A stretch of 49,667 bases of DNA from NCBI GenBank assembly GCA_017858365.1, contig JAFMBQ010000002.1:1-49667 (forward strand). Direction: 5' to 3'. The DNA is from Algoriphagus sp. GTDB lineage: Bacteria > Bacteroidota > Bacteroidia > Cytophagales > Cyclobacteriaceae. The notes under the pieces are model-generated. The model saw only the letters and a list, made by a program, of their open reading frames with translations, made no database searches and was not told the DNA's origin. The position numbers and the translations under genes are program-made. The stretch's first letter is position 1, and every line of letters begins with the position of its first letter. Positions 1-49,667 of the stretch are shown here, piece by piece.

Positions 1-339
1 TACCCCTTGAGGGAAAGCATAGCTCAATCCTAACAGCCCTGTCCAGATAAAGCGTAAGCAGAGATGGACTACAAAGAAGATTTTGAAGACGCTGATTATG
101 CCGGTCAAATAAAAAATAAGAAGGCCGCTAAAAAGTATACCCACTCCAACATCTTGATTCAAATAGGCACAAAACTCATAGATCTTGGCTGGGAAGACGA
201 AGAGGAATGCGAGTGTAATACCTGAAATAATAACTTCAGGCTCCCAGCTGTTTCGCTGGAGATTTTCCAGCCAAGTGAGTTGTTCCTGCTTTCGGTCTGT
301 GTCGGGACTCTTTTCTTCCATAGTTTTCTCTTTATCCAT
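1..339 (-). CDS. Membrane protein, C-terminus beyond window edge (partial)
   Basis: I do not recognise the family. The 113 visible residues begin MDKEKTMEEKSPDTDRKQEQ, a charged cytoplasmic-looking head, followed by a hydrophobic segment at about residues 36-56 and a long hydrophobic stretch at about 66-108 (one or two more membrane spans). The start ATG at 337-339 overlaps the stop of the response regulator gene by 8 bases (ATGGATAA), so translational coupling is likely. It is the last visible gene of the receptor-TPR-kinase-regulator operon. In other LytS/LytTR networks a membrane transporter or channel is often the output, but that role is only an inference here. The start is chosen for the overlap and the conserved operon spacing. 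Confidence 0.7.
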   Translation of the reverse strand, partial: MDKEKTMEEKSPDTDRKQEQLTWLENLQRNSWEPEVIISGITLAFLFVFPAKIYEFCAYLNQDVGVGILFSGLLIFYLTGIISVFKIFFVVHLCLRFIWTGLLGLSYAFPQGV

Positions 340-1084
340 CTAACCAACTCTTGAAATCTGCTGTTTTTTCCCGACTGATCAAAATATCATCATCTTGGCA
401 ATTCTGCAGTTTGATTTTTAGTCGGCTGTTTGAGTAAGTGAATATATCAGAAATAGAAGGGAAGGAACAAAGGTATTTTCTGTTTAGTCTGAAAAATGAG
501 ACAGGATCTACTTGGCTTTCGATCTGTTCCAAGGTCTGATCTAAGACAAACTGTTTCCCCTCTTTGGTTTGTAGAAATGTCACCCGAGCTTCGCTGAAGA
601 AAAAGGAAACTTCTTCGATCCCGATGCTCTGAATCTTCTCCCCAAATTTTACCAGGAATCTAGATTTGAAATTGGTGGTCTTCGGTAAAAGCAGTTCTTT
701 TAGTGCTTCTAAATCAAAGTTTGGTTTTAATTGATTTGCCTTGAATTTTGAAATTGATCTGGCCAATTCTTCCGGATCAATTGGCTTGAGTAAATAGTCT
801 ATTGCATTTACTTTGAAAGCTTTGATCGCGTATTGATCGTAGGCGGTCGAGAAAATAATCGGTGTGGATAACTTTACCTGTTCGAAAATTTCAAAGCTGA
901 TTCCATCAGCCAATTGGATGTCGCAAAAGATTAAATCAGGATGCGGATTTTCTGCAAACCATTGAATAGATTTCTTTACAGAATCTAATCCTTGAATAAA
1001 CTCTTCTCCACCAAAATACGCCTCTAATAGCCTTATTAACCGATTTGCCGCAGGCCGTTCATCTTCTATAATTACTATCCTCAT
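332..1084 (-). CDS. LytTR-family response regulator
   Basis: A 250-residue regulator with an N-terminal receiver domain (acidic pocket E7-D8, phospho-acceptor D55 in FCDIQLADG, the conserved lysine in LLKPID near residue 101) and a C-terminal LytTR DNA-binding domain from about residue 140 (typical 'FLVKFGEKIQSIGIEEV' strand and 'FFRLNRKYLCS' region). It should be phosphorylated by the kinase encoded directly upstream; the two genes share ATGA (stop of the kinase at 1081-1083, start at 1082-1084). LytTR proteins bind paired direct repeats spaced about 21 bp, and exactly such a repeat lies at 5123-5153 before the operon's first gene, so autoregulation of the receptor operon is the likely job. 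Confidence 0.95.
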   Translation of the reverse strand: MRIVIIEDERPAANRLIRLLEAYFGGEEFIQGLDSVKKSIQWFAENPHPDLIFCDIQLADGISFEIFEQVKLSTPIIFSTAYDQYAIKAFKVNAIDYLLKPIDPEELARSISKFKANQLKPNFDLEALKELLLPKTTNFKSRFLVKFGEKIQSIGIEEVSFFFSEARVTFLQTKEGKQFVLDQTLEQIESQVDPVSFFRLNRKYLCSFPSISDIFTYSNSRLKIKLQNCQDDDILISREKTADFKSWLDG

Positions 1085-2160
1085 GTGGATAACTTGATAA
1101 GGGGAAGCTTTACTATAAACTCATCAGCTGTTTGTATCACTTGGATTTCTTGGTTACTAAGTAGCTCATATCGCTTTCGAATATTGGCTAAGCCTATTCC
1201 AGTGGAAGGTTCATTCAAGTTCTTTTTGGGTTGAAAGGTGTTAGTTATCCACAATTCATTTCCCTCCTGAATGATTTGAATAAAGAGCGGGTTCTCTTGA
1301 CTAGCCTCATTGTGCTTGATTGCATTTTCAAGTAAAAGCTGCAAGGATAATGGAGGTATAAAAACAGATTCAGTACCGGTGGAAGCCTTGATGTTATATA
1401 CTAGGTTTTCTTCAAATCGAATTTTTTGCAATTCGAGGTAATTGCGTGCAAAGTCCAATTCTTTTTCCAATTCGACCAATTCTTCCTGCTGTACTTCCAG
1501 GACGTATCGGTAGATTTTTGAAAGCTTTAGAATAAATGCAGCTGAGCGATCTGCATCCTCATATACTAGATTGGAAAGTACGTTTAGTGAATTGAACAGG
1601 AAATGTGGGTTGAGCTGATCCTTCAAACTTTGGTATTGGCTTGCCAACATTTCTGTCCGAAGTTTTTCTGCCTCAGTGGCTGATTTTTTCCATTCCAACA
1701 GCCAGGACCTAGTGGTAAAAAGAGACATAAATATAAAAGCAATGATCATCGGCTGTTTGGTGAATTGGACCAAATACATCCACTGAGCATCCTCCAAAGT
1801 GAAATGCCCATAAAACCAAGAAATGAAGAATGCAACAATGAATGAGGCGGCAAAACAGTAGATCATGTAAGTGACTATAGTCAAGATTAAGCGCTTGATC
1901 GGTTGCTTTATCCAGGAAATTCTTGACTCAAAAAAGTTTTCTACTCGACTACCCCCAAAACTTAAAACCGAGGATATTAGAAAAGCAAATATGAAATCTT
2001 CCCGAACGGATATCAATCCTTCCCACGATAACAGGCAAGAGGGACAAAAGACAAACATCAAAATAGTAGCGATCAGTAAGTTGATCGCTAGGAATTTTGG
2101 AAAGCTGGTCCAAATGCCACTTTCGACTTGTACTTCCTTTTTTTCTATTGATGCGGGCAT
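1081..2160 (-). CDS. LytS/YehU-type sensor histidine kinase
   Basis: A membrane histidine kinase of the His_kinase (PF06580) type, 359 residues from the ATG at 2158-2160; a TTG 27 bases upstream would add a poor hydrophobic leader, so the ATG is preferred. Four hydrophobic segments occupy about residues 20-150 with no evident extracellular sensor domain. A short coiled linker leads to the phospho-acceptor H186 in QLNPHFLFNSLN, the N-box LLLENAIKHN and the G-box TGIGLANIRKRY. It should autophosphorylate at the inner membrane and pass the phosphate to the LytTR regulator encoded next, whose start codon overlaps its stop. The signal sensed is unknown. A TTATCCACA motif spans the kinase/regulator junction (1084-1092) and another lies at 1245-1253. 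Confidence 0.93.
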   Translation of the reverse strand: MPASIEKKEVQVESGIWTSFPKFLAINLLIATILMFVFCPSCLLSWEGLISVREDFIFAFLISSVLSFGGSRVENFFESRISWIKQPIKRLILTIVTYMIYCFAASFIVAFFISWFYGHFTLEDAQWMYLVQFTKQPMIIAFIFMSLFTTRSWLLEWKKSATEAEKLRTEMLASQYQSLKDQLNPHFLFNSLNVLSNLVYEDADRSAAFILKLSKIYRYVLEVQQEELVELEKELDFARNYLELQKIRFEENLVYNIKASTGTESVFIPPLSLQLLLENAIKHNEASQENPLFIQIIQEGNELWITNTFQPKKNLNEPSTGIGLANIRKRYELLSNQEIQVIQTADEFIVKLPLIKLST

Positions 2161-2249
2161 AGCTTGAAAATAAATAAAAACAAGCAAACCTTTTCAATAG
2201 AAATCCATGAAATGATTTGCGATATATAGTGTAAATGATTTAATCAAAA

Positions 2250-2894
2250 TCAATTGCAGTTCTTCATTAATTCAACCATTTGGTTTTTTCCCCAAGTAGG
2301 AAGAATGTAAGTCTCAGTGATTTTTGCTTCCTCATTTTGATAGAGCTCCATACTCATTCTAGCCATTCCACAAGCCTTATCCGGACCAGAACCAAAGAAT
2401 TTAGACATGCCCAATTCCATTTGTGACATCAAGTTAACCGCTCGGGGATTGCTACGATCTTGGGCAATAGCTTTTCCGAATAGCTCCATTACCTGTGGAC
2501 TTAGACTTTGACCTCTGCTTCCAGGATCGACGCTTACCTTACCCATTAAGATGTAGCCATGGAGTGCGGTGATCTCTGAATTACTCGGTGAGATTTCCTG
2601 AGCTTGCTTGGTAATTTCCAATGCTTGATCAAAAAATTGATCTTTGTTCACGTCGAATCGAAAAGCCGTTTCTGTTTGAGTCAAGGCTGCATAATAAAGT
2701 GGAAGCCATTCTGCTTCGTTTGCTGATGCAATTCGCATAAATCCATTGATTACAGACTGGGCATCTTCGGAGTTTTTGATTTTGTTTTTTTCCTGAATTT
2801 GTTTCAGCATGGCTTCTTCAAATGCAGAAGATGAAGCAAGAGCAAGAGTTATCCACATTAGGGATAGGAGCGTAGTTAAGATGTACTTTTTCAT
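2250..2894 (-). CDS. Secreted TPR-like protein
   Basis: A 214-residue protein with a Sec signal peptide (MKKYILTTLLSLMWITLALA) and a helical body resembling tetratricopeptide repeats (for example FFDQALEITKQAQEISPSN and the helix pairs near residues 85-165). There are no catalytic motifs. It begins 11 bases after the end of the TonB-dependent receptor gene and is presumably co-transcribed. Small periplasmic TPR proteins are common partners of TonB-dependent receptors in Bacteroidota, but the exact function is unknown. An 89-base gap separates it from the histidine kinase gene. Confidence 0.85.
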   Translation of the reverse strand: MKKYILTTLLSLMWITLALASSSAFEEAMLKQIQEKNKIKNSEDAQSVINGFMRIASANEAEWLPLYYAALTQTETAFRFDVNKDQFFDQALEITKQAQEISPSNSEITALHGYILMGKVSVDPGSRGQSLSPQVMELFGKAIAQDRSNPRAVNLMSQMELGMSKFFGSGPDKACGMARMSMELYQNEEAKITETYILPTWGKNQMVELMKNCN

Positions 2895-2905
2895 GATTTT
2901 TTGAT

Positions 2906-5065
2906 TTATAGGTTGTTTAAATTATTTGCTGTTTTGTCTTTTGATAGGGTTAGGAAAATTCCCAAGAATAGAAATCGAGGAGCTACTTGCCCTTGAGGAA
3001 TGGATTCAAAACTACCTTGGGAGTTTGCTTTGGGACTGAAGGTGTAACCAAAAACATTATCTCTTCCCAGTACATTGGTACAGGCTAAATGAATGATGAG
3101 GTTTGGCTTTGGCAAGTAACTCCAGGATATGCTTAGGTTTTGAAAGCTCTTGGTTTTGGCATTCATTTCGGACTTATCCACATTGGGATTGGTGTATGAA
3201 TAGCCATCATTGTAGGCAAAAGAAGCTCCCAGTTGGGATTTGAGAGGAACTATAAAATGCTTGACTACTGCTGAGAGGTTGTGCTTTGGAGCGAAACTGG
3301 GTTGAACCTGAGTTTCAAATTGGTTAAAGCTCCGCTTGCTATCTACAAAGCTGTAGGTAATCCAATAGTCTGTATTTCGGAACGTTTTTCGATCTCGGAA
3401 GAAGAAGTCAATTCCTTTGGCATAGCCTGAACCTCCATTTTCCAAATGGATTGGTTTGTCCAACATTCCTTCAAAAGTGACTAGGTTATCATAAGACTTA
3501 TAGAAGGTTTCCGCTCTGAAGGTAAATCCGTCTTTGGAAAAGAGGTGGTTTAGAATTAGATGATTTGATTCTGAATTTTGGAGATTTGTGTTCAAAACGT
3601 GAAAGTTATCCACAGGCAATTGATGAAAGCTACCTGCGGCAAATGACAATTGACCTTTTTCTTTCAACTGGTAGGCAACTGAAAATCTAGGATCCAGCCA
3701 TTTTTCTTTAGAGACACTACTTGTTCCAGCTCTCAAGCCACCACGGAATACCAAATCCTTGTTTAGGTAAAAATCCCATTCTGTGAATAAGTAGGTTTCC
3801 TGGTCTTCAAAATCCCTAACCCATCCTTCTCGGATTAACTTTTCTGAATAGGGGTGGATGAAATGCTCCACTCCGAATTTGGCAGAAAGGCGATCTGAAA
3901 AATCTTTGACTGCGGTACTTTTGAGGTGGATAAGTTGAGTTGACCGTTCGATTTGAAGGGAATCAAAAGCAATATTATCGAGGTTTTTTGAGTAGGATAT
4001 ACCGGCAAACACAATCCAGTCATTTTCCAAAGCGGTTCTCCAATTTGCCTGTGCATAGCTATAATCATTTTTCAGATCAACCAAAACCTTCCGGTCTGTT
4101 CCTGGTAGAGGTTGCCAAAGACTCATTCCACCAGATTCTGTTCTGGCCATCACTTTAAGCAAGCCATTTTTACCTGTTTTCTTCTGTGCAGCTATTTCCA
4201 CGTCCCAAGCTTTTGGAGCTGCTTCAAAATCAATTTCTTGTTTGATTAAGCCTTGATATGGGGAGAGATTGAAATAGTTGGCACTTGCTGTGATACTTTG
4301 TTTTTCGTCTGCAAGGGTATGGGAATATCCTCCTCCCACTGACATTAGGCTAAGATCTCCCTGGCTACGGATGGATAGGTCTTTTGTATTTAGTGCCAAA
4401 GCCGAGGAAAGTGCTTGGCCATACTCGGCAGAGTAGCCTCCGGTACGAAAAAATGTTCCTTTGAATAAATTTGGGTTGAATCTTGTTCTGGTAGGAACAT
4501 TTCCAGCGGTGGTCCCATAAGCATTTCCCACTCGCATCCCGTCTATATAGATCCCTACTTCGCTGGCATCTCCGCCTCTTACGAAAAGCCGGCCGTCATT
4601 TCCAACAGTACTTGTGCCGGGAAGGGTTTGAAAGGCACCCATGATATCGCCCATGGCGCTAGGTGTGGTCACGATATCTAATGGCCGGAGGATTACTGAT
4701 TTACTTTCATCAGATGCTTCCATAGCGCCAGCAGAGATGGTCACTGCATTCATTTCGGTGATTTCTTCAGTCAGGACAATGGCCTCGATTTCTAAGAGTC
4801 CGGCTTTGCACTCGATGCTGAGATGACTGGATTTGAAACCCATAAACTGGAATACTAAAATCTGGTATCCTTTTGACTCAGTTTCAAAACGGTAGCTGCC
4901 ATCTATTTTGGAGGTAGCACCCTCGTATCCTCCTTTTATAAAAACGTTTACCCCAGGAAGTGCTATCCCTTTTTCGTCCACTACTTTCCCACTCACCTCC
5001 GTTTATCCAAAAGCAAAGGATTGTAAAAGGAAAAAGTAGGTCAGTAGAAGCAGCTTGGTTTTCAT
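2906..5065 (-). pseudogene. TonB-dependent receptor interrupted by in-frame TAA after the signal peptide
   Basis: From ATG 5063-5065 the frame reads a good 20-residue signal peptide (MKTKLLLLTYFFLLQSFAFG), then TAA at 5003-5005, then continues in the same frame as TEVSGKVVDEKGIALPGVNV and 690 further residues of an intact outer-membrane receptor. The body has a carboxypeptidase-regulatory-like domain (about 1-80 after the stop), a plug with RLFVRGGDASEVGIYIDG, and a beta-barrel. CAA to TAA (Gln to stop) would explain the break, since 'FGQ' is a natural signal-peptide cleavage context. A GTG at 4994-4996 opens the remainder but would make a receptor with no export signal. It may be a true pseudogene, a sequencing error, or rescued by readthrough. 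First gene of the operon with the LytS/LytTR pair. Confidence 0.88.
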
Positions 5066-5122
5066 TTCGATCCGTATTTGAATCAAATGTGCAGCATAAG
5101 ACCGCCTCAAAGAATTAAATCT

Positions 5123-5153
5123 GACTGAAGTGTAGGATAACGCGACTGAAGTG
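5123..5153. promoter_or_regulatory. Predicted LytTR regulator binding site (direct repeat, 21-bp period)
   Basis: GACTGAAGTG occurs perfectly at 5123-5132 and again at 5144-5153, separated by 11 bases, i.e. a 21-bp period or two helical turns. This 10-N11-10 layout is the known architecture of LytTR operators such as that of E. coli YpdB. It lies 58 bases upstream of the receptor ATG. Between them on the minus strand are TTTG (5108-5111) and CACATTTG (5084-5091), a possible Bacteroidota promoter (TTTG / TAnnTTTG, one mismatch, rather short spacer), which would put the repeat at an activator position. Confidence 0.65.
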
Positions 5154-5265
5154 AAGAATTGGGTATATGATTTTATTTGAAGATTGGTTCAATGGGAGCT
5201 CAGGGCTGAACGAATTCAGTTTTTGAGAATAGAATTGAGAAGAGGGAATGAAGATTTCATTAAGC

Positions 5266-5361
5266 ATGAAAGCTTTTTTGATATTCTACACCGCTTGGCT
5301 AGCCTTGTTGAAAAATGAGGGTAGTGAAAACACGTTGTCCACCTTATTTTTCGGAGATTAA
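5266..5361 (+). CDS. Possible 31-residue peptide
   Basis: The frame begins MKAFLIFYTAWLALLKNEGS and ends FFGD. Its TAA shares bases with the ATG of the next small frame (TAATG at 5359-5363), a coupling geometry. It has a hydrophobic N-terminal half. I recognise no family and no ribosome binding site; it may be chance. Confidence 0.15.
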   Translation: MKAFLIFYTAWLALLKNEGSENTLSTLFFGD

Positions 5362-5600
5362 TGCGACTATTGAGTTTAATACTTTCTAGCCTGATTTCTC
5401 TTTGCTTGGTAAGCAGAAGTGACGCGGGTGATGATAATTTTGATCATCTTCCAACAGGAATTCAACGTCTCTTTAAATTTATTTTTCAGAGTGATTGGAC
5501 TAGTGCGTTTTATTCTGATGCAGGTAATATTTCCGATTTAGTGACAATCAGGCCACACAAAATCACTAAATACAGGAACTCGGCTATCATTAAAGGATAG
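5361..5600 (+). CDS. Possible small secreted protein of unknown function
   Basis: A 79-residue frame starting MRLLSLILSSLISLCLVSRS, which looks like a signal peptide or membrane segment, followed by a polar region (DAGDDNFDHLPTG...). It overlaps the preceding 31-codon frame by TAATG. No family is recognised. It lies in a 775-base gap, so it could be a small gene, a remnant or a chance frame. Confidence 0.25.
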   Translation: MRLLSLILSSLISLCLVSRSDAGDDNFDHLPTGIQRLFKFIFQSDWTSAFYSDAGNISDLVTIRPHKITKYRNSAIIKG

Positions 5601-5840
5601 AACATTAGATGGCCTTTAGAGCCAAGGTTGAACCAACTGAAAAATCCAATCTGGAGGCTTTTTTCTATTTTTGCAAAACAGTACAATTACCTACAGAGAA
5701 AATTAGTGGGAAGATTGACGGCTAGTTGTCTAACTAACGTGGCATTACATCTTAAATCCTTGGAAGAATTTTAAAATGAGATTTTACTTGCTACAAATGG
5801 ATAAAGGGAATGGCTTAAAAACTAAAAATAAAAGCAGCGT

Positions 5841-7955
5841 ATGGAAAAGAATCCAAAAACAATCTTAAAGAATGTATTTGGCTACGATGAGTTTCGGCCT
5901 TTGCAACAAGAAATCATTGAGCGTGCGCTAGCGGGCAAAGACAGTTTTGTATTGATGCCAACTGGTGGAGGAAAGTCAATGTGCTTTCAGATTCCAGCCT
6001 TGTGTTTTGAAGGGATTACGATTGTGGTCTCGCCACTTATTTCATTAATGAAAGATCAAGTTCAGGCCTTGCAATCCAATGGAATACAGGCAGATTTCTT
6101 TAATAGTTCTATTTCTAGGCAAGCTGAAAACGAAGTGATTGGCAGAGCTAAGCGGGGTGAAATTCAGTTGCTTTATTTATCACCAGAGAAACTAATTTCG
6201 TTGAGCAATACCTGGTTGAGAGATTTAAACATCAAATTAGTGGCCATTGACGAGGCACATTGTGTAAGCATGTGGGGACATGATTTTAGACCAGAATATA
6301 CACAGCTCAAAGCATTTAGAAATTCCTTGCCCGAAGTTCCGTTTATGGCCTTGACTGCCACTGCAGATAAGTCTGCCAGAACGGATATTGAACAACAATT
6401 GGGATTGAAGGACTCCAAATTATTTATTTCCTCTTTTGATCGAGAGAACCTAAGTATTGAGGTAAGAGGTCAAGTCCCGAAGGATAAGAAGCTGAAGGAA
6501 ATTGCGCTGTTTGTGAAAAAGAAAAAAAATGAAAGTGGAATTATCTATTGCCTTAGCAGAAAGAATACAGAAGAAGTTGCAGATTATTTGAACGAGGATG
6601 GACATTCGGTGGCATTTTATCATGCAGGCATGAATCCCGAAGAAAGGGAGCGCGTGCAAACGGCATTTATCCACGACGAAACAAAAATAATTGTGGCTAC
6701 CATTGCCTTCGGGATGGGAATTGACAAATCGAATGTACGCTGGGTGATTCATTATAATCTCCCAAAAAATTTAGAGGGATACTACCAAGAAATAGGAAGG
6801 GCTGGTCGTGATGGATTGCCTTCTGAGACAAGGTTGTATTACAACATGGGTGATTTTGTATTGTACAGTCAATTTGCGGATGGAGGGGCAAATTCAGCTA
6901 TGCAAAAGGAAAAATTGAACCGGATGTTACAATTTGCTGAGGCAAAATCATGTCGAAGAAAAATACTGCTTTCTTATTTTGGAGAGCATTTGATCAACGA
7001 CTGCGGGAATTGTGATGTTTGTGCCAACCCACCCAGACATTTTGACGGTACTTTATTGGCTCAGAAAGCGCTTTCCGGCATAGCAAGGATGAAGGAGAAG
7101 GAAGGGATTGCGATGTTAATCAACGTATTGCGAGGCTCCAACAATGCCGAGGTACATGCGGGAGGTTATTCCCAACTTAAAACCTATGGGGTAGGCAAGG
7201 ATGTAAGCTTTATTGATTGGCGAGATTACATCATTCAGTTGGCCAACCAAGGCTTGATTGAGATCATGTATAGCGAAGGATCGGCATTGAAGATTTCACC
7301 CGTTGGATGGAAAGTGCTGAAAAGCGAACAGTCTATAAAGTTGACTCTACCGATACCTGCTGAAGAGAAAACTAGTAGAAAGCTAAAAGTCATGAAAATG
7401 GCTGAGGAAGGGGAAGTGAACACAGATTTATATGAGGAATTAAAGAAGTTGAGATCTTCCATTTCCAAGGAAAAAAATCTACCGGCTTACGTTATTTTTA
7501 GTGACAAATCATTAAAGCAGATGGCGATAGACTTGCCTGTTACAGAAAATCAGTTCTTGGGAATATCTGGTGTAGGGATGAACAAAATGGAACAGTATGG
7601 AGCCGACTGTATGGAGGTCATCCGGAAGTTTAAAACGGTGGCAAAACCAAAAAAGATTCCAACTATTCTGGACACGTTTAACATGTACAAAGAAGGGCTC
7701 AGTCCCGAAGAAATTGCAAGAAAACGAGATTTACAGACTACCACCATTTATTCTCATTTGTCGCAATTGTATACTGAGGGTAAAGAAGTGAATTTGGAGA
7801 AACTTGTATCGAAAGCTGTTGTGGATAAGGTACGAGTGGCTTTTAATGAATTGGAAAGAGAAATAACCCTGAAACCTATTTTTGAAAAACTGAATGAGGA
7901 AGTTTCTTATGGGGAAATAAGAATGAGCTTGACTTTAATTCTTAAGAATGAATAG
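5841..7955 (+). CDS. recQ: ATP-dependent DNA helicase RecQ
   Basis: A 704-residue superfamily 2 helicase that unwinds DNA 3' to 5' in recombination and repair. The sequence shows the RecQ motif 0 (FGYDEFRPLQQEII), Walker A with K45 (PTGGGKS), DEAH box at residues 137-140 followed by the RecQ-specific aromatic loop (SMWGHDFRPEY), motif V/VI (AFGMGIDKSNVRWVIHYNLP, GRAGRDG), the zinc-binding cysteines around residues 375-400 (C-RRK... CGNCDVC), a winged helix, an HRDC domain near residues 525-605 and a C-terminal helix-turn-helix region. Length is normal for the longer Bacteroidota RecQ. It is transcribed alone on the plus strand. Confidence 0.97.
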   Translation: MEKNPKTILKNVFGYDEFRPLQQEIIERALAGKDSFVLMPTGGGKSMCFQIPALCFEGITIVVSPLISLMKDQVQALQSNGIQADFFNSSISRQAENEVIGRAKRGEIQLLYLSPEKLISLSNTWLRDLNIKLVAIDEAHCVSMWGHDFRPEYTQLKAFRNSLPEVPFMALTATADKSARTDIEQQLGLKDSKLFISSFDRENLSIEVRGQVPKDKKLKEIALFVKKKKNESGIIYCLSRKNTEEVADYLNEDGHSVAFYHAGMNPEERERVQTAFIHDETKIIVATIAFGMGIDKSNVRWVIHYNLPKNLEGYYQEIGRAGRDGLPSETRLYYNMGDFVLYSQFADGGANSAMQKEKLNRMLQFAEAKSCRRKILLSYFGEHLINDCGNCDVCANPPRHFDGTLLAQKALSGIARMKEKEGIAMLINVLRGSNNAEVHAGGYSQLKTYGVGKDVSFIDWRDYIIQLANQGLIEIMYSEGSALKISPVGWKVLKSEQSIKLTLPIPAEEKTSRKLKVMKMAEEGEVNTDLYEELKKLRSSISKEKNLPAYVIFSDKSLKQMAIDLPVTENQFLGISGVGMNKMEQYGADCMEVIRKFKTVAKPKKIPTILDTFNMYKEGLSPEEIARKRDLQTTTIYSHLSQLYTEGKEVNLEKLVSKAVVDKVRVAFNELEREITLKPIFEKLNEEVSYGEIRMSLTLILKNE

Positions 7956-8099
7956 CGCTACCTCAGCTATGTAAATACCTTAGGATTTGAGACATTAGAG
8001 CTCATACTCTGGTCTTGATTGATAAAATAAAATTGCGCGTAGGTTAGAGGGAACTACCAGATTTTAGTTGGCAAGATTATATCTCCTCACCTCTAGATA

Positions 8100-8486
8100 T
8101 CAATCTGTAATCTCGATCCAATTCCCTTCCGGATCTTCGATCACGGACTCAAAATAGCCATCACCGGTGGTCCTGGGATCGCCGATGATCGAGATACCTT
8201 GAAGTCTAAAAGCTTCAGTCATCTGCACTACTTTCTCTTTGGAGCCGACGCTGATGGCAATATGAGCATAGCCAAAGTTTGACCCTCGTGGATTGGGGGT
8301 TTCCTGAATTTCGGATTTCTTCATTAATTCGATCCGAGCACCCTCCTCGAATCTCAAAAAATAGGATTGAAATCCTTTTACTGGGTTTTCATACTTTTCT
8401 CCAGGTGTCATCTTAAATGAATTGCAATACCAAACTTTCATTTCTTCTAAATCTTTCACCCAAAGGGCAAGATGTTCTATTTTCAT
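8100..8486 (-). CDS. VOC (glyoxalase/dioxygenase-fold) family protein
   Basis: A 128-residue single vicinal-oxygen-chelate domain. Candidate metal ligands are visible: H5 in MKIEHLALWV, E53 in ARIELMKKS, H75 in YAHIAISVG, and a C-terminal glutamate in DPEGNWIEITD. This ligand pattern resembles lactoylglutathione-lyase-like proteins; the substrate cannot be told. It lies 50 bases downstream of the M14 peptidase gene on the same strand and may be transcribed with it. Confidence 0.85.
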   Translation of the reverse strand: MKIEHLALWVKDLEEMKVWYCNSFKMTPGEKYENPVKGFQSYFLRFEEGARIELMKKSEIQETPNPRGSNFGYAHIAISVGSKEKVVQMTEAFRLQGISIIGDPRTTGDGYFESVIEDPEGNWIEITD

Positions 8487-8536
8487 TTCTAAGTTTTCAA
8501 TTTTTTCAAATTTCTCACTTCAGCTTTCTACTTTTC

Positions 8537-10336
8537 CTACCATTCTCTCCCCACAGGAATCACTTTCCAATTCTGATCAAAGTAAGGTGTCTGAGCATAA
8601 AACCACTGGTAAATTGCTCTGGGAGATTTTGCAAAATCTGGCTCGGCTGACTTTTTCTCTTCAAATCGTTTTTTCAAATCTAAATCTTCACTCAGCATCT
8701 TCTCGATTAATGGTTCCATGATATAGGTTTCCATGTATTCGGTTTGAGTGAAGATCGTATTGAAATAACCCCACTGGAAAAAGCTATCCACCGACTCCGG
8801 CTCCATTAAAATCACTACCAACTCGCCCAATGGCTGATCCGTTTTGATACGCACAGAACCCGGATTAAGAGACAGGGTTTTATACTTTCGATTCAAATCA
8901 GCGGATTGCACACGCATCATTCCTTCATAAGGCTGATTGCCCATTTTGTAGTTATCAACAACAGAAAACTCGAGCTTCAGTTCTTTTGCTTCAGTCAAAG
9001 TTTCTAGTTCGATCCCATGCTGTTTCATCTTTTCAATGAGATTACCCCATTCTGCTGAAATCCAATAGGCTTTTGGAACTGAAACAGAAAACTCAGGTAC
9101 ATCCATCAAGAGACTTGGGACCATTTGCGTGATTGGCTGGCCTTCCCATTTGACGTATTCCGCACCGGTTCTTTCAGAGGTGACTTTCGAAGAGGCGACA
9201 CCAAGAAATTGCATGGAGTCAGCGACGGTTTCCCTGAATTTGAATTTTACAGGAATAGATTTTTTTGGTTGATTGGAGTCAGATTCAATTGCAGCTTGTA
9301 AAGCTTCAAAATGATCAGCTAGGGAATTTATGGCTTGTTCCAGAAAAATGTAAGTGCCCAAAACTCGCTGTTCGAATGGTTTCAAAGAGTGATTTTCAAT
9401 CAAAATCGAAGCCATGTGACGGATATCTCCATAGGTATGCGAAAAGCGGGGGCTAAAGGAAAAGGCAATATTTCCTCCAGAAAAGTCATCCCCATTCGCG
9501 GCAAACAAAAGTGGGCCTGGAATATGCCCCATGTTTTTCAAGGCTTGATCTACTTCTGGCTGAAAGCTTGTCGATAACCAAGATGAAATAGCTGGCGAAT
9601 AGCCTCCCGTAGCAACATATCCATAGGTGATGTCATATTGATAATCTGCCCCGTCCGTTACGTGCACATCAATATAAAGGTCAGGATCATATCTAGTTAT
9701 TATATCCGCGAGGACTTTAATTCCCACTGTTTCCAATTTGGTATAATCACGATTCAGATTCAGGTTTTGGGCATTGGTTCGCCAGCCCATTTCCATGGGT
9801 CCTCGCTGATTTACTCTACCAAATTCACTTCGACGCTCATGCCCGTCCACATTAAGGATTGGGATAAATAGGATATTTGCTTTGGTCAAAAGTTCTTTTT
9901 TGTCTCCCAATGCGATATCCCGAAGTAGCATCATTCCTGCATCTTTCCCATCGATCTCTCCAGCATGGATTCCTGCTTGAATCAAAATCAGAGGTTTTCT
10001 GGATGCGGATAACTCAGATGCTGAGAAGTCTTGGTCCAAAGAAGCGATCACTAAATGGATCACTCGTCCCTGTTCGGAGATGCCTGCATTGGTAATCGTG
10101 AGGTAGGCAGATTCATTAGCTAGTTTTTCTAACCAAGCCATGGTTTCTGAATAGGTTGGAGATTCCAAGCCCTCCGATTTTTCAAAGGGGGTTGCCCAAG
10201 GATCAGACTTATCCACAATCAGTTCCCGACTTTTCCCATCCCAAGGGAGCGCCGGTGGCATGATTTCTTGAGCTAAAACGTGCAAAGAAAAATATGTAAA
10301 AAATAGAATTAAGGAAATAGATTTTTTAGTATTCAT
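8537..10336 (-). CDS. Secreted M14-family metallocarboxypeptidase
   Basis: A 599-residue exported peptidase: signal peptide MNTKKSISLILFFTYFSLHVLA, then a zinc-carboxypeptidase domain with the HxxE ligands in IHAGEIDGKDAG (about residue 127-135) and the third-ligand region IDVHVTDGADYQYD. The substrate-binding asparagine-arginine pair is likely in NLNLNRDY. The C-terminal third (from about 400) is a beta-rich extension of unknown role. Probably acts in the periplasm or outside the cell on peptides. TTATCCACA at 10209-10217 lies within it. Confidence 0.9.
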   Translation of the reverse strand: MNTKKSISLILFFTYFSLHVLAQEIMPPALPWDGKSRELIVDKSDPWATPFEKSEGLESPTYSETMAWLEKLANESAYLTITNAGISEQGRVIHLVIASLDQDFSASELSASRKPLILIQAGIHAGEIDGKDAGMMLLRDIALGDKKELLTKANILFIPILNVDGHERRSEFGRVNQRGPMEMGWRTNAQNLNLNRDYTKLETVGIKVLADIITRYDPDLYIDVHVTDGADYQYDITYGYVATGGYSPAISSWLSTSFQPEVDQALKNMGHIPGPLLFAANGDDFSGGNIAFSFSPRFSHTYGDIRHMASILIENHSLKPFEQRVLGTYIFLEQAINSLADHFEALQAAIESDSNQPKKSIPVKFKFRETVADSMQFLGVASSKVTSERTGAEYVKWEGQPITQMVPSLLMDVPEFSVSVPKAYWISAEWGNLIEKMKQHGIELETLTEAKELKLEFSVVDNYKMGNQPYEGMMRVQSADLNRKYKTLSLNPGSVRIKTDQPLGELVVILMEPESVDSFFQWGYFNTIFTQTEYMETYIMEPLIEKMLSEDLDLKKRFEEKKSAEPDFAKSPRAIYQWFYAQTPYFDQNWKVIPVGREW

Positions 10337-10394
10337 GAAGTGGCTTTTACAGCGAATAGAATATGGTAAAATAGAGGTGCTATTGACTTTGAAA

Positions 10395-11093
10395 TTATTT
10401 AATTCCCTTCCGCACTGCTTTGATCAGATCATCTAAGTAGTCAGTTTGGATTTCCTGGATTTCCAGGAGTTTCTTGTTTTGATGCACCAGTAAATGATCC
10501 ATTTTTTCGCTAAGAAGCTTGATCTCAAGTTCCGCTTTCAAGTTGATTTTGTAATCGTGTTCGCTTCGCTGACGATCTTTCGACTCTTGGCGATTTTGAC
10601 TCATCATAATGATGGGAGCTTGAATGGCGGCAAGACAGGAAAGAATTAGATTCAATAAAATAAAAGGAAAAGGATCAAAAGGCTGGGTAACCAGGATAAA
10701 AATGTTTGTTCCAATCCAAATTAAAATAAAACTAAAGAAGAAAATGATAAAAGTCCAGCTGCCGCCGAATGTGGCAATATGATCAGCTAGTTTATCTCCA
10801 AAACTCAAATTTCCTTCGATTTCATCCTGAATATTTTCAGAAAGAATGGAGTTGGATTGGATCGCCACCATCACATCTTGATCTATTTTGGCGAGTTCTC
10901 CACGCTCTTCTATTATTAGAGAGGTGAGGTATTTTCTTCGGTAAAGATTCAATTCCTCTAATGAAATTACATTTTCAGTTTCGAAGCCAGGAAATTCAGA
11001 ATTTATCAATGATTGAATCCCTTCCCTAATTTCCCCGAATTTCACGCTTTCGGAAGAGGAAATATTTTTTTTACTAATGTGTGAAATCGCCAT
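10395..11093 (-). CDS. DUF1003 family membrane protein
   Basis: A 232-residue inner-membrane protein with two transmembrane segments, around residues 112-137 (SWTFIIFFFSFILIWIGTNI) and 143-165, separated by the short conserved QPFDPFPFILLN loop and followed by SCLAAIQAPIIMMSQNRQ. These are the hallmarks of DUF1003. The C-terminal 60 residues are a charged helix that could form a coiled coil. Function is unknown. It is downstream of, and separated by a terminator from, the phosphorylase-like gene. Confidence 0.9.
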   Translation of the reverse strand: MAISHISKKNISSSESVKFGEIREGIQSLINSEFPGFETENVISLEELNLYRRKYLTSLIIEERGELAKIDQDVMVAIQSNSILSENIQDEIEGNLSFGDKLADHIATFGGSWTFIIFFFSFILIWIGTNIFILVTQPFDPFPFILLNLILSCLAAIQAPIIMMSQNRQESKDRQRSEHDYKINLKAELEIKLLSEKMDHLLVHQNKKLLEIQEIQTDYLDDLIKAVRKGIK

Positions 11094-11121
11094 TGGCTAG
11101 GTCTAATTTTGTACAAATTAC

Positions 11122-11157
11122 AAAAAAGCCCATGTCTTTATCTCAAACATGGGCTTT
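11122..11157 (-). terminator. Rho-independent terminator after the phosphorylase-like gene
   Basis: An inverted repeat AAAGCCCATGT ... ACATGGGCTTT, followed on the minus strand by a T run (reverse complement of the A run at 11122-11127), 20 bases past the stop at 11177. Confidence 0.8.
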
Positions 11158-11176
11158 CATTTCTCAGCAGATTGGA

Positions 11177-12835
11177 TTAGGAATTATACATGCGCTCGTA
11201 ATATTCTTTCGCCATTCGATTACTTTCAAATTCATCTTGGACATCTTGCATCCCTTTGTGGACAATTTTTCGCCAAGCCTCTGGTTGATCATAATAAGTA
11301 GGTAAGATCTCTTTTTCCAATACGTCAAAGAGATTATTCATATCAAATTCATCTTGATCAGGCACTGACATTGTTTTATAATCAGCAGCAGGGACGATAA
11401 AGCTGTTCTTCCCGTGGTCGGCAAATTCGCAGATCCAGCCATCAAATGTGGAAAAGTTGACCGATCCATTCATAGAAGCCGTCATCCCTGATGTTCCGGA
11501 TGCCTCACGCGGTACTCTTGGATTATTCAACCAGACGTCTGAGGCTTGCTTAAGTCTCTTGCTCAGCGTCAATTCGTAGCCTACGCAGACAGCAATGTTT
11601 GGATAGTTTTTGGAAAGGTGAACCAATTGGTTGAAAACAGAAATTGCACCATAATCCATAGGATAAGGTTTTCCTGCCCAAATGATCTGAACCGGGTGTT
11701 CGGTGTTTTTCATCAAAGCATCAAATCGTGCCATATCTCTGGTCAATAAATCTGGACGCTTGTAACTCGCAAATCTCCGAGCCCATACAATGGTTAGCAC
11801 ATTTGGATCGAATAGTTTGCCTGTTTGATCAGCGACGATTTCAAAAGCCCTCTTTTTCAAAAAATGCTTTCTATCCTCAAACTTATCCACATCCCCGGCT
11901 TCCATGTGGCGGTAAATTTGCTTATCAGCCCAATACTTGAAATTCTGAGAATTGGTTACATGCGTGATTTCAGGGATATTTTCATAGTCTTTCCACATTT
12001 CCCGACTTACTTCGCCATGGAGTTTACTGACACCATTTGCCTTTCTGGCAAATCGTAAGGCAGCCAAACTATGATTAAAAAGGTCACCACGCATTCCGGT
12101 TAGTTTTTTGACATCCGGGAGCGAATATCCATTAAAGTACCCCATTCGCTCGCAGAGGTAGATGTCATGTTTTTCATTTCCGGCTTCCTCAGGAGTATGT
12201 GTAGTGAAAACTACTCGCTTGGTAACTTCTTCTTTATTTCCAAATTTTTTCATTAAATGAAAAACTGCACTTACACCATGCGCTTCATTCAAATGATATA
12301 CATCAGGATTGAAGTTGAGCTCATCGATCAATTTTGCACCGGCAAGCCCTAACAGCATAAACTGCGCAACTTTAGCTGCAGTATCTGAATCGTAAAGACG
12401 ATGGGTGATCGTTTGGCTGAGGTAGTCGTTTTCAGGCAAGTCTGTACTGAGCAAGAAAAGAGGAGCACTATTAAACGTCTCAGGAGCAAGGTACCAGGCC
12501 TTAACCCAGACCGGGGCGCCATGAACTTTGATTTCAAATTTGATTCCCGTGTCCTCTAAGAAGGAGTGAGTCTTTTCGTACCATTCCGGCTTGAGGGTTT
12601 GATCTTGATTTCGGCTTTGATCATAATAGCCATACTTCCAAAGAATTCCGATTCCGATCAGATTTTGGTTAAGCTCATAGGCGCTACGCAAATGAGACCC
12701 TGAAAGAAATCCAAGTCCACCGGAATAGATTTTGAGTGGTTGATGTACGGCAAATTCCATTGAGAAATAAGCAACCCGTTTGGAATAAGAATCAGCAGCC
12801 TGATAAGGGACACTGTAATTTTTAAAATCGGTCAT
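11177..12835 (-). CDS. GT35 alpha-glucan phosphorylase-like protein lacking the PLP lysine
   Basis: A 552-residue member of the short GT35 glycogen/starch phosphorylase group: AYFSMEFAVHQPLKIYSGGLGFLSG at the N-terminus, HLNEAHGVSAVFHL, FTTHTPEEAGNEKHD, VWARRFASYKRPDLL and IWAGKPYPMDYG. In phosphorylases the cofactor lysine sits in GTxxMK; here the segment reads EASGTSGMTASMNGSVNF, so the lysine is Thr452 (ACG at 11480-11482, minus strand). Without it the protein should not bind pyridoxal phosphate in the usual way; it may be a non-phosphorolytic glucan transferase or binding protein. I believe relatives in Bacteroidota share this change but cannot verify it. No other glycogen gene is adjacent. 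Confidence 0.88.
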   Translation of the reverse strand: MTDFKNYSVPYQAADSYSKRVAYFSMEFAVHQPLKIYSGGLGFLSGSHLRSAYELNQNLIGIGILWKYGYYDQSRNQDQTLKPEWYEKTHSFLEDTGIKFEIKVHGAPVWVKAWYLAPETFNSAPLFLLSTDLPENDYLSQTITHRLYDSDTAAKVAQFMLLGLAGAKLIDELNFNPDVYHLNEAHGVSAVFHLMKKFGNKEEVTKRVVFTTHTPEEAGNEKHDIYLCERMGYFNGYSLPDVKKLTGMRGDLFNHSLAALRFARKANGVSKLHGEVSREMWKDYENIPEITHVTNSQNFKYWADKQIYRHMEAGDVDKFEDRKHFLKKRAFEIVADQTGKLFDPNVLTIVWARRFASYKRPDLLTRDMARFDALMKNTEHPVQIIWAGKPYPMDYGAISVFNQLVHLSKNYPNIAVCVGYELTLSKRLKQASDVWLNNPRVPREASGTSGMTASMNGSVNFSTFDGWICEFADHGKNSFIVPAADYKTMSVPDQDEFDMNNLFDVLEKEILPTYYDQPEAWRKIVHKGMQDVQDEFESNRMAKEYYERMYNS

Positions 12836-13017
12836 AAAATTGGGATTGAAAGAGGCTAATTTATAAGAATAGATTGGGCAATCAGAAGCCCAAATTAAAA
12901 ATAGCGGTAGGAATTTTTTGGAAAACGGTTGAAATCAAGGATAATGGGAAAAATCAGAAGCTTTAATTTGCTGAGCAGCTATTTAGGATGGGTCAAAGTA
13001 GCTAAACCAATTCCTTG

Positions 13018-14373
13018 TCAAGGAATAATGTCGATTTTCTGGTTAAAGTAAGGCTTAGCAAACTCAATAAAATATCTCCAATTTGAGCCTTCAGTATGTC
13101 CACCATCGTGTTGGCGGAATACTAAATCTCCTTCCAAAAGCCCAACATTAGTACCAGGATATATTTCGGTTGAAATTCCTTTCTTTCCCAACAACTCATA
13201 TACGGGACTTGCTTCAACTGAAGTCTTGAACATTCCGACAGCATCGATCCAATGACCTTCTACCTCTGGATCTCCACTTGAAATAAAGACCGGTCGAGGT
13301 GCACAAAGCGCTAGCATCTCGTGCGCATCTATTGGCATATCCATGGGAGTCAGTGCTCCTGCGTATTTAATGAAATTTGGAGTAAACCAATGGTATTCGC
13401 CAGTAGAAGCGAGGTTTTCCACCTGCTCTCCATAAATTCTACGAAAAATCTTTGTGCCTCCTGCGCCTGAAGAAGCAAAGAAACCAATGGCAAATCTAGG
13501 TTCGTCTACCATCGCTACCAAGGCAGCTTTTCCATAGCGAGACAAGCCTTCGATTCCGACCTTCTTGGCATCTACCAAAGGATCGGTTTCTAAATAATCT
13601 AAAGCGCGGCTAGCTCCCCAACCCCAAGCACGGAGTGTCCCCCAGTCATCTAGTTTCCGAGGCTCGCCCCTATTGACTAGGCCAATTATTCCAGCTCGAA
13701 GGCCTGCCCCATTATCTGCTTGGAAACTTGTCGGAATGATCATCGCAAACCCCCAGCCTTCATTCAAGATTTGTTCTTGCCAGGTTGGACCTTCAGATTT
13801 TGGAAGGTTCATGCCCACTGGCCAAATCCAACTGAATTGCATGATCAAGGGAACGGCACTTTTTGCTTCCAAGGGAGTAGCCATCAGCAATTCTAAGTTT
13901 ACTTCGAGGTCTGGATAGGAAGAGTTATCCACATGCCCGATCAATTTCTTGAATCGTGCTTTTACATCTCCGAAAAGACTGTCTTTTTCTTCGATAATCT
14001 CCCAAGTGACATTTGGAATATTTTCAGGCATTCTACCATAGATTTCTCTTGCAAAATGGGCTTTTAGCTCTTCCCTTCTTTTTCCCCAATCTTTCTCATT
14101 CTTCACAGGACTTCCATCGTCAAAAGCCAACGGGTCGGGTAAGCTGCTATAAGGGGTGGCTTTGGATTCATCTGAGTTAGCTGCATTTGGGGCGGCAGGA
14201 TTGCCGGAAGGACCTGGCCTTAGTGAGACTAAACCAAGTTTCTCCATCATCAAGCGGTGATCGGCCTGACTGAGCTTTGCGATGGAATCCCTGCTTTGCT
14301 GGGATAGCTGTGCAAATGTGGATAAGTTGAAAAAAAGAAATAAGCTGAAGGATAATACGAAGGGTTTTCTCAT
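13018..14373 (-). CDS. Secreted CE15-like glucuronoyl esterase (alpha/beta hydrolase)
   Basis: A 451-residue exported protein (signal peptide MRKPFVLSFSLFLFFNLSTFA). The nucleophile motif GIEGLSRYGKAALVA corresponds to the G-x-S-R-x-G-K motif of CE15 4-O-methyl-glucuronoyl methylesterases, which cut lignin-carbohydrate ester bonds. Other family signs are WGWGASRALDYLETDP, ALCAPRPVFISSGDPE with a likely acidic residue, and the C-terminal histidine in RQHDGGHTEGSNW. It may belong to plant- or algal-polysaccharide degradation with the neighbouring GMC oxidoreductase and esterase, though this is inferred. TTATCCACA motifs at 13925 and 14317, the latter within the signal peptide codons. Confidence 0.85.
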   Translation of the reverse strand: MRKPFVLSFSLFLFFNLSTFAQLSQQSRDSIAKLSQADHRLMMEKLGLVSLRPGPSGNPAAPNAANSDESKATPYSSLPDPLAFDDGSPVKNEKDWGKRREELKAHFAREIYGRMPENIPNVTWEIIEEKDSLFGDVKARFKKLIGHVDNSSYPDLEVNLELLMATPLEAKSAVPLIMQFSWIWPVGMNLPKSEGPTWQEQILNEGWGFAMIIPTSFQADNGAGLRAGIIGLVNRGEPRKLDDWGTLRAWGWGASRALDYLETDPLVDAKKVGIEGLSRYGKAALVAMVDEPRFAIGFFASSGAGGTKIFRRIYGEQVENLASTGEYHWFTPNFIKYAGALTPMDMPIDAHEMLALCAPRPVFISSGDPEVEGHWIDAVGMFKTSVEASPVYELLGKKGISTEIYPGTNVGLLEGDLVFRQHDGGHTEGSNWRYFIEFAKPYFNQKIDIIP

Positions 14374-14565
14374 TTTGGGTTAATGAATAGGTGAGGGTTA
14401 CAGAAATGGCAACTCGATTTTCTCAATAAACAAATTTTCAACAAACAATTGATTATATGTGACCTATGGTTAATTGAAGCCTCAAATCACGTGTAATAAG
14501 TGCTATACTATTCTAAGAATTTCCAAGTTATCCACATTGTTTTCATTGAAAGAACTGTTCGAGGT

Positions 14566-16164
14566 TTATTCCAAGATGAGATCTGCAGCTTTCTCCCCAA
14601 TCATGATACAAGCTGCATTCGTATTTCCTGAAACAATCGTCGGCATGATAGAGGCGTCTGCAATTCGTAAATTTCGAATTCCATGGACTTGAAGTTTTTC
14701 ATTCACCACAGCCATTTCATCATTGCCCATTTTGCAAGTACCCACAGGATGATAAATGGTCTCCACAGATTTTTTGATATGGGCGATGATTCCTTCATCT
14801 GATTGATCGGGAGGAGTGATTATCGCTTTTCGGTATGGAGTAAAAGCATCCGAATTCAGTAATTCGAGAGCTTTTCTAGTGCCACGAATCAAGGTGTCCC
14901 AATCCGCCTTCTCTGTGAGGAAATTAGGTTGAATTAAAGGAGCTGTTCTTGGATCAGCAGATTTCAACGCCACATAGCCTCGACTTTTTGGCTTGATCAG
15001 GCTAGGCAGAATTGAAAACCCATCGATGATGGGGAATGTGGATATGTCATGGAAATCTGTTTTGTAATCAGCTCCAATTTGAATTGGGGCAAAGTGAAAT
15101 TGAAAATCTACCCCAGATTCTCCACGTGAATTGTAGAAGGCAACAGCTTCTAAAGGGCTACAGGTCAAGGCTCCTTTTTGGGTTAGAAAAAGCTGAATAA
15201 GCCCTTTGAACTGATTTAAGGCGGTGGTATGATGATTGAAGCCTTCCTGCTTTTTACTTAAAGCCGAGCAATTAAAGAATAAATGATCCTGAAGGTTTTT
15301 ACCTACTCCAGGGAGATTCACCTTAGATTCTATTCCAAAAGATTTTAATTCTTCCGGATCTCCAATTCCGGAAAGCATCAGAATCTGTGGTGATTGGAAT
15401 GCTCCGGCAGAAAGAATTACTTCTTTGTTTACAAATATCTGTTCAACTCCATTTTTTCTATTGATCACTTCTACACCGATCGCCTGATCATTTTTCAGCA
15501 GGACGCGACTTACCAGAGTTTGAGTTTTGACGGTAAGATTACTTCTCGTGAAGATGGGTTTGAGAAAAGCACCAGCAGTGCTATGTCTCTTGCCATTTTT
15601 GATGGTAAACTGCATCAGACTTGTGCCAGCTTGCTCCGCCCCATTGTAATCTGGATTTTTTGGAATTCCATTTTCCGCGCAAGCTTCTACAAATGCATCT
15701 GCGAAAGGGGTTTTAAAACCCTTCGCAAAGGTGACATTTAAGGGGCCGGAATTTCCATGATAATCATTGTGGATATCTTCGTTGGATTCGGATTTTTTGA
15801 AATAAGGCAAAACTGATTCGTAGTCCCAACCTTTATTTCCCAAAGCGGCCCACCTATCGTAATCAGCTCTATTGCCACGAACATAAGCCATTGCATTGGT
15901 GGAGGAGCTGCCGCCGAGTGTTTTACCTCTCGGAAGAAAGAGTTTTCTGCCGTCCAATTGATCTTGAGGCTCCGACCAAAAGCCCCAATCTACTTCAGAT
16001 CTATGCAGCTTGGTGTAAGCTCCAGGGATTTTGATCTCTAGTTTTTTGTCAGGTGCACCAGCTTCTAAAAGTAAAACTTTGTTTGAAGGATCCTCTGAAA
16101 GACGGTTTGCTAGGACACAACCTGCCGAACCGGCACCAACAATGATGTAATCAAATTCAGACAT
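14566..16164 (-). CDS. GMC-family FAD oxidoreductase (choline dehydrogenase-like)
   Basis: A 532-residue flavoprotein. The N-terminal dinucleotide-binding motif is IIVGAGSAGCVLANRLSEDP, followed by the acidic LLLEAG; GMC signature 1 is PRGKTLGGSSSTNAMAYVRG and signature 2 SAGAFQSPQILMLSG. The catalytic histidine is in TIYHPVGTCKMG, with a C-terminal asparagine in GNTNAACIMIGEKAADL. No signal peptide. It should oxidise an alcohol or polyol; the true substrate is unknown. The gene stands between the CE15-like esterase and the SH3 protein gene, all on the minus strand. Confidence 0.95.
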   Translation of the reverse strand: MSEFDYIIVGAGSAGCVLANRLSEDPSNKVLLLEAGAPDKKLEIKIPGAYTKLHRSEVDWGFWSEPQDQLDGRKLFLPRGKTLGGSSSTNAMAYVRGNRADYDRWAALGNKGWDYESVLPYFKKSESNEDIHNDYHGNSGPLNVTFAKGFKTPFADAFVEACAENGIPKNPDYNGAEQAGTSLMQFTIKNGKRHSTAGAFLKPIFTRSNLTVKTQTLVSRVLLKNDQAIGVEVINRKNGVEQIFVNKEVILSAGAFQSPQILMLSGIGDPEELKSFGIESKVNLPGVGKNLQDHLFFNCSALSKKQEGFNHHTTALNQFKGLIQLFLTQKGALTCSPLEAVAFYNSRGESGVDFQFHFAPIQIGADYKTDFHDISTFPIIDGFSILPSLIKPKSRGYVALKSADPRTAPLIQPNFLTEKADWDTLIRGTRKALELLNSDAFTPYRKAIITPPDQSDEGIIAHIKKSVETIYHPVGTCKMGNDEMAVVNEKLQVHGIRNLRIADASIMPTIVSGNTNAACIMIGEKAADLILE

Positions 16165-16216
16165 GGAATGATTGGGGTGAAATCACACACAAAATATAAA
16201 AAAGTAGTAGGATTTC

Positions 16217-16909
16217 TTAGGTGCAGGAATATAAAGTAATCTTGAATTTACCATCTCCTAAGTCATGCAATTGCAATTCTTGGATCGCGTCGAGTTCTGA
16301 AAAATTCCAAACATTTCCTTCCCGACTAATAATCGCTGGAAATTCGATTCGGTTATTGTTTTTTCTGGAGTGCAGGTTGATTAATTGATGATAAGCTTCT
16401 GAGAAGGTAAAGCCTTCTAGTAGGTATTCGGTATCGTGGCAGCCGTCGAATAATGTTTCATTGATTAAAGCAAATTCATAAGCTGTAATAATCTTTCTCA
16501 TGGGATAAGATTCTCCATCAATAACTGTTTGCTCGGGATATTCTTTTTTATCAAGTTCTTTTCCAAAGATGTTTACTGTTGGCATATCATTGTGCTCAAT
16601 GATTAATTCAGTAGGTTTTGTGGATAAGTCTGAGCTGAAAATGTAGCCATAACTAAAATCAAGCATAATTTCAATCCAGTTTCCTTCCACCTCCAATTCA
16701 GGTGATATTCGCTTTTTCGACTTCTCGTCAAAGACGTTTTCTAAATAAACGACTTTGCCTAAATCAATTCTTCCAACAATTTGCGCCTCAAATTTTGGTT
16801 CGGAATAAATTGTTGCCCCTAGCAGGTTAATTACTTGGTAGCTTTCTTTACTTTGAGCAGATAGGGAAATGGTAATAATCGAAAATAGGACGATCAGGTA
16901 AGTTTTCAT
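16217..16909 (-). CDS. Exported protein with bacterial SH3-like domain
   Basis: A 230-residue protein with a signal peptide (MKTYLIVLFSIITISLSAQ) and, at about residues 24-95, a bacterial SH3-like pattern (INLLGATIYSEPKFEAQIVG ... GNWIEIMLDFSYGYIFSSDL). The C-terminal part has no family I recognise. Its ATG overlaps the stop of the cupin gene by ATGA, so the two are translationally coupled. The role is unknown; wall or periplasmic binding is suggested by the fold only. A TTATCCACA motif lies at 16619-16627. Confidence 0.75.
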   Translation of the reverse strand: MKTYLIVLFSIITISLSAQSKESYQVINLLGATIYSEPKFEAQIVGRIDLGKVVYLENVFDEKSKKRISPELEVEGNWIEIMLDFSYGYIFSSDLSTKPTELIIEHNDMPTVNIFGKELDKKEYPEQTVIDGESYPMRKIITAYEFALINETLFDGCHDTEYLLEGFTFSEAYHQLINLHSRKNNNRIEFPAIISREGNVWNFSELDAIQELQLHDLGDGKFKITLYSCT

Positions 16910-17328
16910 TTTTTGATTACAGTAATCGGAGTTGCTACATCGCCTGCATATACGACGATGATTTCAGCAGTTTCGGATCCTTCATTTATTCCATAATGGA
17001 AAGTATTGACTAGCTCGATAATTGGGTCACCTGCTTTTAATTCAAGTTTATTTCCATGTTCATCGACAACAGTCAATTCCCCTGTGATCAATACTCCGGC
17101 ATTGATGACCAAATGCTCGTGAAGTTCCAATTTAACGTTCGGTGGAATGGTTACTTTGATGATAGTAATCTTGGGTTGGCCTGTTGGGTAAGCAGGCAAA
17201 GTGTCTCCATTCCAGCTTTGGGTGCTTTCCATTAGTTTTTCCAGGATGATTTCTTGAGGAATCGCTGAAGAATCACAGGAAAAAAGGAAGGATAACAGAA
17301 TGACTATATAGGAGGGGTATCGTTTCAT
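16906..17328 (-). CDS. Cupin-domain lipoprotein
   Basis: A 140-residue protein with a lipoprotein signal (LLSFLFSCDSS; Cys18) and one cupin barrel: HEH in LELHEHLVINAG, the glutamate-containing second turn ELTVVDEHGNKLELKAGD, and H in NTFHYGINEG. It is probably periplasmic or outer-membrane anchored. Substrate unknown. Coupled by a 4-base overlap to the SH3 protein gene. Confidence 0.85.
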   Translation of the reverse strand: MKRYPSYIVILLSFLFSCDSSAIPQEIILEKLMESTQSWNGDTLPAYPTGQPKITIIKVTIPPNVKLELHEHLVINAGVLITGELTVVDEHGNKLELKAGDPIIELVNTFHYGINEGSETAEIIVVYAGDVATPITVIKK

Positions 17329-17395
17329 GGAAGTTAAACTAAGTCTTTCCTTTTTTAAAAAAAATCACCTATCCTCTTTATTTGAGATAAAAAGG

Positions 17396-17422
17396 AAAAG
17401 GGACTCAATTGAGTCCCTTTTT
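17396..17422 (-). terminator. Rho-independent terminator after the carboxylesterase gene
   Basis: Near-perfect palindrome AAAAGGGACTCAATTGAGTCCCTTTTT, just downstream of the carboxylesterase stop (17431). Flanking A/T runs on both sides allow it to act in both directions. Confidence 0.75.
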
Positions 17423-17430
17423 CTAAGTTA

Positions 17431-19095
17431 TTATGCAGGCAAACTGGCTAGGCCAGTTCCGTCTGGTTTGTTTTTGACGTCACTCTGATCATTCAAGATC
17501 ATTGTCTCTCCATTTTCAGCAGAATACTTTGGCCATGATGGAAGTTTGCTACCATTTGGATCTCCGGTTTTCATAAAGGAGATTAAGGAAGTGGACATTT
17601 CATTCGACAAAGTCCGAGGTCGGCTACCTCCTCCGGTATGAGTGTACATTCGATCGGTATTCGCATACCAAAAGCAAATATCAATGCAGTGAAAAGCTTT
17701 CATTCGACCAGAGTAAAGATTGGGTTCCCATCCAAACCAAGCTAAGTAAACCGGAGCGGATTGGGTGGATTTGGCATTTGCGGCTTTGACTGCATTTTGT
17801 CTGTTCGATAATACCATCGCCCAAATATCTGATGGGGATGCACTCGGGAAGTCTTTTTGGTACGCAGCAACAATGGCTTCAGATTGATCTCCAAAACGCT
17901 CTTTGATTTTCTCCACCACACCTGGAATATCGATTTTTTCAAGTTCAGGGGAAGTACGAGTAGGGTTCCACTCATGAAATGTCGTACAAATCATCAGAGG
18001 CATAGTTGCTGCATGACTTGCGGTTTCTGTAAAAAACTCTCCTTTTGGAACATGCACTCCATCTGCCACCGGTCCAAATCCACCACGGAAACCCGGTTGA
18101 GGATTTTCCTTTCTCATACGTGCCAAGGCTTCATTGGCCACATCTATATAGGCTCTCCAACTCAAATCCTGAAGTTGGTCCAGTGTAGCTGGCGTTAAGC
18201 CCGCAGTTTCCATCACATATTGTCCTAATTTTTGACTGTAGCTTTGTTCATTTGCGATCAGCATAGATCCGCTCAGCGCCACTCCCTTATGCACCAAACC
18301 GGCTGAAGCAGGCATAGCCATGGTACAGGTGACTTTTGCGCCACCTCCAGATTGACCCATAATGGTGATATTGCCTGAGTCACCTCCAAAATTGGAGATG
18401 TTATCTCGTACCCATTCCAAGGCAGCGATGATATCCAATTGGCTGACGTTGCCGGAATCGGTATACTTTTCTCCGCCTACTCCCGATAAGTCCGTGAACC
18501 CTAAAGGACCTAAGCGATGATTGATTGAAACGAAGACTACATCTCCTTTTTTAGCGAAATTTTCTCCATGATACCCATCTTGCTCGACAGCATTTCCATT
18601 GGTGAATCCACCTCCATGCAGCCAAAGCATAACAGGACGTTTTTTTCCATCTGCAGTTGCTGGCGTCCAAACATTCAGGCGAAGACAATCTTCACTGAGA
18701 TCATCGTAATTCCAATGGTCAGCAAATGAATAATCAACATTCGCATAGCGGTTGTCCATGATTTGGGGAGCCGTATTTCCCCACCAAATAGTAGGTTTTA
18801 CCTCCGTCCAAGGTTCGGGTTTTTGTGGAGGCATAAAGCGATTTTTCCCGGAAGTGTCTGCGCCATAAGGAATACCCAAATACGTGTAAACCCCATTTAT
18901 AATGTATCCTCTGACTTTCCCTTGGCTTGTTTCTGCGATAGCAATATCATCTCCGATTTGGAGAAATTGCTCATCAGTTTTTGCTTCTTCTGTGGAGGCA
19001 CTTGCGCAGGAGGTAAAAGGAATGGTAGATGCTAAACCGATTCCGGCAGTACCGACACCGATCTTTTTGAAAAAGTCTCTTCTATTGTTCTTCAT
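17431..19095 (-). CDS. Tat-exported type B carboxylesterase
   Basis: A 554-residue carboxylesterase/para-nitrobenzyl esterase. The N-terminus MKNNRRDFFKKIGVGTAG has a twin-arginine motif and leads to TSCASAS, so it may be Tat-exported and possibly lipid-anchored. Family signs: IPYGADTSGKNRFMPP, EDCLRLNVWTPA, the oxyanion loop WLHGGGFTNG, the nucleophile serine in IMGQSGGGAKV and the histidine in AFHCIDICFWYANT. The acidic triad residue is probably in the FHEWNPTR region or nearby. Substrates are carboxylic esters of unknown type. Confidence 0.92.
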   Translation of the reverse strand: MKNNRRDFFKKIGVGTAGIGLASTIPFTSCASASTEEAKTDEQFLQIGDDIAIAETSQGKVRGYIINGVYTYLGIPYGADTSGKNRFMPPQKPEPWTEVKPTIWWGNTAPQIMDNRYANVDYSFADHWNYDDLSEDCLRLNVWTPATADGKKRPVMLWLHGGGFTNGNAVEQDGYHGENFAKKGDVVFVSINHRLGPLGFTDLSGVGGEKYTDSGNVSQLDIIAALEWVRDNISNFGGDSGNITIMGQSGGGAKVTCTMAMPASAGLVHKGVALSGSMLIANEQSYSQKLGQYVMETAGLTPATLDQLQDLSWRAYIDVANEALARMRKENPQPGFRGGFGPVADGVHVPKGEFFTETASHAATMPLMICTTFHEWNPTRTSPELEKIDIPGVVEKIKERFGDQSEAIVAAYQKDFPSASPSDIWAMVLSNRQNAVKAANAKSTQSAPVYLAWFGWEPNLYSGRMKAFHCIDICFWYANTDRMYTHTGGGSRPRTLSNEMSTSLISFMKTGDPNGSKLPSWPKYSAENGETMILNDQSDVKNKPDGTGLASLPA

Positions 19096-19254
19096 GGTTT
19101 TGGGTTTTTGATAAAGGATTGATTGCTAAGAAAATATAAGGAATCTCCTTTAGCCAAAATGATTTTGAATCCATTTTTCACCAAAACATTATTTAAATGG
19201 AGGAATATTGTTTCCAATTGACAAAATAGACTTGAGTAATCCGGGCACAAAAAA

Positions 19255-19278
19255 ACCGGCCGCTTTTCAGCAGCCGGT
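19255..19278 (-). terminator. Rho-independent terminator after the 843-residue M14 peptidase gene
   Basis: Inverted repeat ACCGGC ... GCCGGT followed on the minus strand by a run of T (reverse complement of the A run at 19249-19254), 37 bases past the stop at 19315. Confidence 0.8.
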
Positions 19279-19314
19279 AAATCTTACCTCATATATCTAA
19301 AATCTCACCTCTAC

Positions 19315-21846
19315 TTACTGTCCTACCATAAAGATGGCATTGCTCAACACTAATTTTCCAGATTCCCAGAAGCCACGGAAAATCGGGTTATCCACAAAAT
19401 AAACTATCTCGCCACGACCAAGATTTTCAGCCCCTATTGCCAAAGATCCTCCCATGGAAGATTTGATTTTGTAGCCGATATAGCCTGTTCGATAGGAATC
19501 GTTCGATAAGATTTTGCCTGCATTCACGCCATCCGTCAGGTAAGCATATTTGCTGGAGTTATTCTTCAAAGTATAGAATATGCCGCCCGTACCATAGCCA
19601 AGTGGGTGCGTTTCATCCATTGCTACTTGGTAGATTGCGCCAGCAGCTCCTCCTGAGATCGCCAATCGCTCACCTTCTGTGTAAGGAGCCAATCGCTCAG
19701 CTTTTGCAAGCGTGTCTGCTGCTTTTTCTGCTGCTTTCTTCTCCTCGTCTGTATCAAAATTCTTTAACTTAAATCCTTCTTTGTTTGCAAAGAAATTCAA
19801 CGCACCGTCTATTGCTATCAGCTTCCCACCTGCTTTTACCCAGTCCATTACCTTGTCCTGAGCAGCTTTGTTTAGGCCTCCTCCACGGGTTGATGGTAGG
19901 ATGATCACATCGTATTTGTTGAGATCATAACGAGCCATATCTTCTAGTTCCAAAGTGCTTAGTGGATAGTTGAGCTCCTTTTCGAAAAAGTGCCAAAGTT
20001 CACCGAATCCAAGGGAGTTCGTTCCCTGTCCGCCTACTAAGGCAACTTTTGGAGCTTGGATCACACGGATATTCGGAGAACCGAAGTCCTTTCCTTCTTC
20101 CACGTAGCCAGTCATGGTTGTTTCGAGTTGGATACCAAATTTGTTGGCAGTTTCCACTACTTTTTGATCAAAGTTGGCCACGTATTCATTTCCACCTTTA
20201 GTGATCAGCAGGGTTCCTGCCGGAAAGCTTTTGCCGTCTGTTTTAAAAGGAAATTCCGGATATTTCACACGGATTCCCTGATTCAACAGTGCCGATAGAA
20301 AAGCTGCATCCCGAGTTCCATGCCAGCCAGCGACATAGGCCACTGGAGTTTTGCCCGCAATATTTACTGTGAAAGCTGGTTTTTCATAAGCTCCAGCCGG
20401 ATCCAATCGGGTTTCCAATGCATAGGCTTCCACATTGTAAGCATAAGGCATTGCCCAGCTCGTGATATCGTAAGTAATGCTATCGTTGAGTTGCGGTTTT
20501 GGCTCGAAAAATACCTGGGCCAAAACAGACTTTGGCTGATAGGCAGAGATCACTATATCTTCTGCAGAAGTAGTAAAAGTTGTAGATTTTCCAGTTTCAT
20601 ATTCATAGCCTTTTAAACCTGATTTTGCACCAGCTTTGCCATAGCGGATTCCATTTTTATCCAACAGTTCAAGCAACTTGGCTACTTGAGCAGGATTACT
20701 TTCCCCTTTAATCACAAAACTTTTGTATTTGCCTTTCGGGTTGGTGGAGTTGTCTTTGTAAAACTTAGTAAACTCCGAAAGAAGGCGTTCTGCATTTTGA
20801 CTAGTCACTTCCGTTGCCGACATGGCCGCCGTGTAATGTCCTTCTATTCGATAGCTCAAGGTCACCGTATCGCCAACTGAATTGAAACCGCCTCGGCCGG
20901 CTTGGCCTCCGCCACCTTGCTCGATCGTCATACCGATTGCACCATTGAACATTGGGTAAGAATCTCCATAGGATGGGTATAGCAGATCAAATCGCTCTTT
21001 GGTGAAATAGAATCTACCCATCTCATCAAAATACTTTGCAGTATTTCTTCCAAAAATATCTTGAAACTCATGCTGAAAAGGGCTTAGCTGCTCATGCAAA
21101 GGCTCTGCCGCCGGAGCCATATAAAATGGATTGTTGATGCCCTGCTCGTGAAAGTCGAGATGAAGCTGTGGCATCCATTGCTGATACATTTTCAATCTTG
21201 CCTGAGATTCCACTTGTACTTGCCAAGCCCAATCCCGATTCAGGTCGAATAAATAATGGTTGGCACGACCTCCCGGCCAAGGCTCGCTATGCTCCATGGA
21301 TTGAAGATCCGGTTGAAGTGTAGTGTTCATTTTTTGATTGTACCAATTCGAATAGCGATCTCTGCCGTCTGGGTTGATTGCCGGATCAATGATGACCACC
21401 TGGTTTTTTAACCATTCTTGAGATTTGGCATTTGCAGGATTGGCGAGTGTATAAAAAGCTGAAATCGCCGCTTCCATTCCAACTGATTCATTTCCATGGA
21501 CATTAAATGACATCCAATTGACGGGTATTGCGTGAATAGGATTTCCTTCCATCAAACCAGCTCGCTTGAGGTTGTCTGTACGAATTTCTTCCAAGATCGC
21601 CATGTTTTCCGTGCTGGAAAAAATTGCCATAATCAGCGGGCGCTTTTCGTTGGTCTCACCATACTGGATGAGTTTAACATTCGGATTATTCGCAGCTACA
21701 TGTTCGAAATAATCAACCATTCGATGGTGTGGAGTAAATCGATCACCGGGTTTGTACCCGAGAAACTGCTCTGGAGTCTGAATTTGAGCCCAGGAGCAAA
21801 TTGTTATTGTAAAAATAATTAAAGTCAGTAGGAAATGTTTTTTCAT
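19315..21846 (-). CDS. Secreted M14-family metallopeptidase with C-terminal GATase-like domain
   Basis: An 843-residue exported protein (signal peptide MKKHFLLTLIIFTITICSWA). The zinc-peptidase domain shows HxxE in SFNVHGNESVGMEAA (about residues 113-121), NPDGRDRYSNWYN, LNRDWAWQVQ and LHLDFHEQG with the third ligand. After about residue 590 follows a Rossmann-like segment (VALVGGQGTNSLGFGELWHF, YDVIILPSTRGG, GGKLIAIDGAL) that resembles class I glutamine-amidotransferase-like folds without a clear catalytic cysteine. This layout is typical of large secreted Bacteroidota M14 proteins. Peptide substrate unknown. Confidence 0.92.
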   Translation of the reverse strand: MKKHFLLTLIIFTITICSWAQIQTPEQFLGYKPGDRFTPHHRMVDYFEHVAANNPNVKLIQYGETNEKRPLIMAIFSSTENMAILEEIRTDNLKRAGLMEGNPIHAIPVNWMSFNVHGNESVGMEAAISAFYTLANPANAKSQEWLKNQVVIIDPAINPDGRDRYSNWYNQKMNTTLQPDLQSMEHSEPWPGGRANHYLFDLNRDWAWQVQVESQARLKMYQQWMPQLHLDFHEQGINNPFYMAPAAEPLHEQLSPFQHEFQDIFGRNTAKYFDEMGRFYFTKERFDLLYPSYGDSYPMFNGAIGMTIEQGGGGQAGRGGFNSVGDTVTLSYRIEGHYTAAMSATEVTSQNAERLLSEFTKFYKDNSTNPKGKYKSFVIKGESNPAQVAKLLELLDKNGIRYGKAGAKSGLKGYEYETGKSTTFTTSAEDIVISAYQPKSVLAQVFFEPKPQLNDSITYDITSWAMPYAYNVEAYALETRLDPAGAYEKPAFTVNIAGKTPVAYVAGWHGTRDAAFLSALLNQGIRVKYPEFPFKTDGKSFPAGTLLITKGGNEYVANFDQKVVETANKFGIQLETTMTGYVEEGKDFGSPNIRVIQAPKVALVGGQGTNSLGFGELWHFFEKELNYPLSTLELEDMARYDLNKYDVIILPSTRGGGLNKAAQDKVMDWVKAGGKLIAIDGALNFFANKEGFKLKNFDTDEEKKAAEKAADTLAKAERLAPYTEGERLAISGGAAGAIYQVAMDETHPLGYGTGGIFYTLKNNSSKYAYLTDGVNAGKILSNDSYRTGYIGYKIKSSMGGSLAIGAENLGRGEIVYFVDNPIFRGFWESGKLVLSNAIFMVGQ

Positions 21847-21981
21847 AGGAGGGGGTAAAGATTGAGGACTTGAATTTAAAAGGATTTGTCTTTAGCATTC
21901 ACACCGATTAAAAAAAAGCTTTTGATTCCCCTCCTCTTGATTTTTAAAAAAACGGAGTCACTTCTTCCAAATGTGACAAAA

Positions 21982-21997
21982 GTCCCTGTGTAGGGAC
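21982..21997. promoter_or_regulatory. Small hairpin/inverted repeat upstream of the MBL-rhodanese gene
   Basis: GTCCCT-GTGT-AGGGAC, 6-bp arms with a 4-base loop, 47 bases upstream of the ATG at 22044. It could be an operator or 5' UTR hairpin of the sulfur gene pair; no regulator is identified. Confidence 0.3.
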
Positions 21998-22043
21998 AAA
22001 TTTATCCCGTATTTTGAAGCATAATTTAAAACGAAAGATAAAA

Positions 22044-23441
22044 ATGTATTTTCAACACGTATATGATAAAAGTCTTGCGCAAGCAAGTTATTTCATTGGT
22101 TGCCAAGCTAAAGGTGAGGCGATTGTAATTGATGCTCAGCGAGATATAGATGTTTATTTGGATATCGCTAAGCGGAACAATATGAAAATCACTCATATTA
22201 CGGAAACCCATATTCACGCAGACTTTCTGAGCGGTTCTAGAGAATTGGCAGCAGTGACTGGTGCCAAAATGTATCTGTCCAATGAAGGTCCTGCAGAATG
22301 GCAGTATGAATTTAAACATGAAGGACTGCAGCACGGGGATAAAATCAACATAGGGAACTTGACCTTGGAAGTACTCTATACTCCTGGACATACGCCAGAG
22401 AGTATTAGTTTCTTGTTGACAGATCATCCAGCTACTGATCAACCTGTGATGGTATTTACAGGAGACTTTGTCTTTGTAGGAGACGTTGGCAGACCTGATT
22501 TATTGGAAAAAGCAGCTGGAATTGTGGGAACGCAAGAAAAAGGCGCCAAGCAAATGTTTGATTCTGTTCAACGATTCGCTAAGCTTCCTGACTATGTACA
22601 GGTGTGGCCTGGGCATGGTGCAGGTTCAGCCTGTGGAAAAGCTTTGGGCTCTGTACCTAGCTCTACCATAGGATATGAAAAAATCCGAAACTGGGCATTT
22701 CAGTTTGCAACTGACGAAAAGGCTTTTGTGGATTATCTTTTGGATGGCCAACCAGAACCACCCAAGTATTTCGCAACAATGAAGCGCCTGAACAAGGTAG
22801 ATAGACCTTTGCTTGTGGAAGTACCTAAGCACGCTAAATTGACAAAAGAGCAATTCCTAACCGCCTATAAGGATGGATTGAAGGTCATAGACACCAGAGA
22901 CAAAGTGGATTTTGCTAAAGGGTTTTTGCCAGGAAGCATCAACATTCAAGGTAATAATTCCTTTTCGACTTGGGCAGGTTGGATCCTAAACTATCAGGAG
23001 CAATTTATCCTTGTGGCAGATAAAAGCCAGATGGAGGATTTAACCCGGAAATTGATGAGAATTGGCCTGGACAATATTTACGGATTTGTTGAGGATATCT
23101 CTGATTTGGGCTTGGACTTGCAAACAGCTGATGTAATTGATCTTGAAGAGTTTAAGGTCTTGGCAGAAAAAGAGGAGGTACAGGTAGTTGACGTAAGAAA
23201 TACTACAGAATTTAATGCTGGCCATGTGAAAGGAGCTGATCATGTTTTCGTAGGAACGATTGAAGATAATTTGGATAAGATCAGTAAAGACAAACAAGTA
23301 GTGATCCACTGTCAAAGTGGGGATCGCGCTGCAATTGCTTATTCTTTGTTGAGGAAAAATGGATTTAATCAGGTCAAGAATTATTCCGGTGGAATGAAAG
23401 AATGGAAAGAGAACGGAAATAATATTGTAACTACTAAATAA
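22044..23441 (+). CDS. MBL-fold hydrolase with two rhodanese domains (persulfide dioxygenase-like)
   Basis: 465 residues from ATG 22044; an upstream TTG at 22014 adds only an unlikely basic leader. The N-terminal metallo-beta-lactamase domain resembles ETHE1-type persulfide dioxygenases: THIHADFLSGSREL, YTPGHTPESISF, FTGDFVFVGDVGRPDLL and VWPGHGAGSACGK. Two rhodanese domains follow: the first (about 255-345) has lost its catalytic cysteine (VADKSQ at the active-site loop), while the second (about 370-460) keeps it in VIHCQSGDRAAIA. It probably oxidises or moves sulfane sulfur in the cytoplasm. The next gene, a single rhodanese 8 bases downstream, supports a sulfide-detoxification pair. Confidence 0.92.
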   Translation: MYFQHVYDKSLAQASYFIGCQAKGEAIVIDAQRDIDVYLDIAKRNNMKITHITETHIHADFLSGSRELAAVTGAKMYLSNEGPAEWQYEFKHEGLQHGDKINIGNLTLEVLYTPGHTPESISFLLTDHPATDQPVMVFTGDFVFVGDVGRPDLLEKAAGIVGTQEKGAKQMFDSVQRFAKLPDYVQVWPGHGAGSACGKALGSVPSSTIGYEKIRNWAFQFATDEKAFVDYLLDGQPEPPKYFATMKRLNKVDRPLLVEVPKHAKLTKEQFLTAYKDGLKVIDTRDKVDFAKGFLPGSINIQGNNSFSTWAGWILNYQEQFILVADKSQMEDLTRKLMRIGLDNIYGFVEDISDLGLDLQTADVIDLEEFKVLAEKEEVQVVDVRNTTEFNAGHVKGADHVFVGTIEDNLDKISKDKQVVIHCQSGDRAAIAYSLLRKNGFNQVKNYSGGMKEWKENGNNIVTTK

Positions 23442-23449
23442 GAATAGAT

Positions 23450-23758
23450 ATGGGCTTTTTCTCAGCAATTTTCGGTGGAACAGATAATTCAAAGCTCACC
23501 GAAGCTATCAATGAAGGAGCATTTTTGGTGGACGTAAGATCTGCCGGAGAATTTGCTTCGGGAAGTGTCAAAGGGGCAGTGAATATTCCTCTGGATAAAA
23601 TCGGAAGCCAGTTGGCAAAATTCAAAGGCAAGAAAAACATTGTCGTATTCTGCAGAAGTGGCAATCGAAGTGGACAGGCGAAAAGTATTTTAGAACAGAA
23701 TGGTTTTCAAAATGTCATCAACGGCGGCACATGGAGTAATGTCAACCAATGTGTTTAA
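23450..23758 (+). CDS. Single-domain rhodanese
   Basis: A 102-residue cytoplasmic rhodanese: FLVDVRSAGEFASGSVKGAVNIP, active-site loop VVFCRSGNRSGQA with the persulfide cysteine, and the C-terminal NVINGGTW. It lies 8 bases after the MBL-rhodanese gene and is followed by a terminator, so the two form a bicistron for sulfur transfer or sulfide oxidation. Confidence 0.93.
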   Translation: MGFFSAIFGGTDNSKLTEAINEGAFLVDVRSAGEFASGSVKGAVNIPLDKIGSQLAKFKGKKNIVVFCRSGNRSGQAKSILEQNGFQNVINGGTWSNVNQCV

Positions 23759-23772
23759 TAAATTTGTGATCA

Positions 23773-23800
23773 ATGGAGAGTCAATGGACTCTCCATTTTT
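23773..23800 (+). terminator. Rho-independent terminator of the rhodanese operon
   Basis: Perfect 10-bp stem ATGGAGAGTC / GACTCTCCAT with a 4-base loop followed by TTTT, 14 bases past the rhodanese stop. Confidence 0.9.
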
Positions 23801-23815
23801 ATTTGATGAAATTTC

Positions 23816-24328
23816 GATTTGAATTTTTAGGGTTAGCGATACAGTCAACCAGACTTTGCTTTGGGCAAAGAGCCTAATGAGTATTTAAAATCTAAACTTT
23901 TTGATCTGACTCCTGGACGGATTTTATTTCCTGTGGAAGGGGAAGCAAGAAATGCTGGATTTGCTGCACTGTTAGGTTGGGATGTTTTTGCTTTTGATAT
24001 CAGTGTCGAAGGTAAAAAGAAAGCAAAAAAGCTTGCTTTGATGAATAGAGTTGCGATTAACTATCGAGTTGAAGACTTGGAAAAAGCAGATTATCCAGCC
24101 AATTATTTTGATGCGATCGCATTTTCCTGAAGTCAAAAGAAGGATTTTAAAGGCTTTGATTTTTTGGAAGCGTATGAAACAGAAACTGAATTAACCGAAG
24201 GACTTTACCATGTGGGGAGAGCTTCCGTAATTCGTCTTTTTGGGGTCAACAAGACCTATAAATTTAGCAATAGATCTTATTTGATTTACCCTGAAAATCG
24301 TAAATCACACTTTCGATTTTCAGGGTAG
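23816..24328 (+). pseudogene. Decayed class I SAM-dependent methyltransferase
   Basis: One frame reads [26 protein letters not shown], i.e. the usual N-terminus of TehB/UbiE-like methyltransferases (NFW..RYS.PDFA.G.EPNEYL) with TAG at 23828 and 23834. It continues through the SAM-binding strand [20 protein letters not shown] and the VFAFDIS motif to YFDAIAFS, then TGA at 24128. The same frame resumes with KDFKGFDFLEAYETET and EGLYHVGRASVIRLFGV, the family's C-terminus. Some 40-60 residues of the normal middle are missing, and the next frame offers HFPEVKRR at the break, a fragment of that middle. Three stops plus a deletion make a true pseudogene rather than a sequencing slip. Confidence 0.82.
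24288..24326. terminator. Inverted repeat between the methyltransferase remnant and tRNA-Val
   Basis: ACCCTGAAAATCG (24288-24300) and CGATTTTCAGGGT (24314-24326), perfect 13-bp arms with a 13-base loop. It lies 14 bases past the 3' end of the minus-strand tRNA gene. There is no clear T run, so it may be a terminator in either direction or only a hairpin. Confidence 0.45.
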
Positions 24329-24340
24329 AGGAATGAATGT

Positions 24341-24414
24341 GGAACCTAAGGGATTCGAACCCCTGACCTCTGCTCTGTCAAAGCAGCGCTCTAAACCAGC
24401 TGAGCTAAGATTCC
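24341..24414 (-). tRNA. tRNA-Val (anticodon GAC)
   Basis: On the minus strand a 74-base cloverleaf: acceptor GGAATCT/AGGTTCC, D arm with AGCTCAGCTGGTTTAGAGC, anticodon stem CTGCT/AGCAG with loop TTGACAG giving anticodon GAC (reads GUC/GUU), and T arm AGGGGTTCGAATCCCT. CCA is not encoded. It lies between the methyltransferase remnant and uvrA. Confidence 0.93.
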
Positions 24415-24470
24415 GAAATTATTTCGCATTGAAATTTCAATGGGACCTAAAGTAACAAAGGAATATTTAT

Positions 24471-27287
24471 TCACACAAAACTCTCCCTCAAATACTTCCC
24501 TGTAAAGTTTTCCGATTCTTTTGCCAAGTCCTCGGGAGTTCCGGAAAAAGTCAGATGTCCACCTCTATTTCCTCCTTCTGGTCCCAAATCAATCACCCAA
24601 TCGGAAGACTTGATCACCTCGGTATTGTGCTCGATGATAATGACCGAGTGTCCCTGATCAATCAAGGCATTGATGGAATGAAGTAGTTTTTTGATATCAT
24701 GAAAGTGGAGGCCAGTCGTTGGCTCATCGAAGATAAAAAGGATATGATCTCCAGATTTAGTGCCGCCTTTACCCAAGAAAGAGGCAAGCTTAACTCGCTG
24801 AGCTTCCCCACCAGATAGGGTACTTGAACTTTGACCCATGCCTATATAGCCCAAGCCTACTTCCTGAAGCGGTTGGAGTTTGTTGATGATTTGGGTTTTG
24901 CCCTGGAAATACACCAAAGCTTCATCGATGGTCATATGGAGGACTTCGGAAATGTCTTTATCCTTGTACTTTACATCAAGAATCTCATTCTTAAATCTTT
25001 TGCCTTTACAGGATTCGCAGGTCAGGTGAATATCTGCCATAAACTGCATCTCCACCGTTGTGATCCCTTCACCTGAACAGTTTTCGCAGCGACCACCATC
25101 GACATTGAAGGAGAAAAAAGCTGGTTTGTAACCCCGCTGCTTCGATACTGGCTGCTCAGAAAATAGTGCTCGAATGGCGTCGTAGGCCTTGACATAAGTC
25201 ACCGGATTTGATCGGGAGGATTTTCCGATGGGATTTTGATCCACAAATTCCACCTGGGTGATCTGCTTGTAGTCGCCCTCGATTCGATCGTATTTGCCGC
25301 TTTCGTCAATGACAGTTCCCAGCATTTTACCAAGGGCAGGATAAAGGACCTTTTTGATTAAAGTTGATTTTCCGGAACCAGATACTCCGGTCACGGTGGT
25401 TAGGACATTCAGCGGAAATTTAACTGTCAGGTTTTTCAGGTTATTTTCCCGAGCACCTTTGACTATGAGTGCATCTTTCCACTTGCGATTGCCATCTTTT
25501 TTGAAAATCTGCTCTTCGCCCCGAAGGTATTTTGCAGTGTAGGTTTGAGCGGAAGTCATCAATTCTTCGATGGTCCCTTGGAAAAGTAATTCGCCTCCAT
25601 TCACTCCAGCATCTGGACCGATGTCAATAATCTGATCCGCTGCTTTCATGACCTTTTCCTCATGTTCCACCACAATCACGGTATTTCCCATATCGCGAAG
25701 TGATTTCAATACTCCAACTAGTCTGTCAGTGTCTCTTGGATGAAGTCCAATGCTTGGTTCGTCCAAGATATACATCGAACCTACCAATGCAGAACCTAAG
25801 GAAGTTGCGATTTTGATCCGTTGAAATTCCCCACCTGAGAGCGAGGAAGTCAGACGATTCAAAGTCAGATAACCCAAACCCACCTGATCCATAAATTCCA
25901 ATCGGCTGACGATTTCTTTGAGCAGTCGATTGGCAATTTTGGCTTGGTGTGGAGCGAGTTCAATCTTTTCAAAAAATGGTAAAGCCTCATCAATTGGCAT
26001 CAGCACAATATCCTGAATGGATTTTTCCGCAACTTTCACAAAGGAAGCATCCTTTCGCAAACGAGTTCCCCGACAATCTGGGCATGTCGTTCGACCTCTG
26101 AATCGGGAGAGCATCACCCTATACTGAATCTTGTAGGTTTTAGTTTCCAGATCTTCAAAAAAAGCATTCAGGCCTTTGAAATATTTATTACCAGTCCAGA
26201 GCAATCCTTGCTCCTTTTCGCTGAGCTCATTATAGGCTCGATGAATCGGAAAGTCAAACTCGATTCCTTTCTTTAGCAGCGGATCTAGCCAAGACCTGGA
26301 TGATTCTCCGCGCCAAGGAGCTAGCGCACCTTCATATACGGAAAGATCTTTATCTGGAATCACTAAATCGGGATCAATCCCGAGCACATTTCCAAAGCCT
26401 TCACAGGTTTTGCAAGCCCCGAAAGGATTGTTGAAAGAAAAGAAATTGACGGTAGGAAGTTCGAAGACCATCCCATCCAATTCAAATCGATCCGAAAAAC
26501 TTTTAACCTCTAGTTCCGGTACAGTGATTTTGACATCACCATGTCCTTCAAAAAGCGCAGTCTGTACAGAATCTGCAATTCTGAATTGATTGTCTTCATC
26601 GTCTTTTTGTACACTCGCTCGATCGATCAGAATCTCATATTTTCCTTTGGGTACTTTCTTTTCTCCTAGCAGGTCCTCGACAAAGTAGACTTCCCCATCG
26701 ATCAGGATTCTGGTATATCCCTTTTGCAAAAGCAATTCCAATTCCTGCTCGATTTTACGCCCGCGCTCTATTTGCAATGGGCAAGAAATCATCACTTTGG
26801 TGCCTTCGTCAAAGTTCTGGATGTAATTAACGATATCGGTGACTGTGTGATGCTTTACGTCTTTGCCGGAAACGGGCGAAATAGTCTTTCCCACTCGGGA
26901 AAAAAGAAGCTTCAGATAATCGTAGATCTCAGTGGTCGTACCGACAGTAGATCTTGGATTTTTGTTATTAACTTTTTGTTGGATCGCTATGGCAGGAGTT
27001 ACACCTTTAATATATTCCACATCCGGTTTCTCCATCCTTCCAAGAAATTGTCGCGCATAGGAGCTGAGACTCTCCACGTACATGCGTTGGCCTTCGGCAA
27101 AAAGTGTATCAAATGCGAGGGAAGACTTGCCCGAACCTGAAAGTCCGGTCACGACTATAAACTTATTTCTGGGAATGGCTACGCTCAGGCTTTTGAGGTT
27201 ATTCACTCGAGCATTTTTAATGATGATGTATTTTCTGGGATCGAGGGAATCGATGTCGATTTTGGAGGATGGGGTACTCAAATTCAT
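24471..27287 (-). CDS. uvrA: UvrABC excinuclease subunit A
   Basis: A 938-residue nucleotide-excision-repair damage sensor and ABC ATPase, from ATG 27285-27287 (MNLSTPSSKIDIDSLDPRKY); a TTG 30 bases upstream would add 10 unlikely residues. Two ATPase heads are visible: Walker A GLSGSGKSSLAF and GVSGSGKSTLIKK, signatures LSGGEFQRIKIATSLG and LSGGEAQRVKLASFLG, Walker B YILDEPSIGLH and FIFDEPTTGLH. Zinc modules: CKTCEGFG with CPDCRGTRL, and CENCSGEG with CESCKGKRF. It forms the UvrA2-UvrB damage scanner. The gene is monocistronic here and contains no TTATCCACA motif. Confidence 0.98.
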   Translation of the reverse strand: MNLSTPSSKIDIDSLDPRKYIIIKNARVNNLKSLSVAIPRNKFIVVTGLSGSGKSSLAFDTLFAEGQRMYVESLSSYARQFLGRMEKPDVEYIKGVTPAIAIQQKVNNKNPRSTVGTTTEIYDYLKLLFSRVGKTISPVSGKDVKHHTVTDIVNYIQNFDEGTKVMISCPLQIERGRKIEQELELLLQKGYTRILIDGEVYFVEDLLGEKKVPKGKYEILIDRASVQKDDEDNQFRIADSVQTALFEGHGDVKITVPELEVKSFSDRFELDGMVFELPTVNFFSFNNPFGACKTCEGFGNVLGIDPDLVIPDKDLSVYEGALAPWRGESSRSWLDPLLKKGIEFDFPIHRAYNELSEKEQGLLWTGNKYFKGLNAFFEDLETKTYKIQYRVMLSRFRGRTTCPDCRGTRLRKDASFVKVAEKSIQDIVLMPIDEALPFFEKIELAPHQAKIANRLLKEIVSRLEFMDQVGLGYLTLNRLTSSLSGGEFQRIKIATSLGSALVGSMYILDEPSIGLHPRDTDRLVGVLKSLRDMGNTVIVVEHEEKVMKAADQIIDIGPDAGVNGGELLFQGTIEELMTSAQTYTAKYLRGEEQIFKKDGNRKWKDALIVKGARENNLKNLTVKFPLNVLTTVTGVSGSGKSTLIKKVLYPALGKMLGTVIDESGKYDRIEGDYKQITQVEFVDQNPIGKSSRSNPVTYVKAYDAIRALFSEQPVSKQRGYKPAFFSFNVDGGRCENCSGEGITTVEMQFMADIHLTCESCKGKRFKNEILDVKYKDKDISEVLHMTIDEALVYFQGKTQIINKLQPLQEVGLGYIGMGQSSSTLSGGEAQRVKLASFLGKGGTKSGDHILFIFDEPTTGLHFHDIKKLLHSINALIDQGHSVIIIEHNTEVIKSSDWVIDLGPEGGNRGGHLTFSGTPEDLAKESENFTGKYLRESFV

Positions 27288-27529
27288 AGCTGGCAATTTA
27301 CAAAATGAACAGGGCAAAAGGGAGAAAAGTTATCTTTCAAATTGTTGAATTAAATTTCAAAGCCCTGAAAGCGGAAAAAAATTGCTGAAACAGTTTTTTT
27401 AAGAGAAAAAAAGAAGTGCTCAATCCTTTCCCAATGGTTTTGTGATTTAGAATGATTAAATTTTCAGTTTCCAAAGATATTAGGGAGAAAAAATTAAATG
27501 ATACAATTTCCAACAAAAGGATTTTTTGA

Positions 27530-30500
27530 ATGTCAGGAATAAAGTATGCGATTTTCGATAAATTAATTGAGAATTCTAGGTATATAGTTTACAACGCAAA
27601 TCAGATTGAGGATGATAAGCCTGTCACGATTCAGGCGTTTCGCTCTCAGTATCCGACTTTCCGAGATCTGAACCAACTCAAACAGGAGTACTCGATCCTA
27701 AGTAAACTTTCTCATCCGAGCATTATCCATCCTATAGGGTTGGAGAATATTGAGAATCTGCCTGTTTTGGTCAATGAAAAAGTGACAGGGATGACGTTGA
27801 AGGAATACTTATTCAATGGATTAATTCCGATTCCAGAATTTTTGACGATGGCAATCGAGATCGCCAAAGCGATTCAATACCTGCATTCCAAGCAGATTAT
27901 TCATAAAAACATCAACCCCTCCAGCATTTTTATCAACCCGGATACCAAGAAGGTGACCATCTGGGGGTTTGACTTTGCAATAGAGCGGGGACGAGATTTG
28001 AACTACTCTAATGTCACTGAAGCGATTGAGGTGGGTCTGACCTATATCTCTCCTGAGCAAACTGGACGGATGAATAGACCCATTGATCATCGCTCTGACC
28101 TTTATTCGCTGGGATCTGTTTTTTATGAAATCTTTACGGGCCGGCCACCATTTATTGTAGCAGATCCTGTAGAGTTGATACATGCCCATTTGGCCATCAA
28201 ACCAGAAAATCCAGGCAATTACCGAGAGACGGAGTTTCCGGTTTTGGGAGAGATTATTTTGAAGCTTTTGCAAAAGAATGCTGAAGATCGCTACCAGAGT
28301 GCGATAGGGTTGATTTATGATTTGGAACTGTGCATCAATCAGTTTGAAAAGGACAGTCACCTAAAGGAAATTCAATTAGGACAAAAAGATCATTCGGATC
28401 AGTTTCAAATCTCCGCAAAGCTTTATGGTCGGGAAAATGAACTTGCAAGAATGCATGAGGCATTTTTAAGTAGTAAGACAGGTGTGCCCGAGCTACTACT
28501 TGTGACAGGCTATTCAGGAGTTGGTAAATCGAGTCTAGTCCGAGAATTTGAAAAGCATGTTGAACTTGAGGGAGGGCTATTTATTTCCGGAAAATTTGAG
28601 CAATACAAAAAGAATCCTCCTTTGAGCTCGGTGCTTCTGGCACTTTCCGATCTCATCAATCAAGTTTTGATCAAGAGTGAGGAGCAGCAGGAATATTGGA
28701 AAAATATCGCATTGAAAGCGCTGGGCAATTCAGGTCAGATTCTGATTGAAATGATTCCTGAACTCGAGCAGTTGATAGGACCGCAACCGGAATTGGCGCA
28801 ATTACCAGCTGCAGAAGCGGGCAATCGATTTGATCAGGTATTCAATAGTTTCATTCGTGCATTTGGCCGAAAGGATCACCCACTTTGCATTTTTCTGGAT
28901 GATTTACAATGGCTTGATTCTACTTCTAGAAGATGGCTTGAAAATACCCTGGATGATCCCAGCCTCAAGAATATACTAATCGTCGGAGCCTATCGGGAAA
29001 ATGAAGTGAGTGCCTCGCACCCATTAATCATGATGCTGGACCGATTGAAGGCAGTCAATCTGAATACAAAATTGATTTCCCTCAAACCATTGACGCAGGA
29101 TTCTGTCGAGCAGTGGGTGGCAGATTCGCTGATGATACCCAGGGAAAAAAGTAAAGATCTGGCTCAGATTGTATTCAGGAAGACTCTCGGTAATCCATTT
29201 TTCATTAGGCAATGCCTAATCACACTATTTGAAAGTGGCTCCATCTACCTCTCGTCCAATACTCAGGAATGGACCTATAGCTTAGAAAAGGCCTATCGAC
29301 TGAAAATCAGTGATAATGTGGTAGAGCTGATGACAGAACTCTTTTTTAGATTGCCTGATCAAGTACAAACTAATCTCAAATACGCTTCCTGTATCGGAAA
29401 TACTTTTTCCTTGAAGACGCTTGCAGAGCTGGTGAAGACAGATGAAGAGACACTGGATATGCAACTGAAGCTTGCCGAAAAGCTCTGTATCATCGAAAAC
29501 CTGAGCACAAAAGAACGGGAAGGTGAGAATAATTACACTTTTCAGCATGACAAAATTCAGCAAGCTGCACTAGGAATGCTTCAAGAGGGAGAGAAGAGGC
29601 TGGTCAGAATGAATATTGCCAAAAGTATCCTTGCAAAAAATCAAAATATCGAATATTCCGATCTAGTCTATGCCGTGGTAGACCACCTTAACTTTGCGAT
29701 TACGTTGATTCAGGACCGAGATTTACTTTTGGCATTAGTCAAATACAATCTCAATGCGAGTATCAGATCGAAGAATTCCAATGCTTACGATTCCTCTTTG
29801 AGTTACGTGACCTTTGCAATGAATCTGGTGGAGGAGAAAAAATTGGAAACAGAGCCAGCGCTACTTTGCGATTTGAATCTGCAGCGTGCGGAGGCCGAAT
29901 ACTTAGTAGGGAACAATGAGTCTGTAGACCAATATTTTGATTTGGCTATCATGTATTCTCAAGATGTACTAGAGAAGGCAAGAGTAGCGATCAGAAGAAT
30001 TCAATTCTATAATAATGTTAGACGATTTAAGGACGCATATCAGGTATGTATTCAAATCGGCAAAGAGCTTGGAGTAAGTGTTCCGCCTAAATTTTCGCCC
30101 TTGGTGCTGTTTCTTGAATATGTAAAATATAAATCCAGAACTCGTAATAAATCAATCGAGCAACTTATCGACTTGCCAGAAATGGAGGACGAAAAGCTCA
30201 AAATGGCAATCATGGTCATGGCAGCGGCTGGCCAGTCTGCCTTTCAGATCAAGCCTGAGCTTTGTGTAGAAATCTGTGCGATTATGGTTAATTTATCGCT
30301 CAAACACGGTAATTCGGATACTGGATTTATAGGCTTCTTGGGATTTGGACCCGTTTTTCACAGCGGAATTCTTCACCAGACTAAGACTGGATATAAACTT
30401 GGTCAGCTGACTTTGGCACTCCAAGAAAAATATAAAAACAGAAGTGCTGCACCGGAGATTCATTTCGTAACAGGGTATTTCGCGATTCCATGGGAAAAGC

Positions 30501-32539
30501 CAGCGATTGAAATGGAAAAGCAATGGCAACTAGCCTATGAAATCGGCTTGGAGGTAGGAGATCACTTCCACGCAAGCTGTGCCTGCAGCGGAACTATCCA
30601 AAGTCTTTTCATGCGTGGCGTCCGTTTTGATCAGATTGATTTGACCTTGAACTCGTTTTTGGATTTTCTTTACCGGGTCCGAAATGAGGATGCTATTTTA
30701 ACCCTCCTAGGAGTCCGACAAGTAATAAAAAACCTAAAAGGCAAAACGAATTCTTCGATTGATTTTTCAGATGAGATTTTTGAAGAAAAAGGGTATATCT
30801 CTAAGCTGGAAAAATTCAACTCCCGTCACTTTGCCCATTTTTATTTTATTAATAAAATGTCCGCATTGTATCTCTGGGGAGAAAATGACGCTGCATTTGA
30901 GACCTTAAAAATCTCAGAAAAATACCTTAATGACTCTCCCGGAATGCTTCATACCGCAGAGCATTTCTTTTGGGAAGGAATGATCCTGGCTACGAAAATC
31001 AAGACAGCCGGACAATTAGAAGGTTTACAGATGACCAGAAAGCTTAAGAAAATCATCAAAAAATTCAAAAACTATAGCGCTCGATATGCCTCTAATTTTG
31101 AACATAAATATCAAGTCTTAAAAGCCGAATTAGAATGGCTACGAAATCGACTGGATTTAGCTCAAGCTCATTATTACTTAGCGATTGAGGCAGCTAATCA
31201 ATATGATTACCTTCAAATTCAAGCTTTGGCCAATCTGCGTCTTTTCAAATTGAATCTGCAGCTGGGGATGAAGCGTATCGCACTGATTCATTTGAATGAT
31301 GCTGAGTACCTCTATGATTATTTAGGAGCAAGTGGAATTGCGCAGCAGCTTTCAGGAAAACGTACCGAATATAAATTTTCAGAGAAAGATATTCGGCTTA
31401 GAATGAAAAATGGCAGTGCCCCGACTCAGGTAAATTCATTTTCAGAGCAGGATTTAGATTTAGCTTCAGTGATAAAGTCATCCGAAGCAATCAGTAAGGA
31501 GATTCGTTTAAAAGACCTCTTGGATGTCATGATGCGGATTATTATCGAAAATGCAGGTGCGCAACGCATGGTCTTCTTGGTTAAAAGCGAAAAGGGATTT
31601 TTGGTACAATCCGAAGCTTGCACAGAAAATAAAGAACCTTTACTATTCAAAGATCTCCTCTTGAGAGATTATGATGGATTGGCCAAAAACGTGGTCCAAG
31701 AAGTCATCGATACTAAGGAAAGTGTCATTCTGGATAATGCTTCTTCAGATAACAAGTTCCGCTTGGATACCTATATTCAAAAAAATAAGCCTAAATCTAT
31801 CCTCTGCGTTCCGCTGCTAAAGCAGACTGAATGTGTGGGAATCATGTACTTGGAAAATAATCTAACTGAAGGAGTATTCATCAAAGAGCGGCTTGACCTG
31901 ATCAATATTCTCTCAGGCCAAATGGCGATTTCTCTCGAAAATGCACTTCTATATGAAAATATGGAAGAAAAAATCCAATTGCGAACCAAGCAGCTCAATC
32001 AGGAAATGAAGAAGTCTGAGGAGCTACTTCTAAATATCCTTCCTCCGGATGTCGCTCAGGAACTCAAAAACCAAGGGAGCTCCAAAGCCAAAAGCTTTGA
32101 TCAAGTCACCGTGATGTTTACTGACATTGTGAATTTTTCGAAAATCTGCGAGGATTTATCAGCAGATGAACTTGTCTCTATGCTGAATCAATATTATTCT
32201 GAGTTTGACAGAATTATAGAAAAGTACGGTGTGGAGAAAATCAAAACAGTAGGAGACAGCTACATGTGTGCTGGGGGGATTAATAAAAAGGTGACTTTCG
32301 ATCCAAAAAATATGATCAAAGCAGCATTTGAGGTGAATAAATATATACTCTCTCAAAAAGAAGAAAATCTTAAACATGGAAAGCCTCCTTTCGATATGCG
32401 GATCGGGATTCATACGGGGCCAGTTATTGCAGGCATAGTAGGCCTTAAAAAGTTTGCCTATAACATCTGGGGAGATACTGTAAATATTGCTTCCCGAATG
32501 GAAAGCTCTAGTGAGCCGGGGAAAATCAATATCAGCTGA
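27530..32539 (+). CDS. Giant pseudokinase-AAA ATPase-GAF-class III nucleotide cyclase, C-terminus cut by in-frame TGA
   Basis: 1669 residues. About 10-270: Ser/Thr-kinase fold in which the catalytic residues are lost (VAIK lysine is Gln35, HRD aspartate is Asn127 in IIHKNINPSSI, DFG is Gly146-Phe-Asp in IWGFDFA), so a pseudokinase. About 300-620: PknK/STAND-like AAA ATPase with P-loop GYSGVGKSS (Lys333) and IFLDDLQWLD. About 640-1310: helical repeats. About 1330-1470: GAF domain. Then a signalling coiled coil ending LLLNILPPDVAQEL and a class III cyclase with metal-binding Asp1532 (MFTDIVNFS) and Asp1576 (KTVGDSYMC) and WGDTVNIASRME. TGA at 32537-32539 stops it, but the same frame continues for 34 codons of normal cyclase C-terminus (KTKSLIEDQFNC ... 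MYFVYEK) to TAG at 32642-32644. Confidence 0.9.
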   Translation: MSGIKYAIFDKLIENSRYIVYNANQIEDDKPVTIQAFRSQYPTFRDLNQLKQEYSILSKLSHPSIIHPIGLENIENLPVLVNEKVTGMTLKEYLFNGLIPIPEFLTMAIEIAKAIQYLHSKQIIHKNINPSSIFINPDTKKVTIWGFDFAIERGRDLNYSNVTEAIEVGLTYISPEQTGRMNRPIDHRSDLYSLGSVFYEIFTGRPPFIVADPVELIHAHLAIKPENPGNYRETEFPVLGEIILKLLQKNAEDRYQSAIGLIYDLELCINQFEKDSHLKEIQLGQKDHSDQFQISAKLYGRENELARMHEAFLSSKTGVPELLLVTGYSGVGKSSLVREFEKHVELEGGLFISGKFEQYKKNPPLSSVLLALSDLINQVLIKSEEQQEYWKNIALKALGNSGQILIEMIPELEQLIGPQPELAQLPAAEAGNRFDQVFNSFIRAFGRKDHPLCIFLDDLQWLDSTSRRWLENTLDDPSLKNILIVGAYRENEVSASHPLIMMLDRLKAVNLNTKLISLKPLTQDSVEQWVADSLMIPREKSKDLAQIVFRKTLGNPFFIRQCLITLFESGSIYLSSNTQEWTYSLEKAYRLKISDNVVELMTELFFRLPDQVQTNLKYASCIGNTFSLKTLAELVKTDEETLDMQLKLAEKLCIIENLSTKEREGENNYTFQHDKIQQAALGMLQEGEKRLVRMNIAKSILAKNQNIEYSDLVYAVVDHLNFAITLIQDRDLLLALVKYNLNASIRSKNSNAYDSSLSYVTFAMNLVEEKKLETEPALLCDLNLQRAEAEYLVGNNESVDQYFDLAIMYSQDVLEKARVAIRRIQFYNNVRRFKDAYQVCIQIGKELGVSVPPKFSPLVLFLEYVKYKSRTRNKSIEQLIDLPEMEDEKLKMAIMVMAAAGQSAFQIKPELCVEICAIMVNLSLKHGNSDTGFIGFLGFGPVFHSGILHQTKTGYKLGQLTLALQEKYKNRSAAPEIHFVTGYFAIPWEKPAIEMEKQWQLAYEIGLEVGDHFHASCACSGTIQSLFMRGVRFDQIDLTLNSFLDFLYRVRNEDAILTLLGVRQVIKNLKGKTNSSIDFSDEIFEEKGYISKLEKFNSRHFAHFYFINKMSALYLWGENDAAFETLKISEKYLNDSPGMLHTAEHFFWEGMILATKIKTAGQLEGLQMTRKLKKIIKKFKNYSARYASNFEHKYQVLKAELEWLRNRLDLAQAHYYLAIEAANQYDYLQIQALANLRLFKLNLQLGMKRIALIHLNDAEYLYDYLGASGIAQQLSGKRTEYKFSEKDIRLRMKNGSAPTQVNSFSEQDLDLASVIKSSEAISKEIRLKDLLDVMMRIIIENAGAQRMVFLVKSEKGFLVQSEACTENKEPLLFKDLLLRDYDGLAKNVVQEVIDTKESVILDNASSDNKFRLDTYIQKNKPKSILCVPLLKQTECVGIMYLENNLTEGVFIKERLDLINILSGQMAISLENALLYENMEEKIQLRTKQLNQEMKKSEELLLNILPPDVAQELKNQGSSKAKSFDQVTVMFTDIVNFSKICEDLSADELVSMLNQYYSEFDRIIEKYGVEKIKTVGDSYMCAGGINKKVTFDPKNMIKAAFEVNKYILSQKEENLKHGKPPFDMRIGIHTGPVIAGIVGLKKFAYNIWGDTVNIASRMESSSEPGKINIS

Positions 32540-32650
32540 AAGACCAAATCGTTGATTGAGGATCAATTCAATTGTATTCCTAGAGGTGAGATGGAGGTCA
32601 AAAATAAAGGATTGGTAGATATGTATTTTGTATATGAAAAATAGTGAATT

Positions 32651-32677
32651 CAAAAGGAGCGGTTAAGCTCCTTTTTG
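32651..32677 (+). terminator. Rho-independent terminator after the cyclase gene
   Basis: CAAAAGGAGC / GCTCCTTTTTG, 10-bp stem with a 6-base loop and a T run. It starts 7 bases past the TAG at 32642-32644, which supports that TAG as the ancestral end of the cyclase gene rather than the TGA 105 bases earlier. Confidence 0.85.
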
Positions 32678-32875
32678 TTTGTATTTATGATCTATCATAT
32701 TTCCAAAAGAAGCAGAGAATAAGAATTTTGATTAAGGTGGGATCAGGTAGAATGCCTCATCACCTTTTAGGTAGGACTATCCAACCGAGAATTTCAAAAA
32801 AGCTTTTCTAGCATTTGATTTTTTCAGGTTTTGAGATTATTTTAATTAGTTTTTTCAATTTTAACAGCTTGACAC

Positions 32876-34690
32876 ATGAGTTATTTATCTTACCCAAGGA
32901 TCAATTTTGGAGGTAGGTTTTTTACGGATCCCTCCACAGTAAATAATGATCCAACCCATTACGAAGTCAATAATACTGTTCCTTCACCTTGGCAAAACCC
33001 CAATGGTCTCCACAGATTTCAGCTTCAGGATTGTAATATAGTTTCCACTATTGGAAAAGATGGGGAGTCTCAAGACCCTATTGTAGGACTTCCATTTATC
33101 ACCACAGATAAACCTTCGGCTGCAAAAATCGCAGATATTGATGTTTACCAGCAAGGTGTACCTACTATCTATGGTATGGAAGTGAGTATTCCCATTTCTG
33201 AAGGTATAAGCCTGACGGGTTTGATTGATCCAGCGGTGCTTAATCAGTTATGGTGGGTCTCTGTTTTGGCGACAAGAAGTTGGGAAGATGCCGATTATCA
33301 AATGGATAGCTTTGGCGGTGATATGAATGCTTCTGGAGTTTATCAATCCGTGATTAGGGTTCCAGCAGCTACTTGGCCAAGTGATGCTGTTTCCCCGGTT
33401 TTAGCAGAGTTGAAAAGTAGAACTTTGGAAGAAAATGGAAATTATTTGCTCTCCATTCGGTTTGTAGTCGATGGTTATAGAAATGTGCCTGAGGATAAAA
33501 AATATCAAACAGGCAGAATTACAGGTTCTTTAGGTCCTGTTTATGCGAATGAGCCGCTATATAGTCCTGGAGTAAGGATGCTATCTGGAAGAACCCAAGA
33601 TAAAAGTGATCCTTGGAATTGGCCTATGTTTAATACTTGTCCATTTACCGTGGATCAGGAAAGAAAACTCCTCATTATTGACTTGGCAAATGGAATCTGT
33701 AGACAAACAGCCGGTGGCCCACCTGTCCAGCTTGGGGATTTAACAGCATGGATCAAACCAGCTAGTGGTGCTCCTATTTTAATTGGTGAGGTGGATTATA
33801 CAGAATTCTTCTTTAATAGCTATTCCCAAATAGCACAGATTCCTATTACAGCTGATCAGATTAATATTCTAGGCTCATCCACCCTGAGTCTAGAAATGTC
33901 TAGGACTGACATAGGCCCAGCCGAGATTTTTAAAGAAGATATCACACAAACAAATATTGAAGTGGAAGTAAGACCTGTTCGACTTACAGGAAAACCAGGA
34001 AACATTGCCACTACCAGAGTTTATGTAAGTAAGTTTTCAAAGCCATTGGTTGGCAAGCAATTGAGTGTTGATATTGTAAGTGTTCAGGGAAATACTCCTG
34101 GAGCTACGGTCCCTCCTACAAATCCGGGAAATACTCCTCAAGCATTTGGAGCAATTGAAGCTTCAGTCTCTGCATCTGATGCGAATGGTTTTGCAACAGT
34201 CACTATAGTCGTTTTAAAGGATCCGGGCTACCGAACTCCCCAATTGGACGGCCAGTTATATTTTCTAAATCTATATGATTCAGAAGGATCAGTGCCTGTA
34301 AGCACCAACCAAAGTGCTATGATTTCTTGCCTAGTTTGGTCGAATTATAAGATCAATGAAAATCCGAGTTGGCCAGAAATTCAAGAGATTTTTGCCGGTT
34401 ACGTAAAGTTGTTTCCTGGAATGACAGAAAAGATCAACCTGATTGATTATAAGTCCTTTGAGGTTTTTGCAAAAAACCCACCTTGGGAGCATATTTATGG
34501 AAAACAAAAACCTGCCCCACTTGGTATCGACTCCGGAGCAATCGGGTTTTTTATGACCAGAGATTTCAATGATACACGGTATATGCCTGTGACTAGAGAT
34601 ATGTCCCCCGAGAAAACCATGACGGTTTTACATTATATAAAAAATCTTCAGAGCGGTTCTGCCACTGCACCAAATCCACAGGAATCATGA
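32876..34690 (+). CDS. VioB N-terminal-domain-like protein with Ig-like C-terminal part
   Basis: 604 residues, no signal peptide. The opening SYLSYPRINFGGRFFTDPST and the VNNDPTH that follows resemble the N-terminus of VioB-type proteins (iminophenylpyruvate dimer synthase of violacein biosynthesis: PRIxFxGxxxxxxxTxNxDP). Further on, LLIIDLANGICRQTAGGP ... LGDLTAWI ... VDYTEFFFNSYSQIAQIPI matches, from memory, the same domain's second half. The ferritin-like catalytic region of VioB is not present. Residues about 360-480 look like an Ig/Big-type beta domain rich in Pro, Gly and Thr, and the last 110 contain KLFPGMTEKINLIDYKSFEV and GFFMTRDFNDTRYMPVTRDM. Function unknown. Coupled by ATGA to the next gene. 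Confidence 0.6.
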   Translation: MSYLSYPRINFGGRFFTDPSTVNNDPTHYEVNNTVPSPWQNPNGLHRFQLQDCNIVSTIGKDGESQDPIVGLPFITTDKPSAAKIADIDVYQQGVPTIYGMEVSIPISEGISLTGLIDPAVLNQLWWVSVLATRSWEDADYQMDSFGGDMNASGVYQSVIRVPAATWPSDAVSPVLAELKSRTLEENGNYLLSIRFVVDGYRNVPEDKKYQTGRITGSLGPVYANEPLYSPGVRMLSGRTQDKSDPWNWPMFNTCPFTVDQERKLLIIDLANGICRQTAGGPPVQLGDLTAWIKPASGAPILIGEVDYTEFFFNSYSQIAQIPITADQINILGSSTLSLEMSRTDIGPAEIFKEDITQTNIEVEVRPVRLTGKPGNIATTRVYVSKFSKPLVGKQLSVDIVSVQGNTPGATVPPTNPGNTPQAFGAIEASVSASDANGFATVTIVVLKDPGYRTPQLDGQLYFLNLYDSEGSVPVSTNQSAMISCLVWSNYKINENPSWPEIQEIFAGYVKLFPGMTEKINLIDYKSFEVFAKNPPWEHIYGKQKPAPLGIDSGAIGFFMTRDFNDTRYMPVTRDMSPEKTMTVLHYIKNLQSGSATAPNPQES

Positions 34691-36234
34691 AAAAGCCAAT
34701 TTTAAAGTATTTCGCTCTATTTGGAGCTTCCTGTTTTCTGTTTACATCTTGTGATGGTTCTGGAAATTCTGAATCTGCTGATGCCTCTTTACAAATGTTA
34801 ATGCAAGAGACTGTAGCCGATCCAAATATTCAACCGAATGTATTGCCATACACCATTGAGTTTGTAGAACAGGATTTTGCCAATAAGCCTGCCTTGCCGG
34901 GATTGCAGTCCTACACGAGTGCGGTGAATCAAGCTGGGGAAATTCTAGTGGTCGGTGGGAGAAGGCAGGGTTTACATACATTCATGGCTGCGCCAGGAAA
35001 AAATTTCATCCCGGATAGCGCGAATAATTTTCTCTATGTTTTGAATCCTGAGTCTGGTGACTTTTGGACTTTTGACGTGAATGGATTAGATGATAAGCTT
35101 TCTGTACAGTTACAATCCAATAATTTGCAGGGCTACCATGATCTAGAAACGGATGATATGTATGTAGTCGGCGGATACGGTTGGAAGGCTGATGGATCGG
35201 ATATGAAAACCTTCGGCAGTATCATTCGATTCAAGGTGGAAGCAGTAACATAAGCGATTAAAAATGGTGCTTCAGCAAATGAGATTGGAGCGCTAATGGA
35301 GTATGGAGAAGATGATCGATTTGCAGTTACTGGAGGGGAGCTAACTATGCTCAATGGGAGATTTTTTCTTGTGTTTGGCCAGCGATTTGATGGTCAGTAT
35401 CGGGGTTTTGGAGGCACGGATTTTACCCAGAAGTATACCGAGGAAGTCAGGGTTTTCACCCTTAAACCTGGTTCTTTGAATATATTGAGCTATGGCGCCA
35501 GTACAAGCTCTGACCCTGATCGACCTTTTCATCGTAGAGATGGAAATGTTATCGAAGATGTTGACCCGGGAACAGGTCAAGAAAGGATTACTGCTTTAGG
35601 CGGAGTTTTTCCTCCAGGAATTATTGGAGGCTATGATTATCCCATTTATATCAATGGGCCTCAAAACCCAGTAGTGAAGAAAGAAATCCATCAGAAATTT
35701 AGCCAGTACGAATGTCCGGTAATCTCCATCTACGATGATGAAGCTTCTAATAAATCAATTTATTCTACCATGTACGGTGGAATCGGACTTTATTATTACT
35801 CTCAGGACTCGACTCAAAAGGCAATTTATAATTTAGCAACAGGCCAAGGCAGGAATGATGGGATTCCATTTGTTGCCGACATCAGTACTTTTATAGAAGG
35901 GGCTGATGGGACATATTCTGAATACATTAATGCCAAGCCCATCGAAAACAATAGATTATTAGGAGCAAGCATCACCTTTATAGGAAATAGAGCTTTGATC
36001 AATAATGGAAAAGCTACCGCAAATGGTGTCTTAAAGTTGAGTGGCTTGGCGGCCGGAGAAAAAGTTCTGGCTGGATATATTTTAGGTGGGATTGAAGCTG
36101 CTGCTCCACTACCGGAGACCCCAAACAAAGGGACATGGGCCAGTAATTCCTTATTTGCGGTTTATGTCACCAAGACTCCTTCAGGGGCGATCCCTTCTAG
36201 TTTCGCTATCAAGGCAGACCCGAACACGCAATGA
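34687..36234 (+). pseudogene. Beta-propeller (kelch-like) lipoprotein interrupted by in-frame TAA
   Basis: From ATG 34687 a lipoprotein signal (CFLFTSCDGSGNSESA) leads to repeated VVGG/TGG strands (ILVVGGRRQG, MYVVGGYGWK, FAVTGGEL) and FLVFGQRFDG, typical of kelch-like propellers. TAA at 35251-35253 interrupts it after IIRFKVEAVT, but the frame continues unbroken as AIKNGASANEIGALMEYGED to TGA at 36232-36234. The whole is 515 sense codons. CAA to TAA would explain it. Both halves are clearly one protein; each alone would give a partial propeller and only the first has an export signal. The start overlaps the stop of the VioB-like gene by ATGA, so the two gene products probably work together. 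Confidence 0.8.
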
Positions 36235-36259
36235 CAAACTAAGTATCTTAATAGATTTG

Positions 36260-36289
36260 AAAAAGCGAGATCCGATCTCGCTTTTTTTT
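36260..36289 (+). terminator. Rho-independent terminator between the propeller lipoprotein and pnuC
   Basis: AAAAAGCGAGAT-CCG-ATCTCGCTTTTT, stem of about 12 bp with a 3-base loop and a T8 run, 26 bases past the propeller stop codon. Confidence 0.92.
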
Positions 36290-36327
36290 ATTTGAGGCTA
36301 TTCAAGTATTATTCCTTTATTTCGGAA

Positions 36328-36942
36328 ATGGATTTCCAGTTTTTGATTGATGGTTTTACAGTGGGACTCCAGCAGATGACTTGGCTTGAGGCTGTGGCAG
36401 TAGTTTTTGGGATTGCTTCGGTTTTTTATTCGATGCGGGAGCATATTTGGGTTTATCCTACAGGAATAGTCTCCACCTTGATTTATGTTTGGATCTGCCT
36501 TCAGTATAAGCTCTATGCGGATATGGGGATCAATGCTTATTACTTCAGCATGTCGATTTTCGGTTGGTATGTTTGGACACATCCAAAAGAAGGGCAAAAG
36601 GTGCTGCCAGTGACTTGGCTGAAACCATCAGGATGGGCTATTTCAATCGGGATATTCTTAGCTTCTTATTTGACTCTATATCTAGTACTTTCTCGGTTTA
36701 CAGATTCTGATGTCCCTTATTGGGACTCATTTACTACTGCTTCTGCCTTTGTAGGGATGTGGTTGATGGCCAAAAAGAAAGTGGAAAACTGGATTGCCTG
36801 GATTATTACCGATTTGGTTTCTGTCCCGCTGTATTTTCATAAAGGCTTAATTCTAACTTCATTTCAATTTCTCTTTTTCACCATCCTAGCTACCTTAGGT
36901 TTGATAGCTTGGATCAAATCCGCCAAACAATATGCCACTTAA
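36328..36942 (+). CDS. pnuC: Nicotinamide riboside/mononucleotide transporter PnuC
   Basis: A 204-residue inner-membrane transporter from ATG 36328 (MDFQFLIDGFTVGLQQMTWL); a TTG at 36292 would sit next to the terminator and is not chosen. About six to seven membrane spans. Family signs: EAVAVVFGIASVFYSMREHIW, WVYPTGIVSTLIYV, YYFSMSIFGWYVW and the C-terminal ENWIAWIITDLVSVPLYFHKG. It moves nicotinamide riboside, which is trapped by phosphorylation. The NadR-type kinase gene overlaps it by 11 bases, consistent with this. No riboswitch is visible in the short leader. Confidence 0.95.
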   Translation: MDFQFLIDGFTVGLQQMTWLEAVAVVFGIASVFYSMREHIWVYPTGIVSTLIYVWICLQYKLYADMGINAYYFSMSIFGWYVWTHPKEGQKVLPVTWLKPSGWAISIGIFLASYLTLYLVLSRFTDSDVPYWDSFTTASAFVGMWLMAKKKVENWIAWIITDLVSVPLYFHKGLILTSFQFLFFTILATLGLIAWIKSAKQYAT

Positions 36943-37459
36943 AAAAATCTTAATTCTAGGTCCGGAATCAACTGGAAAAAGTACACTTGCCAAAGACTTA
37001 GCCAATCATTTTTCAGAGCCTTGGGTTCCGGAATATTCCCGAGAATATCTTGAAAATTTGACTCGAGACTATGATTTTGAAGACTTATCCACAATGGCTA
37101 AGGGCCAATTGGAAGCGGAGAAAAAAGCGGAGGAGCTAGCCAAAGGCGTTCTCTTTTGCGATACCGACCTGCGAGTTATCCACATTTGGTCGGCGCATCG
37201 TTTTGGAAAGACTAGCTCTTGGATAGTAGAGGAAATCGAAACTCGAGTCTATGATTTAATCTTGTTGACCGATATTGATATGGATTGGGAGCCTGATCCT
37301 TTGCGGGAGCATCCCGAACCTGAAATGAGATTTTACTTTTTCAAAAAATATCTGGAATTAGCCAAATCAAGTGGATTTCCATTTGAAGTCATCAGCGGTT
37401 CACGTGAAGAACGACTCGGGAAAGCCATCTCTGCGATACAGATTCACAGTAAAATTTAA
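36932..37459 (+). CDS. NadR-type ribosylnicotinamide kinase (AAA_28 ATPase)
   Basis: A 175-residue P-loop kinase: ILGPESTGKSTLAKDLANHF (Walker A), PEYSREYLENL, and a Walker B-like VLFCDTDLRVIHIW. It corresponds to the kinase half of NadR without the adenylyltransferase or DNA-binding parts and should phosphorylate imported nicotinamide riboside to NMN in the cytoplasm. The start overlaps the pnuC stop by 11 bases, so salvage uptake and kinase are coupled. It contains two TTATCCACA motifs (37085 and 37176), encoding different peptides (LST and IH). Confidence 0.92.
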   Translation: MPLKKILILGPESTGKSTLAKDLANHFSEPWVPEYSREYLENLTRDYDFEDLSTMAKGQLEAEKKAEELAKGVLFCDTDLRVIHIWSAHRFGKTSSWIVEEIETRVYDLILLTDIDMDWEPDPLREHPEPEMRFYFFKKYLELAKSSGFPFEVISGSREERLGKAISAIQIHSKI

Positions 37460-37463
37460 CCTG

Positions 37464-38993
37464 ATGAGATCTATTCTTTTAGCTTCAATAGTGTGGATAA
37501 GTTTTTTTTCTTGCACTGAAAAAAAGGAGAGTCCCCTTTCTCGACCCAATATCGTGTTCATTCTAGCAGATGATCTTGGTTACGGGGAAGTAGGCTATCA
37601 GGGACAAGAAAAAATTCACACTCCCAATATCGATGCCTTGGCAGCAACTGGAAAAATCTTCTCAAATCATTATACAGCAGCTCCAGTATGTGCGCCGGCT
37701 CGCTGCATGTTGATGACTGGAAAGCATGGGGGCCATGCCTACATTCGAGGAAATGATGAATGGGGCGACCGGGGCGAGGTTTGGGACTATGCTAAAGCTG
37801 CACGAGATCCCAATCTTGAAGGTCAACGACCTCTTCCTGCCAATACAGAGACCTTAGCAAAATTACTTCAAAGTGTGGGTTACAAAACGGGTATCGTAGG
37901 TAAATGGGGTTTGGGTGCTCCTTTGAGCGAAGGCATTCCCACAAAAATGGGTTTTGATTATTTCTATGGGTACAATTGCCAGCGACAAGCGCATAATCTC
38001 TATCCGCCGCATCTCTGGGAAAATGAAAATAAGATTCAGCTCAATAATAAACTGGTAGTTCCTCGTACTTTATTAGATTCTTTAGCTGATCCGAAAGACT
38101 CGAAAAGTTATTCTAAGTATGAGCAGCAGGATTATGCTCCTGACTTGATGCACGAAAAAGCCTTGGCTTTTATAGAGTCAAATCAAGATAAAACATTCTT
38201 TCTTTATTATGCTTCGCCGCTTCCGCATGTGCCTCTTCAGATTCCAGCTAAAGATCGTGCTGAATACGTGAAAGCTTTGGGCGATGAAACTCCCTATGAC
38301 GGGGCTCAGGGTTATTTCCCCAATCAAAACCCTAGAGCGACCTATGCTGCAATGATTACGAAGCTTGATGAGCAAATCGGCGAAATCAAGCAAAAACTGG
38401 ATGAGTTAGGTTTGACAGAAAATACCATAATTGTGATTACCTCAGACAATGGACCAACCTATACTGGTGGAGTGGATTTTGATTTTTTTGAAAGTTCAAA
38501 GCCTTTTACTAATGGGTATGGACGAACCAAAGGCTTTGTCTACGAAGGAGGAGTTCGGGTGCCAATGTTGGTTAACTGGCCAGGACAGGTAGAAGCTGGA
38601 AGTAAAAGTGAGCATATCTCTATCTTTTATGATTGGCTTCCTACGATCTGTGAATTGGTAGGAATTCCTATTCCAGACGATACGGATGGAGAAAGTTTCC
38701 TTGCAGCAATTTATGGAAAAGCTCAGAAGCCACATGAGTACATCTATTGGGAATATCCAGAATATGGTGGTCAGCAAGCGATTCGAATGGGAAAATGGAA
38801 AGCGATTAGGCAGAACATTGTGAAAGATAATTCGCTTGAAATTGAGCTGTATGATTTAGATAAGGATCCCCAAGAACAAGTGAATCTAGCTTCTTCAAAT
38901 GTGGATATTATCTCAAGAATGGAAGAGATTTTTAAGAAAGAGCATTCAAAAAGTCTCTTAGAACGATTCCAAATGCCTGCCTTGGGCGATTAA
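37464..38993 (+). CDS. S1-family arylsulfatase lipoprotein
   Basis: 509 residues from ATG 37464, 4 bases after the kinase stop. The N-terminus MRSILLASIVWISFFSC is a lipoprotein signal. The sulfatase domain has the metal-binding NIVFILADDLGYGEVG, the formylglycine site C76-A-P-A-R in VCAPARCMLMTGKHGG (Cys-type, needs a formylglycine-generating enzyme), GKWGLG, TSDNGPTYTGG and the downstream GYGRTKGFVYEGGVRVPMLV. It probably removes sulfate from a glycan or aryl ester in the periplasm or at the surface; exact substrate unknown. A TTATCCACA motif (37492-37500) lies in the signal-peptide codons. Confidence 0.93.
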   Translation: MRSILLASIVWISFFSCTEKKESPLSRPNIVFILADDLGYGEVGYQGQEKIHTPNIDALAATGKIFSNHYTAAPVCAPARCMLMTGKHGGHAYIRGNDEWGDRGEVWDYAKAARDPNLEGQRPLPANTETLAKLLQSVGYKTGIVGKWGLGAPLSEGIPTKMGFDYFYGYNCQRQAHNLYPPHLWENENKIQLNNKLVVPRTLLDSLADPKDSKSYSKYEQQDYAPDLMHEKALAFIESNQDKTFFLYYASPLPHVPLQIPAKDRAEYVKALGDETPYDGAQGYFPNQNPRATYAAMITKLDEQIGEIKQKLDELGLTENTIIVITSDNGPTYTGGVDFDFFESSKPFTNGYGRTKGFVYEGGVRVPMLVNWPGQVEAGSKSEHISIFYDWLPTICELVGIPIPDDTDGESFLAAIYGKAQKPHEYIYWEYPEYGGQQAIRMGKWKAIRQNIVKDNSLEIELYDLDKDPQEQVNLASSNVDIISRMEEIFKKEHSKSLLERFQMPALGD

Positions 38994-39017
38994 AAGTATT
39001 TTGTACAATTGAATTGA

Positions 39018-40109
39018 TCACCATTTGTATAAGGAAAGCGATGCTGCTTCGACTAACTTGATCATATCCTTTTGTGCATTATTATTCAGTATGATGATCG
39101 TCTTGTTCTCTTCAATATAGCGTACTATGATGGTTTTGTAACCGGGATTATCTCCTGTATGACTCACCATTTTCCCAAAAGGACTTCTTGGGTCAAGCTC
39201 CCAGCCAAAACCATAATAACTTCGCGTTCCATCATTAAGTCGATATGGGGTGAATGCTTCATCCAGAGTTTTTTGGGAAATCAGCTTTTCAGTGTAAAGT
39301 GCCTGATCCCATTTTAATAAATCTGAAGCAGTACTGCTTACCCTTCCAGGGCCTTTTCGATTGCCTAGCCACACGGTGTAATCTGAAGCGTGAAATTTGT
39401 TAGCATTAACATAATTTCCAGCTTCATCTTGCAGATGTCCTGCGGCGAAGTTGCTCACTTTGGACTTTTCTTCAGGGGAGCGGATGGCAGTATTTTTCAT
39501 TCCCAGTGGTTGAAAAATCCATTCATTGGTAAGCGCTACGAAATCTTTCCCAGATGCTTTTTCCACAATGCTTGCAAGTAGGACGTAGCCGGTGTTGCTG
39601 TACTCGTATTTTTCTCCAGGTTCAAATAAAATGGGGGGAGCATAGGTTCTCAAGTATTCCAAAATTTCGGGATTACCAGCCACTTTGCTTTTATCCCAAT
39701 GTGCATCCATGATCGCTTGATAGTCCGGCAAGCCGCTGGTATGAGTTAGAAGATGTCTTATGCTTACTCCTGAGTAAGGTATTTTTAGATATTTTTCTAC
39801 CGGATCATCAAATTTGAGCAAGCCTTTTTCTTCGCACATCATCACGATCATCGCCGTGAACTGCTTGGATACAGACGCTAATTCAAAAACATCATCCTTT
39901 TTCAAAGTAATTCCCTCTTCAAAATTTCTGTATCCGACGGCCTTTTCAAAAAGGATTTTGCCCTCTCCTGCTACTAGGACAACTCCCGAAAATCCTTCTT
40001 GACCTGCTCGTTGAAAAGCCTCATCTAAAATTTTTTCTTGTGCAAAAAGCGGGATATTTAAAATCAATAATCCGAAAATGAAAGCTGCGAGTGAGGATAG
40101 GTTCTTCAT
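39018..40109 (-). CDS. Serine beta-lactamase-fold hydrolase
   Basis: 363 residues from ATG 40107-40109 (MKNLSSLAAFIFGLLILNIP, a signal peptide); an earlier start would place ten odd residues before it. Class C beta-lactamase/penicillin-binding-like fold: nucleophile motif SVSK in FELASVSKQFTAM, YSN in EYSNTGYVLLA and a C-terminal HTGDNPGY in place of KTG. Such proteins are peptidases or esterases rather than true beta-lactamases; the substrate is unknown. Convergent with the sulfatase gene (24 bases between stops). Confidence 0.93.
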   Translation of the reverse strand: MKNLSSLAAFIFGLLILNIPLFAQEKILDEAFQRAGQEGFSGVVLVAGEGKILFEKAVGYRNFEEGITLKKDDVFELASVSKQFTAMIVMMCEEKGLLKFDDPVEKYLKIPYSGVSIRHLLTHTSGLPDYQAIMDAHWDKSKVAGNPEILEYLRTYAPPILFEPGEKYEYSNTGYVLLASIVEKASGKDFVALTNEWIFQPLGMKNTAIRSPEEKSKVSNFAAGHLQDEAGNYVNANKFHASDYTVWLGNRKGPGRVSSTASDLLKWDQALYTEKLISQKTLDEAFTPYRLNDGTRSYYGFGWELDPRSPFGKMVSHTGDNPGYKTIIVRYIEENKTIIILNNNAQKDMIKLVEAASLSLYKW

Positions 40110-40177
40110 AGTTGAGGCATTAGGTTGAAAAAGATACAAAAAAACAGCTAATTGGGGGATAATTCTTCATTAGCGAA

Positions 40178-41416
40178 ATGTCCTTTAAGTCTTTTTTGAT
40201 TCTTGTTCTGACGGTATTTTTAAGTTGTCATTCCCATATTGGTTTTGGGCAAAAGAAAGTTGTATTTATAATTTTAGATGGAATTCCCGCTGATGTGCTG
40301 GAAAATACTTTTACCCCTAATCTCGATGAAATAGCAAAGATGGGAGCTTATTCAAGAGCTTATACAGGGGGATTAAAAGGGGGCTATTCTGAAACTCCCA
40401 CCATTTCAGCAGTTGGATACAATTCACTCTTGACAGGTACCTGGGCCAATAAGCACCATGTCTGGGGGAATGAGATTAAGGCACCAAACTACAATTATTG
40501 GACAATATTCAGATTTCTTAAGGAAGCTAGGCCCGAGTCAAACATTGAAATTTTCTCAACTTGGCAAGACAATCGAACTAAACTGATTGGAGATCAATTA
40601 GCGGAAACTGATTTCATCAAAATGGACTTTGCGTTTGATGGCTTTGAATTGGACACGCTTACTTATCCACATGATTCAGAGAAGCTATACATTCAAAAAA
40701 TAGACAATCTAGTCAGCTACGAAGCTGCTTATCAACTTAAAAAATATGGGCCTGATTTGTCTTGGGTTTATTTGGAGTATACCGATGATATGGGGCATCG
40801 CTATGGAGATAGTCCACAGTTATCCGCAGCAGTAACAGTAGCAGATGAGCAAGTGGGTAGAATCTATGAGTCGATTCGCTATCGGGAAGAAAAATTTGGG
40901 GAGGACTGGCTAATTTTGATTACCACTGATCATGGCCGAAAAGCTGAGGATGGAAAAGATCACGGTGGCCAGTCTGACCGTGAGCGCGAAATCTGGATGG
41001 TCTTAAATGCACAAGAACTCAATCCCTATTTTGAAAATTATACCCCCGCGATGGTGGATATTTTACCTACAATTGCCAGATTTTTGGAAATCGATTTGCC
41101 AGAAAATGCGGTGAAAGAAATAGATGGCGTCTCGCTGATTGGTGATATTTCCTTAGTAAACGCAAATGCAGAAGTCGAAAGTGATCAGATTACGTTGACT
41201 TGGGTTCCAATTCAAAAGGCTGGAAAGGTGACGATTAGCTATACTACTACAGATGATTTTGGGCTAACTGGTAATGTGGATAACTACATCAAACTTGATG
41301 AAGTTGACCTTTCTACATCAAAACACCGAATTTCTTTTGCTGAATTACCTCCTGGAAAATTGAAGTTTTGGATTCAGGGGGAGAGTAATGGTGTTGGGGT
41401 TTGGGTGATTCGATGA
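40178..41416 (+). CDS. Alkaline phosphatase-superfamily phosphodiesterase/nucleotide pyrophosphatase
   Basis: 412 residues with a signal peptide (MSFKSFLILVLTVFLSCHSH; Cys17 could be lipid-modified). Type I phosphodiesterase features: VVFIILDGIPADVLE with the first metal aspartate, the nucleophile region YSETPTISAVGYNSLLTGTW, LEYTDDMGHRYGDS with D and H, and LITTDHGRKAEDGKDHGGQS. A C-terminal beta domain (about 325-412) resembles fibronectin type III. It should hydrolyse phosphodiesters or phosphonates in the periplasm. Two TTATCCACA motifs (40673, 41275). Confidence 0.9.
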   Translation: MSFKSFLILVLTVFLSCHSHIGFGQKKVVFIILDGIPADVLENTFTPNLDEIAKMGAYSRAYTGGLKGGYSETPTISAVGYNSLLTGTWANKHHVWGNEIKAPNYNYWTIFRFLKEARPESNIEIFSTWQDNRTKLIGDQLAETDFIKMDFAFDGFELDTLTYPHDSEKLYIQKIDNLVSYEAAYQLKKYGPDLSWVYLEYTDDMGHRYGDSPQLSAAVTVADEQVGRIYESIRYREEKFGEDWLILITTDHGRKAEDGKDHGGQSDREREIWMVLNAQELNPYFENYTPAMVDILPTIARFLEIDLPENAVKEIDGVSLIGDISLVNANAEVESDQITLTWVPIQKAGKVTISYTTTDDFGLTGNVDNYIKLDEVDLSTSKHRISFAELPPGKLKFWIQGESNGVGVWVIR

Positions 41417-41484
41417 AGATAAATTTTAGCTAAAAATAGCACGAAATGGCAGATTTGGATATTCTGCTTAAATGGCTAATATCA

Positions 41485-41510
41485 AAAAAAGCCGACTTTT
41501 GCCGGCTTTT
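41485..41510. terminator. Bidirectional terminator between convergent genes
   Basis: AAAGCCG-ACTTTTGC-CGGCTTT with A run before and T run after, in the gap between the phosphodiesterase and the M28 peptidase stops. Confidence 0.8.
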
Positions 41511-41531
41511 AAGTTTTCTATAAGCTAACTA

Positions 41532-43073
41532 TCAATCCATTCCTCCCTTACGGGTAGGGGAGCGAACTGCCGGCCAAGCCGTAGGATTTCCAGTTCTATC
41601 AAGTGGAATTCGAACTTCTCGATTCACTTGCTCAGGCTCTTCACTTGCCATGTAAACCATTATCGCAGCCATGATCACATTGTTCTGAACATCGTCAAAA
41701 ACAATTTTATCATAGGTGTCCAAGTTGGTATGCCAAGTATAATTGAAGTAAGACCAGTTCAAAGAGCTTAAGGAAAACGCTGGAACTCCGGCTGCTACAA
41801 AAGAAGCATAGTCAGATCCACCACCACTTGGATTTCCAGGAAACGTGGTTTCAATATCTTTAGTAATATCTCGAGGAACTTTATTCATCCATCGACCGAG
41901 GTATTCGTAGCTATCTACAAAGCCTTGGCCTGATACATTCGCAACTCTGCCCGTTCCATTATCCTGATTGAAAAGTGCCTGTATTTTATCCATCATCTCT
42001 GGATGATCCTCTACGAAGGCTCTTGAGCCGTTAAGTCCTTGCTCCTCTGAACCCCAGTGACCTACTATAATTGTACGTTTTGGATTTGGATATATCTCTT
42101 TCAACACGCGCATCACTTCCATCATCATGATGGTTCCAGTACCGTTGTCTGTAGCGCCGGTGCCACCATCCCAAGAATCAAAATGCGCAGATAGCATCAC
42201 ATATTCGTCAGGCTTTTCTGTTCCCTTAATTTCAGCAATGGTGTTGAAGGTCGGGGCTACTCCAGTTTCTTTGGATTGTGCGTTCAAGTTGATCATTGGT
42301 TTTTTACCGCTTTCAGCCAATCTGAAAAGCAAACCATAATCTTCAAGTGAGAGGTCTACAGTAGGCACTTTTTTAGTGGAGGCAGAGAAAATCTTGTTGG
42401 CTCCAAATCCTTGAGACCAATAGGAAGTAATAATCCCCAATGCTCCTGCTTCTTCCAGCGCAATTGGCAGTTCTCTTCGTCCCTCACCAGTGTTTCTTAA
42501 TCGCTCAGCCCAAGCATCATTTATCGCGGAACGCTCGGCCTTCATTTTTGCGAAAGACTCAGGAGTAGCGAACTCTTCCCAATTGTAATCTGGTCTTCCT
42601 GTGATCTGCGGCGCAGAAATCATCACATATTTTCCTTTTACTAAAGGAAGCCATTTTTTAAATGCGGCAGCATCTTCAAGCATTGGAATAATGATTACCT
42701 CACCCGCTGCTCCTCCTTTTGGAGAGGAAGGACTCCAAGCGAGTTGGGTTCCAGCCAGTGACCTAGTCCAAGGAGCAGTCATATCGATGTGGGTAATCCC
42801 ACGCTCCCAGCCTCTCCATTCGCCCCATTTCTCATTGCGAGCTTCGATTCCCCAGCCTTTGTATTTCTCTACCGCCCAATTATGGGCTTGCAGCATTTGT
42901 GGCGAACCTACCAATCGTGGACCGATTCCGTCCATTACTTCATGACCGATTGCTTTCAGTTGCGAATTTTCGCGAGCTTCTTTGATGATGTCGTTGATGA
43001 CTTGATCCTGTGCTTGTACTCTTGTATTGAAAAGTAGTAACAGACCCAAGCCTAATAAATAGCTTTTTTTCAT
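41532..43073 (-). CDS. Secreted M28-family zinc peptidase
   Basis: 513 residues with a signal peptide (MKKSYLLGLGLLLLFNTRVQA). A PA-domain insert occupies about residues 120-260. The M28 domain has H in LSAHFDSWDGGTGATDNGTG with the bridging aspartate, GHWGSEEQGLNGSRAF with the catalytic glutamate pair, DNGTGRV and the last zinc ligand in YTWHTNLDTYDKI. It resembles plasma glutamate carboxypeptidase-like aminopeptidases. Probably a periplasmic or secreted aminopeptidase. Confidence 0.95.
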   Translation of the reverse strand: MKKSYLLGLGLLLLFNTRVQAQDQVINDIIKEARENSQLKAIGHEVMDGIGPRLVGSPQMLQAHNWAVEKYKGWGIEARNEKWGEWRGWERGITHIDMTAPWTRSLAGTQLAWSPSSPKGGAAGEVIIIPMLEDAAAFKKWLPLVKGKYVMISAPQITGRPDYNWEEFATPESFAKMKAERSAINDAWAERLRNTGEGRRELPIALEEAGALGIITSYWSQGFGANKIFSASTKKVPTVDLSLEDYGLLFRLAESGKKPMINLNAQSKETGVAPTFNTIAEIKGTEKPDEYVMLSAHFDSWDGGTGATDNGTGTIMMMEVMRVLKEIYPNPKRTIIVGHWGSEEQGLNGSRAFVEDHPEMMDKIQALFNQDNGTGRVANVSGQGFVDSYEYLGRWMNKVPRDITKDIETTFPGNPSGGGSDYASFVAAGVPAFSLSSLNWSYFNYTWHTNLDTYDKIVFDDVQNNVIMAAIMVYMASEEPEQVNREVRIPLDRTGNPTAWPAVRSPTRKGGMD

Positions 43074-43178
43074 GCGGTGTTTTATTTAGACTTTAAAAAT
43101 AGGATTTCATGACAGCTTTTTTCAACCGTTTGTGGATTTGATAAGGAATTATTGGGATGATAGAAAGGTATCGGTCTT

Positions 43179-44072
43179 TTAAAGATGCTTTTTTCCGACC
43201 TGCTTGACGATTCCACCTTTCACCTCTTTGATAGTCTGCACGTAGAAAAATGCCTTTGGATCAATTTCATTAATCGCTTTTTTCATTCGATGGACTTCCA
43301 ATCTAGTCACAACAGCCATGATGATATCACAATCATGATGAATATGGAAAGTTTCCGGTAGATAGCCACGCTCTCCTTTATAGACTGAGATCGCTTTTCC
43401 AAATTTTTTCACAATCAACTCTTTTACCAACTCATGCTCTTTGGAAATCACCGTAAGAGCCGTGTATTCTTCAAAGCCCTCAACTACATAATCGGTCACT
43501 TTGATCGCGGTAAAATAGGTGAGTAAGGAATACATCGCCGGCTCAATACCAAAGAAAAATGCCGCAGCAAGCATAATCAAGGAGTTTAGAAACAAAGTGA
43601 TTTCACTTCCGGAGAAGGCTGAGTTCTTTTGAGTAAAATCGGTAATCACCTCAAAACCATCAATTAATCCTCCGCCTCGAATAATAAATCCAATCCCAGT
43701 TCCCATGAGCATGCCGCCAAAAACCGCAATTAAAACCTTATCGTTTGTCACCGGCTCCATCTGAATCACTTCCAAAACAGCAATCAGCAAAAAGACCGAA
43801 ATAGTAGACTGAATAGCAAAAGTCTTCCCGATTTTTTTGTACCCCATGATCAAAAATGGAATGTTGAGTACCAAAAGAAGTAAATTCAAATTGATCCCAA
43901 ACTGTAGGTTGATCAATATTGCAATTCCTGTCACTCCTCCATCCAAAAACTTATTGGGAAGCATAAAAGCCTCTAAAGCAATGGCTGCAAGAGCGACACC
44001 TACTAGGTTATATACAATAGTGGTGGGTGAAAAAATCTGTTTCCAGTCAATCTTTTCAGGAGAAATATCCAT
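43179..44072 (-). CDS. YitT family membrane protein (DUF161 + DUF2179)
   Basis: 297 residues with about six membrane spans in the first 190 (VGVALAAIALEAFMLPNKFLDGGVTGIAI and GTGIGFIIRGGGLIDGFEV shown in part) and the cytoplasmic DUF2179 domain at the C-terminus (YTALTVISKEHELVKELIV, GKAISVYKGERGYLPE, VVTRLEVHRMKKAI). This is the standard YitT layout; function is unknown, and a role in transport or signalling through the ligand-binding-like C-terminal domain is only inferred. Divergent from the ebo cluster. Confidence 0.93.
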   Translation of the reverse strand: MDISPEKIDWKQIFSPTTIVYNLVGVALAAIALEAFMLPNKFLDGGVTGIAILINLQFGINLNLLLLVLNIPFLIMGYKKIGKTFAIQSTISVFLLIAVLEVIQMEPVTNDKVLIAVFGGMLMGTGIGFIIRGGGLIDGFEVITDFTQKNSAFSGSEITLFLNSLIMLAAAFFFGIEPAMYSLLTYFTAIKVTDYVVEGFEEYTALTVISKEHELVKELIVKKFGKAISVYKGERGYLPETFHIHHDCDIIMAVVTRLEVHRMKKAINEIDPKAFFYVQTIKEVKGGIVKQVGKKHL

Positions 44073-44146
44073 TCAAGTAGTTTTTGTTAGAAAGAACAGC
44101 AATTTTCAACTTGATTGAAAGGCTTATCCACTTATTAACGCAATAA

Positions 44147-44160
44147 TTTAAGCGCTTAAA
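44147..44160. promoter_or_regulatory. Perfect 14-bp palindrome in the yitT-ebo divergent intergenic region
   Basis: TTTAAGCGCTTAAA, a perfect two-fold symmetric site 75 bases before the YitT start and 201 bases before eboA. It could be an operator for either gene. The remaining 288-base gap shows no gene or other strong element. Confidence 0.35.
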
Positions 44161-44360
44161 ATAGATATTTTATTTTGAATAAGAGGTCAATCGTACTAAA
44201 GATCCTGATATTTCAGAAGTCACAGAAACGCGAGGAGCCTACTGAAATTTCTAGCCACCGCTCTTCAATCAATTTTATTGAAATCATATAATTTGATTGA
44301 GTTTTTCTACTTTTTGGAGTTAATTACATTAAATAACAGGTAACTAATTTGAAATGAATT

Positions 44361-45248
44361 ATGGAAAGAGCGATTGAAAAATCCGAATTGTTTTACCAAT
44401 TGCTTGCGGAAGATGCAGATGAAAAGTCGCTCAATTGGATTCGAATCCAAGGGGAGAAGATTGAAAAGTCCGGAAATTCTAATTCCTTGTTTATCTCCTT
44501 TAGTCAAGCCTCGCGATATTTCAAGAAAGTAAGCATTTCTCTTTCCGAAGACGCGGAAACTAAAATCCACGCAAATTATGCCGATCTGGAATTGAGCTAT
44601 TGGAATCTCTTGCAAATTGCTAGAACCTATTTGGTCATGAAACTTCCCTTGGAGAAAGAAACGTGGTTCAAGACAATTAACCAACTTTTTGAGACAGGTG
44701 ATCTATATGAGCAGCAGGCTTTATTTGCAGCACTTCCGGTTTTACCCTTTCAATCGGAATTGATACCGCGCGCCATCGATGGATTGCGAACAAATATCTC
44801 GTTGGTTTTTGATGCGATTGCTTTGAATAACCCCTTTCCATCCATTTATTTTCCAGAGGCGAATTTGAATCAGATGGTTCTGAAAGCGATTTTTATGCAA
44901 AGGCCACTCTATAGAATTCAGAATTTAGAGAAGCGAAGGAATCCCGCATTGGCGGCAATAGCACGTGATTTTGCCCATGAGCGATGGGCGGCAGGACGTG
45001 ACGTGATGCCAGAGCTTTGGCGACTTGTTGCCCCATTTGTTGATGAGTCTTTTCAAAAAGACCTAGAAAAGGTTTTGGCTACCGAGGATACACTTCAAAT
45101 GAAAGCAGCAACTTTGGCGATTCATGAGTCAGACTTTGAACCTGGAAAAAAAGTCCTAAATAAGTACCCTGAAATGATTCAGGGTATTCAAAACGGTCAA
45201 ATAAGCTGGGAATCCATCGGTTTAGAATTTCAGCGAGCTCGTGTTTAA
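44361..45248 (+). CDS. eboA: EboA domain-containing protein
   Basis: 295 residues, no signal peptide, all-helical in appearance. Named from position and pattern: first gene of the ordered set eboA-B-C-D-E-F. Recognisable stretches are YEQQALFAALPVLPFQSELI, LRTNISLVFDAIALNNPFP and NQMVLKAIFMQRPLYRI, typical of EboA. The biochemical role is unknown. The ebo cluster is linked in cyanobacteria to export of the scytonemin precursor and occurs in many bacteria and some algal plastids. eboB begins 34 bases downstream. Confidence 0.9.
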   Translation: MERAIEKSELFYQLLAEDADEKSLNWIRIQGEKIEKSGNSNSLFISFSQASRYFKKVSISLSEDAETKIHANYADLELSYWNLLQIARTYLVMKLPLEKETWFKTINQLFETGDLYEQQALFAALPVLPFQSELIPRAIDGLRTNISLVFDAIALNNPFPSIYFPEANLNQMVLKAIFMQRPLYRIQNLEKRRNPALAAIARDFAHERWAAGRDVMPELWRLVAPFVDESFQKDLEKVLATEDTLQMKAATLAIHESDFEPGKKVLNKYPEMIQGIQNGQISWESIGLEFQRARV

Positions 45249-45282
45249 TTAATTTCTAATTTTCCATTTAAAATTCAACCCC

Positions 45283-46188
45283 ATGTATATAGATCCACAT
45301 ATTCACGTCGTATCTCGAACCACTGATGATTATGAAGCCATGCGAAAAGCAGGTATTGTAGCCATCATCGAGCCTGCTTTTTGGCTGGGTCAGCCGCGGA
45401 CGGAAGTCGGAAGCTTCAAAGATTACTTCAGTACTCTAGTGGGCTGGGAGCGATTCCGTGCCAGTCAGTTTGGGATCGTCCATTATTGCACCATGGGATT
45501 GAATTCCAAGGAAGCCAATAATATTCCGTTGGCTGAGCAGGTAATGGAGCTTTTGCCGCTTTATGTAGGGAAAGAAGGAGTTGTGGCCATTGGTGAAATC
45601 GGTTACGATGATCAGACTGAAGCCGAGGATCGATTCTATCGACTTCAATTGGAGCTGGCCAAGGAAGTAGATCTTCCAGTCTTGATTCATACGCCTCATC
45701 GGGATAAGCGAAAAGGCACTATCCGAAGTATGGATGTAGCTGAGGAGCATGGGTTAGACCCGAAAATGGTGATCGTGGACCATAACAATGAAGAGACTGT
45801 AAAAGAAGTTTTAGATCGAGGATATTATGCGGGATTTACGATTTATCCACACACCAAAATGGGTTCAGCGCGAATGGTGGAAATTGTGAAGCAATATGGG
45901 CCAGAGCGAATAATCGTTAATTCTGCTGCTGATTGGGGAATTTCTGATCCTTTGGCTGTTCCTAAAACTGCCGATTTGATGCGCAAATCAGGGATACCGG
46001 AGGAGCATGTTCGGTTGACTACCTATCAAAACGCATTAACTGCTTTTGCACAAAGTGGGCAAATGGATGAGCAAGATTGGCTCAATGCGGCACCGTTGGA
46101 TCAAACAAAAAAAATGAGTGGCAATTCTGTGCTTAGAGGTGGTCAGACTCCTCGAGTAGAAGGCAGCTCTGATTTTGTGGAAAATTAA
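45283..46188 (+). CDS. eboB: EboB, TatD-like metal-dependent hydrolase
   Basis: 301 residues. TIM-barrel amidohydrolase/TatD type: metal-binding HxH in YIDPHIHVVSRTTDDYEAM, the glutamate in VVAIGEIGYDDQTEAEDRFY, H in PVLIHTPHRDKRKG, the DHNNEETV segment and the final aspartate in VNSAADWGISDP. Second gene of the ebo cluster; it is probably a hydrolase acting on an unknown metabolite. eboC follows after 3 bases, so the two are very likely co-translated from one mRNA. One TTATCCACA motif lies at 45843-45851. Confidence 0.92.
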   Translation: MYIDPHIHVVSRTTDDYEAMRKAGIVAIIEPAFWLGQPRTEVGSFKDYFSTLVGWERFRASQFGIVHYCTMGLNSKEANNIPLAEQVMELLPLYVGKEGVVAIGEIGYDDQTEAEDRFYRLQLELAKEVDLPVLIHTPHRDKRKGTIRSMDVAEEHGLDPKMVIVDHNNEETVKEVLDRGYYAGFTIYPHTKMGSARMVEIVKQYGPERIIVNSAADWGISDPLAVPKTADLMRKSGIPEEHVRLTTYQNALTAFAQSGQMDEQDWLNAAPLDQTKKMSGNSVLRGGQTPRVEGSSDFVEN

Positions 46189-46191
46189 TCC

Positions 46192-47109
46192 ATGAAGGAC
46201 ACTAAATTATTTGCTTACCTCCAGCTTACCCGACCTGCTAATGTGGTGACAGCCATCGCAGATATCTGGGCTGGTTTTGCCGTTGCAGGTGGCTGGACCT
46301 ATATGATGAGTGACTGGGAGCTAGGGGCAGCTACATTTTGGCATAAATTAGTTTGGCTTTCATTGAGTACAATTGGATTGTATGCTGGAGGGGTGGCGTT
46401 TAATGATGTCTTTGATGCAGAATTAGATGCTTTGGAGCGGCCTGAGCGTCCCATTCCAAGTGGGAGAGTGAGTAAAACTTCCGCTGCATGGATGTCTTCA
46501 ATTTTATTAATTATTGGAATCTTAGCCGCTAGTCAAGTGAATGTGGTGGCTGCAGGTTTGGCGATTCTAGTGGCAGTGTTATCGGTTACCTACGATTATT
46601 GGGGAAAACATCAATTTTACTTTGGCCCAATCAATATGGGAATGTGTCGGGCGGGCAATTTACTTCTTGGAATCAGCGTCGCACCTGAATTGATTCATTC
46701 ACCGCTGAGTTTGATTGGCTTGATTCCTTTAATATATGTAGCTGCAATAACGATGATCAGCCGAGGCGAAGTCCATGGAGAAAATCGAAAGGCACTTTTT
46801 TTCGGTGCTGGACTTTATGCTTTCATTATTACCTGCATTTTATCAATGAGCTACCTTAATGGACCTGATTACTGGCAGACCATTCCTTTCCTCCTTGGAT
46901 TAGCCTACATGATCTTTCCTCCTTTGATCAAAGCTATTCGTACACAGGACCCTAAATTGATTGGGAAGTCGGTCAAAGCTGCCGTAATTTCATTAATCAT
47001 TTTAAATGCTTCAGTTGCAGCGGCCTTTTCAGGATGGAAGATTGGGGTAATTGTGTTATTCTTGCTTCCCATTTCCCTTTGGTTGGCAAAGAAATTTGCG
47101 GTAACCTAG
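46192..47109 (+). CDS. eboC: EboC, UbiA-type prenyltransferase
   Basis: 305 residues with about eight to nine membrane spans. The UbiA signature is present: first aspartate-rich motif in AFNDVFDAELDALERPERPI (NDxxD with the following RPxRP), and the second in the YDYWGKH region. N-terminus LTRPANVVTAIADIWAGF is typical. It should transfer a prenyl group to an unknown acceptor in the inner membrane. In the ebo cluster it presumably makes a lipid or prenylated product together with EboD. Confidence 0.92.
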   Translation: MKDTKLFAYLQLTRPANVVTAIADIWAGFAVAGGWTYMMSDWELGAATFWHKLVWLSLSTIGLYAGGVAFNDVFDAELDALERPERPIPSGRVSKTSAAWMSSILLIIGILAASQVNVVAAGLAILVAVLSVTYDYWGKHQFYFGPINMGMCRAGNLLLGISVAPELIHSPLSLIGLIPLIYVAAITMISRGEVHGENRKALFFGAGLYAFIITCILSMSYLNGPDYWQTIPFLLGLAYMIFPPLIKAIRTQDPKLIGKSVKAAVISLIILNASVAAAFSGWKIGVIVLFLLPISLWLAKKFAVT

Positions 47110-47178
47110 GTTGGTTTCGAACCAAAGCACTAACAAATTGTCTTAGCTTAATGGAGCCCATTAGACCCGAATGCAAGA

Positions 47179-48339
47179 ATGAATACTATTATAGAACAAA
47201 GTTTTTCAGTCCCCTTTAGCTATCAAGTTTGCTTCACAGAAGATCTTTTTGGCTTAGATAATTTGCTTTTTGTCGATGCTTTGGAAAAAGGGAAAAGGCC
47301 AAAAGTCCTCTTTGTAATCGATTCTGGGGTATCAGAGGCACATCCGAGTTTGATAGATCGAATTAAATCCTATTCCCATAAATATTCCGACAGGTTTATT
47401 TTAGCGGCCGAACCCATGGTCGTTATTGGCGGCGAGGCTTGTAAAAATGACTTGTCTATTTATCAAAAAGTGGTGGAAGGAACTCACTTATATGGCATTG
47501 ATAGACATTCTTACATTGCCGTGATCGGCGGTGGTGCGGTGTTGGATATGGCGGGTTTTGCTGCAGCAATTTCCCATCGGGGCATTCGTCTGATTCGAAT
47601 CCCGACGACCGTTCTCTCTCAGAATGACTCTGCTGTTGGTGTAAAAAACAGCATCAATGCCTTTGGCAAAAAGAATTACTTGGGTACGTTTACTCCTGCC
47701 GTCGCGGTATTGAATGATTTTAATTTTCTTAAAACCCTCGAGGATCGGGATTGGCGTGCAGGTGTTGCTGAAGCAATTAAAGTTGCCTTGATCAAAGATC
47801 TGAGCTTTTTTACTTGGCTTGAAGAAAATGCCGCAGCAATGGCAAAACGTGAAATGGGGCCTATGAAAACCCAGATCATCAGATCAGCTCAGATGCATAT
47901 GGACCATATCGCAAGCAAAGATCCATTCGAGTTTGGCTCATCCAGACCCTTAGATTTTGGACATTGGGCAGCACATAAATTGGAACATTTGAGTGATTTC
48001 CGAATTCGACATGGCGAAGCTGTTGCCATTGGAATTGCATTGGATTCTGCTTATTCTTTTCTTCAAGGAAGAATCTCTAAAGCTGATCTCGATCGAATCC
48101 TCAACCTGATGCATACCTTGGGATTTGAGCTTTTCATTCCTGAACTGGAAGGTGCTAATTTGGTCAAAGGCCTTCAGGAATTTCAAGAACACCTAGGTGG
48201 AGAATTGACAATTATGCTTTTAGAGTCCCTGGGAAAAGGAGTGGAAATTCACGAAATGAACCCTAAGCTAATTTTTGAAGCGGTCAATATTCTCTTGAAT
48301 TTTCACAATCAACATAACGCTGAGAAAATAAGAAATTGA
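47179..48339 (+). CDS. eboD: EboD, 3-dehydroquinate synthase/sugar-phosphate cyclase-like protein
   Basis: 386 residues of the dehydroquinate-synthase superfamily. NAD-binding VIGGGAVLDMAGFAAAIS, RIPTTVLSQNDSAVGVKNSI, and metal ligands in EAIKVALIKD, SRPLDFGHWAAHKLEH and RHGEAVAIGIALD. As a paralogue outside aroB it is better read as EboD, which may cyclise a sugar phosphate for a special product. Gap of 69 bases after eboC; eboE begins 1 base after its stop. Confidence 0.92.
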   Translation: MNTIIEQSFSVPFSYQVCFTEDLFGLDNLLFVDALEKGKRPKVLFVIDSGVSEAHPSLIDRIKSYSHKYSDRFILAAEPMVVIGGEACKNDLSIYQKVVEGTHLYGIDRHSYIAVIGGGAVLDMAGFAAAISHRGIRLIRIPTTVLSQNDSAVGVKNSINAFGKKNYLGTFTPAVAVLNDFNFLKTLEDRDWRAGVAEAIKVALIKDLSFFTWLEENAAAMAKREMGPMKTQIIRSAQMHMDHIASKDPFEFGSSRPLDFGHWAAHKLEHLSDFRIRHGEAVAIGIALDSAYSFLQGRISKADLDRILNLMHTLGFELFIPELEGANLVKGLQEFQEHLGGELTIMLLESLGKGVEIHEMNPKLIFEAVNILLNFHNQHNAEKIRN

Positions 48340-48340
48340 A

Positions 48341-49552
48341 ATGAGGTTAGACAACTTCCATTTAAGCTATTGCAGTAATATTCATCCAGGTGAAAGTTGG
48401 GCAGCAACTTTCGAAAATCTTAAGCTTTATATTCCCGAAGTTCGGAATCGGTTAGATGTTTCTGGAGCTTTCGGAATCGGACTTCGATTGTCTAATGAGG
48501 CAAGTTTGATTTTGGAAAAACCCGATGAACTGGAAAAATTTCAAGCTTGGTTGAAAACTGAAAATGCTTACGTTTTCACCTTGAATGGATTTCCATATGG
48601 AGATTTTCATAGGCAAGTCGTGAAGGAAAAGGTTCATTATCCGGATTGGACTACGGATGATCGAAAGAATTATACCATTCGTTCTTTCCGCATTTTGGCG
48701 GAATTACTTCCTGAGGGAATTGATGGGGGCATATCCACCTCCCCGATTTCATATCGTCATTGGTTTAAGGCAGAAGCGGAGCTAACCCAAGCAATGGAAA
48801 CGGCGACGAAAAATTTATTGGAAGTAGTAGTTGAGCTAGCCGCTATTGAAAAGGAGACGGGGAAGTTTTTGCACCTCGATATAGAACCTGAACCAGATGG
48901 CATTCTTGAAAACTCGGATGAAATGATCTGGCTTTATACCGATTGGTTGCTTCCGATGGGTGTTCCAGTCTTAGGTAAAAAATTGGGTATTTCAGAAGCT
49001 GATGCAGCCCAATTAATCAAAAGACATATTCAAGTTTGCTACGATGTGTGTCATTTTGCAATTGTATATGAGGATCCTGCGGAGACCTTTGCGAAATTTT
49101 CTGCTCAAGGAATTCAAATCGGGAAGATTCAGATCTCTGCTGCTCTAAAAATTTCAATACCTGAAAGTGTTTCCGAGCGAATTGAAATTCTCCAAAAACT
49201 CCAACCTTTCGTAGAGTCTACCTATTTGCATCAAGTGGTAGGAAGAGGTACGAATCAAAAATTGACTTCGTATTCAGATTTGCCGCAGGCGATCGAAAAA
49301 TTAGCCGAGACGGAAGATGAAGAATGGCGTATTCACTTTCATGTTCCTGTTTTCTTGGAAAATTACGGAGCCTTATCTTCCACTCAGTCCGCAATAAAAC
49401 TTGTACTCAATCAAATTTCAAACAATCCTGAAATTACTAATCACCTGGAAGTAGAAACTTACACTTGGGAGGTATTGCCAGAAGATACCAAGTTGAGCTT
49501 GGGCGAATCGATCAGCAGAGAACTTGGCTGGGTAATCAAAAATATGTCCTGA
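48341..49552 (+). CDS. eboE: EboE, TIM-barrel 'metabolite traffic' protein
   Basis: 403 residues. Opening RLDNFHLSYCSNIHPGESWA, then a barrel of the xylose-isomerase-like kind: FTLNGFPYGDFHRQVVKEKV, HLDIEPEPDGILENSDEM and VCYDVCHFAIVYEDPAETF with likely metal ligands, and the C-terminal HVPVFLENYGALSSTQ. This matches EboE, called a metabolite traffic protein in cyanobacterial work. Actual chemistry is unknown. It starts 1 base after eboD and ends 1 base before the eboF start. Confidence 0.92.
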   Translation: MRLDNFHLSYCSNIHPGESWAATFENLKLYIPEVRNRLDVSGAFGIGLRLSNEASLILEKPDELEKFQAWLKTENAYVFTLNGFPYGDFHRQVVKEKVHYPDWTTDDRKNYTIRSFRILAELLPEGIDGGISTSPISYRHWFKAEAELTQAMETATKNLLEVVVELAAIEKETGKFLHLDIEPEPDGILENSDEMIWLYTDWLLPMGVPVLGKKLGISEADAAQLIKRHIQVCYDVCHFAIVYEDPAETFAKFSAQGIQIGKIQISAALKISIPESVSERIEILQKLQPFVESTYLHQVVGRGTNQKLTSYSDLPQAIEKLAETEDEEWRIHFHVPVFLENYGALSSTQSAIKLVLNQISNNPEITNHLEVETYTWEVLPEDTKLSLGESISRELGWVIKNMS

Positions 49553-49553
49553 T

Positions 49554-49667
49554 ATGCAAAAAACGGTAGTGATTAATGTGGTAGCGCTTTCCTCACGGGT
49601 AATTGGGGAGCACACTCCGTTTTTAAAAAGCTGGATAGAAAAGCGGAAAAAGTCCATCATTGAGCCA
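49554..49667 (+). CDS. eboF: EboF, nucleotide pyrophosphatase/phosphodiesterase-like protein (N-terminal 38 residues only)
   Basis: The ATG lies 1 base after the eboE stop. The visible start MQKTVVINVVALSSRVIGEH followed by TPFLKSWIEKRKKSI matches the beginning of alkaline-phosphatase-superfamily EboF proteins (VVxNVVxLxxRxIGxxTPxL). The window ends in this gene, so the rest is not seen. Confidence 0.85.
   Translation, partial: MQKTVVINVVALSSRVIGEHTPFLKSWIEKRKKSIIEP

Follow-up and report, generated by a model that had tools for sequence, protein, structure and literature searches.

A 21-bp-phased direct repeat, the probable operator of a co-encoded LytTR regulator, upstream of a TonB-dependent receptor operon in Algoriphagus

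What is the function of a perfect short direct repeat that stands upstream of an operon encoding its own sensor kinase and LytTR regulator? The window analysed here, a whole stretch of 49,667 nucleotides from Algoriphagus sp. (contig JAFMBQ010000002.1), holds GACTGAAGTG-N11-GACTGAAGTG at exactly 5123-5153 with 0 mismatches, confirming the initial annotation in its description of a perfect 10-bp direct repeat of 21-bp period upstream of a receptor operon. In the orientation of the operon, which lies on the minus strand, the sequence is CACTTCAGTC-N11-CACTTCAGTC; it ends 57 bp upstream of the receptor start codon. Its promoter-proximal half-site, ACACTTCAGTC, occupies 5123..5133 (minus, predicted -54 to -44), and the distal half-site, TCACTTCAGTC, lies exactly 21 bp upstream of it at 5144..5154 (minus). 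None of 100 shuffles of the window gave such a repeat. With up to three mismatches allowed, the window contains this single match and the 4.76-Mb assembly one further match, which bears all three mismatches. LytTR operators are built from a pair of direct half-sites, each some 9-11 bp long and spaced at a period close to 21 bp, and the repeat has this geometry. Judged from the sequence comparisons described below, the repeat is very probably the operator of the LytTR response regulator encoded in the same operon.

The operon is read from the minus strand in the order TonB-dependent receptor, TPR-like protein, LytS-type kinase, LytTR regulator and the start of a membrane protein. The receptor (2906..5065, minus; CarboxypepD_reg-like and Plug domains) had no relative among PDB sequences at E<=0.001. 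We place its start at 5065 rather than at the GTG (4996) of the open-reading-frame list, since the gene begins 69 bp earlier in relatives from the genus and a TAA occupies codon 21 of the window copy. Where the window has this in-frame TAA (5003-5005, minus), all 44 other loci compared, among which some strains occur twice, carry a glutamine codon (CAA or CAG). It may be a true nonsense mutation or an assembly error and, if real, the receptor may not be made in this strain. The TPR-like partner (2250..2894, minus) has by eye a signal-peptide-like N-terminus; the window copy is without a Pfam match, and the copy in the relative L033 gave weak TPR matches, all under the curated cut-off. A kinase of the LytS type (PF06580; 1081..2187, minus), whose gene end overlaps the start of the regulator gene, and a regulator with a receiver (PF00072) and a LytTR DNA-binding domain (332..1084, minus) together have the composition of a LytS/LytTR two-component system, as the initial annotation had proposed. 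The N-terminal part of a membrane protein (1..339, minus) is cut by the contig end. The order receptor, TPR, kinase and regulator recurs in 42 of 77 sufficiently long loci (at least 8 kb; 77 of 80 regulator-homologue loci plus L171-L175), from Algoriphagus to Dyadobacter and Saprospiraceae, with some contigs ending before the receptor. Of 18 Algoriphagus-type loci, 11 encode the membrane protein; one N-terminal fragment was seen in addition. The membrane protein named in the initial annotation is an optional member of the operon. A DUF4221 gene follows the operon in several relatives.

Conservation of the repeat was assessed in 53 receptor-bearing genomes of the genus, one of which (G035) was left out of the pair count as its contig begins inside the gene. 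A 21-bp-phased pair of CACTTCAGTC-like half-sites was present in 52/52 genus genomes with upstream DNA, at scores of 16-22 of 22, and a score of 16 was reached by 3 of 10,400 shuffled sequences. The distance from the end of the pair to the receptor ATG is 56-58 bp in 51 of these 52 genomes. The upstream alignment comprised 72 of 75 receptor-hit loci (L001 is a duplicate; L043 and L056 are without the gene start), of which L070, L071, L083 and L089 were dropped for having no clear pair at the expected place; the remaining 68 were reduced to 53 by removal of near-duplicates. In a motif-free autocorrelation, 39 of these 53 non-redundant upstreams had an 11-mer that recurred at offset 21 with 9 or more matching positions (shuffle mean 0.5), a count that excludes the four distant loci just named. 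Among the other offsets from 12 to 44, offset 42 reached 4/53 and all the rest at most 2/53, with shuffle means of at most 0.8 at every offset.

The operator is retained although the genes upstream of the operon vary between loci (an M14 peptidase, recQ, efflux genes or an amidohydrolase), which favours the reading as a LytTR operator. An alternative is that the repeat belongs to the divergent neighbour recQ or is a non-regulatory duplication. In the window the next gene upstream is indeed recQ, on the opposite strand, and the interval from 5160 to 5840 between operator and recQ is without an ORF of at least 90 codons. The site is, however, 688 bp from recQ as against 57 bp from the receptor start; among loci of at least 8 kb a recQ match lies upstream of the operon in L037 only, with the site kept; and a chance duplication would not stay conserved at one offset. 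We regard both forms of this explanation as barely credible, and the reading as a LytTR operator is retained.

A sequence-only profile was built from 32 Algoriphagus operators, which themselves match by construction; its E-values are rough owing to a short calibration. In the genome of the window it returned the site itself at E 1.3e-12 and the next match at 0.14. Among 72 genomes of the genus, 52 have a site at E<1e-3, each at one place. Such a site is found in 51 of 53 receptor-bearing genomes and in 1 of 19 receptor-less ones, so that in the genus the operator is conserved together with the LytTR regulator gene. The two receptor-bearing exceptions are G035, with its truncated contig, and G015, in which the pair has diverged. 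Co-absence in the receptor-less genomes is weaker evidence than the count implies, because most of their assemblies are small and far from whole (completeness of 91% or less in 17 of 19). The regulator orthologue was absent from 6/6 receptor-less genomes tested, where the best match had at most 34% identity. The single receptor-less genome that does carry the site (G029, 100% complete) shows the operator, then a short receptor-like fragment, recognised by eye, and then a DUF4221 gene (L171:2280-2450); from this arrangement the operon has apparently been deleted and the operator left as a relic.

A wider regulon was looked for, and no convincing second site was found in the 72 genomes, the best match outside the operon having E = 0.0058 in a search with stricter filters and 83 candidates scored per genome, in which weak sites can be missed. 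Of 14 weak matches chosen for inspection, one of them from the genome of the window, 13 lie inside ORFs of at least 80 codons and one is intergenic with a partial motif. The self-contained circuit suggested by the initial annotation is thus backed by one strong profile site per genome. Its central proposal, a LytTR operator, gains from the 21-bp phasing, the fixed place upstream of a predicted promoter and the conservation. The initial annotation had also named absence of the repeat upstream of orthologous operons as evidence against itself, and the opposite was seen: the pair is kept throughout the 52 genus genomes and in other Cyclobacteriaceae, and is looser in Dyadobacter and Saprospiraceae relatives, while by the initial score L070, L071, L083 and L089 had no clear pair at the expected place. 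Under looser counts L083 has a strict pair and L070, L071 and L089 have one with one mismatch.

A third, weaker half-site was recognised a further 21 bp upstream and is new here. In 43 non-redundant genus flanks the core TTCAGT matches at exactly this offset with a mean of 4.02 of 6 bases, compared with 1.62 (sd 0.51) at other offsets; offset -26 is also high (3.79 of 6), through overlap with the distal half-site. Four or more of the six core bases were matched in 30/43 flanks and five or more in 18/43, while the window, at 5165..5175 (minus), is weak with 3 of 6. Seven rows of the upstream alignment were anchored via the distal pair, which biases toward a third half-site, and the figures given come from a re-count without distal-anchored rows, in which L018 was left out and 43 non-redundant flanks remained. 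In several Dyadobacter three half-sites are visible by eye.

Beyond the genus the pair is kept in other Cyclobacteriaceae and in Dyadobacter. A distant set of 45 loci with regulators 43-50% identical was scanned over 6 kb upstream. The strict pair AC[AG]N[TC]TC[AG] occurred at 21 bp on the coding strand in 12/45 loci, with at most 1 locus at any other spacing from 14 to 29. When one mismatch was allowed the 21-bp pair was found in 21/45, with at most 3 at other spacings, and on the opposite strand of the distant loci there was no pair at 21 bp. The remaining 24 of 45 had no pair within 6 kb upstream at one mismatch, several of their contigs ending early. The site is conserved across the genus and present in a looser form in part of the distant relatives. 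Seven of the strict distant cases are without this receptor, and there the pair stands ahead of operons with kinase and regulator at the end and different genes at the start. By eye, three Myroides loci have nothing before the kinase, followed by a small protein and the regulator, L068, L072 and L092 have a small secreted-looking protein first, and L107 has another receptor-like protein. Since the first genes vary ahead of kinase and regulator, the operator appears tied to the kinase-regulator pair, and in these distant bacteria it seems, by this sequence survey, to track that pair and not the receptor.

Some distant loci contain additional pairs. A second 21-bp pair, with one mismatch, lies between the receptor and TPR genes at L080:6125, L089:6134, L095:5751 and L101:5711, and is perhaps a second autoregulated promoter. 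Four Myroides loci have a further one-mismatch pair, roughly 1 kb upstream of their main operator (L073:5054, L074:5020, L082:5031 and L088:5029).

The genome of the window has 10 LytTR domain matches, so cross-binding is possible and the repeat could serve another LytTR paralogue, or an unrelated protein, in place of the co-encoded regulator. We consider this improbable. An operator shared with the genome's other LytTR loci was looked for and rejected: around the nine other domains, covered by 8 stretches of which some are cut by contig ends, there was no 21-bp pair with up to one mismatch, and one chance-like pair each at spacings 20 and 22. Operator and operon are jointly missing in 18 of 19 receptor-less genomes, with no regulator orthologue in the 6 tested, and the seven receptor-free distant loci place the pair ahead of operons ending in this very regulator subfamily. 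The co-encoded regulator is accordingly kept as the preferred ligand, and its protein sequence is compatible with this role. Its ten best named matches are all from Algoriphagus (76-64% identity), and E7, D8, D55, T80 and K100 are invariant in 10 aligned regulators. The LytTR domain profile had no PDB match better than E = 0.044, so the DNA-contact residues were compared solely via the motif named in the available passage of PMC4227749; where that motif reads FFRCHNS in AgrA, the regulator has FFRLNRK. Taken together, these residues are consistent with a phosphorylated DNA-binding LytTR protein.

Does the bound regulator activate or repress? Information content in the upstream alignment peaks at the two half-sites and their flank, at a T-run 8 bp downstream, and at CAnnTTTG with the following bases 18 bp further. 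In the window the predicted -33 element, TTCTT (5110..5114, minus; the T-run of relatives), thus lies 8 bp downstream of the proximal half-site in a Bacteroidota promoter layout, and the predicted -7 box is CACATTTG (5084..5091, minus), reading CAnnTTTG where the Bacteroidota consensus is TAnnTTTG. The part of PMC9723704 available to us places that consensus box at -12 to -5, and from this spacing transcription is predicted to start at 5079 (minus), about 14 nt before the ATG, with half-sites centred near -49 and -70. According to an excerpt of PMC6193735, autoactivating LytTR sites are biased to 10 bp upstream of the -35. The predicted distance from half-sites to start also resembles that of the AgrA repeats near -60 (PMC4227749), a figure that in the available passage could refer to the pair or to the nearer repeat. 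On these predicted promoter elements, the layout suggests activation. The repeat could instead be an operator at which the regulator represses, the operon being off until a signal releases it, as binding upstream of a promoter can repress through looping or by blocking another activator. We hold this to be unlikely: 8 bp separate the proximal half-site from the predicted -33 element, the promoter is left uncovered, and the layout resembles the autoactivating sites and AgrA repeats of the same two partly available sources (PMC6193735, PMC4227749).

An inverted repeat of the type GATTC-N6-GAATC at 5069-5084 (minus) spans the predicted transcription start. Its arms covary in those Algoriphagus leaders that have a common register (27 of 38 distinct ones), with relatedness uncontrolled and the register picked from the data. 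Paired cells amount to 88% compared with 80% in shuffles, extra pair types to 10 compared with 7.7 (68 of 2000 shuffles reach 10) and double-change cells to 14 compared with 4.3 (1 of 2000 reaches 14). The 16 G:T-type and 9 A:C-type combinations do not settle whether the palindrome acts as RNA or DNA; its 5′ arm is probably outside the transcript.

Under the preferred reading, activation by the co-encoded regulator, the following sequence of events may be envisaged. The LytS-type kinase would sense a signal, perhaps linked to import by the TonB-dependent receptor, and would phosphorylate the regulator at D55. Each half-site would then be occupied by one regulator molecule, both on the same face of the DNA, with a third molecule perhaps bound further up in many relatives, and the bound regulator would recruit RNA polymerase to the -33/-7 promoter. 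Receptor, TPR partner, kinase and regulator would be switched on together, giving a circuit that amplifies itself and acts chiefly on its own operon. A broader reading, which we advance tentatively as nearly but not quite as plausible as its opposite, is a Bacteroidota-wide autoregulated cassette in which this LytTR subfamily and its kinase would assemble cooperatively on up to three 21-bp-phased half-sites and control essentially their own operon only. The cargo between operator and kinase would be swapped: a TonB receptor with its TPR protein in some operons, one small secreted-looking protein in others, and no cargo at all in the rest.

These observations provide a concrete and testable DNA code for one Bacteroidota LytTR subfamily. 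The TonB-dependent receptor is linked to a sensor with probably few other targets, so that the inducing signal should be traceable with one reporter, and the third half-site allows LytTR binding to be tested against a cooperative-array model. LytTR autoregulation via direct repeats is in itself a known class of mechanism. What is new is how widely the site is conserved, its third half-site, the single-target design, the swapping of cargo and the predicted activation-type promoter layout.

Searches of the open-licence literature, which count as weak evidence of absence, gave for Bacteroidota LytTR regulators predicted repeats in Bacteroides only, and no described operator of this kind. The closest case found is that of the predicted repeats of Bacteroides 'LRS-like' LytTR operons (PMC6193735, in excerpt), 11-bp direct repeats separated by N11 and lying 11 bp upstream of a Bacteroidota promoter, for which autoactivation was proposed. 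According to that excerpt the 'LRS-like' regulators differ in having transmembrane segments, a membrane-protein partner and a half-site of the TCCGGTATTCA type, whereas a kinase and a receiver-LytTR regulator are found here. An LRS proper comprises a regulator without a receiver domain that is held by an inhibitory membrane partner (PMC6193735); membership of the present regulator was considered and rejected, since by the LRS features given in that excerpt its receiver domain (PF00072) with D55 sets it apart. Outside the Bacteroidota, Escherichia coli YpdB likewise has two direct repeats upstream of the promoter at PyhjX, about 21 bp apart as read from the printed probe in the portion of PMC4847170 at hand, and its motif GGCATTTCAT has the TTCA core in common with the present half-sites. 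Exactly 21 bp upstream of site A the yhjX probe shows a weak 5/8 core match by eye, under the script threshold of 6, and this match is given no weight here. Staphylococcus aureus AgrA at P2/P3 also acts with two direct repeats upstream of the promoter, near -60 (PMC4227749, in the passage available). In contrast to both, the operator described here faces a predicted Bacteroidota -33/-7 promoter, has as its target its own operon including a TonB-dependent receptor, shows an additional, weaker half-site in 30 of 43 genus sequences and occurs as one strong site per genome.
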